From an uncultured Flavobacteriaceae bacterium (GTDB lineage: Bacteria; Bacteroidota; Bacteroidia; Flavobacteriales; Flavobacteriaceae), in assembly GCA_905479625.1 (NCBI GenBank), contig CAJQNF010000044.1:1-41319 (forward strand): 41,319 nt of DNA. The letters run 5' to 3'. Positions 1 to 41,319 of the stretch are shown here, one piece after another (positions within the stretch are counted from its first letter, which is position 1; each line of letters starts with the position of its first letter). The position numbers were made by a program, and so were the translations under genes. The notes below the pieces were generated by a model. That model saw only the letters and a list, made by a program, of their open reading frames with translations, searched no databases and had not been told where the DNA came from.

Positions 1-1875
1 GGTGATGCCAAGCAGGCCATTTACAGATGGAGAGGAGGGCTTGCAGAACAGTTTATCAATTTATCCTCTAAGAGGAATGATTATGGAGCCAACCCTTTTC
101 AGATCCCAAAAGAATTACAGCAATTAGATACAAATTACAGAAGTCACGAAGAAGTTATCAATTTCAATAATGATTTTTTTAGTCATATCGCTCAGCATTT
201 TTCCAATCAAGCCTATTCAGATTTATATCGATTGGGAAACAGCCAAAATACGAATCAAAAAAAGGGAGGTTATGTCAGGTTGGAGTTTTCAGAACCTTTA
301 AAAAATGTCGAAGTGCGAAATGAGGTCTACCCTGAGTTGGTGTATCAGACAATTTTAGAGCTTTCGGAGCAATTCGACCCCAATGAAATATGTATTTTGG
401 TAAGAAAAAAGAAAGAGGGTGCTGTAATTGCCAAATACCTTACCGAACAGGGAGTGGATATTGTGAGTTCAGAAACTTTATTGATTAAGAATAATACCAA
501 GGTGCACTTTATGGTCAGTTTGTTAAGTATAATCGCTGATGATAAAAATGAGGAAGCAAAATTTGACATGTTGAATTTTCTTTACGACCACTTGGGGATA
601 ACATTGGAAAAACACGAATTTCTGGATGGATTAGTGCACCTTGAAACAGCATTACTTTTTAAAGAACTAGAGGCCTACGGGATCGAATATAATTCCCAAA
701 AATTTGATGAGTATTCCATTTTCGAAGGAGTTGAAGATATCATCAGAAGTTTCCGTTTAACAGATGAGTCAGATGCATTTCTACAGTTTTTTATGGACTT
801 TGTTTTTGACTATACGCAAAGAAAATCGCAAAAGAATATATCATTTTTGGCCTATTGGGAAGAGAAAAAAGAGAAGTTGAATATTGTGAATTCAGAAGAT
901 GTTCGCGCAGTAAGGATCATGACCATTCATAAGTCTAAAGGCTTGGAATTTCCTGTAGTGATCTTTCCCTACAACCTTGATCTTTATTACGAGAGAGAGC
1001 CTAAAGCCTGGTATAAAGATTTGGATGCGGAACACTTTAGTGACTTTGACAGTATTCTGGTAGATGCTTCTTCCGGTATCAAAAAAACAGGACGACACGG
1101 TACGGATATTTTTGACAAGCAACGCGGTGAAAAGGAATTGGATAGTTTTAATTTGTTATACGTTTGTTTAACAAGAGCTGTAGAACAACTTTATATTATT
1201 TCGGAAACGAAAAAATCGACAGGTGTTATCGGTTCGAGTGCTCAGTTATTCATGGATTTTCTAACCGCGAAAGACAGGTGGGACGATGACCTTTTGAATT
1301 ATGAGTTCGGAGATAAAATTAGAATTGGCAGCAAAAATACATCCGAAACCCTCCCGGAAACTCAAATGGAATTCATCAGTAGCTCCTGGAAAGACCATCA
1401 GATTCATATTGTCGCCAATTCAGAATTGTTATGGGATACAGAAAGGATCCAGGCTATTGGCTATGGAAATTTGATCCACGAAATGATGGCTGACATTAAA
1501 ACGGAGGGAGATGTAGAAAAAACAATTGAACGATTTATTAATAAGGGCCTTGTCGCAAATGCTGAACGTAACGATATTCGTAACCTTATATTAAATATTG
1601 TTTGTCATCCATCGCTAAAAGCCTATTTTGAGCCAGGTCTTTTGATCATAAATGAAAGAGAGATCCTAACCGAATCTGGACAAGTAGTAATTCCTGACAG
1701 ATTGGTAATTGAAAAGCAAAAAGTTACAGTACTCGATTATAAGACGGGGAAACCCAGCAAGAATCACCAGCTTCAAATTAATAATTATGCCTTAGTTTTA
1801 CAAAAAATGAATTTTGAAGTTCAGGAAAAAATACTCGTTTATATCGATGAGGAAATTACAGTTATAAAAAATTAA
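1..1875 (+). CDS. UvrD/RecB-family helicase-nuclease (AddA-like), 5' end outside window
   Basis: This is an ATP-dependent DNA helicase of superfamily 1 with a C-terminal RecB-type nuclease, the arrangement of AddA/RecB enzymes that process double-strand breaks for recombination. The reading frame is open from base 1, so the Walker A and B part lies upstream. In-window residues 1-13 are helicase motif III (GDAKQAIYRWRGG). NYRS at 45-48 is motif IV, MTIHKSKGLEFP at 307-318 is motif V and LLYVCLTRA at 385-393 is motif VI. The nuclease part has GYGNLIHE (487-494), D566 and the DYK triad D579-Y-K581 followed by TG, then a Q..Y segment near 590. The first in-frame start-like codon inside the window (TTG at 232) is not the true start. 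It is followed 8 bp later by cvpA. An AddB partner is probably upstream but is not visible. The family is certain; assignment as AddA proper is inferred. Confidence 0.9.
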   Translation, partial: GDAKQAIYRWRGGLAEQFINLSSKRNDYGANPFQIPKELQQLDTNYRSHEEVINFNNDFFSHIAQHFSNQAYSDLYRLGNSQNTNQKKGGYVRLEFSEPLKNVEVRNEVYPELVYQTILELSEQFDPNEICILVRKKKEGAVIAKYLTEQGVDIVSSETLLIKNNTKVHFMVSLLSIIADDKNEEAKFDMLNFLYDHLGITLEKHEFLDGLVHLETALLFKELEAYGIEYNSQKFDEYSIFEGVEDIIRSFRLTDESDAFLQFFMDFVFDYTQRKSQKNISFLAYWEEKKEKLNIVNSEDVRAVRIMTIHKSKGLEFPVVIFPYNLDLYYEREPKAWYKDLDAEHFSDFDSILVDASSGIKKTGRHGTDIFDKQRGEKELDSFNLLYVCLTRAVEQLYIISETKKSTGVIGSSAQLFMDFLTAKDRWDDDLLNYEFGDKIRIGSKNTSETLPETQMEFISSSWKDHQIHIVANSELLWDTERIQAIGYGNLIHEMMADIKTEGDVEKTIERFINKGLVANAERNDIRNLILNIVCHPSLKAYFEPGLLIINEREILTESGQVVIPDRLVIEKQKVTVLDYKTGKPSKNHQLQINNYALVLQKMNFEVQEKILVYIDEEITVIKN

Positions 1876-1883
1876 ATATAGTT

Positions 1884-2396
1884 ATGAATACAATAGACAT
1901 TGTTATTGGAATTATCTTGATTTTTGGTACAGTCAATGGTTTTATGAAAGGCTTATTTGTGGAGGTAACAACTCTGGTAGGGCTTGTGCTAGGGGTTTAC
2001 GGGGCCATTCATTTTTCTTATTTTTTAGGAAATTTTCTTAAAGATAGTGTGAGCTGGGATGAATCTATGATTCAGGTGGTGGCATTTGCAGGAACTTTTC
2101 TGATCATATTGATCGCCTTGGTCTTATTGGGAAAAGCAATGACAAAAATTGCGGAGACAATTGCTTTGGGGTTTTTCAATAAAATGGTCGGCGCTATTTT
2201 CGGATTATTAAAATATGCATTGATTTTAAGTATTGTTTTGATTGTTTATGATGAGATTAACGCCTCTATTCGATTTATGGAGAAGAAAAAGACCACAGAA
2301 TCGATACTCTATGAGCCTGTTAAGAATTTTGCACCTGCGATTTTCCCAAATTTGGTCAAAGTTGTTCATAAAAAGGGCAAATCATTGGGGGAATGA
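1884..2396 (+). CDS. CvpA family membrane protein
   Basis: A 170-residue inner-membrane protein with about four hydrophobic helices and little else. The N-terminus, MNTIDIVIGIILIFGTVNGF followed by MKGLF, is the characteristic CvpA opening (D-x2-I..........G...G), and a conserved glycine-rich second helix follows. CvpA in Escherichia coli was named for colicin V production; in general the family is linked to envelope maintenance, and its biochemical role is unclear. It starts 8 bp after the helicase-nuclease stop, so the two are probably co-transcribed. Its length is usual for the family. The C-terminal 40 residues are soluble and basic. Confidence 0.82.
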   Translation: MNTIDIVIGIILIFGTVNGFMKGLFVEVTTLVGLVLGVYGAIHFSYFLGNFLKDSVSWDESMIQVVAFAGTFLIILIALVLLGKAMTKIAETIALGFFNKMVGAIFGLLKYALILSIVLIVYDEINASIRFMEKKKTTESILYEPVKNFAPAIFPNLVKVVHKKGKSLGE

Positions 2397-2446
2397 GCCT
2401 TTTTCAAAATAAATAAACTGTCTGGGTTTACAATATAAATTATCGT

Positions 2447-2454
2447 TATTTTTG
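2447..2454 (+). promoter_or_regulatory. Bacteroidota -7 element before panB
   Basis: TATTTTTG matches the Bacteroidota -7 consensus TAnnTTTG, 19 bp ahead of the panB ATG. A TTT (not TTG) lies 17 bp upstream, so the -33 element is weak. Seen by eye only. Confidence 0.5.
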
Positions 2455-2473
2455 CTTTGCTAAATCTTAACTT

Positions 2474-3292
2474 ATGTCTACAGCTAAAAAAGAGTACAAA
2501 AGAATCACAACCAAGACTTTGTTCGAGATGAAAAAGCAGGGAGTGAAAATAGCCATGCTTACTGCTTATGACTATACCATGGCAAAAATCGTTGATCATG
2601 CCGGGATAGACATTATTTTAGTTGGAGATTCAGCTTCAAATGTCATGGCGGGCCATGAAACGACTTTACCCATTACCCTTGATCAAATGATTTACCATGC
2701 GTCTTCGGTTGTTCGAGCCATTGAAAGGGCTTTGGTGGTTGTGGATCTTCCCTTTGGTACTTATCAGGGAAATTCAAGACAGGCACTGGATTCAGCAATT
2801 AGGATCATGAAAGAATCAGGAGGACATTCAGTAAAGTTGGAAGGCGGAGCTGAGATAGCAGAGTCTATCACTAGAATTCTTTCAGCAGGAATTCCGGTCA
2901 TGGGACACTTAGGGTTAACGCCTCAATCAATTTATAAATTTGGAACATACACAGTCAGAGCAAGAAAAGAAGAAGAGGCGGAGAAGTTAATAGCAGACGC
3001 CAAACTGTTAGAGGAATTGGGATGTTTTGCCATCGTGCTTGAAAAAGTACCAGCTAAATTAGCTAAGGAAGTGGCAGAAAGTATATCGATCCCGGTGATT
3101 GGAATCGGAGCTGGTGATGGGGTAGACGGTCAGGTTTTAGTGACACATGATATGTTGGGAATGACACATGAATTCAGCCCGAGGTTTTTAAGAAGATATC
3201 TTGATCTGTATACAGAAATGGGCAATGCTTTCAAGAGTTATATTTCGGATGTGAAATCGCGTGATTTCCCGAATAAAGAAGAACAGTATTGA
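2474..3292 (+). CDS. panB: 3-methyl-2-oxobutanoate hydroxymethyltransferase
   Basis: Ketopantoate hydroxymethyltransferase transfers a one-carbon unit from 5,10-methylene-tetrahydrofolate to 2-oxoisovalerate, the first committed step of pantothenate and coenzyme A synthesis in the cytosol. The 272-residue protein has the whole TIM-barrel signature: [23 protein letters not shown] with metal ligand D52, VVDLPFGTY with D91, VKLEGG with K121, GHLGLTPQS, and the catalytic Glu in VLEKVP (E190). These match E. coli D45, D84, K112 and E181. The length is usual. It has its own -7 box, and a strong hairpin terminator follows 9 bp after the stop, so it is probably a single-gene unit. No panC or panD lies beside it. 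Confidence 0.97.
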
Positions 3293-3301
3293 TGCCCGAT
3301 G

Positions 3302-3326
3302 CTCGCCACTTTGGCGAGTTTTTTTA
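3302..3326 (+). terminator. Rho-independent terminator after panB
   Basis: A perfect 7-bp stem CTCGCCA / TGGCGAG with a 3-nt loop (CTT) is followed directly by seven T residues. It sits 9 bp after the panB stop and upstream of the moxR promoter, separating the two transcription units. This is the clearest intrinsic terminator in the window. Confidence 0.9.
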
Positions 3327-3374
3327 TTTTATACTTTTAACCAAATTTTAACAAGAAAAAACTGAGCTAACCCT

Positions 3375-3382
3375 TAGATTTG
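3375..3382 (+). promoter_or_regulatory. Bacteroidota -7 element of the Bat operon
   Basis: TAGATTTG matches TAnnTTTG, 43 bp ahead of the moxR ATG and just after the panB terminator. No good TTG lies at the expected distance upstream. It is the best candidate start of transcription for the eight-gene Bat operon. Confidence 0.45.
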
Positions 3383-3425
3383 TTGCCCTTGATGTCTAAA
3401 AACGAATAGAAATTTAAAAAGATAA

Positions 3426-4430
3426 ATGGATACACAAAACGCAAATGTTGATATCAGATTGATCAACGAAAAAATAGAGAGAGAGAGTGCATTTGTCGAG
3501 CTGCTTAAACTGGAGATGAATAAGGTTATTGTAGGGCAGAAACACATGCTTGAAAGACTGCTTATTGGGTTGTTAGGAAATGGCCATATTTTATTGGAAG
3601 GAGTTCCAGGATTGGCTAAAACACTGGCAATAAATACTTTGGCCAAAGCGGTAAAAGGATCATTTAGCAGGGTACAGTTTACACCTGATCTACTGCCTGC
3701 GGATGTTATTGGTACCATGATCTTTAACATGAAAGAGAATGATTTCTCTATAAAGAAGGGCCCTATTTTTGCAAACTTCGTCTTGGCTGATGAGATCAAC
3801 AGGGCACCTGCCAAAGTACAGTCAGCCTTGCTTGAAGCAATGCAGGAACATCAGGTTACAATTGGTGATACGACTTTTAAATTGCCTGAGCCGTTTTTGG
3901 TTTTGGCCACTCAAAACCCGATTGAACAGGAAGGAACTTATCCTTTACCTGAAGCACAGGTTGACAGATTTATGCTAAAAACGGTAATTGATTACCCGAA
4001 AATGATTGATGAACAGACGATCATGAGACAGAACCTCAGTGGAGGTTTTGACACAATAAATCCGGTTGTATCAGTAGAGCAGATCATTCAGGCCAGAGAA
4101 TCGGTAAAAGAAGTGTATATGGATGAGAAAATTGAAAAGTATATCCTCAATATCATTTTTGCTACCCGTTATCCTGAAGAATATCGTTTAGCTGAACTTA
4201 AACCTTTGATCAGCTTTGGAGCTTCTCCAAGGGGTAGTATCAACTTGGCTATGGCCTCTAAATGTTATGCTTTTATCAAAAGAAGGGGGTATGTAATTCC
4301 TGAGGACGTTCGCGCCGTAGTTTATGATGTATTACGTCACAGGGTTGGAATCACTTACGAAGCCGAGGCTGAAAATATTACTTCTGTTGACATCATCAAC
4401 AAAATTGTTAATGAAGTAGAAGTACCTTAA
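3426..4430 (+). CDS. MoxR-family AAA+ ATPase, first gene of Bat operon
   Basis: A cytosolic AAA+ ATPase of the MoxR family, thought to act as a chaperone that remodels or loads metal onto VWA-domain partners encoded beside it. Residues 57-66 hold Walker A (LEGVPGLAKT, K65) and 118-125 Walker B (FVLADEIN, D122-E123). The MoxR-typical segments SALLEAMQE, sensor-1 ATQNPIEQEGTYPLPEAQ.DRF and the lid motif SPRG are present. At 334 residues it has the normal length. The ATG at 3426 has no Shine-Dalgarno but an A-rich leader, normal for this phylum. It is followed by a DUF58 gene and the VWA genes, the standard moxR-bat order. Confidence 0.93.
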   Translation: MDTQNANVDIRLINEKIERESAFVELLKLEMNKVIVGQKHMLERLLIGLLGNGHILLEGVPGLAKTLAINTLAKAVKGSFSRVQFTPDLLPADVIGTMIFNMKENDFSIKKGPIFANFVLADEINRAPAKVQSALLEAMQEHQVTIGDTTFKLPEPFLVLATQNPIEQEGTYPLPEAQVDRFMLKTVIDYPKMIDEQTIMRQNLSGGFDTINPVVSVEQIIQARESVKEVYMDEKIEKYILNIIFATRYPEEYRLAELKPLISFGASPRGSINLAMASKCYAFIKRRGYVIPEDVRAVVYDVLRHRVGITYEAEAENITSVDIINKIVNEVEVP

Positions 4431-4511
4431 TCAGTTCAATGAGCAGCAGCCCAATCGTTTTTCCTGTTTACAGACATCAGGAGATGAAAAGTTTAATTAG
4501 AATACCGGCTA

Positions 4512-5378
4512 GTGGATACTAAAGAATTACTTAAAAAGGTTAGAAAGATAGAGATCAAGACAAGAAGACTGTCTGATCATATTTTCTCTGGCGAATATCA
4601 CAGTTCCTTTAAGGGACGTGGTATGACTTTTTCTGAAGTGCGACAGTATCAGTTTGGGGATGATATCAGATCAATTGACTGGAACGTTACAGCGAGGTAT
4701 AGTGAACCTTATGTCAAGGTTTTTGAAGAGGAACGTGAATTGACCATGATGCTCGTTGTTGATATCAGCGGATCTGAATCATTTGGTACAACACAGCAGT
4801 TCAAGAAAGATATCCTGACCGAAATTAGTGCAACGCTGGCATTTTCAGCAATTCAAAATAATGACAAAGTAGGATTGCTTTTGTTTTCTGATGAGATCGA
4901 ATTGTTTATCCCTCCCAAGAAGGGAAAGACTCATGTACTTAGAATTATCAGGGAATTGATAGAATTCAAGCCCAACAGTAAAAAAACTGACCTTACCCAA
5001 GCCTTGAGATACTTCTCTAATGTGATGAAGAAAAAGGCCATTGTTTTTATTTTATCGGATTTCATCGATATGGGATATGACAATGCCCTGAAAATCGTTG
5101 GAAAAAAACATGATGTAACAGGTATCAGGGTTTACGATAAACTAGAGACCGAATTACCAAAATTAGGGATGGTTCCGATGAGGGACGCAGAAAATGGAGA
5201 GATTGTTTTGGTCAATACCAACTCAAAAACGGTTAGAAGGAATTATAAGGCGAATTATCTTAAGACGGTTGATTATTTTGAAGATTCCTTTACCAAAAGT
5301 GGTTCAGGAGTCATCAATACAAGAGTTGATGAGAGTTATGTTAAAAAGCTTTTAGGGTATTTTAAAAGAAGGGCTTAG
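4512..5378 (+). CDS. DUF58 domain protein of Bat operon (GTG start)
   Basis: A 288-residue DUF58 protein, the constant partner of MoxR ATPases, with a degenerate VWA-like fold. Residues 44-57 carry the DUF58 signature (R-Q-Y-x2-GDDIRSIDW), and 84-88 read DISGS, close to the DxSxS metal site of VWA domains. The start is GTG at 4512: the frame has a stop (TAA) at 4494-4496 and no ATG or TTG between that stop and the GTG. The translated N-terminus MDTKELLKKVRKIEIKTRRL is what the family shows, so a GTG start is well supported. The 81-bp spacer from moxR holds no credible gene. Predicted cytosolic; probably works with MoxR on the membrane VWA proteins. Confidence 0.9.
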   Translation: MDTKELLKKVRKIEIKTRRLSDHIFSGEYHSSFKGRGMTFSEVRQYQFGDDIRSIDWNVTARYSEPYVKVFEEERELTMMLVVDISGSESFGTTQQFKKDILTEISATLAFSAIQNNDKVGLLLFSDEIELFIPPKKGKTHVLRIIRELIEFKPNSKKTDLTQALRYFSNVMKKKAIVFILSDFIDMGYDNALKIVGKKHDVTGIRVYDKLETELPKLGMVPMRDAENGEIVLVNTNSKTVRRNYKANYLKTVDYFEDSFTKSGSGVINTRVDESYVKKLLGYFKRRA

Positions 5379-5419
5379 AGGTTATTTTAAGATACTGCAG
5401 TAAAAATGAAATTAATAGA

Positions 5420-6406
5420 ATGAGGAATTTATTTTATATATATAAAATCATGGAGATCTTGAAAGGTTCAAAGAGCTTAGGCTTTATTGCGTCTTTTAAA
5501 ATGGTCACTGTTTTATCTATATTTCTACTAGGCTTTTCAGGCTACGGGCAGGTTTCGACCAAAATAGATACCACCAGCATCAGAATCGGAGAACAATTCA
5601 ACTATGAGATCATTGTTGACCAAACAAAAGATGTGAGGTTTCCAAAATTCGAATCCGATAGTTTGAATAGAATTGGAGTGGTGACAGCCCATAAAATTGA
5701 TTCTTTGAGGAATCAGTTGATTAAAAAATATACACTAACAAGTTTTGATAGTGGTCGCTACGTAATACCAGGACAGGAGATTTTTATCAAAGACAAGCGA
5801 TTTTTAACGGATCAGGTTATTATTGATGTTGCAACAGTTCAGGTGGACACCATCAAGCAACCCATGCACCATATCAAGGAAATTCAGAATGAGCCTTATT
5901 TATTTAGTGATTACCTGAATTACTTCTGGGGTCTGATTGCCTTGCTGATAGTGATCGGTTTGATTTTATATTTTGTTTTAAGAGATAAACCAACAGAAGA
6001 AGAGATTATTTCGAGAATTCCACCGTTCGATGCCGCCAAAATGAGGCTCAAGGAACTCGATGGGAAAGAGCTTATTTCTCAAAACAAGATCAAATTGTAT
6101 TATGTTGAGTTAACGGATATCGTAAGAACCTTTATTGAAAGAGAATTGAATATTCCGGCTCTGGAGTCGACAACGGATGAATTATTGGAAACGATAACGG
6201 ATTTTAATAATAGCAGTAACCTTGATATTCCTGAGGAAACCTTAAACAAATTACAGAAGCTGCTGCAGGAAGCTGATTTGGTCAAGTTTGCCAAATCGAA
6301 ACCGCTTCAGAATGAAATTGCCCTTCACAGGGGAGATGCAGAAGGAATTATCGATGTGCTGCATCCAATTAAGATAGAACTAAAAGAAGAAGAAGATGGG
6401 CAGTAA
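5420..6406 (+). CDS. Bat-cluster membrane protein of unknown function (BatD-like/DUF4381-like)
   Basis: I do not recognise a named family with certainty. The protein has an N-terminal hydrophobic stretch (about residues 28-43, ending GYGQ, a likely signal peptide), an extracytoplasmic beta-type domain (45-160) that resembles the N-terminal repeats of BatD, one transmembrane helix (169-188) and a cytosolic helical tail of about 135 residues that resembles the C-terminal part of BatD. This layout (export signal, short Ig-like part, helix, helical tail) is that of a small BatD paralogue. The start is uncertain: ATG codons at 5420, 5450 and 5501 are in frame. The first two leave basic residues before the hydrophobic stretch, while 5501 begins it almost directly. 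It overlaps batA by 11 bp if batA starts at 6396. Confidence 0.75.
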   Translation: MRNLFYIYKIMEILKGSKSLGFIASFKMVTVLSIFLLGFSGYGQVSTKIDTTSIRIGEQFNYEIIVDQTKDVRFPKFESDSLNRIGVVTAHKIDSLRNQLIKKYTLTSFDSGRYVIPGQEIFIKDKRFLTDQVIIDVATVQVDTIKQPMHHIKEIQNEPYLFSDYLNYFWGLIALLIVIGLILYFVLRDKPTEEEIISRIPPFDAAKMRLKELDGKELISQNKIKLYYVELTDIVRTFIERELNIPALESTTDELLETITDFNNSSNLDIPEETLNKLQKLLQEADLVKFAKSKPLQNEIALHRGDAEGIIDVLHPIKIELKEEEDGQ

Positions 6407-7394
6407 TATGGAATTTACGAACCCAGAATTTCTGTGGTTGCTATTATTGATTCCGGTCATGGCGATTTGGTACTTTTTTGTTCGAAAGAAGGATAATCCG
6501 GATCTGAATATGCCGAGTATCGCAAGTTTTGAGCACAAGAATATATGGGCCAAATTAAAACCGATACTGTATTTATTCAGATTGTTGGCTATTTCATTAT
6601 TGATCATTGCCCTATCGCGTCCGCGTAATGTGGAGGTCAGTAAAAGAACAAAAACGACTCGAGGTATTGATATTGTCATGGCGATAGATGTTTCAGCCAG
6701 TATGCTGGCGAAAGATTTGAAGCCCAACAGATTGGAGGCTTTAAAAGCGGTAGCAAGCAAGTTTGTGCAGAAAAGACCCAATGACAGGATCGGCATTGTG
6801 GTATACGCAGGAGAAAGTTTTACACAAACACCCATTACCAGTGATAAAACAATTATTCAGAATACGATTAGAAAGATAAGATGGGGACAGATAGAAGATG
6901 GCACTGCCATTGGAATGGGACTTGGCTCTGCAGTGAACAGACTAAAGGATAGTAAGGCCAAAAGCAAGGTGATTATCCTCCTCACTGATGGAGTAAACAA
7001 TACAGGGTTTGTAGACCCAAAAACGGCTACAGACTTGGCCAAAGGGTTGAACATAAAGGTGTATACCATCGGCCTGGGAACAAACGGAACCGCATTGTTT
7101 CCTGTAGCGAAAGATCTGAATGGCAAACTCATCTTTAGAAATGCACCCGTTGAAATTGATGAGGAGCTCTTAAAATATATTGCGTCTGAAACAGAGGGAA
7201 AATATTTCAGAGCGACTGGAAATAAAAAATTAGAAGCTATTTATGAAGAAATAAATAAGCTTGAAAAAACTGAAATTGAAGAATTTAAATATTATAATTA
7301 TCAGGAAAAATTTAGACCGTTACTGATGTTTGCAGGGTTTTTGATCTTAGTCGAAATGTTGTTGAGATTCACGGTTTATAGAAGTTTTATCTAG
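6396..7394 (+). CDS. batA: BatA, VWA-domain membrane protein
   Basis: A membrane-anchored von Willebrand factor A protein of the Bat (aerotolerance) set. Helices lie at about residues 9-28 and 56-74 and a third at the C-terminus (about 308-325). The VWA domain between them faces one side of the membrane. The MIDAS motif is intact: DVSAS at 98-102, followed by TPIT-type Thr and a second acidic loop LLTDGVNN. Length (332) is normal. Two ATGs are possible, 6396 (overlapping the previous gene by 11 bp) and 6408; the second gives MEFTNPEFLW, closer to the usual BatA start. Bat genes were linked to aerotolerance in Bacteroides and to stress and virulence elsewhere; the molecular job is still unclear. 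Confidence 0.92.
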   Translation: MGSNMEFTNPEFLWLLLLIPVMAIWYFFVRKKDNPDLNMPSIASFEHKNIWAKLKPILYLFRLLAISLLIIALSRPRNVEVSKRTKTTRGIDIVMAIDVSASMLAKDLKPNRLEALKAVASKFVQKRPNDRIGIVVYAGESFTQTPITSDKTIIQNTIRKIRWGQIEDGTAIGMGLGSAVNRLKDSKAKSKVIILLTDGVNNTGFVDPKTATDLAKGLNIKVYTIGLGTNGTALFPVAKDLNGKLIFRNAPVEIDEELLKYIASETEGKYFRATGNKKLEAIYEEINKLEKTEIEEFKYYNYQEKFRPLLMFAGFLILVEMLLRFTVYRSFI

Positions 7395-7405
7395 GTTAAT
7401 AGCAT

Positions 7406-8440
7406 ATGTATCAAATAGAAGAACCAAAATATTTTTACTTATTTATCGCTGTGGCGATCTTATTGCTATTTTATTTGCTGACCTGGTTGTGGAAATTAAA
7501 AAAGCAAAAAGCATTTGCGGAATTTTCTTTGTTGAATGAGTTAAGCCCCGAAAAATCTGTTTTTAAACCAGTATTGAAAATGATTTTTGTGCTTTTAGCC
7601 TTATCACTATTGATTATTGCCATGGTAAATCCTAAAATGGGTACACAACTAAAGACAGTAAAAAGACAAGGTGTTGATATTGTTTTTGCCCTTGATGTTT
7701 CGAAAAGTATGCTGGCTGAAGACATTGCGCCAAACCGATTGGAAAAATCCAAACAGATCATTTCAAAGATCATAGATAAATTGGGTAGTGACCGTGTAGG
7801 AATTATCATCTATGCCGGAAATGCATATCCATTGCTGCCTATTACGACTGATCATGGCGCAGCCAAAATGTTTTTGCAAAATGCGGGCCCTGATATGGTT
7901 TCCTCTCAAGGGACGGCCATTAATGAAGCTTTAGAGCTATCTAAAACTTTCTTTGATGATGATACCCAAACAAACAGGTTCCTTTTTGTGATTTCTGATG
8001 GAGAAGATCATGAAGAAAATTCAGGTAAAATCGCCAAAGAAATCACAGACATTGGAATAAGGACTTTCACTATAGGTGTTGGTTCAAATAAAGGAGGTCC
8101 AATTCCCGTCAAGAGCAATGGAAAGTTTTTGGGTTATAAGAAGGATAATAAAGATGAAGTCGTCATCACAAAACTCAATGTAGAGACGCTGAAGGATATT
8201 GCCGAAAATGGAGAAGGAAAGTATATTTACGGGAATAAAACTTCCAAGACGGTTGAATACGTTGAAGAGCTTTTACTTAAGGCAGATAAAAAGGAATTTG
8301 AATCAAAACAGTTTTCTGATTACAAGGATCAGTTTCAATGGTTCATTGGATTTGGGTTGCTGTTTTTGGTCTTAGACGTTTTCTTGCTGAATAAGAAAAC
8401 CAAATGGGTGCAAAAATTGAATTTATTTAATGAAAGGTAA
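7406..8440 (+). CDS. batB: BatB, VWA-domain membrane protein
   Basis: The second VWA protein of the operon, 344 residues, starting 11 bp after batA. It has two N-terminal helices (about 9-28 and 55-73) and a C-terminal helix near 314-330. MIDAS residues are present: DVSKS at 97-101, TT near LLPITTD, and VISDGEDHEEN. BatA and BatB are similar in layout and probably arose by duplication; in other species they are reported to assemble into membrane complexes, here inferred. The last 11 bp overlap the first possible start of batC. Confidence 0.92.
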   Translation: MYQIEEPKYFYLFIAVAILLLFYLLTWLWKLKKQKAFAEFSLLNELSPEKSVFKPVLKMIFVLLALSLLIIAMVNPKMGTQLKTVKRQGVDIVFALDVSKSMLAEDIAPNRLEKSKQIISKIIDKLGSDRVGIIIYAGNAYPLLPITTDHGAAKMFLQNAGPDMVSSQGTAINEALELSKTFFDDDTQTNRFLFVISDGEDHEENSGKIAKEITDIGIRTFTIGVGSNKGGPIPVKSNGKFLGYKKDNKDEVVITKLNVETLKDIAENGEGKYIYGNKTSKTVEYVEELLLKADKKEFESKQFSDYKDQFQWFIGFGLLFLVLDVFLLNKKTKWVQKLNLFNER

Positions 8441-9257
8441 GATGAAAAATATAATCTATATGTTGATCTTTTTACCCTTGGGTCTGTTAGCCCAGGAAAA
8501 AGAGAAAGAGAAACAAGAGCCCGTAAAAATAAAACTAGCGGAAAAACAGATCCTTAGAACTGGGAATGATTTGTTTAAACAAAAGCGCTTTGTCGATGCT
8601 GAAGTAAAGTATAAAAAGGCTTTAAAGGAAAATCCCAATTATTCTACAGCGGGTTATAACCTGGGAAATGCCGTTTATGAACAGAACAGATTTGAAGAAG
8701 CCTTACCTCTGTATGAATTGGTAGCTAAAAGTGCTGGGGATACTGAAACAAGAGAAAAATCATTTCATAATGTTGGCAATGTGATGATGAAACAAAAGCA
8801 ATATGACAAGGCAATTGCAGCCTATAAGAATTCTCTTTTGCTAAATCCTAAGGATGATAATACCAGATATAATTTGGCCCTTGCACAGAAATTGTTGAAA
8901 GATCAGGAGCAAAATGATCAGAATAAAGATCAGAACGAAGACAAAGACAAGGATCAAAACAAGGATCAGGATCAGAATAGTGAAAACAAAGATCAAAACG
9001 AAGATGATGGTGGAGATGAGAACAAAGATCAGGATCAGAACGAAGGCGACAATAAGAATGATGAAAATGATCAGCAAGATGAAAAGAATGAAGGTGATCA
9101 AAAGGAAGAGAATAAGCAACCTCAGCCTAATCAATTGAGCCAACAACAGATTGAACAGCTTTTAGAGGCGATGAACAACGAGGAAAATAAGACGCAGCAA
9201 AAAGTAAATGCCAAGAAGGCGAAAGGGAAAAAAGTAAATCAGGAAAAGGACTGGTAA
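8430..9257 (+). CDS. batC: BatC, exported TPR protein with Asp/Asn/Gln/Lys-rich tail
   Basis: A 275-residue protein: signal peptide to about residue 22 (LPLGLLAQ), tetratricopeptide repeats at about 38-155 (for example GYNLGNAVYEQNRFEEALPLYE and AIAAYKNSLLLNPKDDNTRYNLA, quoted apart), then a low-complexity tail of D, N, Q, K and E at about 158-231, and a short basic end. TPR domains bind protein partners; the BatC TPR is thought to bridge BatB and other Bat proteins in the periplasm. Starts at 8430 (overlapping batB by 11 bp) and 8442 (MKNIIYMLIF, just after the batB stop) are both possible; the second is the tidier signal peptide. Many alternative-frame ORFs over the tail are artefacts of its repetitive DNA. 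Confidence 0.88.
   Translation: MKGKMKNIIYMLIFLPLGLLAQEKEKEKQEPVKIKLAEKQILRTGNDLFKQKRFVDAEVKYKKALKENPNYSTAGYNLGNAVYEQNRFEEALPLYELVAKSAGDTETREKSFHNVGNVMMKQKQYDKAIAAYKNSLLLNPKDDNTRYNLALAQKLLKDQEQNDQNKDQNEDKDKDQNKDQDQNSENKDQNEDDGGDENKDQDQNEGDNKNDENDQQDEKNEGDQKEENKQPQPNQLSQQQIEQLLEAMNNEENKTQQKVNAKKAKGKKVNQEKDW
8901..9122 (+). repeat. Low-complexity GATCA(G/A)AA-type repeat tract within batC
   Basis: Degenerate tandem units close to GATCAGAA, AAAGATCA and GACAAAGA run for about 220 bp and encode DQN, DKDQNK and related runs. The same composition keeps other frames on both strands open, which gives false ORFs here. Repeat number could vary between strains through slippage or recombination. Confidence 0.7.
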
Positions 9258-9307
9258 ATAAAAGCAGCAATTTATCGTTAAGATGATTTGAAAAGTATGC
9301 TCATAAA

Positions 9308-11068
9308 ATGAAAAGGAAGTATTTAACCATATTGATACTACTAATAACAGTACAAAGCGTTGTCGCCCAGGTAACGTTTAAAACTGTTGTGAGCAAATCT
9401 GAGCTTGGCCTCAATGAACGCCTGAGAATAGAATTCTCTATTGATCGTCAGGGTGGAGATGATTTTACACCACCTGATTTTAAGAATTTTAAGGTACTTG
9501 CCGGTCCCAGTCAGTCCAGTAGTTTCTCTTCTATTAATGGAAAAACGTCTTATAAATTGACGTATACCTATGTGATCCAACCCACAGCTAAAGGAACTTT
9601 TACAATTCCTTCTGCAACGGTAACCTACGAGGGGGAATTGATCAAATCAAACACGATGAAGATCACGGTAACTGATGCCATTGAAATTCCTGAAGATCCT
9701 GATGATCCCAGATACATTGCTCAACAAAATATACATTTGGTGGCAGAAGTATCTGATATGACGCCGTATGTTGGAGAAAGTATTTCGGTCGTCTATAAAT
9801 TATATGTTGACATCAATCAAGTCAACGTTCAAAACACTCGAGAGGCTTCTACTCCTTCTTTTAATGGGTTTTGGAATCAGAACATAGAGGTTAAAAAATG
9901 GGTAGCTAAAAATGGCACTTATGGTGGAAAACCTCATAGGTTCGTCATTGTAAGAAAAACAGTATTGATTCCCCATAAGGCCGGGAAACTAGAAATTGAA
10001 CCTTTAGAAATGGAGGTTACCGCGGGTGTTCCTATGGGTAGAAGAGATTTTTTCGGAAACATGTTGATGAACGATGTCAGTTTTACACTAACCTCAGGCA
10101 AAAGAATGATAAGGGTGAAGGAATTGCCAACAGAGGGTAAACCATTTAATTTTACCGGAGCTGTGGGTGATTTTGACTTTTCAGTAACACCTAGTAAAAC
10201 AGAATTACAATCCAATGAATCAGCGCAAATAAAAGTAGCCCTTAAAGGTCAAGGAAATTTGAAATTGGTAAAGCTACCTGGTATTGAGTCATCCAATGGT
10301 TTGGAGGTGTATGATCCTGAGCACAAGGAGAGCATAAAGACAACCTTAAACGGCTTGTCGGGAAGTGTTTATGATCAATATGCAGTGGTTCCTCAATCTC
10401 GAGGCAAGTTTAAGATCCCGGGAGTATCATTTTCTTATTTCAATCCAAAAGAAGAAAAATACTATTCAGTCGATACGCCGCCTATTGTGTTGAATGCTTT
10501 GAGTGGGGTCGAACTATCGGATGAAAATGTAGTGAGCAATAAACAAGCTGTGATCAGTAACGAAGGCGATATCCGTTACATTCATTTAAAAACTGACTTT
10601 GTGTCTGTTTTGGAAGATGAGGAATTCTTTAATTCTGATCTATTTTACTTGTTAATGATTCTTCCTTTGCTATCTATTCCTTTAGGAATTTTTATAGGCA
10701 AGAAAAAACGAGAAAGAGACAGTGATATCATTGGGAATAAAAGAAGGAAGGCAGACCGACTCGCAAGAAAATTCTTATCGCAGGCAAGAAAAGAATTGGG
10801 TAAAAAAGAGGCGTTTTATATCGCCTTGGAAAAGGCACTTCACAACTATCTTAAAGCAAAGTTGCATGTTGAAACCTCTGAAATTTCAATAGAAAAAATT
10901 GCTGAGATCCTCAATAACAAGCAGGTGGATGAGTCGACCATTTTGGAATTTAGTAAGGTATTAGAAAATTGTGATTATGCCCGCTATGCACCATCAACAG
11001 ATGTTATGATGCAACAGGAATACGAGAATGCAAAAAGTGCCATTTCAAAAATTGATAAACAACTATAA
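9308..11068 (+). CDS. batD: BatD, oxygen-tolerance (BatD) family protein
   Basis: A 586-residue BatD protein. It has a signal peptide (1-20, ending VVAQ), a large extracytoplasmic region of repeated beta-sandwich units (about 21-430, with the BatD pattern LGLNERLRIEF, GTFTIPSATV and LEIEPLEMEV), one transmembrane helix at about 446-464 (LLMILPLLSIPLGIFIG) and a basic cytosolic helical tail of about 120 residues. BatD is reported as part of the Bat inner-membrane and periplasmic assembly with the VWA proteins; the exact function is unknown. It starts 50 bp after batC and ends 23 bp before batE. The spacing is a little wider than elsewhere in the operon but shows no terminator. Confidence 0.92.
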   Translation: MKRKYLTILILLITVQSVVAQVTFKTVVSKSELGLNERLRIEFSIDRQGGDDFTPPDFKNFKVLAGPSQSSSFSSINGKTSYKLTYTYVIQPTAKGTFTIPSATVTYEGELIKSNTMKITVTDAIEIPEDPDDPRYIAQQNIHLVAEVSDMTPYVGESISVVYKLYVDINQVNVQNTREASTPSFNGFWNQNIEVKKWVAKNGTYGGKPHRFVIVRKTVLIPHKAGKLEIEPLEMEVTAGVPMGRRDFFGNMLMNDVSFTLTSGKRMIRVKELPTEGKPFNFTGAVGDFDFSVTPSKTELQSNESAQIKVALKGQGNLKLVKLPGIESSNGLEVYDPEHKESIKTTLNGLSGSVYDQYAVVPQSRGKFKIPGVSFSYFNPKEEKYYSVDTPPIVLNALSGVELSDENVVSNKQAVISNEGDIRYIHLKTDFVSVLEDEEFFNSDLFYLLMILPLLSIPLGIFIGKKKRERDSDIIGNKRRKADRLARKFLSQARKELGKKEAFYIALEKALHNYLKAKLHVETSEISIEKIAEILNNKQVDESTILEFSKVLENCDYARYAPSTDVMMQQEYENAKSAISKIDKQL

Positions 11069-11091
11069 TAGAAGAAAGTTTAAAATTATTC

Positions 11092-11859
11092 ATGTTAAAA
11101 CGTTTAGTACATATTGTTTTTATTATTCTATTGTCGCTTTCAGGAGGGCAGTTAGAAGCACAGGTTGCTGACAGCTTGTTTGCAGCAGCAAATAAGTCCT
11201 ACCAACAGGAAATGTATATGGAGGCATTGGAGGGCTATCAGAACATTGAGAAGCTGGATCTGAAATCTACTGATTTGTATTTCAATATGGCGAATATCTA
11301 TTATAAAACAAATCAGATTGCGCCCGCTGTTTATTATTATGAAAAAGCGCTTAAACTAGCTCCAAATAACAAAGACATTCAGTTTAATCTAAAATTTGCC
11401 AATAGGATGATTCTGGATAATATAGAACCTCTTCCGAAAAGTCTTTGGCAAAAGTTTATGGATGGGGTTATTTTAAATTTCACCTTTGAGACCTGGGCTA
11501 AAATTGCGGTTAGTCTGGCATTCGTATTTGCCATTTTATTCCTGATGTATCATTTTTCTTATAGCACTGGCAAGAAGCGTGTATATTTTATTACCAGTAT
11601 ACTATCCGTGATATTTGTGACCACAAGCTTATTTTTTGCTTATCAAAATAAGCATCACGTAGATAATAATATTGAAGCCATCATTTTTTCTTCTGAAGCT
11701 GCAGTAAAAAGTGCACCCACAAATTCAAGTGAGGTTTATTTTGAACTTCATGAAGGAACCAAGGTCATCATTCTGGAAACGCTAGATAATTGGAAAAAAA
11801 TTAAAATTGCTGACGGAAAAATGGGCTGGATCAATGCAACCGCTCTTAAGGAAATTTAA
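11092..11859 (+). CDS. batE: BatE, TPR and SH3-like domain membrane protein
   Basis: The last Bat gene, 255 residues: a signal peptide (1-24, ending EAQ), TPR repeats (about 27-105), two transmembrane helices (about 136-153 and 162-184), and a C-terminal bacterial SH3-like domain (about 195-255, with VKSAP, ELHEGTKV, WKKIKIADGKMGWI). SH3b domains of this kind often bind peptides or cell-wall material, so BatE may link the Bat complex to the envelope; this is inference. Downstream lies a pair of inverted repeats before a convergent methyltransferase gene, consistent with the end of the operon. Confidence 0.9.
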   Translation: MLKRLVHIVFIILLSLSGGQLEAQVADSLFAAANKSYQQEMYMEALEGYQNIEKLDLKSTDLYFNMANIYYKTNQIAPAVYYYEKALKLAPNNKDIQFNLKFANRMILDNIEPLPKSLWQKFMDGVILNFTFETWAKIAVSLAFVFAILFLMYHFSYSTGKKRVYFITSILSVIFVTTSLFFAYQNKHHVDNNIEAIIFSSEAAVKSAPTNSSEVYFELHEGTKVIILETLDNWKKIKIADGKMGWINATALKEI

Positions 11860-11914
11860 ATATTTCAAAATACCTGGAGAATCGAGTTTACTTTTTGAAA
11901 AAACAGACATTAGT

Positions 11915-11940
11915 CAGCCCCTGACTTAAGTCAGGGGTTG
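11915..11940. terminator. Inverted repeat 1 after batE, candidate bidirectional terminator
   Basis: Bases 11918-11937 form a perfect 20-bp palindrome (CCCCTGACTT / AAGTCAGGGG). Flanking CAG and TTG extend the arms to 11915 and 11940 with one G-T pair. It lies 56 bp after the batE stop, between convergent genes, so it could stop transcripts from both sides, but there is no T run. Confidence 0.5.
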
Positions 11941-11968
11941 ATTTAAGTGAGGGGCTCGCTTAAATCAA
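11938..11968. repeat. Inverted repeat 2, overlapping repeat 1
   Basis: TTGATTTAAGTGAG (11938-11951) pairs with CTCGCTTAAATCAA (11955-11968) around a GGG loop: 13 Watson-Crick pairs and one G-T. It shares the TTG at 11938-11940 with repeat 1, so both full hairpins cannot form at once. TTAAGTCAGGGG in the first and TTAAGTGAGGGG in the second are also near-identical direct copies. Confidence 0.55.
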
Positions 11969-11983
11969 CCTTTGAGGTAACGA

Positions 11984-12748
11984 TCAAGGTTTAAAACAAA
12001 CTGGTAAAATCTCACCTTTGGCTAAACAATATTTTTCAACAAGTTCCGGGCTTAAGGTTTTGGAATAATCTACTTCCTCAACTTTGAATCCTGCATTACG
12101 TAATCGATTGAAGTAATCTTTCCCATAAACTCTGACATGATCATACTGACCGAAATATTTGGCCTTATCTTCAGGAGTTTTGATATTGGGATCTTCGTAG
12201 GTTTTTTCTCTGGCTAGTTCTTGTGGTACCTGAAAAATACCCATTCCTCCTGGTTTCATGACCCTAAGTAATTCTCCCATGGCTTTGTTGTCGTCTTCTA
12301 TATGTTCCAATACATGGTTACAAAACACAATATCAAATTCATTGTCATCAAAAGGAAGGTCGAGGATGTCTGCCTTAACATCTACAATAGGAGAATATAG
12401 ATCTGCCGTTGTATAGTCGAGGTGCTGCATCTTTTTAAAGATTGATAAGAAGCATTGCTCAGGAGCCATATGTAAGACTTTCAATGGCTTATGAAAAAAT
12501 GCTGTTTCATTTTTAAGATACAACCAAAGGAGACGATGCCGTTCTAATGATAGTGTACTTGGCGATAGTACATTGGGCCTTTGCTGTCCATAACCATAGG
12601 GTAAAAAACGTCGAAAACTTTTTCCGTCAATGGGATCAGTATAGGTATCTCCTTTTAACCAGAAAGCAAGAAACGGTCTGGCGAGGTAACTCATTTTTAT
12701 CAAATAGGGACGGGGTATAGTATTCAGTACATACTTGAAGATCTTCAT
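11984..12748 (-). CDS. class I SAM-dependent methyltransferase
   Basis: A 254-residue protein with a Methyltransferase_11-type Rossmann core. Motif I is changed to the VLHMAPEQ form seen in a subgroup of this family, the acidic loop is YTTADLYSP, motif II is ADILDLPFDDNEFDIVFCNH and motif III is ELLRVMKPGGMGIFQVP. The N-terminal 85 residues are basic and may bind membrane or substrate; they include a hydrophobic PYLIKMSYLARPFLAFWL stretch. The substrate cannot be told from sequence. It follows map by 11 bp on the same strand, so it is probably in the same operon. It is convergent with batE. Confidence 0.8.
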   Translation of the reverse strand: MKIFKYVLNTIPRPYLIKMSYLARPFLAFWLKGDTYTDPIDGKSFRRFLPYGYGQQRPNVLSPSTLSLERHRLLWLYLKNETAFFHKPLKVLHMAPEQCFLSIFKKMQHLDYTTADLYSPIVDVKADILDLPFDDNEFDIVFCNHVLEHIEDDNKAMGELLRVMKPGGMGIFQVPQELAREKTYEDPNIKTPEDKAKYFGQYDHVRVYGKDYFNRLRNAGFKVEEVDYSKTLSPELVEKYCLAKGEILPVCFKP

Positions 12749-12759
12749 GGAATACTTAC

Positions 12760-13566
12760 TTAGTTAGCTCTGAATTCGTCTTCTTCATTTGTCTTAATAC
12801 CCAAAGCCTCATTGACATATTTAAAAGTAGAAAGCAATTCAGGTTTTCCATTTAAAATGGCAACATCGTGCTCAAAATGGGCACTAGGTTTATTATCTGC
12901 CGTTTTAATAGTCCATCCATCACTGAATTGTTTGATTTTATGGGTTCCTAAATTGATCATGGGTTCAATGGCAACCACCATACCTTCTCCAAATTTCTTT
13001 CCTTTTCCTCTTCTGCCATAGTTAGGCATCTCCGGATCTTCATGCATCTCTCTGCCAAGACCATGACCAACAAGTTCTCTCACAACACCATAACCGTGAC
13101 CTTCTGTAAACTGCTGAATGGCATAACCAACATCACCAACTCTGTTGCCAGCTCTAAATTCTCTTATGCCTACATATAGACTCTCTTTGGTTACTTCCAG
13201 AAGTTTTTTAGTGTCTTTATCAATTTCACCTACGGCAAAAGTATAGGCATGATCTCCATAAAAGCCATTTTTTAAGGCCCCGCAATCAACAGAAATAATA
13301 TCACCTTCCTGCAAGGGTTGACTATTTGGAATGCCATGAACTACTTGCTCATTCGGGCTCATGCAGAGGGTGTTGGGAAAGTCATACAAACCTAAAAAGC
13401 CTGGGATAGCGCCATGATCTCGAATAAATTCTTCAGCGATTTTATCCAGTTCCAAAGTACTAATACCCGGCTGGATCGCTTTCGCAATTTCACCTAGTGT
13501 CTTTGAAACGATAAGAGCACTTTCTCTCATCAATTCGATCTCCTCACGGGATTTAATTTGTATCAT
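12760..13566 (-). CDS. map: type I methionine aminopeptidase
   Basis: Removes the initiator methionine from new proteins in the cytosol. With the start at 13566 it is 268 residues, normal for type I enzymes. The metal ligands are all present: D94 and D105 (VDCGALKNGFYGD), H168 (GHGLGREMHEDP), E201 (VVAIEPMI) and E232 (HFEHDVAI), with H78 of VVHG as substrate-site histidine. A longer frame begins at 13614, but a complete promoter (13585-13614) lies inside that extension and MIQIKSREEIELMRESA is the usual family start, so I chose 13566. The GT9 gene ends 63 bp upstream. Confidence 0.97.
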   Translation of the reverse strand: MIQIKSREEIELMRESALIVSKTLGEIAKAIQPGISTLELDKIAEEFIRDHGAIPGFLGLYDFPNTLCMSPNEQVVHGIPNSQPLQEGDIISVDCGALKNGFYGDHAYTFAVGEIDKDTKKLLEVTKESLYVGIREFRAGNRVGDVGYAIQQFTEGHGYGVVRELVGHGLGREMHEDPEMPNYGRRGKGKKFGEGMVVAIEPMINLGTHKIKQFSDGWTIKTADNKPSAHFEHDVAILNGKPELLSTFKYVNEALGIKTNEEDEFRAN

Positions 13567-13584
13567 GACGTGTATTTTTCGAGG

Positions 13585-13614
13585 CAAAGATACTGCAAAA
13601 AGATATTGATCCAA
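13585..13614 (-). promoter_or_regulatory. promoter of map (TTG-N19-TATCTTTG)
   Basis: Read on the minus strand: TTG at 13614-13612, 19 bp, then TATCTTTG at 13592-13585. Both Bacteroidota boxes fit the consensus, and the predicted start of transcription falls about 12 bp before the ATG at 13566. It rules out the longer reading frame. Confidence 0.7.
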
Positions 13615-13629
13615 AGAGAATCATTTCTA

Positions 13630-14697
13630 CTACTTTTCGGGTATAGAATTAGCCAAAAGTTGTTTTATTTTATTTGCAACTATTTCAGGTTGAATCGTTT
13701 TCATACAATCTGTATAATCCGGAACAATTTTATTACCATAAACGGAAGTCGGTAAAAATGGATATTTCTCTGTATCCGGAAGGAGACTGTTTTCTATGGG
13801 CTGTCTAAAAGGAACAAATCCGGCAAAAGGATGCGTATTACCCCACATCGTGACTACAGGAACCCCAAACATTGCAGCCATATGACCGTTTCCTGAATCC
13901 ATGCTTAGCATGAGATCAAGGTTGCTCATCAGATCCAACTCCTGTTGAAAACTTAAAGTGCCTGCAATATTGACACAGTTATTTGATATTGAAGCCATAG
14001 ATTTTAGTTGTTCTACTTCCTTTTTGCCTCCTCCAAATAAGAATATTTTCACCCCCTCTTGAAGCATTAACTGTATCACCTCTTTCATTAAACTTAAGGG
14101 ATACATTTTGGTCTCATAAGTGGCAAAGGGGGCTATCCCTATCCATTTTAAATTCTTTTCACCGGTAATTTCTTTAATTTCAATTGATAAAGGTTGTCTC
14201 TCAATCAACTTTACTTCGGATAATGCTACGGGAAGTTGTAATTTTTTACAGACCTCTGCATGACGATCGATCATTGATTTCATGGGAGAAAGACTCTTTA
14301 GCTTTAAAGCGGTAAGTTTTTTTCTTTTCTTTCGGTCCTTATTTAAGGATATTACAGGAACCTGATTCCACTTAAAAAAGGTGGCGATCACTTTTGATCT
14401 CAACACATTATGCAGGTCAGCAAAGGCATCAATTCCTAAAACCGACAGGTCTTTATAAAGTTTATATAATCCTTGTAAACCGGTTTGAGAATTTTCAACA
14501 TCGGCAACATAAAAATCGATATCGGGTAAATAAGTAAAAAAGGACTTAAAAAGAGGTCTTGATACGATGGTGATTTTTAATTCAGGATACTGCTGACGTA
14601 ACGCCAAAACAACAGGAACGGTCATTGCCACGTCACCAATGGCAGATAATCGCATGATCAATAAATGTTTAGGAGGGTTTAATTCATTTTCGAGCAC
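13630..14697 (-). CDS. glycosyltransferase family 9 (heptosyltransferase-like)
   Basis: A 355-residue GT-B fold enzyme of the GT9 family (ADP-heptose:LPS heptosyltransferase group), acting at the cytosolic face of the inner membrane in core lipopolysaccharide or related glycan synthesis. The N-terminal domain opens with LLIMRLSAIGDVAMTVPV, the family nucleotide-sugar motif. GIAPFATYETKMYP and LFGGGKKE begin the C-terminal domain, and MDSGNGHMAAMFGVPVVTMWG is close to the GT9 D-S-x2-H.A......P.v.lfG signature (quoted with its final G as position 21 omitted). Its start overlaps the DUF4254 gene by 14 bp, so the two are translationally coupled. The actual sugar is not predictable from sequence. 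Confidence 0.88.
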   Translation of the reverse strand: MLENELNPPKHLLIMRLSAIGDVAMTVPVVLALRQQYPELKITIVSRPLFKSFFTYLPDIDFYVADVENSQTGLQGLYKLYKDLSVLGIDAFADLHNVLRSKVIATFFKWNQVPVISLNKDRKKRKKLTALKLKSLSPMKSMIDRHAEVCKKLQLPVALSEVKLIERQPLSIEIKEITGEKNLKWIGIAPFATYETKMYPLSLMKEVIQLMLQEGVKIFLFGGGKKEVEQLKSMASISNNCVNIAGTLSFQQELDLMSNLDLMLSMDSGNGHMAAMFGVPVVTMWGNTHPFAGFVPFRQPIENSLLPDTEKYPFLPTSVYGNKIVPDYTDCMKTIQPEIVANKIKQLLANSIPEK

Positions 14698-15286
14698 GAA
14701 GTACTGGATTTAAATTATCGTCATTGTACATTTTCATCTGCTTATACACTTTCATGTATTTGTCACCCGAATTGAAATCTTCCAACAATTCATCAATCGC
14801 GGTGCAGAGGTCTGTTTGTTGTTCTAATAAAACCAATAGTTTACCAGCACATGAAGTTCTGTGTGACTCAGAAGCATCTGTTCTTTCTGCTTCTTCCTTC
14901 ATATGGTAAATTTTAAGGGCTAAAATTGATAATCGGTCATAGGCCCATGCCGGACTTTCTGTATTGATCTTGGCATCTGATTTAACAGAAACGCTCTTAT
15001 ACAAATCAAGAAAGTAACTATCGATGAATTCAACCATGTCTGTCCTGACTTGATTTGACAGGTCAATTCGTCTTTTGATCTTCAAGGCCTCCATGGCGTC
15101 TATTTCCGGATCTCTTATAATATCCTCCAGGTGCCATTGTACAGCATCAACCCAGTTCTTGTGATAAAAAAGATGTCTGATATCTTCACTTTCATAAGGA
15201 TTATTGATAGCAGTATCTACATGATCTTTCACATGATAATCATTGATACTTTTTTCAAAAATGACAAATGCTTCCTTTGATTTCAT
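14684..15286 (-). CDS. DUF4254 domain protein, coupled to GT9 gene
   Basis: A 200-residue, mostly alpha-helical cytosolic protein of the DUF4254 family. Characteristic features are an N-terminal HWH-like part (DAVQWHLEDIIRDPEI), IKRRIDLSNQVRTDMVEFID, and a central LSILALKIYHMKEEAER segment. Function is unknown. In Bacteroidota it is regularly found directly before a GT9 glycosyltransferase, as here with a 14-bp overlap, so a role with that enzyme in surface glycan synthesis is likely but unproven. No signal peptide. A TAGATTTG -7 box lies just upstream. Confidence 0.85.
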   Translation of the reverse strand: MKSKEAFVIFEKSINDYHVKDHVDTAINNPYESEDIRHLFYHKNWVDAVQWHLEDIIRDPEIDAMEALKIKRRIDLSNQVRTDMVEFIDSYFLDLYKSVSVKSDAKINTESPAWAYDRLSILALKIYHMKEEAERTDASESHRTSCAGKLLVLLEQQTDLCTAIDELLEDFNSGDKYMKVYKQMKMYNDDNLNPVLRARK

Positions 15287-15311
15287 AATAAAGATGGATA
15301 TTATAGCTAAA

Positions 15312-15319
15312 CAAATCTA
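15312..15319 (-). promoter_or_regulatory. -7 element before DUF4254-GT9
   Basis: CAAATCTA on the plus strand reads TAGATTTG on the minus strand, 25 bp ahead of the DUF4254 ATG. No TTG at 17-20 bp. An imperfect hairpin (GGAC-A-TTCT ... AGAA-A-GTCC, 15325-15353) lies just upstream of it. The rest of the 221-bp gap (to 15507) is AT-rich and shows no gene. Confidence 0.5.
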
Positions 15320-15507
15320 ACGAGGACATTCTCTAAACGGTAAAGAAAGTCCTGCCTAATCGAAAGGAATAAATATGTTTTGTTAGACCTTTTAATAAGG
15401 CTTGTAAAGGTAAGTTAAAAAACTAAAACAGCTAAAAAAACACCCATAAAACATGAGCTAAAAATCAATTCTTAGATCCAAAATATAAAACGAAAAAAAA
15501 TATAAGT

Positions 15508-15924
15508 TTAACTTTTGAAAAGTCCAAAAAAACCTTTTTTAGACTTGTGCTCTTTTGGTTTTTCAGTTTGTAAAAGTTGTTGATAGATTTCACCCCATCC
15601 TAATAAACCTCCAACATTTCTGTCATCGATAAACACGTCTGCATTTACTTTCCGACTGATACTGCCATCAAATTTTTCTTCAGGATAACTTTTATTAACT
15701 GCATAAAATTCAAGACCGTTTTTCTGACAAAAGTCAACAGCATCCTGTAATCTTTCTCCATAACGATAGGTCCACAAAATCAATCTGTGCCCTTTTTGTT
15801 GTAATTCCAATAAGGTGTCAAAGGCGAAAATTTTAGCAGGGCCAACTTTGGGGTAGGCATCTTCCACTATAGTACCGTCAAAATCGACGGCAATCAGTAA
15901 AGAATTCTTAGGTAAAATTTTCAT
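15508..15924 (-). CDS. small HAD-superfamily hydrolase
   Basis: A 138-residue HAD-type phosphatase-like protein. Motif I is AVDFDGTIV with the nucleophile D14 and D16; motif II is LILWTYR (Thr in place of Ser, allowed), and a motif III/IV region is ADVFIDDRNVGG. It is short, with a minimal cap, close to the BT_0820-type hydrolases of Bacteroidota, which are reported as small-phosphate phosphatases. The C-terminus ends in a Lys-rich tail (KPKEHKSKKGFFGLFKS) that could touch membrane or nucleic acid. It stands alone with its own promoter at 15939-15969. The substrate is unknown. Confidence 0.82.
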   Translation of the reverse strand: MKILPKNSLLIAVDFDGTIVEDAYPKVGPAKIFAFDTLLELQQKGHRLILWTYRYGERLQDAVDFCQKNGLEFYAVNKSYPEEKFDGSISRKVNADVFIDDRNVGGLLGWGEIYQQLLQTEKPKEHKSKKGFFGLFKS

Positions 15925-15938
15925 TTCTAAATTTTTAT

Positions 15939-15969
15939 CAAATCTAATAATTATAAACTCCTAAATCAA
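15939..15969 (-). promoter_or_regulatory. promoter of HAD hydrolase (TTG-N20-TAGATTTG)
   Basis: On the minus strand, TTG at 15969-15967, 20 bp, then TAGATTTG at 15946-15939, ending 15 bp before the ATG. The surrounding gap (15925-16062) shows nothing else. Confidence 0.6.
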
Positions 15970-16062
15970 ATAAAAGCTTTTCTTTAAAAGGAGATTAACA
16001 TTATATATAACGCAGCTTTTCAGCTTTTCTTGCTTTTTAAATTTCTAATTCGAATTAGATTT

Positions 16063-17586
16063 TTATTTTAACAATGATTCCCGAGTCATGGCAGCAGGTT
16101 GAGAAATGTTTAAAAGATCGAGAATGGTTGGTGCAATATCTCCCAAGACGCCATCTTTTATATTGTTTTCCTTATTTTTTTCCACAAGAATTAGAGGAAC
16201 CGGATAAGTGGTATGAGCCGTATTAGGGCTTCCGTCTTCGTTGATCATTTTTTCACTATTTCCATGATCAGCAATTATGATACTTGAATAATTGTTTTCC
16301 AAGGCTGTGGTCACTACTGTTTCAAGACATCCATCAACGGCTTCAGCCGCTTTCATAGCAGCTTCCATGACACCTGTATGGCCAACCATATCTGTATTTG
16401 CAAAATTCAGGCAAATAAAGTCAGCCTCTTGTGATGTAAGCTCAGGAACTATAGCATCTCTGATATCAAGAGCGCTCATTTCTGGCTTCAAGTCATAGGT
16501 AGCAACTTTCGGAGAAGGGCAAAGTAATCTTTTTTCTCCTTCAAACTCTTTTTCCTGTCCTCCTGAAAAGAAGAAAGTAACATGAGGATATTTTTCTGTT
16601 TCAGCTATTCTGATCTGCTTTTTATGATTCTTTTCCAAGATTTCACCTAAAGTTTCAGACAGATTATCCTTTGGGTAGACTACAGATACCTTTTTGAACG
16701 AGTCATCATAATTCGTCAGGGTCACATAATACAATGGTAATTTATGCATACCAAATTCCTGTAAATTCTCCTGGCTAAGGACCCTTGTTAACTGCCTTCC
16801 TCTGTCAGTCCTGAAATTAAAGAAAATAATCACATCGTCATCTTCAATTTTGGCAACGGGCTGTTGTTGCTCATCAACCATCACAATAGGCTTTATAAAC
16901 TCATCGGTCACACCTTCATTATAACTTTTTTGCATACTGTCAGCCGCATTGTCAGATTTTTCTCCAACACCATTGACCATCACATCATAAGATAGCTTTA
17001 CTCTTTCCCATCGCTGGTCCCTGTCCATGGCATAATACCTTCCGCAGACAGTCGCTAGTTTACCCGTTGATTGATCCATATGCGTTTCAATCTCCTTAAC
17101 AAATCCGAGGCCTGATTTTGGATCGACATCTCTACCATCGGTAAAGGCATGTACAAAAACATCCTCTAAGCCATAATTGTCAGCAGCATCTAACAGACCT
17201 TTAAGATGATTAATATGAGAGTGTACGCCTCCGTCAGAAAGAAGGCCTAAAAAGTGTACTTTTTTATGTTCTTTTTTTGCATAAGCGAAGGCATCATTGA
17301 TTGCCTTTTCCTGCGCGATCGAGCCATCGGCAACAGCATTATTGATCTTCACAAAGTCTTGGTATACGATTCGACCTGCGCCTAAATTCATGTGACCTAC
17401 CTCAGAATTACCCATTTGTCCTTCGGGCAAACCAACGTGTAAACCATCTGTCCTTAAACTTGCATTTGGATAATTGGTGATCAATGAATCAAAAAATGGA
17501 GTTTTTGCTTTATAAATAGCTGATACATCAGGGTTTTGTGTTTCACCCCATCCGTCTAAAATGATCAAAATAACTTTTTTTTCCAT
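16063..17586 (-). CDS. gpmI: 2,3-bisphosphoglycerate-independent phosphoglycerate mutase
   Basis: Interconverts 3- and 2-phosphoglycerate in glycolysis using two Mn ions and a phosphoserine intermediate. The 507-residue protein has the alkaline-phosphatase-fold signature: LIILDGWG with D11, the catalytic Ser in QMGNSEVGH (S61), AFTDGRDVDPKSG, GRYYAMDRDQRWER, NFRTDRGRQLTR, NFANTDMVGHTG and IIADHGNSE. The start at 17586 gives the usual MEKKVILIILDGWG; an in-frame upstream ATG at 17631 would add 15 residues that lie across the -7 box at 17616-17623, so it was not used. It lies alone, away from the pyk operon. Confidence 0.97.
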   Translation of the reverse strand: MEKKVILIILDGWGETQNPDVSAIYKAKTPFFDSLITNYPNASLRTDGLHVGLPEGQMGNSEVGHMNLGAGRIVYQDFVKINNAVADGSIAQEKAINDAFAYAKKEHKKVHFLGLLSDGGVHSHINHLKGLLDAADNYGLEDVFVHAFTDGRDVDPKSGLGFVKEIETHMDQSTGKLATVCGRYYAMDRDQRWERVKLSYDVMVNGVGEKSDNAADSMQKSYNEGVTDEFIKPIVMVDEQQQPVAKIEDDDVIIFFNFRTDRGRQLTRVLSQENLQEFGMHKLPLYYVTLTNYDDSFKKVSVVYPKDNLSETLGEILEKNHKKQIRIAETEKYPHVTFFFSGGQEKEFEGEKRLLCPSPKVATYDLKPEMSALDIRDAIVPELTSQEADFICLNFANTDMVGHTGVMEAAMKAAEAVDGCLETVVTTALENNYSSIIIADHGNSEKMINEDGSPNTAHTTYPVPLILVEKNKENNIKDGVLGDIAPTILDLLNISQPAAMTRESLLK

Positions 17587-17615
17587 GGCTGTTTTCGTAT
17601 TCAAAAATTGAAATG

Positions 17616-17623
17616 CAAAGATA
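17616..17623 (-). promoter_or_regulatory. -7 element before gpmI
   Basis: CAAAGATA on the plus strand is TATCTTTG on the minus strand, 29 bp ahead of the chosen gpmI ATG. No TTG at the expected distance. It supports the shorter start. Confidence 0.5.
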
Positions 17624-17749
17624 CGGAACAATTCAATTTTGAACCCTATTTTCTTTGAAAAATACGCTCATTTGAGCTGAAAAATGGAGATGTTGACCCA
17701 AAAACAATATTGTTTTTTAAAGGCTGTATGGGAGCTGAGTTTTTAGCAA

Positions 17750-18856
17750 CTAGTTGGGCATTAACCTCACAATCCCTAATTGTTCGACTGAAACATAAAT
17801 ATAGCCATCAGGCCCTACCTTGACCGTCCTAACTCTGCCCATTCCTTCCATTAATTTCTCTTCTTTAACCACTTTTCCCTTGTCCAGAAAAACCAGATTC
17901 AAGTATTGAAATTTTAGAGAACCAACCAAAAGGTTGCCTTTCCAAGCAGGATAGCGATCACTGTTGACAAATGCCATACCACTGGGAGCGATAGAAGGGA
18001 CCCAATAGTGTAAAGGCTGTTCCATTCCCGGAAGGGCACTGTCATCTGTAATCACAGAACCATCGTAATTTATACCGTAGGTGATCACCGGCCAACCATA
18101 GTTTTTACCCGGTTTGATAATATTGATCTCATCTCCTCCCTGTGGGCCGTGCTCATGTGTCCAAATTTCACCTGTATTTGGATTCATTGCCATCCCCTGA
18201 GGATTACGGTGCCCGTATGAGTATACGGCTGCTTTAGCGCCTGCTGTTGCAACAAAAGGATTATCAGAAGGAATACTTCCATCATCATTGAGTCTGTAGA
18301 TCTTTCCCCCGTCGCGGTTTATATCTTGAGGATTCTCGTTTCTGTTACCTCTGTCACCAATAGAAAAGAAAAGATAGCCATTTTTATCAAATTCAAGTCT
18401 AGAACCAAAATGTTGTCCCTTTTTTGTGTTAGGTGTGGCTTTATAAATAACCTCTTTATCGATAAGTTCATTTTCTTTAAGACGGGCTCTCATGATCATA
18501 GTATTGGCTCCTTCATCATTTTCAGTATTCCCCGAAAATGAAAAATAGATCCAGCCATTATTTGCATAATCGGGATGTAATTTCAGGTCCAGTAAGCCTC
18601 CCTGATTTTTATAAACAACTTCAGGCACGCTTTTTATTTCAGTTGTCTCACCATCCTTAAAGAGAAGCATTTTCCCCTCTTGTTCAGCAATAAGAATGGA
18701 TCCATCCGGAAGAAATTCCATACCCCAGGCGATATCCAGCCCGTCAACTACTGTCTCCGCTTTATAACTAAAATCACCATCGCTTTTGAATTCGGTCTTT
18801 TGACATTGGGTGAGAAAAAATGACAAACAAATAATAATGAAGCTAATTTTTTTCAT
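17750..18856 (-). CDS. PQQ-dependent aldose sugar dehydrogenase-like lipoprotein
   Basis: A 368-residue six-bladed beta-propeller of the soluble aldose sugar dehydrogenase (YliI/Asd) family, which oxidises sugars with pyrroloquinoline quinone. A lipoprotein signal is clear (MKKISFIIICLSFFLTQC, lipid-bearing C18). Family segments include VDGLDIAWGMEFLPDGSILI, FGSRLEFDKNGYLFFSIGDR, SYGHRNPQGMAMNPNTGEIW, EHGPQGGDEINIIKPG and NYGWPVITYG; HRNPQG and EHGPQGGDE are the diagnostic motifs with the catalytic His. It is the third gene of a probable operon (33 bp after the TonB receptor). Whether the host makes PQQ cannot be seen here; scavenging is common. Confidence 0.88.
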   Translation of the reverse strand: MKKISFIIICLSFFLTQCQKTEFKSDGDFSYKAETVVDGLDIAWGMEFLPDGSILIAEQEGKMLLFKDGETTEIKSVPEVVYKNQGGLLDLKLHPDYANNGWIYFSFSGNTENDEGANTMIMRARLKENELIDKEVIYKATPNTKKGQHFGSRLEFDKNGYLFFSIGDRGNRNENPQDINRDGGKIYRLNDDGSIPSDNPFVATAGAKAAVYSYGHRNPQGMAMNPNTGEIWTHEHGPQGGDEINIIKPGKNYGWPVITYGINYDGSVITDDSALPGMEQPLHYWVPSIAPSGMAFVNSDRYPAWKGNLLVGSLKFQYLNLVFLDKGKVVKEEKLMEGMGRVRTVKVGPDGYIYVSVEQLGIVRLMPN

Positions 18857-18889
18857 AATTCAAGTATTTAATTTCAAAGGTACAATTTT

Positions 18890-21175
18890 TCAGAATGAAT
18901 ATTTAAGGTTGAGACTTGCATAATAATTCACGGGGGTCCCGGGGTAGTAGTACCTTGGGGCATTGTTTCCGAAACTACCGGCATTTATTTGAAGCATAGA
19001 GGCGTATTTTTCATCGAAAATATTGTTTATCCCAATTTGGGCATCTAACTGAATATGGCTTCCGAACTCTTTTTTGAATCCGGTTTTTAAATTGACCAAT
19101 TGGTAACTATCTGCATAGATACTATTGTCATCCCTTAAGGGGATCTCACCGATATACTGATAATTTAAAAATGCATAAATCCCAAAGGAAGTATTCAAGT
19201 GCAGTTGGGTAAAGAAAGTTTTGTCCGGAACACCCGTCAAGTCATTCCCGGAATAGTCATCATCGAGATCCTGAAATTCCTCGAAAGTATAATTATTCAA
19301 ACTAAAAGAATTGGAATGGCTTAACTGTAATTGTTTTTTGTTGATCAAAAAATAATTCAATGCAATTTCAAGACCTTTATGTATGGTGTTACCCGCATTG
19401 ACTCCAATAAACTGATCATCTCCGGTTCTTCGCGCTACCAATAGGTTGTCGATGTTCATCAGGTACAAGGAAATTTCATAGTTAAAGATATTTTTGATCA
19501 CCTTTCCGCGGCTGCCAATTTCATAATTCCAACCTGTTTCAGGCTCAATGTTATTGTTGATCAGCCCATCAGGTAAGAGTGTTTCTTCAAGTTTGGGTGG
19601 AGAGAATCCATGACTCACAGTAGCAAAGATCATGCTCTTTTGGTCCAACTGATAAGTAAGGCCAATTTTTGGTGATAAGATTGCGTCAAAACGATAATCC
19701 CCTGAAAAATCATCACTACCTTGATTAAAATTATCATCCAGGGTATAGGCCGTTTGATTCAAATTTAAGCCAAAATCAATAAGAAACTTGGGAGATAAGT
19801 GATACTTAGCTTCCATAAACAAATTAAAATAAGATCTCTTTTCCTTAAAATCACTTAATAATGAACCTTGTATACTTCCGGTTCCCGGAGGGTAATCCTG
19901 ATAGAGATTTTCGTAGGTTTTTAGAAGGTTCAGGTCATTAAAAAATTCAAGCCCTGCTGTCCATTGAAAATCTTTTTGCCACAATTCGGTCTTTTGAATA
20001 AACCTGGTTCTTAACCCTATGGCATTTGTTCCTTGTTCAAGCATATTAAAGGGTCTCGCCTCATAAGAATCCAGCAAGTTGGCGAAAATACTACTGACCT
20101 GTTTTGACTTTTGATTGTATTCATGTTGCCATGACAAACCCAGCAAAAATTTAGAATAATCCTCAAACCCCTTTGACTGACCCCAGGTAAAGGCGGCTTT
20201 TGTGGGGTCATTTATATAGTCATTTTCATTTAGAGAACTTGGGATATAGGCCTTTAGGTTGATGAAATTGGCCAGTACGTTAAGGTTGTTCTTCTCATTT
20301 AGATAGTGATTTGAAGCTAATGTGATCGTTTGCCTGTCTAACTCATTATTTTCTCTGTAGCCATCACTATGGGTATTGGAATAGGTTAGTTTCGCCGTAT
20401 TGGTTTTGTTCCCTAAGTTGGTATTGATCCAAAATTTTTGCAGGCCATAGGAACCGAAAGTATAGGCAGTTTGTACAGATTGAGTATCGAAAAGGCCTTT
20501 ATCGGCAATGAGTTGAATACTACCTCCCAACCCCGCTCCATATAGACTCGATGAAGGACCTTTAAGGATCTCCATTCGGGCAATGCCCTGCAACTCAATA
20601 TCCTCAATAGTTGTTTCTCCCGAACCATTGGTGAGCGGTATATCTTCGTAATAGGCCCTGATCTTGCTTGTACCAAATAAATTTCTTGAACCAATACCTC
20701 TTATGGTGATCCTGTTTGTATTCAGCGCACCGTTATGCATATAGACACCAGGAACGCTGTTGAGAATTGGCGCAATATTGACACCGTCATTGCTGTTGAT
20801 TTGACTTTCAGAAATCACCGAGATGGCAGCAGAAATCTCTTTTAATTCACTTTGGAAGTGGCTTGATTTTATAATCACTTCTGCAAGTTCTAAAGGTTTT
20901 TCAGTCATTTCAACAAGAATGAATTTAGCTCCCTGAATAGAAATTGTTTTGGAAATAAATCCTGGTTTGTCAAAGGTATAGGTCCCTGCCGATGTTAGTG
21001 AAAAAAGACCATTGTAGTCCGAAATATTGACTTGAACGCCATTGCTGTCTGTTATCTCAACTTCTTGAACTGCTAATTTATGCTCACTGCTGATGACCTT
21101 TCCCTTTAAAGATTGACTGCTTAGGGACGATGAGATCGAAATAAGAAATAAAATGAATAGAAGACGATGTCGCAT
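18890..21175 (-). CDS. TonB-dependent outer-membrane receptor
   Basis: A 761-residue ligand-gated outer-membrane channel that takes up a scarce ligand using TonB energy. Order: signal peptide (1-20), a carboxypeptidase-regulatory-like domain (about 21-95, LKGKVISSEHKLAVQEVEI), plug domain (about 113-225, SAAISVISESQINSND, RGIGSRNLFGTSKIRAYYED, LKGPSSSLYGAGLGGSI), then a 22-strand barrel ending in the aromatic terminus LKYSF. Sequence near the C-terminus (GIGNIFDEKYASM-like) is typical of metal-chelate and vitamin-type receptors, as opposed to SusC, and there is no SusD partner. The ligand is unknown; copper, iron-chelate or a small organic compound are all possible. It sits 27 bp after the M14 peptidase and 33 bp before the sugar dehydrogenase. 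Confidence 0.93.
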   Translation of the reverse strand: MRHRLLFILFLISISSSLSSQSLKGKVISSEHKLAVQEVEITDSNGVQVNISDYNGLFSLTSAGTYTFDKPGFISKTISIQGAKFILVEMTEKPLELAEVIIKSSHFQSELKEISAAISVISESQINSNDGVNIAPILNSVPGVYMHNGALNTNRITIRGIGSRNLFGTSKIRAYYEDIPLTNGSGETTIEDIELQGIARMEILKGPSSSLYGAGLGGSIQLIADKGLFDTQSVQTAYTFGSYGLQKFWINTNLGNKTNTAKLTYSNTHSDGYRENNELDRQTITLASNHYLNEKNNLNVLANFINLKAYIPSSLNENDYINDPTKAAFTWGQSKGFEDYSKFLLGLSWQHEYNQKSKQVSSIFANLLDSYEARPFNMLEQGTNAIGLRTRFIQKTELWQKDFQWTAGLEFFNDLNLLKTYENLYQDYPPGTGSIQGSLLSDFKEKRSYFNLFMEAKYHLSPKFLIDFGLNLNQTAYTLDDNFNQGSDDFSGDYRFDAILSPKIGLTYQLDQKSMIFATVSHGFSPPKLEETLLPDGLINNNIEPETGWNYEIGSRGKVIKNIFNYEISLYLMNIDNLLVARRTGDDQFIGVNAGNTIHKGLEIALNYFLINKKQLQLSHSNSFSLNNYTFEEFQDLDDDYSGNDLTGVPDKTFFTQLHLNTSFGIYAFLNYQYIGEIPLRDDNSIYADSYQLVNLKTGFKKEFGSHIQLDAQIGINNIFDEKYASMLQINAGSFGNNAPRYYYPGTPVNYYASLNLKYSF

Positions 21176-21202
21176 CTGAATTTTTATCTTTTGAAGCGCT
21201 AA

Positions 21203-22660
21203 TTATTTAACAACGGCATTTTTCACATTGTTTTTGTTTTCCTTTAAATAATAAACAAACCCGTTGACAACCGCATAAACAACTTGGTCATTTTTTTTTA
21301 GTAAAAAAGTCGTGTTAGTTCCCAGATTGATTGGAGACGCAGGTAAAGTGTTACTTTTAGGGATCATAATCTTTTTTATGTCAATGATATTCATGGGCAT
21401 AGTAGTAAATTTGATTTCTTGTGGCATGTCGTTGATACTTACAGAAGTATATCCTTGTGCAAGAAGCGTTGAAAAATCAAGCTCCATAAATTCTTCAAAA
21501 TCATTGAGTATTTTCGGATAAGTTTCTCCAACCTTGAATGTGAAACCAGTCGCATCCAAATTTTTATAACCGTAATGGGTTGACAGATCCCCGATGTCAC
21601 TAATTTTGCCCAGATAATAGAAATCACTGTGATTCTTGTTTTCAATCTCATGATGATTGATGCCCAGGTCAACGGTAAAATCTAAACCTAAATAAGAAAA
21701 AGTCAGGTTGTCAATTTTCAGATCGAATAGTTTAAGATCATTCTTTGGTATCGAAAGGTATTTGTCAAGGCCTGTAGTTAAATAACTTTGAGTACCAATG
21801 ATCTCAATGGTGGATAAGATGCCCACATAGTTCAGTTTACGAATGAATTGCTTTTCAGGATCATCAAAATGCCCTCCTGATTCTATAAGTATCGTACTTG
21901 TGCCCCATTTTTGCATATTGTCACCAAAGGCTCTCGGTTCGAATTCATCTGAATATCTTCCGACCTGACCCCGGGCATACCTTTGAAGTACACTGTTCAA
22001 TTTAGCGATGACTCTCATGGCATCTCCTCTGGTCTGGTTGATGTCTTTTTCAACATTAAACGCCGGAGCTAAAACTGAAATAGTTGCAGGTTTCGAAGTT
22101 TGCTTTGCGTTATAGTATTTACTCTGGTCGTGAAGATTGAACCCGAAGTCTGCATCAAGACTGTCACGAACCTTTTTCAGTAATTGTGACTCTGGCGATT
22201 GAAGCTTTAGGGCATCTCTGTTAATATCTATCCCAATAGCGTTGCGTCTTGTAAATAGTTCAGCACCATCAGGGTTTAACATCGGAATAAAATGAACTGT
22301 CACATTTTTTAAAATGGTTTTATTTGTTTTCAAATAATTGATCATATCAAATATAGAGGCAGTCGCCGTAGATTCATCGCCGTGCATTTGAGACCATAAT
22401 AATATTTGTGTTTCTCCCTCTCCAACGCTGATCATAGATATATTACGCCCCTGTATGGACCTTCCCAGAACGGTAATTTCAAAATCTTTTCGCCCCTTGA
22501 GACTATCGATCAATGGTTCAATATCCTGATGTTTAAATCGGCGGCTATCAATCGAGACTTCGCGGAAATCGTCGTATGATTGGAAGAGTTGTTTGTCGAG
22601 AGATTCTTTTTGAGCGTATCCCATTAACGGGAGTAAAAGAAGCAAAAAATATTTGGTCAT
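21203..22660 (-). CDS. secreted M14-family zinc carboxypeptidase
   Basis: A 485-residue exported metallopeptidase of the M14 carboxypeptidase family. It has a signal peptide (1-16, PLMGYAQ). Zinc ligands are H93 and E96 (QMHGDESTAT) and H177 (GFNLHDQ); the substrate-binding NRD has R149, and the catalytic Glu is E260 in ILIESGGH. The fold ends about residue 290; the last 190 residues form an extra beta-rich part with no motif I can name. It probably trims peptides or cell-wall peptides in the periplasm or at the surface. It is the first gene of a putative operon with the TonB receptor and the sugar dehydrogenase. The amidase remnant lies upstream. Confidence 0.88.
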   Translation of the reverse strand: MTKYFLLLLLPLMGYAQKESLDKQLFQSYDDFREVSIDSRRFKHQDIEPLIDSLKGRKDFEITVLGRSIQGRNISMISVGEGETQILLWSQMHGDESTATASIFDMINYLKTNKTILKNVTVHFIPMLNPDGAELFTRRNAIGIDINRDALKLQSPESQLLKKVRDSLDADFGFNLHDQSKYYNAKQTSKPATISVLAPAFNVEKDINQTRGDAMRVIAKLNSVLQRYARGQVGRYSDEFEPRAFGDNMQKWGTSTILIESGGHFDDPEKQFIRKLNYVGILSTIEIIGTQSYLTTGLDKYLSIPKNDLKLFDLKIDNLTFSYLGLDFTVDLGINHHEIENKNHSDFYYLGKISDIGDLSTHYGYKNLDATGFTFKVGETYPKILNDFEEFMELDFSTLLAQGYTSVSINDMPQEIKFTTMPMNIIDIKKIMIPKSNTLPASPINLGTNTTFLLKKNDQVVYAVVNGFVYYLKENKNNVKNAVVK

Positions 22661-22687
22661 GATTTATGATTTGTCAGGAACGGGCTC

Positions 22688-22916
22688 CTAATTTAAATTG
22701 GCGGTTGATTTTCTAATGGTATCTATAAAGTCCTTTCCAGGATCGGTTTTTTCTGTTCTGTATCCTTTATCGATTTCCAGCCATAGTCGTCTCAGGAAGC
22801 AGTCGGTATATTTTTCCATCTTGGTCCACTAGAAATTGAGCGGATACATTCAGCGGGCTGGCATCTATTCTTTGGTTGGCAACTAATTTAGTTAATTTTA
22901 ATTGTATGAGACGCAT
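22688..22916 (-). pseudogene. decayed N-acetylmuramoyl-L-alanine amidase (internal deletion plus frameshift)
   Basis: No intact gene fits this gap, but the minus strand keeps pieces of an Amidase_2-type enzyme. From ATG 22916 one frame reads 49 codons including PLNVSAQFLVDQDGKIYRLL then PE, the usual core before the catalytic region, and hits a stop at 22767-22769. Another frame, beginning within the last codons of the first, reads LWLEIDKGYRTEKTDPGKDF and ends in a normal stop at 22688-22690, matching the usual C-terminal end of this family. The 70-80 residues that normally lie between, with zinc ligands, are missing. The 5' part is also lost or broken; a weak signal-peptide-like stretch (KIKLLLVAVIIFLP) in a third frame runs from about 22970 to 22923. 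The rest of the gap to 23074 shows nothing else except the hydroxylase promoter. Confidence 0.75.
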
Positions 22917-23074
22917 TGAATCAGGGCAAAAAAATAATGACTGCCACTAATAGGAGCTTGATTTTGTTATTTTATTCTTTTCTTCAAGAATAAGTTATAA
23001 AATAATAACAATAGTCACTTAATGCTGCGAAAATGTGAGCCTGACTTTGGAAACAATGATAATGTGTGAAATAA

Positions 23075-23102
23075 TTGAAAAATTTAAAATTGCATAACTT
23101 TA
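23075..23102 (+). promoter_or_regulatory. promoter of aromatic amino acid hydroxylase (TTG-N17-TAACTTTA)
   Basis: TTG at 23075-23077, 17 bp, then TAACTTTA at 23095-23102 (one mismatch to TAnnTTTG). Transcription would begin near 23109, only about 8 bp before the ATG at 23117. A longer frame that opens with this same TTG is thereby unlikely. Confidence 0.55.
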
Positions 23103-23116
23103 CAAAAAGGCCTAAA

Positions 23117-24874
23117 ATGAAGCGAGAACACCTTTCAAATTCAGTTTTGGAAAAACTTCCATATCACCTGAGAGATTTTATCTTAAAGCAGCCATATGAT
23201 GAATATACGGCTCAGAACCAAGCGGTCTGGCGCTATGTGATGAGGAAGAATATAGATTATTTAGGAAGGGTAGCTCATGAATCTTATATTCCAGGTTTGG
23301 CTAAGGCCGGAATTTCAATTGAGGAAATTCCAAGAATGGAAGGAATGAACAGGATCTTAAAAGAAATTGGCTGGGCCGCTGTTTCGGTAGATGGCTTTAT
23401 TCCGCCTAATGCCTTTATGGAATTTCAGGCTTTCAATACCCTGGTGATCGCAGCCGACATCAGAACGATTGATCATATAGAATATACACCAGCTCCTGAC
23501 ATTATACACGAAGCAGCAGGGCATGCTCCGATTATAGCCAATCCTGAATATGCAGAATACCTTCGCCGCTTTGGAGAGATCGGTTCAAAAGCGATTTCCT
23601 CAGCTAAGGATTTTGAATTGTTCGAGGCAATTAGACATTTATCGATCATTAAGGAGGATCCTGCAACTAGAACAAAAGAAATACAGGAGGCTGAAGAACA
23701 AATAGCTGTAATTTCAGCTAATATGGGAGCTCCGAGTGAAATGTCAGGAATCAGGAATATGCACTGGTGGACAGTTGAATACGGTCTGATTGGGACATTG
23801 AAGCATCCTAAAATTTATGGGGCTGGTCTTCTTTCCTCCATTGGAGAGAGCAAATGGTGTATGGGAAATCAAGTAAAAAAAATTCCCTACACAATAGATG
23901 CAGCCAAGGTTGAATTTGATATCACCAAGCCACAACCACAGCTATTTGTTACCCCAGATTTTGCGCATTTGAGTTTTGTGCTTGAGGAATATGCCAATTC
24001 AATGGCCTTGAGAAAAGGAGGGTTGAAAGGCGTTCAAAAACTGATTCAATCAAAAAATTTGGGCACCATTGAACTGAGTACTGGGATTCAAATTTCAGGT
24101 AAGTTCGCAGAGGTCATTGAAGATGATCGGTCAAGACCTGTCTATATAAAAACAATTGGACCCACAGCGCTTGCCTATAAAAACAAAGAATTGATCGGCC
24201 ATGATAAAAACCATCACAGAGATGGATTTGGATCTCCAGTAGGGAAATTAAAAGGGATCAATTTGGCTATTGAAAATATGTCACCTACTGACCTGGAAGC
24301 CTATGGTATTTATGAAGGCAGGAAGACGAATTTATTATTTGAAGGAGGTGTGCTGGTTGAGGGTGAAATCATTACAGGAAAAAGAAATCTTCAGGGAAAG
24401 ATCATTTTGATTTCATTTAGAAATTGTACTGTCACTTATAAGGAGGAGGTGTTATTCAAGCCCGAATGGGGGATTTATGATATGGTAGTAGGTGAGAATC
24501 TAATTTCAGCTTTTTCAGGTATTGCTGATCCAAATTCCTTCGGTCAACAATTCGAAATTCCTAAAGAAAAAACCCATAAAATATCTTATTCGATAAAGGA
24601 AACGGCGCTGTTTGAGCTGTATGATCAGGTCAGACTGATGCGGAAATCAACTCATATTGATGAAAATGTATTGCAAAAAATATTCGGGCAGCTTATAAAA
24701 AACTACCCGAATGATTGGTTATTGGCGCTCGAAATATACGAATTACTTGGACCTGATCAAATGTTCGAATTTAGAACCGAGGTTACATCATATCTTGAGA
24801 GATTCTGTCATGATGATTCGGTTAAAAATCTCGTTCAGGACGGAATTCGATTGATCGATGCATCAGAGCATTGA
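23117..24874 (+). CDS. aromatic amino acid hydroxylase (phenylalanine 4-monooxygenase type), long form
   Basis: A pterin-dependent iron monooxygenase that hydroxylates phenylalanine, or possibly another aromatic amino acid. Iron ligands are H131 and H136 (PDIIHEAAGHAPI) and E221 (HWWTVEYGLIG); IYGAGLLSSIGES follows, as in animal enzymes. Start at 23117 (MKREHLSNSV) is favoured over the longer frame from TTG 23075 because a promoter occupies that stretch. The protein is 585 residues, about twice the short proteobacterial PhhA. Two extra parts are seen: about 45 more residues between the histidines and the Glu than in human PAH, and a C-terminal extension of nearly 280 residues (from about 305) with no motif I know. 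Long forms occur in Bacteroidota and some Bacillus. It converges on pyk with a 4-bp gap. Substrate not proven. Confidence 0.88.
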   Translation: MKREHLSNSVLEKLPYHLRDFILKQPYDEYTAQNQAVWRYVMRKNIDYLGRVAHESYIPGLAKAGISIEEIPRMEGMNRILKEIGWAAVSVDGFIPPNAFMEFQAFNTLVIAADIRTIDHIEYTPAPDIIHEAAGHAPIIANPEYAEYLRRFGEIGSKAISSAKDFELFEAIRHLSIIKEDPATRTKEIQEAEEQIAVISANMGAPSEMSGIRNMHWWTVEYGLIGTLKHPKIYGAGLLSSIGESKWCMGNQVKKIPYTIDAAKVEFDITKPQPQLFVTPDFAHLSFVLEEYANSMALRKGGLKGVQKLIQSKNLGTIELSTGIQISGKFAEVIEDDRSRPVYIKTIGPTALAYKNKELIGHDKNHHRDGFGSPVGKLKGINLAIENMSPTDLEAYGIYEGRKTNLLFEGGVLVEGEIITGKRNLQGKIILISFRNCTVTYKEEVLFKPEWGIYDMVVGENLISAFSGIADPNSFGQQFEIPKEKTHKISYSIKETALFELYDQVRLMRKSTHIDENVLQKIFGQLIKNYPNDWLLALEIYELLGPDQMFEFRTEVTSYLERFCHDDSVKNLVQDGIRLIDASEH

Positions 24875-24878
24875 TGCC

Positions 24879-26303
24879 TTATAACTGAGATACCCTTAAG
24901 GTATTTACCATACCTTTATCATGCACAGGCATGGAGGTCAGGTTGATGACAAAGTCACCTTTTTTAGCATAATTTCGTTCTAGTGTCATCTTGTTGAGAT
25001 CTTCTACTGTTTCATCAGTACTCACCATTTTGTCATAAAACTGAGCTTTAACTCCCCATAATAGATTCAATTGAGCAAGAATTCGCGGATTATCCGAAAA
25101 GGCAAGAATATTTGATTTAGGTCTTCTTGCAGAGATCTGGAATGCAGTATAGCCACTATTTGTCAACGTAGTAATAGCAGCAGCTTCAATTTCATCAGCT
25201 AATTTTGCAGCATTGCTACATACAGCTTTAGAGATATAACGATCATTAATACAATTTACACCTTGTACGTATCCTTCAATTAATTCTGAATCTTCCACAC
25301 TAACGATGATACTTCTCATTGCTTTGATCACTTCTACAGGATATTCTCCAACTGAAGTTTCTCCCGAAAGCATAACAGCATCAGCGCCATCCATGATTGA
25401 GTTGGCTACGTCATTCACTTCTGCCCTTGTAGGGATTTGACTAGTAATCATCGATTCCATCATTTGAGTAGCAATGATTACCGGAATTCGCGCCTCTTTG
25501 GCTTTTCTCACAAGCATTTTTTGTATGATAGGTACTTTTTGCATAGGTACTTCCACGCCAAGGTCACCCCGGGCTACCATTATTCCGTCGCAATACGAAG
25601 TCAAATGATTGATGTTATCTACTGCTTCTGGTTTTTCGATTTTAGCGATTATAGGAATCTTATAGCTTGATTTTTCTTTGATGAGATCACTTAATTTTAC
25701 AAGATCCTCAGGAGTTCTTACAAAAGATAAGGCCATCCAGTCAACTTCCTGCTCTATCGCGAATATGGCATCTTTGATGTCTTTTTTGGTTAAAGCGGGT
25801 AAGGAGATCTTTGTATTTGGAAGGTTAACACCTTTCTTAGATTTTAAACTACCTCCTCTTATAACTTTAGCGTTCACTTTTTTATCCCGATCTGTGCTCA
25901 AAACTTCAAATAGAAGTTTCCCATCATCAATGAGAATATTTTCTCCTTTCTCAACATCTTTTGGAAAATCTTGGTAGGTCATAAAGGCTTTTTCCTTTGT
26001 GCCTATGCATTTTTCAGTAGTGAATTCAAATTCATCTCCGTTGTTCAATTCTACACCTTCTTCCATTACCCCAACCCTAAGTTTAGGTCCTTGAAGATCC
26101 GCCAGAACAGCAACATTAAAGTTATTCTCTTTATTTAATTCACGGATATATCTGATTTTGTCTTTTACATCTTCATAATCAGCATGCGAAAAGTTCACTC
26201 TGAACACATTGACACCGGCAATCATCAATTCTTTAATCTTCGCCTTTGTCGCTACTGCTGGACCCAGGGTGGCAACTATTTTCGTTTTTTTTCTTTTTCT
26301 CAT
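24879..26303 (-). CDS. pyk: pyruvate kinase
   Basis: Last step of glycolysis: phosphoenolpyruvate plus ADP to pyruvate plus ATP. The 474-residue protein begins RKRKKTKIVATLGPA, then has the substrate and K-binding segments VFRVNFSHADYEDV and LADLQGPKLRVG, the catalytic lysine region IPIIAKIEKPEAV, and the metal site MVARGDLGVEVP, followed by IIATQMMESMI and ADAVMLSGETSVGEYPVE. The C-terminal domain (about 350-474) is complete. It begins 2 bp after the IPExxxVDY gene and is probably co-transcribed with it from 26803-26831, and possibly from acpP. Confidence 0.97.
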   Translation of the reverse strand: MRKRKKTKIVATLGPAVATKAKIKELMIAGVNVFRVNFSHADYEDVKDKIRYIRELNKENNFNVAVLADLQGPKLRVGVMEEGVELNNGDEFEFTTEKCIGTKEKAFMTYQDFPKDVEKGENILIDDGKLLFEVLSTDRDKKVNAKVIRGGSLKSKKGVNLPNTKISLPALTKKDIKDAIFAIEQEVDWMALSFVRTPEDLVKLSDLIKEKSSYKIPIIAKIEKPEAVDNINHLTSYCDGIMVARGDLGVEVPMQKVPIIQKMLVRKAKEARIPVIIATQMMESMITSQIPTRAEVNDVANSIMDGADAVMLSGETSVGEYPVEVIKAMRSIIVSVEDSELIEGYVQGVNCINDRYISKAVCSNAAKLADEIEAAAITTLTNSGYTAFQISARRPKSNILAFSDNPRILAQLNLLWGVKAQFYDKMVSTDETVEDLNKMTLERNYAKKGDFVINLTSMPVHDKGMVNTLRVSQL

Positions 26304-26305
26304 TC

Positions 26306-26797
26306 TTAAAAAATTAAATTATCCCTTGATTTTAAATCCATAGGGTCAATGGCATAGGACGCCATAATATTATTTATCTTATTGATGTTGAGCAAAGTTG
26401 TACTTAATTCAACATCATCTTTTAAACCATTGATCTTAATAAAATAGTCCACATTTTTCTTTTCAGGAATCAAGTAAGAAATTTTAGTTTCTTCAAGAAA
26501 TAAATTACTTCCTCCTTCAGTGACATTTTCAGTGAAAACATGCTTATTGGCTATTAATGACCATGATGCATAGGCTGTTTCATCCTCAAACCTATATAAT
26601 GGAAAACTACAATTTTTGAATTCAAAATCAAGATCGTTCTTAAAACGCCTAAGTTGAATACTTAAATAGTTATTCAAAAAATAAGCCATTCTATAATCAG
26701 CGAGAACAGAGTGAATCCCGATTAGATCATAATCATGATCAAATTCAAAATCAATGCAATGAATTTTTGACACTATAGTTAGTTTGAAACTAAACAT
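26306..26797 (-). CDS. IPExxxVDY family protein
   Basis: A 163-residue (or shorter) cytosolic protein named for its motif: IPEKKNVDYFIKI is seen at about residues 110-122. Function unknown. Family members sit between rnc and pyk in many Bacteroidota, as here. The start is uncertain. ATG at 26797 lies almost at the expected start of transcription from the promoter at 26803-26831, so either the mRNA is leaderless or translation begins at GTG 26773, which gives MSKIHCIDFEFDHDYDLIGI, close to the length of other members. Only 2 bp separate it from pyk, which suggests coupling. Confidence 0.85.
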   Translation of the reverse strand: MFSFKLTIVSKIHCIDFEFDHDYDLIGIHSVLADYRMAYFLNNYLSIQLRRFKNDLDFEFKNCSFPLYRFEDETAYASWSLIANKHVFTENVTEGGSNLFLEETKISYLIPEKKNVDYFIKINGLKDDVELSTTLLNINKINNIMASYAIDPMDLKSRDNLIF

Positions 26798-26802
26798 TTT
26801 TG

Positions 26803-26831
26803 CAAAAATAGAGATAGTTTTGCGAAATCAA
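26803..26831 (-). promoter_or_regulatory. promoter of IPExxxVDY-pyk (TTG-N18-TATTTTTG)
   Basis: Minus strand: TTG at 26831-26829, 18 bp, then TATTTTTG at 26810-26803. Both boxes match. It lets pyk be expressed apart from the acpP-fabF-rnc part. Confidence 0.65.
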
Positions 26832-26850
26832 CTCAAATTTTTGCGAAATC
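26818..26850. repeat. 12-bp direct repeat at 21-bp spacing over the pyk-side promoter
   Basis: TTTTGCGAAATC occurs at 26818-26829 and again at 26839-26850, exactly 21 bp apart (two DNA turns). The first copy runs into the -33 box (26829-26831). This is the shape of an operator for a repressor or activator, but no regulator is known to me for it. Confidence 0.5.
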
Positions 26851-26889
26851 GATTGAGAAGACCATATTTTGGGATCATGACATCATCCA

Positions 26890-27624
26890 TTAATGTTCAA
26901 TTTGATCCTTTAATTTATAATAGGCTCTTTTTGACGCAATTTCTTCAGCTTTCTTTTTTGAAGTTGCACGCCCCTTTGACACCAGATCCTGATCAACCAA
27001 TAATTTAACACTAAAATGCTTTAAGGTATCATTACCAGTATCCTCGTAGACATTGTATTTAATTCTCTTTTTGTTTTTTTGACTCCATTCGATCAATACA
27101 CTTTTATAACTGGTTATTTTACCTTCAAGTCTTTCAATATCTACATAGGGTTCTATAACAAATCTATAGATAAATTTTTCGGTAAAGGAATATCCTCGAT
27201 CTGAATGAATGGCCCCGATTAAGGCCTCGAACAGATTTCCATGAATGTTGTCGCCAAAATTTGAATTTGGAATGGTGCTCTCTACAAATTTGATAAGATT
27301 CAGGTCTTTGCCAAGTTCGTTTAAATGCTCTCGACTCACTATTTTTGAGCGCATCTGTGTTAAATAACCTTCATCTCCGGAAGGAATTTTTTTAAAAAGA
27401 TAGTTGGCAATGACAGCTCCCAATATAGCATCACCCAAAAACTCAAGGCGTTCATAATTCATTGGAATCCCAGTACTGTTTACTCTTTTAAGCGAGCTAT
27501 GGGTAAATGCTTCTTTGTAAAAATGTATTTTTTTAGGTCGGTATCCTAAAATTTTTCTAATCGCCATAATAAATTCTTCATCCTTAGCGGTATGAGAATT
27601 TGTTATTTTGCGAATTAGATTCAT
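26890..27624 (-). CDS. rnc: ribonuclease III
   Basis: Cleaves double-stranded RNA in rRNA maturation and regulation. The 244-residue protein has the signature NYERLEFLGDAILGAV (E58, E61, D65) and a second catalytic region GNLFEALIGAI (E133). The position matching E. coli D114 is N130 here, which I recall as a usual Bacteroidota form. The double-stranded-RNA-binding domain is at about 172-240 (SYKSVLIEWSQK ... KGRATSKKKAEEIASKRAYY, split quoting). It starts 6 bp after fabF and is in the acpP-fabF-rnc operon, a widespread arrangement. Confidence 0.95.
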   Translation of the reverse strand: MNLIRKITNSHTAKDEEFIMAIRKILGYRPKKIHFYKEAFTHSSLKRVNSTGIPMNYERLEFLGDAILGAVIANYLFKKIPSGDEGYLTQMRSKIVSREHLNELGKDLNLIKFVESTIPNSNFGDNIHGNLFEALIGAIHSDRGYSFTEKFIYRFVIEPYVDIERLEGKITSYKSVLIEWSQKNKKRIKYNVYEDTGNDTLKHFSVKLLVDQDLVSKGRATSKKKAEEIASKRAYYKLKDQIEH

Positions 27625-27630
27625 TTAGTT

Positions 27631-28884
27631 TTAATCTTCGTATTTTCTGAATAAGATACAGGCATTATGACCACCAAAACCAAATGTATTGCTCATGGCA
27701 ACCTTAACTTCTCTTTTTTGAGCCGTATTAAAAGTGAGATTTAATTTTGGATCGATGTCATCATCATCAGTAAAATGATTAATCGTTGGAGGAACAACTC
27801 CATGATTGATCGATAGGATGGAAGCGATGGCTTCTATCGCTCCGGCCGCACCTAATAAGTGACCCGTCATCGATTTTGTAGAATTGATGTTTAAATTATA
27901 GGCATTTTCTCCAAAAACACTTTTAATAGCCTTTAGCTCTGCAACATCTCCAAGTGGTGTTGAAGTACCATGCATATTAACGGCATCTACTTCTTCTGGC
28001 GAGATTTCAGCATTTTTAAGACAATTAAGCATCACATTTTTTGCTCCACGCCCTTCAGGGTGCGGCGCAGTTATATGATGTGCATCAGCAGAAAGTCCAC
28101 CGCCGATAACTTCGGCATATATTTTAGCACCTCTGGCTTTTGCGTGTTCGAGTTCTTCAAGAATTAAGGCGCCTGCTCCTTCACCAAGTACAAAACCATC
28201 TCTGTCTTTATCGAAAGGTCTGGATGCCGTTTTTGGATCATCATTTCTTGTAGATAAGGCATGCATGGCATTAAAACCACCCATACCAGCAATAGTAACG
28301 GCAGCTTCGGAACCACCAGTAACGAAAACATCTGCCTGACCCAATCGAATATAATTTAAAGAGTCAATGATAGAATTGGCCGATGATGCACAGGCCGAAA
28401 CAGTTGTAAAGTTGGGTCCTTGTAAATTGTGTTTGATCGAAATCTGCCCTGGGGCGATATCCGCGATCATTTTTGGAATGAAAAATGGGTTAAAGCGCGG
28501 GGATCCATCTCCCTGTGCGTAGTTTAGAACTTCATTTTGAAAAGTTTCAAGGCCGCCTATTCCAGCGCCCCAAATTACACCTATTCTAGAAGTGTCTTCA
28601 TTTTCTAAATCAAGACCTGAATCAGCAATAGCTTCATCAGCTACAACCATAGCGTATTGGGTGAATCTATCCATTTTGCGTGCCTCTTTTCTGTCAAAAT
28701 GATCAGTGGCAACAAAGTTTTTAAGCTCACAAGCAAATTCGGTCTTAAAATTTGACGCATCAAAATAGGTAATGGGAGCAGCTCCGCTAACTCCGTTAGT
28801 CAGTCCTTCCCAGTATTCTTTAACAGAATTTCCTATAGGAGTCAAAGCCCCTAAACCTGTCACAACTACCCGTTTTAATTCCAT
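27631..28884 (-). CDS. fabF: beta-ketoacyl-ACP synthase II
   Basis: Elongates fatty acids by decarboxylating condensation of malonyl-ACP with an acyl thioester. The 417-residue protein has the thiolase-fold motifs: RVVVTGLGALTPIG, catalytic Cys165 in TVSACASSANS, His in NMHGTSTPLGD, and Lys/His in NSTKSMTGHLLGAAGA, ending with SNTFGFGGHNA. Length is normal. It follows acpP (86 bp) and precedes rnc (6 bp), so it is the middle of the fatty acid and RNA-processing operon. Confidence 0.97.
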   Translation of the reverse strand: MELKRVVVTGLGALTPIGNSVKEYWEGLTNGVSGAAPITYFDASNFKTEFACELKNFVATDHFDRKEARKMDRFTQYAMVVADEAIADSGLDLENEDTSRIGVIWGAGIGGLETFQNEVLNYAQGDGSPRFNPFFIPKMIADIAPGQISIKHNLQGPNFTTVSACASSANSIIDSLNYIRLGQADVFVTGGSEAAVTIAGMGGFNAMHALSTRNDDPKTASRPFDKDRDGFVLGEGAGALILEELEHAKARGAKIYAEVIGGGLSADAHHITAPHPEGRGAKNVMLNCLKNAEISPEEVDAVNMHGTSTPLGDVAELKAIKSVFGENAYNLNINSTKSMTGHLLGAAGAIEAIASILSINHGVVPPTINHFTDDDDIDPKLNLTFNTAQKREVKVAMSNTFGFGGHNACILFRKYED

Positions 28885-28970
28885 CTTTAAAGGTTTAATA
28901 ATAAAAACAAGAAATTACGAGCCATTTCCAAAAAAGGAAAAGCTCGTAATTTTATAGGTAAAGTATAAAT

Positions 28971-29204
28971 TTATTTAGCTTCTTCAATATAGCTAATCGC
29001 TTGACCAACAGTACCGATATTTTCGGCTTGGTCATCTGGAATTTGGATATCAAATTCTTTTTCAAACTCCATAATTAACTCAACTGTATCCAATGAATCC
29101 GCTCCTAAGTCGTTGGTAAAGTTAGCTTCATTAGTAACTTCATTTTCGTCCACTCCTAATTTGTCAACGATAATGGCTTTAACTCTTGATGCAATGTCTG
29201 ACAT
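28971..29204 (-). CDS. acpP: acyl carrier protein
   Basis: The 77-residue carrier of growing fatty acyl chains. Acidic helical protein with the phosphopantetheine site at S37 in [13 protein letters not shown], flanked by [18 protein letters not shown] and the usual third helix. It starts the acpP-fabF-rnc set. A -7 element lies 32 bp upstream. Length and composition are typical. Confidence 0.97.
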
Positions 29205-29235
29205 AATTTTTTATTTTTAAATTTAAATAGTGCTG

Positions 29236-29243
29236 CAAAAATA
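29236..29243 (-). promoter_or_regulatory. -7 element before acpP
   Basis: CAAAAATA on the plus strand, TATTTTTG on the minus strand. A TTG lies 14 bp upstream, shorter than the usual 17-20, so the -33 match is doubtful. Confidence 0.5.
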
Positions 29244-29376
29244 ATATATTTTCACTTCAAATGGGTAAAAAGTAAAAAAAAGTTGAACAAGAGTAGAAAG
29301 ACAAATAATTTCCAATTTGTTTTTTCAACTTGATTATTATTCTTTTTTTTGTTAACTCTCCTAAAAAACAACAATT

Positions 29377-29949
29377 ATGCTCAGGATTATCATTTTTGCC
29401 TCAGGCTCCGGAACTAACGCTGAGAATATCATTGAGTACTTTAAAAAAGGTACATTGGCCGAAGTGAGTTATGTTGTAAGCAATAATGAAAATGCTGGTG
29501 TTTTGGAAAGGGCGAAAAGATTACATATACCGTCCAGGGTCTTTAGTAAAAAGGAGATGACTACGGATTTTTTTTTAAAATTTTTAGCCGAACATGCAGA
29601 TTTTATTGTGCTTGCCGGATTCTTATTAAAGATACCTGACCAAATGATTACCTTATTTCCAAATACTATAGTAAATATTCATCCTGCCTTACTTCCTAAA
29701 TATGGAGGAAAGGGGATGTATGGTATGCATGTCCATAGAGCCGTTGTGGCCAACAAGGAGTCAGAAACCGGCATCACTATCCATTATGTCAATGAGCAGT
29801 ATGATGAAGGAGCAATTATTTTTCAAAAAACAGTAGCTTTGGACCACAGTGATACTCCGGAAGATGTGGCGGCTAAAATTCACGTTTTAGAACAGGAAAA
29901 TTTCCCAAAGGTTATTGAAAAATTATTAAAAACGATCAATGAGGGTTAA
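29377..29949 (+). CDS. purN: phosphoribosylglycinamide formyltransferase
   Basis: Third step of purine synthesis: transfers a formyl group from 10-formyltetrahydrofolate to glycinamide ribonucleotide. The 190-residue protein opens RIIIFASGSGTNAENIIEYF (phosphate-binding loop) and holds the catalytic N100 and H102 (NIHPALLPKYGGKGMYG) and D143 (NEQYDEGAII). It overlaps rnhA by 11 bp. It is divergent from acpP. The upstream gap has a T8 tract ahead of GTTAAC but no clean promoter. Confidence 0.96.
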   Translation: MLRIIIFASGSGTNAENIIEYFKKGTLAEVSYVVSNNENAGVLERAKRLHIPSRVFSKKEMTTDFFLKFLAEHADFIVLAGFLLKIPDQMITLFPNTIVNIHPALLPKYGGKGMYGMHVHRAVVANKESETGITIHYVNEQYDEGAIIFQKTVALDHSDTPEDVAAKIHVLEQENFPKVIEKLLKTINEG

Positions 29950-30427
29950 TGTATACACCGACGGAGCCTGCAGTGGAAACCCTGGAAAAGGCGGATTTGG
30001 TATTGTCATGGAATGGGTAGGGAAACCCTATAAAAAAGAGTTTTCAGAAGGCTATAGACTTACTACCAATAATAGAATGGAACTGTTGGCCGTCATTGTT
30101 GCACTTGAACAGCTCAAAAAGGATGGGATGCAAGTCCTTGTTTTTTCTGATTCGAAATATGTGGTTGATTCTGTTGAGAAAGGCTGGGTTTTCGGTTGGG
30201 TTAAAAAAGGATTTAAGGATAAAAAAAATCCTGATTTATGGCGTCGATTTTTAAAAATCAATCAAAAGCATCAGGTAAAATTTAAATGGATCAAGGGTCA
30301 TAATGATCATCCTCAAAATGAACGTTGCGATCAACTGGCTGTCAAGGCAGCAAAAAAAGAAACCCTCCAGGTAGATGAAGGATTTGAACTTTCTCAAAAT
30401 AATAAAGCTGGTAAACTAGATATATAA
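29939..30427 (+). CDS. rnhA: ribonuclease HI
   Basis: Cuts the RNA strand of RNA-DNA hybrids, in primer removal and R-loop clearing. The 162-residue protein has all the catalytic residues: D8 (NVYTDGACSGNPG), E48 (NNRMELLAV), D71 (VFSDSKYVVDS), H121 (KGHNDHPQNE) and D131 (ERCDQLA). Its ATG lies inside the end of purN (11-bp overlap), a sign of translational coupling. The C-terminal 20 residues after the catalytic core are variable. The next gene is convergent. Confidence 0.97.
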   Translation: MRVNVYTDGACSGNPGKGGFGIVMEWVGKPYKKEFSEGYRLTTNNRMELLAVIVALEQLKKDGMQVLVFSDSKYVVDSVEKGWVFGWVKKGFKDKKNPDLWRRFLKINQKHQVKFKWIKGHNDHPQNERCDQLAVKAAKKETLQVDEGFELSQNNKAGKLDI

Positions 30428-30470
30428 TAGCTTAAGCTTAATTATCTCATTAATTCATTATTATTTATAG

Positions 30471-31106
30471 TTATTGGGATATAGCCAAAATAAGTAATTC
30501 ATCGTTTTGACCATAGAGATATAGTTCCTTTTTGACAATTTCAAAACGTGCAATTTTAGGTAAATTCTGAAAAAATAAATCTTCCACACTCATATCAGGA
30601 CACATTTTTCTGGTAGCACCTGCAGGTCCAAAACTTAATGTATTTTCAGAAAGCTTGTACGTAGAGAAATAATTGTTACAACCCGAAAAGCCGGCTACTT
30701 TTGAATCTACTTTTTCAAAGATCATTGTTGGTGAGCTACTTAATTGTTCTATTCCTTTGATTTTTATAACCGTCCATGTTTTCATTAAATCGGCATTATC
30801 AGCAGATGGGATTTTCGAAATGATATTTTTTAATTCATATCTGATAGAAGAAGCGTCAGCAGCAGGATTGGGTACTGAAATTTCATTTATCAGCAATTCG
30901 TAGGTAAAACCTTCCTCGTAGGTAAAACCCTCTATTTGCTCATAGAAATAGGTCCATTCGTCTTCGGGATTTTCCTTGACAAGCATACAGAATTGAGGGC
31001 CAACCCCTACACAATTTTCTAAATGATCGGCTACAATTAACATTTTAGATTGTACCTCGGTATTCGAAGTGCAAGACATGATGATCAAAAGGAATAAATA
31101 TTTCAT
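30471..31106 (-). CDS. DUF4377 plus META domain lipoprotein
   Basis: A 211-residue probable lipoprotein (LLIIMSC, lipid-bearing C12) with two small domains: an N-terminal DUF4377-type part (about 20-80, with CVGVGPQFCMLVKENPEDEW) and a C-terminal META/HslJ-type part (about 108-205, with TMIFEKVDSKVAGFSGCNNY, then TLSFGPAGATRKMCPD). META-domain proteins are linked to stress, for example novobiocin or heat response in E. coli HslJ, but the role is not established. It starts 12 bp after sufS on the same strand, so it is likely to be co-transcribed with it. Confidence 0.8.
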   Translation of the reverse strand: MKYLFLLIIMSCTSNTEVQSKMLIVADHLENCVGVGPQFCMLVKENPEDEWTYFYEQIEGFTYEEGFTYELLINEISVPNPAADASSIRYELKNIISKIPSADNADLMKTWTVIKIKGIEQLSSSPTMIFEKVDSKVAGFSGCNNYFSTYKLSENTLSFGPAGATRKMCPDMSVEDLFFQNLPKIARFEIVKKELYLYGQNDELLILAISQ

Positions 31107-31118
31107 AATGATAATGGT

Positions 31119-32333
31119 TTAGGACAACATGGTTTGAGCTCTGAGAAGGGCCTCGATAAAAAGATCAATTTCCTCCTTTGTATTATAGAAGGAGAAAGAG
31201 GCACGAACTGTGCCAGGAATTTTATAATAATCCATAATAGGTTGGGCACAATGATGTCCGGTTCTTACGGCAATTCCTAATTTGTCTATGATCGATCCAA
31301 TATCATAAGGATGAATTCCTTCAATATTAAATGAAATAACAGCGGCCTTTTCTTTAGAAGTGCCATAAAGCACAACCTTGTCAATAGCTAATAGTTTCTT
31401 TGTGGCGTATTGAAGCAATTCATTTTCGTAAGCAGCGATCTGTTCAAAGCCTATGTTATTCATATAATCCAGGGCTACGCCAAAAGCAATAACTCCTGCA
31501 ATATTGGGTGTTCCCGCTTCGAATTTATGTGGCAGATCTGCATAGGTAGTTTTTTCGAAAGTCACTTCACTGATCATTTCTCCACCTCCCTGATACGGGG
31601 GTAATTTATTCAACCAACTTTCTTTCCCATAGATCATACCAACCCCGGTAGGTCCGCAAAGTTTATGAGCCGAGCAGGTATAGAACTCACAATCGAGTTC
31701 CTGAACATCCGGTTTAATATGAGGTGTGGCTTGTGCGCCGTCTATGAGAACAGCAGCACCAAAGTCATGCGCCCTGTCAATAATTTTTTTTATTGGATTG
31801 ATGGTTCCCAAGGCATTGGAAACATGATTGACAAAAACCAATTTGGTTTTTTCAGAAAGGAGCTTTTCATAAGTGTCCATTTCCAATTCCCCTTTAAGGG
31901 TCATAGGAATTACTTTAAGTTGGGCCCCTGTTCTTTCACAGAGCATTTGCCAGGGAACGATGTTGGAATGGTGTTCTAGTGCCGAGACAATAATCTCATC
32001 TCCGTTGTTTAATAAAGAGGAAAAACCTGAGGCCACCATGTTAATGGCATGCGTGGTCCCCGAAGTCAATATGATCTCATATGATTTGGCAGCATTAAAA
32101 TGGTTTTGAATTTTAATACGGGCCTCTTCATAGGCATTAGTGGCTTCCTGACTTAGGGTATGCACTCCACGGTGGATATTTGCATTGTAATTGCTGTAAT
32201 AGTCAACAATTGCATCCATCATCACCTGAGGTTTCTGAGAAGTCGCAGCATTGTCAAAATATACCAATGGTTTCCCATTCACCTTGCGATTTAGTATGGG
32301 AAAATCCTTTCTTATTTTTTCTACGTCGAACAT
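31119..32333 (-). CDS. sufS: cysteine desulfurase SufS
   Basis: A PLP enzyme that takes sulfur from cysteine for iron-sulfur cluster assembly. The 404-residue class V fold shows FDNAATSQKP, NANIHRGVHTLSQEAT, the PLP lysine K224 (TCSAHKLCGPTGVGM) and the persulfide cysteine C362 (VRTGHHCAQPIM), in the short-loop SufS form. It belongs to the SUF set but is cut off from sufBCD by two plus-strand genes. No sufE is seen in the window. Confidence 0.95.
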   Translation of the reverse strand: MFDVEKIRKDFPILNRKVNGKPLVYFDNAATSQKPQVMMDAIVDYYSNYNANIHRGVHTLSQEATNAYEEARIKIQNHFNAAKSYEIILTSGTTHAINMVASGFSSLLNNGDEIIVSALEHHSNIVPWQMLCERTGAQLKVIPMTLKGELEMDTYEKLLSEKTKLVFVNHVSNALGTINPIKKIIDRAHDFGAAVLIDGAQATPHIKPDVQELDCEFYTCSAHKLCGPTGVGMIYGKESWLNKLPPYQGGGEMISEVTFEKTTYADLPHKFEAGTPNIAGVIAFGVALDYMNNIGFEQIAAYENELLQYATKKLLAIDKVVLYGTSKEKAAVISFNIEGIHPYDIGSIIDKLGIAVRTGHHCAQPIMDYYKIPGTVRASFSFYNTKEEIDLFIEALLRAQTMLS

Positions 32334-32358
32334 ATTTTATTTAGAATCATTCAAAATA

Positions 32359-32366
32359 CAAATATA
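32359..32366 (-). promoter_or_regulatory. -7 element before sufS
   Basis: CAAATATA on the plus strand is TATATTTG on the minus strand, 26 bp ahead of the sufS ATG. A TTG sits 14 bp upstream. It shows that sufS has its own promoter apart from sufBCD. Confidence 0.45.
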
Positions 32367-32412
32367 CGACAGTAACGTGGCAAGGCCTCAAAAAATGAAT
32401 CGAAAAATTCGT

Positions 32413-32420
32413 TATTTTTG
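32413..32420 (+). promoter_or_regulatory. -7 element before the serine hydrolase gene
   Basis: TATTTTTG, 26 bp ahead of the serine hydrolase ATG. It is back to back with the sufS -7 box 47 bp away, forming a divergent pair. No TTG at the usual distance. Confidence 0.45.
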
Positions 32421-32446
32421 TCCGAATCAAAAGAAATAGCCTTGGC

Positions 32447-33793
32447 ATGAAAAAATCTCTTAAGTATCTATTGATAATTGTATTATTCTGTTTTTTATAT
32501 GCAGGCTATACCTATTATCCTGCCCTAAACATTGTTTCCGGTTATGCGAGTAAGAATATGGCTTCGGGTCTTTTCCTGGCCAAGCGGGATCAGTTGTCAA
32601 TTGAAAAACAAGACAATGGGTTTTTGCCGATCAACTTTGCGAGTTATGACATCGATGAACAAGAAAAATCGGTAAGCTCGTCCATTTTTGGATTGATGAA
32701 AAGAAAAGCAATTTATATAGAAGGCTTGGGTGCTATTCTAGTCAATGATACGTATGATGCAGCAAGAAAAATTATGATTCCAAACCGTTTTATATCTGAA
32801 AGTAAATTGCCATATCCATATGGCAATCTGCCTCAAAAGGATACGGTCTTTAACGAAGTAGATTATGAGAAGCTTCAAGTAGCTGTCAACAACGCTTTTG
32901 ATCGAACAGAAGAAAAAAAACAGCAGACAAGATCCGTTCTGGTAGTGTATAAAGACCAGATCATTTCAGAAAAATATGCGGAGGGGTTTGACCAAACCTC
33001 ATTGATGCATGGATGGTCTATGACCAAGAGTTTGACCAGCGCGATGTATGGTATACTTCAGAAAAAAGGCCGCATCGATATCAATGAAAAAACAGGGTTG
33101 GAAGCCTGGGCAAATGATGAAAGGAAGGAAATCACCTATAATGATTTGTTGCATATGAACAGTGGATTGGAATGGGAGGAGGAATATTTCAATATCTCCG
33201 ATGCTACAAAGATGTTATATCTGGAGAGCGATATGGGTCAGGTTCAAATAGAGAATCAATTGGTTGCAAAACCGAATGAATTATGGTATTATTCTTCAGG
33301 TACCACAAATATTTTGTCTGGGCCCCTACTTAGAAAAGAATTTGACAGTCATCAGGAATACCTTGATTCTTGGTACAGAGAATTAATTGATAAGATCGGG
33401 ATGCATTCAACAGTAGTCGAAGCAGATCTGGCGGGTAATTATATAGGTTCATCTTATGCCTGGGCGTCCACAAGAGACTGGGCGAAGTTTGGCTTGTTAT
33501 ATTTACATGAAGGGAATTGGAACGGAGAACAGATCATTGACAGTTCCTGGGTTCACTATTCGGCAACTCCTACAAATACCTCAGAAGGAAGATATGGAGC
33601 ACAGTTTTGGTTAAATGCAGGGGGATACCATCCGGATGTTCCTAAAGATATGTATTCCTGTAACGGATTTAAAGGACAATATGTTTTCATCATACCCAGT
33701 AAAGACCTTGTAGTGGTAAGAACCGGATTGGTAGCAGATCCAAAATTTAACATCAACATATTTTTAAAGGAAATCATTGAGAGCATAGAATAA
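32447..33793 (+). CDS. membrane-anchored serine hydrolase, class C beta-lactamase/esterase fold
   Basis: A 448-residue protein of the beta-lactamase (Pfam PF00144 type) family. An N-terminal hydrophobic segment (about 7-24) serves as signal or anchor. A domain of about 140 residues follows, with no motif I recognise, then the catalytic part: S191-M-T-K194 (SxxK) and Y282-S-S (WYYSSGTTN), with NDLLHMNSGLEWEEE between. The family covers peptidases, esterases and beta-lactamases, so the substrate cannot be told. It forms a two-gene unit with the cupin-like gene (10-bp gap) inserted in the SUF cluster. Confidence 0.85.
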   Translation: MKKSLKYLLIIVLFCFLYAGYTYYPALNIVSGYASKNMASGLFLAKRDQLSIEKQDNGFLPINFASYDIDEQEKSVSSSIFGLMKRKAIYIEGLGAILVNDTYDAARKIMIPNRFISESKLPYPYGNLPQKDTVFNEVDYEKLQVAVNNAFDRTEEKKQQTRSVLVVYKDQIISEKYAEGFDQTSLMHGWSMTKSLTSAMYGILQKKGRIDINEKTGLEAWANDERKEITYNDLLHMNSGLEWEEEYFNISDATKMLYLESDMGQVQIENQLVAKPNELWYYSSGTTNILSGPLLRKEFDSHQEYLDSWYRELIDKIGMHSTVVEADLAGNYIGSSYAWASTRDWAKFGLLYLHEGNWNGEQIIDSSWVHYSATPTNTSEGRYGAQFWLNAGGYHPDVPKDMYSCNGFKGQYVFIIPSKDLVVVRTGLVADPKFNINIFLKEIIESIE

Positions 33794-33803
33794 TTGTATA
33801 GGT

Positions 33804-34664
33804 ATGGAATTGAATCTTCAACAAATTGAAAGGGTTAAAAGTATTTCTAAATCAGAATTTGTTCAAAACTATGTAAAACCTCAGATACCAGTTGTGATTG
33901 AAAACCTGGTTGATGATTGGCCCGCAGCTACAAAATGGAATTTTGATTATATAAAGGAAAAAGTAGGAGATAAGATTGTTCCGCTTTATGACGATCGACC
34001 TGTAGATTACAAGGATGGCTTTAACGAACCTCATGCCACCATGAAAATGAGTGCGTATATTGATCTCTTGCAAAAGGAGCCTACCAAGTATCGAATATTT
34101 TTATACAATGTTTTAAAAGAAGTTCCTGAACTTCAGGAAGATTTTGATTTTCCTGATATTGGCTTGAGATTGATGAAATCACTACCCATGTTGTTTTTTG
34201 GAGGTGAAGATGCTCATACCTTTATGCACTACGATATTGATCTGGCCAATATCCTGCATTTTCATTTCCAGGGTAAAAAGGAGTGCATACTTTTCCCGAA
34301 TGCGGAAAAAAAACATATGTACAAAGTTCCTCATTCTTTAATTACCCACGAGTCAATCGATTTTTCGAATCCAGATTTTGTAAAGTGGCCCGCTTTGAAA
34401 AATGCAAAAGGGTATAAAACAGAACTGGAGCATGGAAATGTGCTGTATATGCCTGAAGGATACTGGCACTATATGCGATATATTACTCCCGGGTTTTCAA
34501 TGAGTATGAGAGCGATTGCAAGAAATCCAAAAAACTTGTCCAGGGCCATCTATAATATTTTTATTATGAGAAATATAGATAATCTGATGCGTCGGGTCAA
34601 GGGTCAAAAATGGATCGATGAGAAAAACGAAAAAGCCATTACGAATACACATTCGGGGCTTTAG
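33804..34664 (+). CDS. cupin-like (JmjC/FIH-type) 2-oxoglutarate-oxygenase domain protein
   Basis: A 286-residue cupin_8-type protein. The metal triad looks complete: H142 and D144 (TFMHYDIDLANILHFHFQG) and H222 (EGYWHYMRY), with K158 a candidate 2-oxoglutarate anchor. N-terminal YVKPQIPVVIENLVDDWPA is the usual opening of the JmjC-like family. Members hydroxylate proteins, tRNA or small molecules; here the substrate is unknown. It lies 10 bp after the serine hydrolase and 7 bp from the end of sufD, with which it converges. Confidence 0.85.
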   Translation: MELNLQQIERVKSISKSEFVQNYVKPQIPVVIENLVDDWPAATKWNFDYIKEKVGDKIVPLYDDRPVDYKDGFNEPHATMKMSAYIDLLQKEPTKYRIFLYNVLKEVPELQEDFDFPDIGLRLMKSLPMLFFGGEDAHTFMHYDIDLANILHFHFQGKKECILFPNAEKKHMYKVPHSLITHESIDFSNPDFVKWPALKNAKGYKTELEHGNVLYMPEGYWHYMRYITPGFSMSMRAIARNPKNLSRAIYNIFIMRNIDNLMRRVKGQKWIDEKNEKAITNTHSGL

Positions 34665-34671
34665 ATATTCT

Positions 34672-35994
34672 TTACATATCCATTCCTAATTCCACATCAA
34701 GTTTTTTAGCCAGTAATTTATTGATCCTTGATTTGAGTACCGGGATCTTAATTTTTTCAACCACATCATTGCAGAAGGCGAAAAGCATCAAGGCCTTAGC
34801 TTCTTTTTCTGGTATTCCTCTTGATTGCAAATAAAATAATGCTTTGTCATCAATCTGACCAATGGTACAACCGTGAGAACATTTTACATCATCGGCAAAT
34901 ATTTCAAGTTGAGGTTTGGCATTGATCGTGGCCTTATCTCCAATCAGTATATTGTCATTTTGCTGATAGGCATTTGTTTTTTGAGCCAGTTTATCAACGA
35001 TGACCTTTCCGTTGAATACTCCTGTAGACTGCTCGTCATATATTCCTTTATACATTTCATGACTTTCACAGTTTTCTTGTTTGTGATGCACCAACGTATG
35101 GTTGTCAACATGTTGTTTACCTCTAATCAGGGTGATACCGTTTAGGTTAGAAGTAATGTGTTCTCCTTCCTGATGGAATTCAAGGTTATTTCTGGTAATA
35201 TTTCCCCCGAAAGAAAAAGTATTTATTGAAACGATACTGCTGTCTTTTTGATGAACGTATATATTGTCAATTAATGAAGATGATTTTCTATCATTTTGGA
35301 TCTTGTAAATATCAGCAATGGCCCTTTTATGAGCAAAGACCTCTGTAACTGCATTTGTAAGAACCTTGTTATTGCTAAGGCTCTGGTGACGTTCATAGAT
35401 TTGCACATGAGAATTTTCGCCAACCACGATCAAGTTTCGAGGTTGCAACATGATTTCTTTTTCATTTCCTGTTGAAAAATGAAGAACCTGAATTGGTTTA
35501 GGAAGTACGACGTTTTTCGGAATATTGATAAAAACCCCTTCCTTAGAAAATGCTGTATTTAAAGAAGTAAGACTATCACTTTTTGAAGCGACATTTCCAA
35601 AATAGTGATCTACCACCATTTTGTATTTAGGTTGTTTTAAGGCTGATGAAAGTATACAAATATCTGCCACATCATGAGTTGTGTCTGATAAAAAGGAACT
35701 ATAAACACCATCAATAAAAACGAGCTTATACGATTCTATTTCATGCAGAAAATATTGCTTGACTTCCTTTAATTCGATAGCAGCCTCACTTGTTGGAAAT
35801 ACGCTATAATCGTTTTTCAACAGTGAATTTAAGGAGGTATATTTCCACTCTTCATCTTTCCTGTTAGGAAAACCTGACTTTTCAAATTGTGCAATAGCTG
35901 CTGATCTGATACCGTGAATTTTAGAATCCAGATCTACATTGCCTTTATTCTCAAATGCCATAAAGGAGGCGACTAATTTTTCTTTTAAATCCAT
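34672..35994 (-). CDS. sufD: Fe-S cluster assembly protein SufD
   Basis: Scaffold subunit that partners SufB and SufC. The 440-residue protein has the SufB/D-type beta-helix core (about 150-400) with ERHQSLSNNKVLTNAV-like stretches, QTNAYQQNDNILIGDKATINAKP, SHGCTIGQIDDKALFYLQSR and GIPEKEAKALMLFAFC, all as in SufD. Start chosen at 35994 (MDLKEKLVASF); an upstream ATG at 36018 would add 8 residues and overlap sufC. It lies 11 bp after sufC and is convergent with the cupin gene. Confidence 0.92.
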   Translation of the reverse strand: MDLKEKLVASFMAFENKGNVDLDSKIHGIRSAAIAQFEKSGFPNRKDEEWKYTSLNSLLKNDYSVFPTSEAAIELKEVKQYFLHEIESYKLVFIDGVYSSFLSDTTHDVADICILSSALKQPKYKMVVDHYFGNVASKSDSLTSLNTAFSKEGVFINIPKNVVLPKPIQVLHFSTGNEKEIMLQPRNLIVVGENSHVQIYERHQSLSNNKVLTNAVTEVFAHKRAIADIYKIQNDRKSSSLIDNIYVHQKDSSIVSINTFSFGGNITRNNLEFHQEGEHITSNLNGITLIRGKQHVDNHTLVHHKQENCESHEMYKGIYDEQSTGVFNGKVIVDKLAQKTNAYQQNDNILIGDKATINAKPQLEIFADDVKCSHGCTIGQIDDKALFYLQSRGIPEKEAKALMLFAFCNDVVEKIKIPVLKSRINKLLAKKLDVELGMDM

Positions 35995-36005
35995 ATCAAT
36001 TCCAA

Positions 36006-36743
36006 CTATTTCAACCAATCATATCCTTTTGCTTCCAACTCATGAGCCAGCTCTTTTCCTCCTGATTTCACAATTCTACCATCGTGTAACACATGAACAA
36101 AATCAGGAACAATATAGTCAAGTAGTCTTTGGTAATGGGTAATGACTATGACAGCATTATTCTCATTTTTTAGCTTGTTTACACCGTTGGCAACAATTTT
36201 TAATGCGTCAATATCCAAACCTGAATCCGTTTCATCAAGTATGGCCAAGCTAGGTTCTAACATTGCCATTTGGAAGATTTCATTACGTTTTTTTTCACCA
36301 CCAGAAAACCCTTCATTTAAAGATCTGGAAAGAAACTTTCTATCCATTTCTAATAATTCTGACTTTTCTCTGATCAGTTTCAACATATCCCGAGCTGGAA
36401 GATCTTCCAATCCTTGGGCTTTCCTTTTTGCGTTGATCGCTGTTTTGATAAAATTTGTGGTAGAGACGCCTGGAATCTCAACAGGATATTGAAATGACAT
36501 AAAGATTCCTTTATGTGCTCTTTCATCAGGTGACAGTTCGAGAATACTTTCATCCTGAAAATCAATATCACCTTCTAAAACTTCATAAGTTTCATTTCCG
36601 GCAATAACCGAAGACAAGGTACTTTTCCCCGAACCGTTTGGCCCCATGATCGCGTGTACTTCTCCTGGCTTGACATCCAAGTCAATTCCTCTAAGGATTT
36701 CTTTATCCTCAATTCCGGCGCGTAAATTTTTTATGTGTAGCAT
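36006..36743 (-). CDS. sufC: Fe-S cluster assembly ATPase SufC
   Basis: ABC-type ATPase that drives the SufBCD scaffold. The 245-residue protein has Walker [10 protein letters not shown] (K40), the Q loop SFQYP, an ABC signature written [11 protein letters not shown] (146-156), Walker [15 protein letters not shown] (D170-E171) and the switch His in VITHYQRLL. No membrane part, as expected. It lies 36 bp after sufB and 11 bp before sufD. Confidence 0.97.
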
Positions 36744-36779
36744 TGTGTAAATGTCTTAAAAACTTTATTTTTTAATTTG

Positions 36780-38228
36780 TTATCCAACAGATCCTTCCAA
36801 TGAGATCTCGAGTAATTTTTGTGCTTCAACCGCAAATTCCATGGGTAGTTTATTCAACACTTCCTTGCTAAAACCATTGACGATTAAGGCGATCGCTTTT
36901 TCAGTGTCAATTCCCCTTTGGTTGCAATAGAACAATTGGTCCTCTCCAATTTTACTTGTAGTTGCCTCGTGTTCTATTTGAGCAGTTTTATTTTTTGCCT
37001 CTATATAAGGAAAGGTATGTGCTCCACATTCATTGCCCATTAATAAAGAATCACACTGCGAGAAGTTTCTGGCATTTTCAGCACGAGCGCCTATTTGAAC
37101 CAATCCTCTATATGAATTTTGTGATTTCCCTGCTGATATCCCTTTCGAGATAATGGTGCTTTTGGTGTTTTTACCGAGGTGGATCATTTTTGTTCCTGTA
37201 TCTGCTTGTTGAAAATGATTCGTAACGGCAATTGAATAAAATTCTCCAACTGAATTGTTTCCTTTCAAAACACAACTTGGGTATTTCCATGTTACGGCAC
37301 TTCCGGTTTCAACCTGAGTCCAGGAAATTTTCGAATTGGTATGGCAAATACCTCTTTTTGTTACAAAATTATAGACACCGCCCTTTCCTTGTGCATCGCC
37401 AGGGAACCAATTTTGTACCGTTGAATACTTGATCTCTGCATCATCCAGAGCAATCAATTCAACAACTGCAGCATGCAATTGGTTTTCATCTCTTGCAGGA
37501 GCTGTACATCCTTCCAAATAACTTACATAACTTCCTTTATCGGCAATAACCAGCGTCCTTTCAAATTGACCCGTACCCCCTTCATTGATTCTGAAATAGG
37601 TAGAGAGCTCCATAGGGCAGGTCACTCCTTTTGGGATGTAGCAAAAAGAGCCATCCGTGAAAACAGCAGAATTTAACGCCGCGTAAAAATTATCTGTTTT
37701 GGGAACAATACTCCCAATATATTTTTTGACCAATTCAGGGTGTTCCTGAATGGCTTCTGAAATAGGGCAAAATATGATACCTTTTTCAGCGAGTGTTGCT
37801 TTAAATGTTGTTGCTACGGATACGGAGTCAATAACGATGTCCATGGCAACGCCTGAGAGTCTTTTTTGCTCATTAATAGAGATACCTAGTTTGCTAAAAG
37901 TCTTTAATAATTCAGGATCAACTTCATCAAGGCTCTCCAATTCTTTTTTAGGCTTTGGAGCAGAATAATAACTGATTCCTTGAAAATCAGGTTTTTCATA
38001 ATTGACATTGGCCCAGTCGGGTTCAGTCATATTTTTCCAGATCTCAAAAGCTTCCAAACGCCAATCAGTCATCCATTGTGGCTCATTCTTTTTCTTTGAA
38101 ATGGCTACAATAACATCTTCGTTGAGCCCTTTAGGAAAAGTTTCAGATTCAATATCTGTATAGAAACCATATTCATACTCTTTGGTTTCGAGTTCTTTTT
38201 TCAAATCATCCTCGGTGTACTTACTCAT
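36780..38228 (-). CDS. sufB: Fe-S cluster assembly protein SufB
   Basis: Main scaffold of the SUF system, 482 residues. Segments such as [60 protein letters not shown]-like strands, [34 protein letters not shown] and [21 protein letters not shown] (split in two) are SufB hallmarks. The probable cluster-ligand Cys in the C-terminal half ([14 protein letters not shown]) is present. It starts 21 bp after the sufA-like gene. Confidence 0.96.
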
Positions 38229-38249
38229 AGTGTCAGGTTAAAAGTTACT

Positions 38250-38579
38250 TTAAAGTGAAAAGCTTTCACCGCATCCACAGGTTCTGTTCGCATTGGGGTT
38301 TTTAAAGATAAAACCGGCTCCGTTAAGTCCGCCTGAATAATCAAGTTCAGTTCCTACAAGGTATAGGAAGCTTTTCTTGTCAACAATAATTTTGATGTTA
38401 TTGTTTTCGAAGATCTTGTCATTCTCTTTTTCCTCATTATCAAAACTAAGATCATAAGACAAACCAGAACAGCCGCCACTCTTTACACCAACTCGTATAA
38501 AGTCTTTGGAAGCGTCATAACCATCCTCTCTCATTAATTCAATCGCCTTCAATTTGGCCTTTTCAGATACTTGTATCAT
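38250..38579 (-). CDS. HesB/IscA-type iron-sulfur assembly protein (SufA-like)
   Basis: A 109-residue A-type carrier that moves new clusters to target proteins. The three invariant cysteines are there: C37 (SGGCSGLSYDL), and C101 and C103 (CGCGESFSL). The fold around YLVGTELDYSGGLNGAGFIF is standard. It leads the sufB-sufC-sufD run and has a -7 box at 38608-38615, so it is probably the first gene of that operon. Confidence 0.95.
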   Translation of the reverse strand: MIQVSEKAKLKAIELMREDGYDASKDFIRVGVKSGGCSGLSYDLSFDNEEKENDKIFENNNIKIIVDKKSFLYLVGTELDYSGGLNGAGFIFKNPNANRTCGCGESFSL

Positions 38580-38607
38580 AACAAATTAGATTCATTCTAA
38601 ATAAGTG

Positions 38608-38615
38608 CAAAGATA
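38608..38615 (-). promoter_or_regulatory. -7 element of the SUF operon
   Basis: CAAAGATA on the plus strand gives TATCTTTG on the minus strand, 29 bp ahead of the sufA-like ATG. No TTG in place. No IscR-type site recognised. Confidence 0.5.
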
Positions 38616-39000
38616 TACTAAAATATACACTTAAGGAATATTCTAAAAAAAAAAAATAGTCATTGAACACAATAATATTTTTTTTTTTGCAACACAAAAA
38701 ACACACAATATTCAATATATAACTGCGTTCGGCTATTAACAATTTTCTCGAGTTATTAACATCTTCTTAACAAGGATGAACTCTTCTTATAAGGCTAATG
38801 ATAATATCCTAGAGATAAATTGTTGATATATAGACAATTAAACCAATACGTAGGATATGGAAACCGAGAATTCGCGAACCGGTAGACAATCGAAAAATAA
38901 CAATTTAAACCCGTTATCACAAAATAAATTTGTGTTAGCAGGTCTTATGTATTTACCAAACCACAACAATAACAATACCAATTGTATGAATTCTTTAACA
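38616..39000 (+). other. long upstream region of the surface-protein gene with A12 and T11 tracts
   Basis: This 385-bp gap has A12 at 38645-38656 and T11 at 38678-38688 just 21 bp apart. Between them lies TTG at 38663-38665, and TA (38676-38677), T11 and G make an overlong version of a TAnnTTTG -7 box. An in-frame ATG at 38857 and others at 38947 and 38986 could extend the next gene by up to 48 residues, rich in Asn; the stretch looks more like leader than coding. No other gene seen. Confidence 0.5.
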
Positions 39001-41319
39001 ATGAATACACAAGAAAATATTGATTTATTTAGGAAAAGATCTCCTAAAAAATCTTACTATTCTTCAAAAGGACTAAGAATCTTAATGATTTTGGGGCTGT
39101 TCTTATTTTCTATCAGCATGTTTGCGCAGAATGTTGGTGACTATGGATCCATTCAGGATGGTGACTGGGACAACTCTGCTACATGGGGTGTCTGGAATGG
39201 ATCAATTTATGTCACAGACGGAACCTATCCGGGAGAGTCAACAGGTAGCTATGATGTGTACATCGTAGGTGGAAACATAGTGAATTTGGATACAAATATT
39301 CCAGGCACTTTTGATTCCTTGATTATTGGTGATTCAGATGGAGTAGAGGAAACATTGAGCATAGGTGGTACATCCGAATTAGATATTTCCTTATTACACA
39401 TTTCAAGTGATGGCTTAATAAATTGGACAGCAAACGTTACTTTCAGTATACCGAGTCCAACAGCAACTATAGTGATTGATTCAGATGGAAATATTACAGC
39501 TGATTCTCCTTGTAACGCAGCTCAAAGAATTGAAATTGGAAATTCCATTATTTCAGCTTGTAATGGTGAAGCCGGGGCTATATATAGTTTTTCAGAATTG
39601 GTAGCGGCAGGTGGCTACGATGGAACTGATAGTGATTCAGACGGCATTATTGATGCTATAGATTTAGATGATGACAATGATGGAATTCTTGATAAACATG
39701 AAAACAATTTGTTAGTAAATGGAGGTTTTGAAAATATAAGTGGACTCAATGATGGTAATAATCAGGCAGCTCAAGGCGTAAATGCTACAACAATTCAACC
39801 TTGGGTCCTAACAGATGGAAGTGGGACACCTAACTATGTTCAAGTTGACGGAGACAATGGTTACGGAGATGGAGGCCCTAACAATGATGCCGATCCAAAT
39901 ACTACAGGTCCAACTGATCAACATTATTTTGATATTAATGGGACTGCTACTTTATATCAGTCATTTACCATTTATTCCAACCTTACAATTACTTATTCAG
40001 GATATTTTTCACCAAGAGATAATGGAACAGGATCAGGACAATTAAAAATATTTTCGGGTATTGGGATCGTTGGAAGCGAGATTAGTGCTACTTCTGTTTT
40101 TTCTTTACCTACTATAGGGAGATCCAGGGATACACCATGGACTTATGTTCAAGGAACGGCAACATTATCTCCCGGAACCTATTCTTTTGTTGTCGTCATG
40201 ACTAATCCAACAAATTTTGATGAAGGTGTTGTTAATATTGATGGATCGGATATTGATACAGATGGTGATTTGATTGCCAATTACCTCGATTTGGATAGTG
40301 ACAATGATGGTATTTTTGACGCTGAAGAGGCAGGTCATGGACAAGCCTATACAAATGGAGTTGTCAACGGCAATGTCAATTCAGATGGAATTCCAGATGC
40401 AGTTCAATCAAGTCCAGTAGATGGAACAGTGAACTATGTCCTTGCCGAGAGTTCAGATGATTCTGATACCAATTTCAACTTTTTAGATTTAGATAGTGAT
40501 GGTGATGGCATTCCGGATAATGTTGAGGCGCAAACAACACTAGGTTATGCAGTTCCTTCGGGATCAGTTAATAGCGATGGTGTTGACAATAACTATACCA
40601 CAGGATTGATTCCTGTGAATACGGATGGTGCCGACAATGAAGATTATCTAGATACAGATTCAGATAATGAAGGTGGAAACGATACAGTGGAAGCTGGTAT
40701 AACCTTAGCAGGAACTGATGCGGATGGTGATGGGTTAGATGATAATACAGATGCAACTACAGGTTATACTGATCCGGGAGGAACAATTGATAATCCTTTA
40801 ACTGGAACTGTAATTCTTCCAGATACTGATGCAGACGCTAATTCAGGAGGTGATGTAGATTTTAGAGATGATTGTACTTCACCATTAGCACCATCGTTTA
40901 CTCAGATAGACCCAACGTGTTTGGTAGCTACAGGTACAGTAAATGTAACGAGTCCAGTAGGAGGATCTACATATACATTAACAGGAATCAGTCCGGCTGT
41001 TGCAGCTCAAACAGGGACGAGTTTTACAACTTTAGCAGCAGGAACATATACCTTAACAGAGACCAATTCAGATGGATGTGAGTCACCGGTAAGTAACATT
41101 ACGATTGCTCCACAGCCATTGACACCGGCTGTACCTACTTTAAGCAGTACGGCAGCGACATGTTTATCAGAAGAGATCACTACGATTACCAATTACGATA
41201 ATACATTGACTTATGTATTTAGTCCAACAGGGCCAAGTGTAAATGGAAGCGGAGAAGTTACAGGAGCGATTGCAGCTACTAATTATACGGTAACGGCATC
41301 AAATACTACATGTACATCA
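39001..41319 (+). CDS. large secreted surface protein with thrombospondin-3-like Ca-binding repeats, 3' end outside window
   Basis: The frame is open from 39001 to the window end (773 residues, no stop). Order: basic leader (1-25), hydrophobic signal segment (about 26-43, LMILGLFLFSISMFAQ), a domain opening VGDYGSIQDGDWDNSATWG, then Asp-rich calcium-binding units of the thrombospondin type 3 kind at about 210-231, 417-445, 495-511, 545-562 and 571-585 (DLDSDGDGIPDN and variants). A jelly-roll-like domain lies between the first two (about 235-415, LVNGGFEN to VVNIDGS). From about residue 625 there are SprB-like modules (DPTCLVATGTVNVTSPVGG, TLAAGTYTLTETNSDGC, quoted apart). No stop, so a type IX secretion C-terminal signal would lie outside. 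Probably an adhesin or gliding-type surface protein; that role is inference. The start could also be 38857 or 38947. Confidence 0.82.
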   Translation, partial: MNTQENIDLFRKRSPKKSYYSSKGLRILMILGLFLFSISMFAQNVGDYGSIQDGDWDNSATWGVWNGSIYVTDGTYPGESTGSYDVYIVGGNIVNLDTNIPGTFDSLIIGDSDGVEETLSIGGTSELDISLLHISSDGLINWTANVTFSIPSPTATIVIDSDGNITADSPCNAAQRIEIGNSIISACNGEAGAIYSFSELVAAGGYDGTDSDSDGIIDAIDLDDDNDGILDKHENNLLVNGGFENISGLNDGNNQAAQGVNATTIQPWVLTDGSGTPNYVQVDGDNGYGDGGPNNDADPNTTGPTDQHYFDINGTATLYQSFTIYSNLTITYSGYFSPRDNGTGSGQLKIFSGIGIVGSEISATSVFSLPTIGRSRDTPWTYVQGTATLSPGTYSFVVVMTNPTNFDEGVVNIDGSDIDTDGDLIANYLDLDSDNDGIFDAEEAGHGQAYTNGVVNGNVNSDGIPDAVQSSPVDGTVNYVLAESSDDSDTNFNFLDLDSDGDGIPDNVEAQTTLGYAVPSGSVNSDGVDNNYTTGLIPVNTDGADNEDYLDTDSDNEGGNDTVEAGITLAGTDADGDGLDDNTDATTGYTDPGGTIDNPLTGTVILPDTDADANSGGDVDFRDDCTSPLAPSFTQIDPTCLVATGTVNVTSPVGGSTYTLTGISPAVAAQTGTSFTTLAAGTYTLTETNSDGCESPVSNITIAPQPLTPAVPTLSSTAATCLSEEITTITNYDNTLTYVFSPTGPSVNGSGEVTGAIAATNYTVTASNTTCTS

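Follow-up and report, generated by a model that had tools for sequence, protein, structure and literature searches.

A young amidase pseudogene in a conserved amidase–M14 peptidase gene pair of a Lutimonas-related bacterium

The locus and its remnant gene

The whole stretch of DNA (41,319 nucleotides, referred to as the window) is contig 44 of genome G000, which represents a bacterium related to Lutimonas; its genus includes Lutimonas halocynthiae. The evidence for G000 comes from one metagenome-type assembly of 2.67 Mb in 151 contigs, 84% complete. The PF01510 search covered 60 genomes including G000, with 22 in the genus (G000 counted) and 15 from other genera of Flavobacteriaceae.

The remains of a lipoprotein amidase gene lie between an M14 peptidase gene and a divergent aromatic amino-acid hydroxylase gene (Table 1). 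The hydroxylase gene, listed as a reading frame from a TTG at 23075 and with its ATG at 23117, is the upstream neighbour of the remnant and fixes the synteny of the locus. The M14 gene, beside which the preliminary description had correctly placed the remnant, is intact and is the downstream partner in an ancestral amidase–M14 gene pair. Its sole NCBIfam match at E ≤ 0.001 was the murein tripeptide amidase MpaA (E 1.5e-6, 27.4 bits, cut-off 157). A TonB receptor is encoded at 17750–21175 on the minus strand. Its best NCBIfam match was the PQQ receptor PqqU, at 202.6 bits far under the cut-off of 1200, and the gene after it, in the same orientation, encodes a glucose/sorbosone dehydrogenase (PF07995), a member of a family that uses PQQ. 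The two are possibly a PQQ-uptake and PQQ-enzyme pair.

Table 1. Features of the amidase remnant and its neighbours, in window coordinates
Feature	Position	Strand	Description
Amidase remnant	22664–22882	minus	Remains of lipoprotein Amidase_2 (PF01510) gene
Frame 1	22767–22916	minus	49 aa; contains NVSAQFLVDQDG
Frame 2	22688–22819	minus	43 codons, ATG start; contains GYRTEKTDPGK; ends 27 nt before M14 start
Promoter-like box TAAATTAG	22883–22890	minus	Abuts 5′ end of remnant; like flavobacterial −7 element TAnnTTTG
Amidase middle remnant (VANQRIDASPLNVSAQFLVDQDGKIYRLLPETT)	22785–22882	minus	5′ boundary good to a few bases
Frame-shifting deletion junction ATGGC	22780–22784	minus	From alignment with intact G004
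Amidase C-terminal remnant (LEIDKGYRTEKTDPGKDFIDTIRKSTANLN)	22664–22779	minus	Premature TAG 22690–22688; old stop TAA 22666–22664
M14-family zinc peptidase	21203–22660	minus	Intact, 485 aa; PF00246 E 2.5e-14
Aromatic amino-acid hydroxylase	23117–24874	plus	NF010657 822.7 bits, cut-off 346

Two minus-strand frames had previously been read as pieces of an amidase, and both were recovered when the intact ortholog from G004 (221 residues) was used as a query (E 1.5e-9 and 6.3e-10). The M14 peptidase of G004 is 78% identical to that of the window, as is that of the named record L066, whose amidase protein does not differ from the one in G004. Comparison with PF01510, which had been proposed as a check, gave a match for one piece: frame 1 matched the family with E 7.9e-4 and 20.2 bits, under the 26-bit cut-off that the G004 ortholog passes with 75.9 bits, and frame 2 alone matched no Pfam family at E ≤ 10. 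The G004 protein detected nothing else in G000 at E ≤ 10. Given these E-values for the only matches in the genome, the similarity is not due to chance, and whole-genome E-values together with synteny rule out a chance match. We also rejected a relocated second copy. The intact copy that the preliminary description had suggested looking for elsewhere was absent from G000 in the PF01510 search, and the G004 protein found the window pieces only. The first piece aligns to residues 91–130 of the query and is thus the middle of the protein, not its N-terminal core as first described. By our reading, the first 11 residues of frame 1 would be leader sequence.

Lesions were seen by alignment with the intact genes of G004, G009 and G007. 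An upstream deletion of about 270 nt (in G004 coordinates), between the promoter-like box and the middle of the gene, took the start codon, the signal peptide and the first His motif, VHWT. A middle deletion of 194 nt, measured against both G009 and G004, removed the motifs GIENVGG and GHYEY. A frame shift at this join had been described, and it is real, but the loss amounts to 64 codons and 2 bases rather than the 70–80 residues estimated. Three codons are absent between RID and LNV. Near the C-terminal end, the TAG takes the place of a residue that is Trp in 13 of 15 aligned intact proteins. This premature stop is what had been taken for the lower bound of the feature, and it had been missed as a lesion, as had the upstream deletion. 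In the intact G004 gene, the stretch that is missing here is bounded on each side by a copy of the junction word ATGGC, and the 194 nt may have been lost by slippage between these direct repeats.

The zinc ligands of Escherichia coli AmiD are H50, H166 and D176, as given in an excerpt of PMC5543032. The motifs VHWT (or a close form), GHxEY and KxDPG were present in 15 of 15 intact proteins (13 from the genus, G022 and G032) and are taken for the two His ligands and the Asp ligand; two further proteins in this test had been picked by two of the same motifs. With ligands assigned by motif, both His ligands appear to be lost from the remnant and the Asp to remain. The earlier statement that the ligands went with the middle is therefore right for GHYEY only: VHWT was removed by the upstream deletion, and KTDPG, the Asp motif, survives. 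A functional Amidase_2 protein has the His, His and Asp ligands in one open frame, and of these the remnant keeps KTDPG alone. Similarity to the family, a syntenic intact ortholog and disabling lesions were all found, and the remnant is an Amidase_2 pseudogene.

A gene that is intact in the organism could look broken if pieces had been dropped during assembly, and G000 is both fragmented (151 contigs) and incomplete. We regard this as extremely improbable. Several separate lesions (two large deletions, the three-codon loss and the stop) occur inside 220 nt, and the junction word has 5 bases only, too short for graph collapse in the usual assemblers. Relatives without the amidase at the same place include G012 and G014, which are listed as 100% complete.

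Intact relatives and the ancestral gene pair

Near relatives, where the preliminary description had advised looking, did carry the gene at the same position. An open lipoprotein amidase gene adjoins M14 in 13 of the 22 genomes of the genus (G001–G009, G016, G019, G020 and G021), and the hydroxylase is on its other side in 11 of the 13. The hydroxylase was not found in G016, and G021 gave a short weak match only. M14 was matched in 21 of the 22 genomes. Some M14 matches contained in-frame stops, one TAA in G007 and two in G018 (loci L036 and L038); these could reflect errors of sequencing or a decay that has reached M14 too.

Among the 15 genomes from other genera, G022, G032 and G034 carry a PF01510 gene beside an M14 gene 54–55% identical to the window's. 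The remaining 12 had no PF01510 match, and their M14 match was weaker (E 2.8e-71 or worse) or absent. In named records, an amidase stood directly upstream of M14 in 21 of the best 80 of 590 M14 loci. We take 14 of these best 80 to be Flavobacteriaceae from outside the genus, and all of the 14 except L085 carry the upstream amidase (13 loci). Locus L072, of uncertain placement, also has it.

Intact orthologs have a lipobox-type signal peptide by eye (MLKFIPFISLIGLFLISCNS in G004, MKKTYLLILLGTIILTSCNS in G005), and their family suggests that they cut the MurNAc-L-Ala bond. The distance from the amidase stop to the M14 start, counted as the first Met of the M14 frame, ranged between −25 and +65 nt across 15 loci (13 in the genus, G022 and G032), so the pair looks cotranscribed. 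The ancestral amidase would have been a lipoprotein N-acetylmuramoyl-L-alanine amidase whose gene came first in a unit of two, ahead of the M14 peptidase gene, and the two enzymes may have acted sequentially on cell-wall peptides.

The intact G004 gene has the box TAAATTAG too, immediately before the amidase start. A −7 element TAnnTTTG is given for flavobacterial promoters in an excerpt of PMC9723704, and the box is a probable variation of it, with a predicted promoter function. In shuffled 200-nt leaders, TAAATT[AC]G appeared in 2.2% and the looser TAnnTT[TCA]G in 21%. The loose form was near the start in 7 of 15 intact leaders, only further upstream in two (G005 and G006), and absent from six (G002, G003, G016, G021, G022 and G032), with the start codon uncertain in G003, G006, G016 and G021. 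Given these frequencies in shuffled sequence, the leader scars described below are convincing through shared flanking bases and not through the box alone.

Age and recurrence of the loss

The decay is recent, as the preliminary description had proposed. None of 52 remnant residues was unseen in 16 intact segments (13 from the genus, G022, G032 and L072). The 52 residues are the well-aligned parts, without RIDASP, the tail after STAN with its stop and the three-codon gap; this choice leans towards freshness, and the omitted edges are less alike. The motif pattern used to widen the sample caught two of 15 extra amidases from other loci, one of them usable. When each of 15 intact segments was left out in turn, 0–8 residues were unseen. 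In a neutral simulation the probability of no unseen residue was 0.125 at a divergence of 0.02, 0.037 at 0.03 and 0.008 at 0.05, supporting a bound near 0.03 on the divergence since the loss. Between G000 and its nearest genome, G013, dS reaches 1.05 in M14 and 1.47 in the hydroxylase, which places the death of the gene long after the split of these lineages. The pN/pS of the remnant over the 52 codons was 0.15–0.33 against nine intact genes, and 15 intact pairs gave 0.18–0.29. Such values, like those of a living gene, would suit a fresh loss and would equally fit selection on the pieces.

Five other genomes of the genus (G010, G012, G014, G015 and G017) have the hydroxylase and M14 genes adjacent with no amidase match between them, and PF01510 was absent from each genome as a whole at E ≤ 0.001. 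The genus thus divides into six genomes that have lost the gene (these five and G000), 13 with an intact gene and three in neither class (G011, G013 and G018).

Some of these genomes retain scars. The sequence TCTAAATTAGCCGGAA, which precedes the amidase start in G004, stands directly before M14 in G012, G014 and G017. G015 has kept a leader (TAAATTCGCAAG) and first codons like those of G009, and the amidase start left there forms a frame of 22 codons that extends over the M14 start codon. G010 has TAAATTAG; none was found in its tree neighbour G005, and comparison of these two leaders revealed no homologous scar. Global alignments of G005 with G010 and of G004 with G012 were mostly noise outside short stretches and were not used there.

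In a tree built from M14 and the hydroxylase, G015 grouped with the intact G009 (100) and G010 with the intact G005 (100). G012, G014 and G017 formed a clade (100) neighbouring G000 and G013 (87). Because the loss in G000 is young, this tree implies at least four separate amidase losses in the genus, at least three of them beyond G000, if inheritance was vertical and the gene was not regained.

The three unclassified genomes differ from one another. In G013, the contig carrying M14 breaks off at about codon 14 of that gene, and the one carrying the hydroxylase continues for 349 nt beyond the hydroxylase match before it stops. This hydroxylase contig (L061) has a homologous leader followed by the 3′ end of an unrelated frame and then the contig end; the sole Pfam match of this frame was GABP-alpha, under the cut-off (E 0.026). 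G013 may have undergone an insertion or rearrangement at this locus. A loss common to G000 and G013 is unlikely because of the freshness bound. In G018 the gene before M14 is a different one, and the contig begins in a GC-rich, foreign-looking stretch. No M14 was found in G011, whose one PF01510 match lies inside a longer frame (544 aa); the second PF01510 matches of G007, G016 and G021 are also in longer frames.

The preliminary description had suggested that decay possibly followed functional replacement, with another enzyme taking over the work of the amidase. One Amidase_3 gene is present in G000 and could cover part of the activity. Every one of the 22 genomes of the genus has Amidase_3, whatever the state of the lipoprotein amidase; 19 of them, among which are the six that lost the gene, have a single match, and extra matches occur only in G016, G018 and G021. 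Replacement by Amidase_3 was rejected, as the losers show no gain of it, and none of the six has a second Amidase_2. The S66 carboxypeptidase occurs in 20 of 22 genomes and is absent from G005 and G011, neither a known loser; AnmK occurs in 16 of 22 genomes, and G010 is the only loser without it. No gain replacing the amidase was seen in the few families checked (Amidase_2, Amidase_3, S66 and AnmK). Replacement is accordingly improbable as an account of the decay, and standing redundancy with Amidase_3 is possible.

The scar might also have been put to new use, with the 43-codon frame 2 or the transcript leader controlling or coupling M14 translation. The frame starts with ATG and ends 27 nt ahead of the M14 start, and in G015 the leftover frame reaches across the M14 start codon. 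The young remnant has had too little time for much shaping, and no recognisable amidase codons are left in G012, G014 and G017, which makes this reading highly unlikely.

We consider it very probable that the window holds a dead amidase gene, recently destroyed by deletions, in a conserved amidase–M14 unit. In the G000 lineage the 5′ and middle deletions, the three-codon loss and the premature stop destroyed the amidase recently. The M14 gene and the upstream promoter-like box were kept, so M14 is presumably still transcribed across the scar. Because the gene has gone at least four times under vertical inheritance, amidase activity may have become dispensable in the genus, and we infer that dispensability was the cause of the loss. 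A further, rather doubtful suggestion is that in the Lutimonas group the amidase was selectively and repeatedly removed from an old amidase–M14 operon while the promoter region and M14 were kept, the loss being favoured and M14 having a role of its own. If so, an exposed amidase might, for example, have been a liability, or the cells might have given up cutting whole wall material in favour of using free peptides.

Comparison with known systems

Like AmiD, an outer-membrane lipoprotein amidase with PF01510, the intact G004 ortholog combines a lipobox-type signal peptide with a PF01510 domain. Unlike AmiD, the window copy is dead: its start, signal peptide and both His motifs were deleted, and KTDPG is left. 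Similarity of the intact protein to solved amidases was weak (best E 3.5e-6). The 1,6-anhydro-MurNAc-L-Ala amidase AmpD (NF008758) was the sole NCBIfam match of the intact G004 protein at E ≤ 0.001 (E 4.2e-8), but at 32.7 bits the protein lies far under the cut-off of 143 bits. AmpD is cytoplasmic, whereas the intact orthologs carry a lipoprotein-type signal.

Titles and abstract beginnings among the literature matches listed contained nothing on this locus. At a single locus, one genus presents the gene in three states: intact, newly broken and completely excised. Such a natural series can be used to ask why the amidase becomes dispensable while the neighbouring M14 peptidase does not. The locus shares with ordinary bacterial pseudogenes, and with the loss of one gene from an operon, a frame-shifting deletion between short repeats, a premature stop, syntenic intact orthologs and full deletion elsewhere. 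What sets it slightly apart is only that the loss happened at least four times within one genus, assuming vertical inheritance, and that the downstream partner was retained. This real and young pseudogene in a conserved gene pair is a new instance of an ordinary kind of gene loss.
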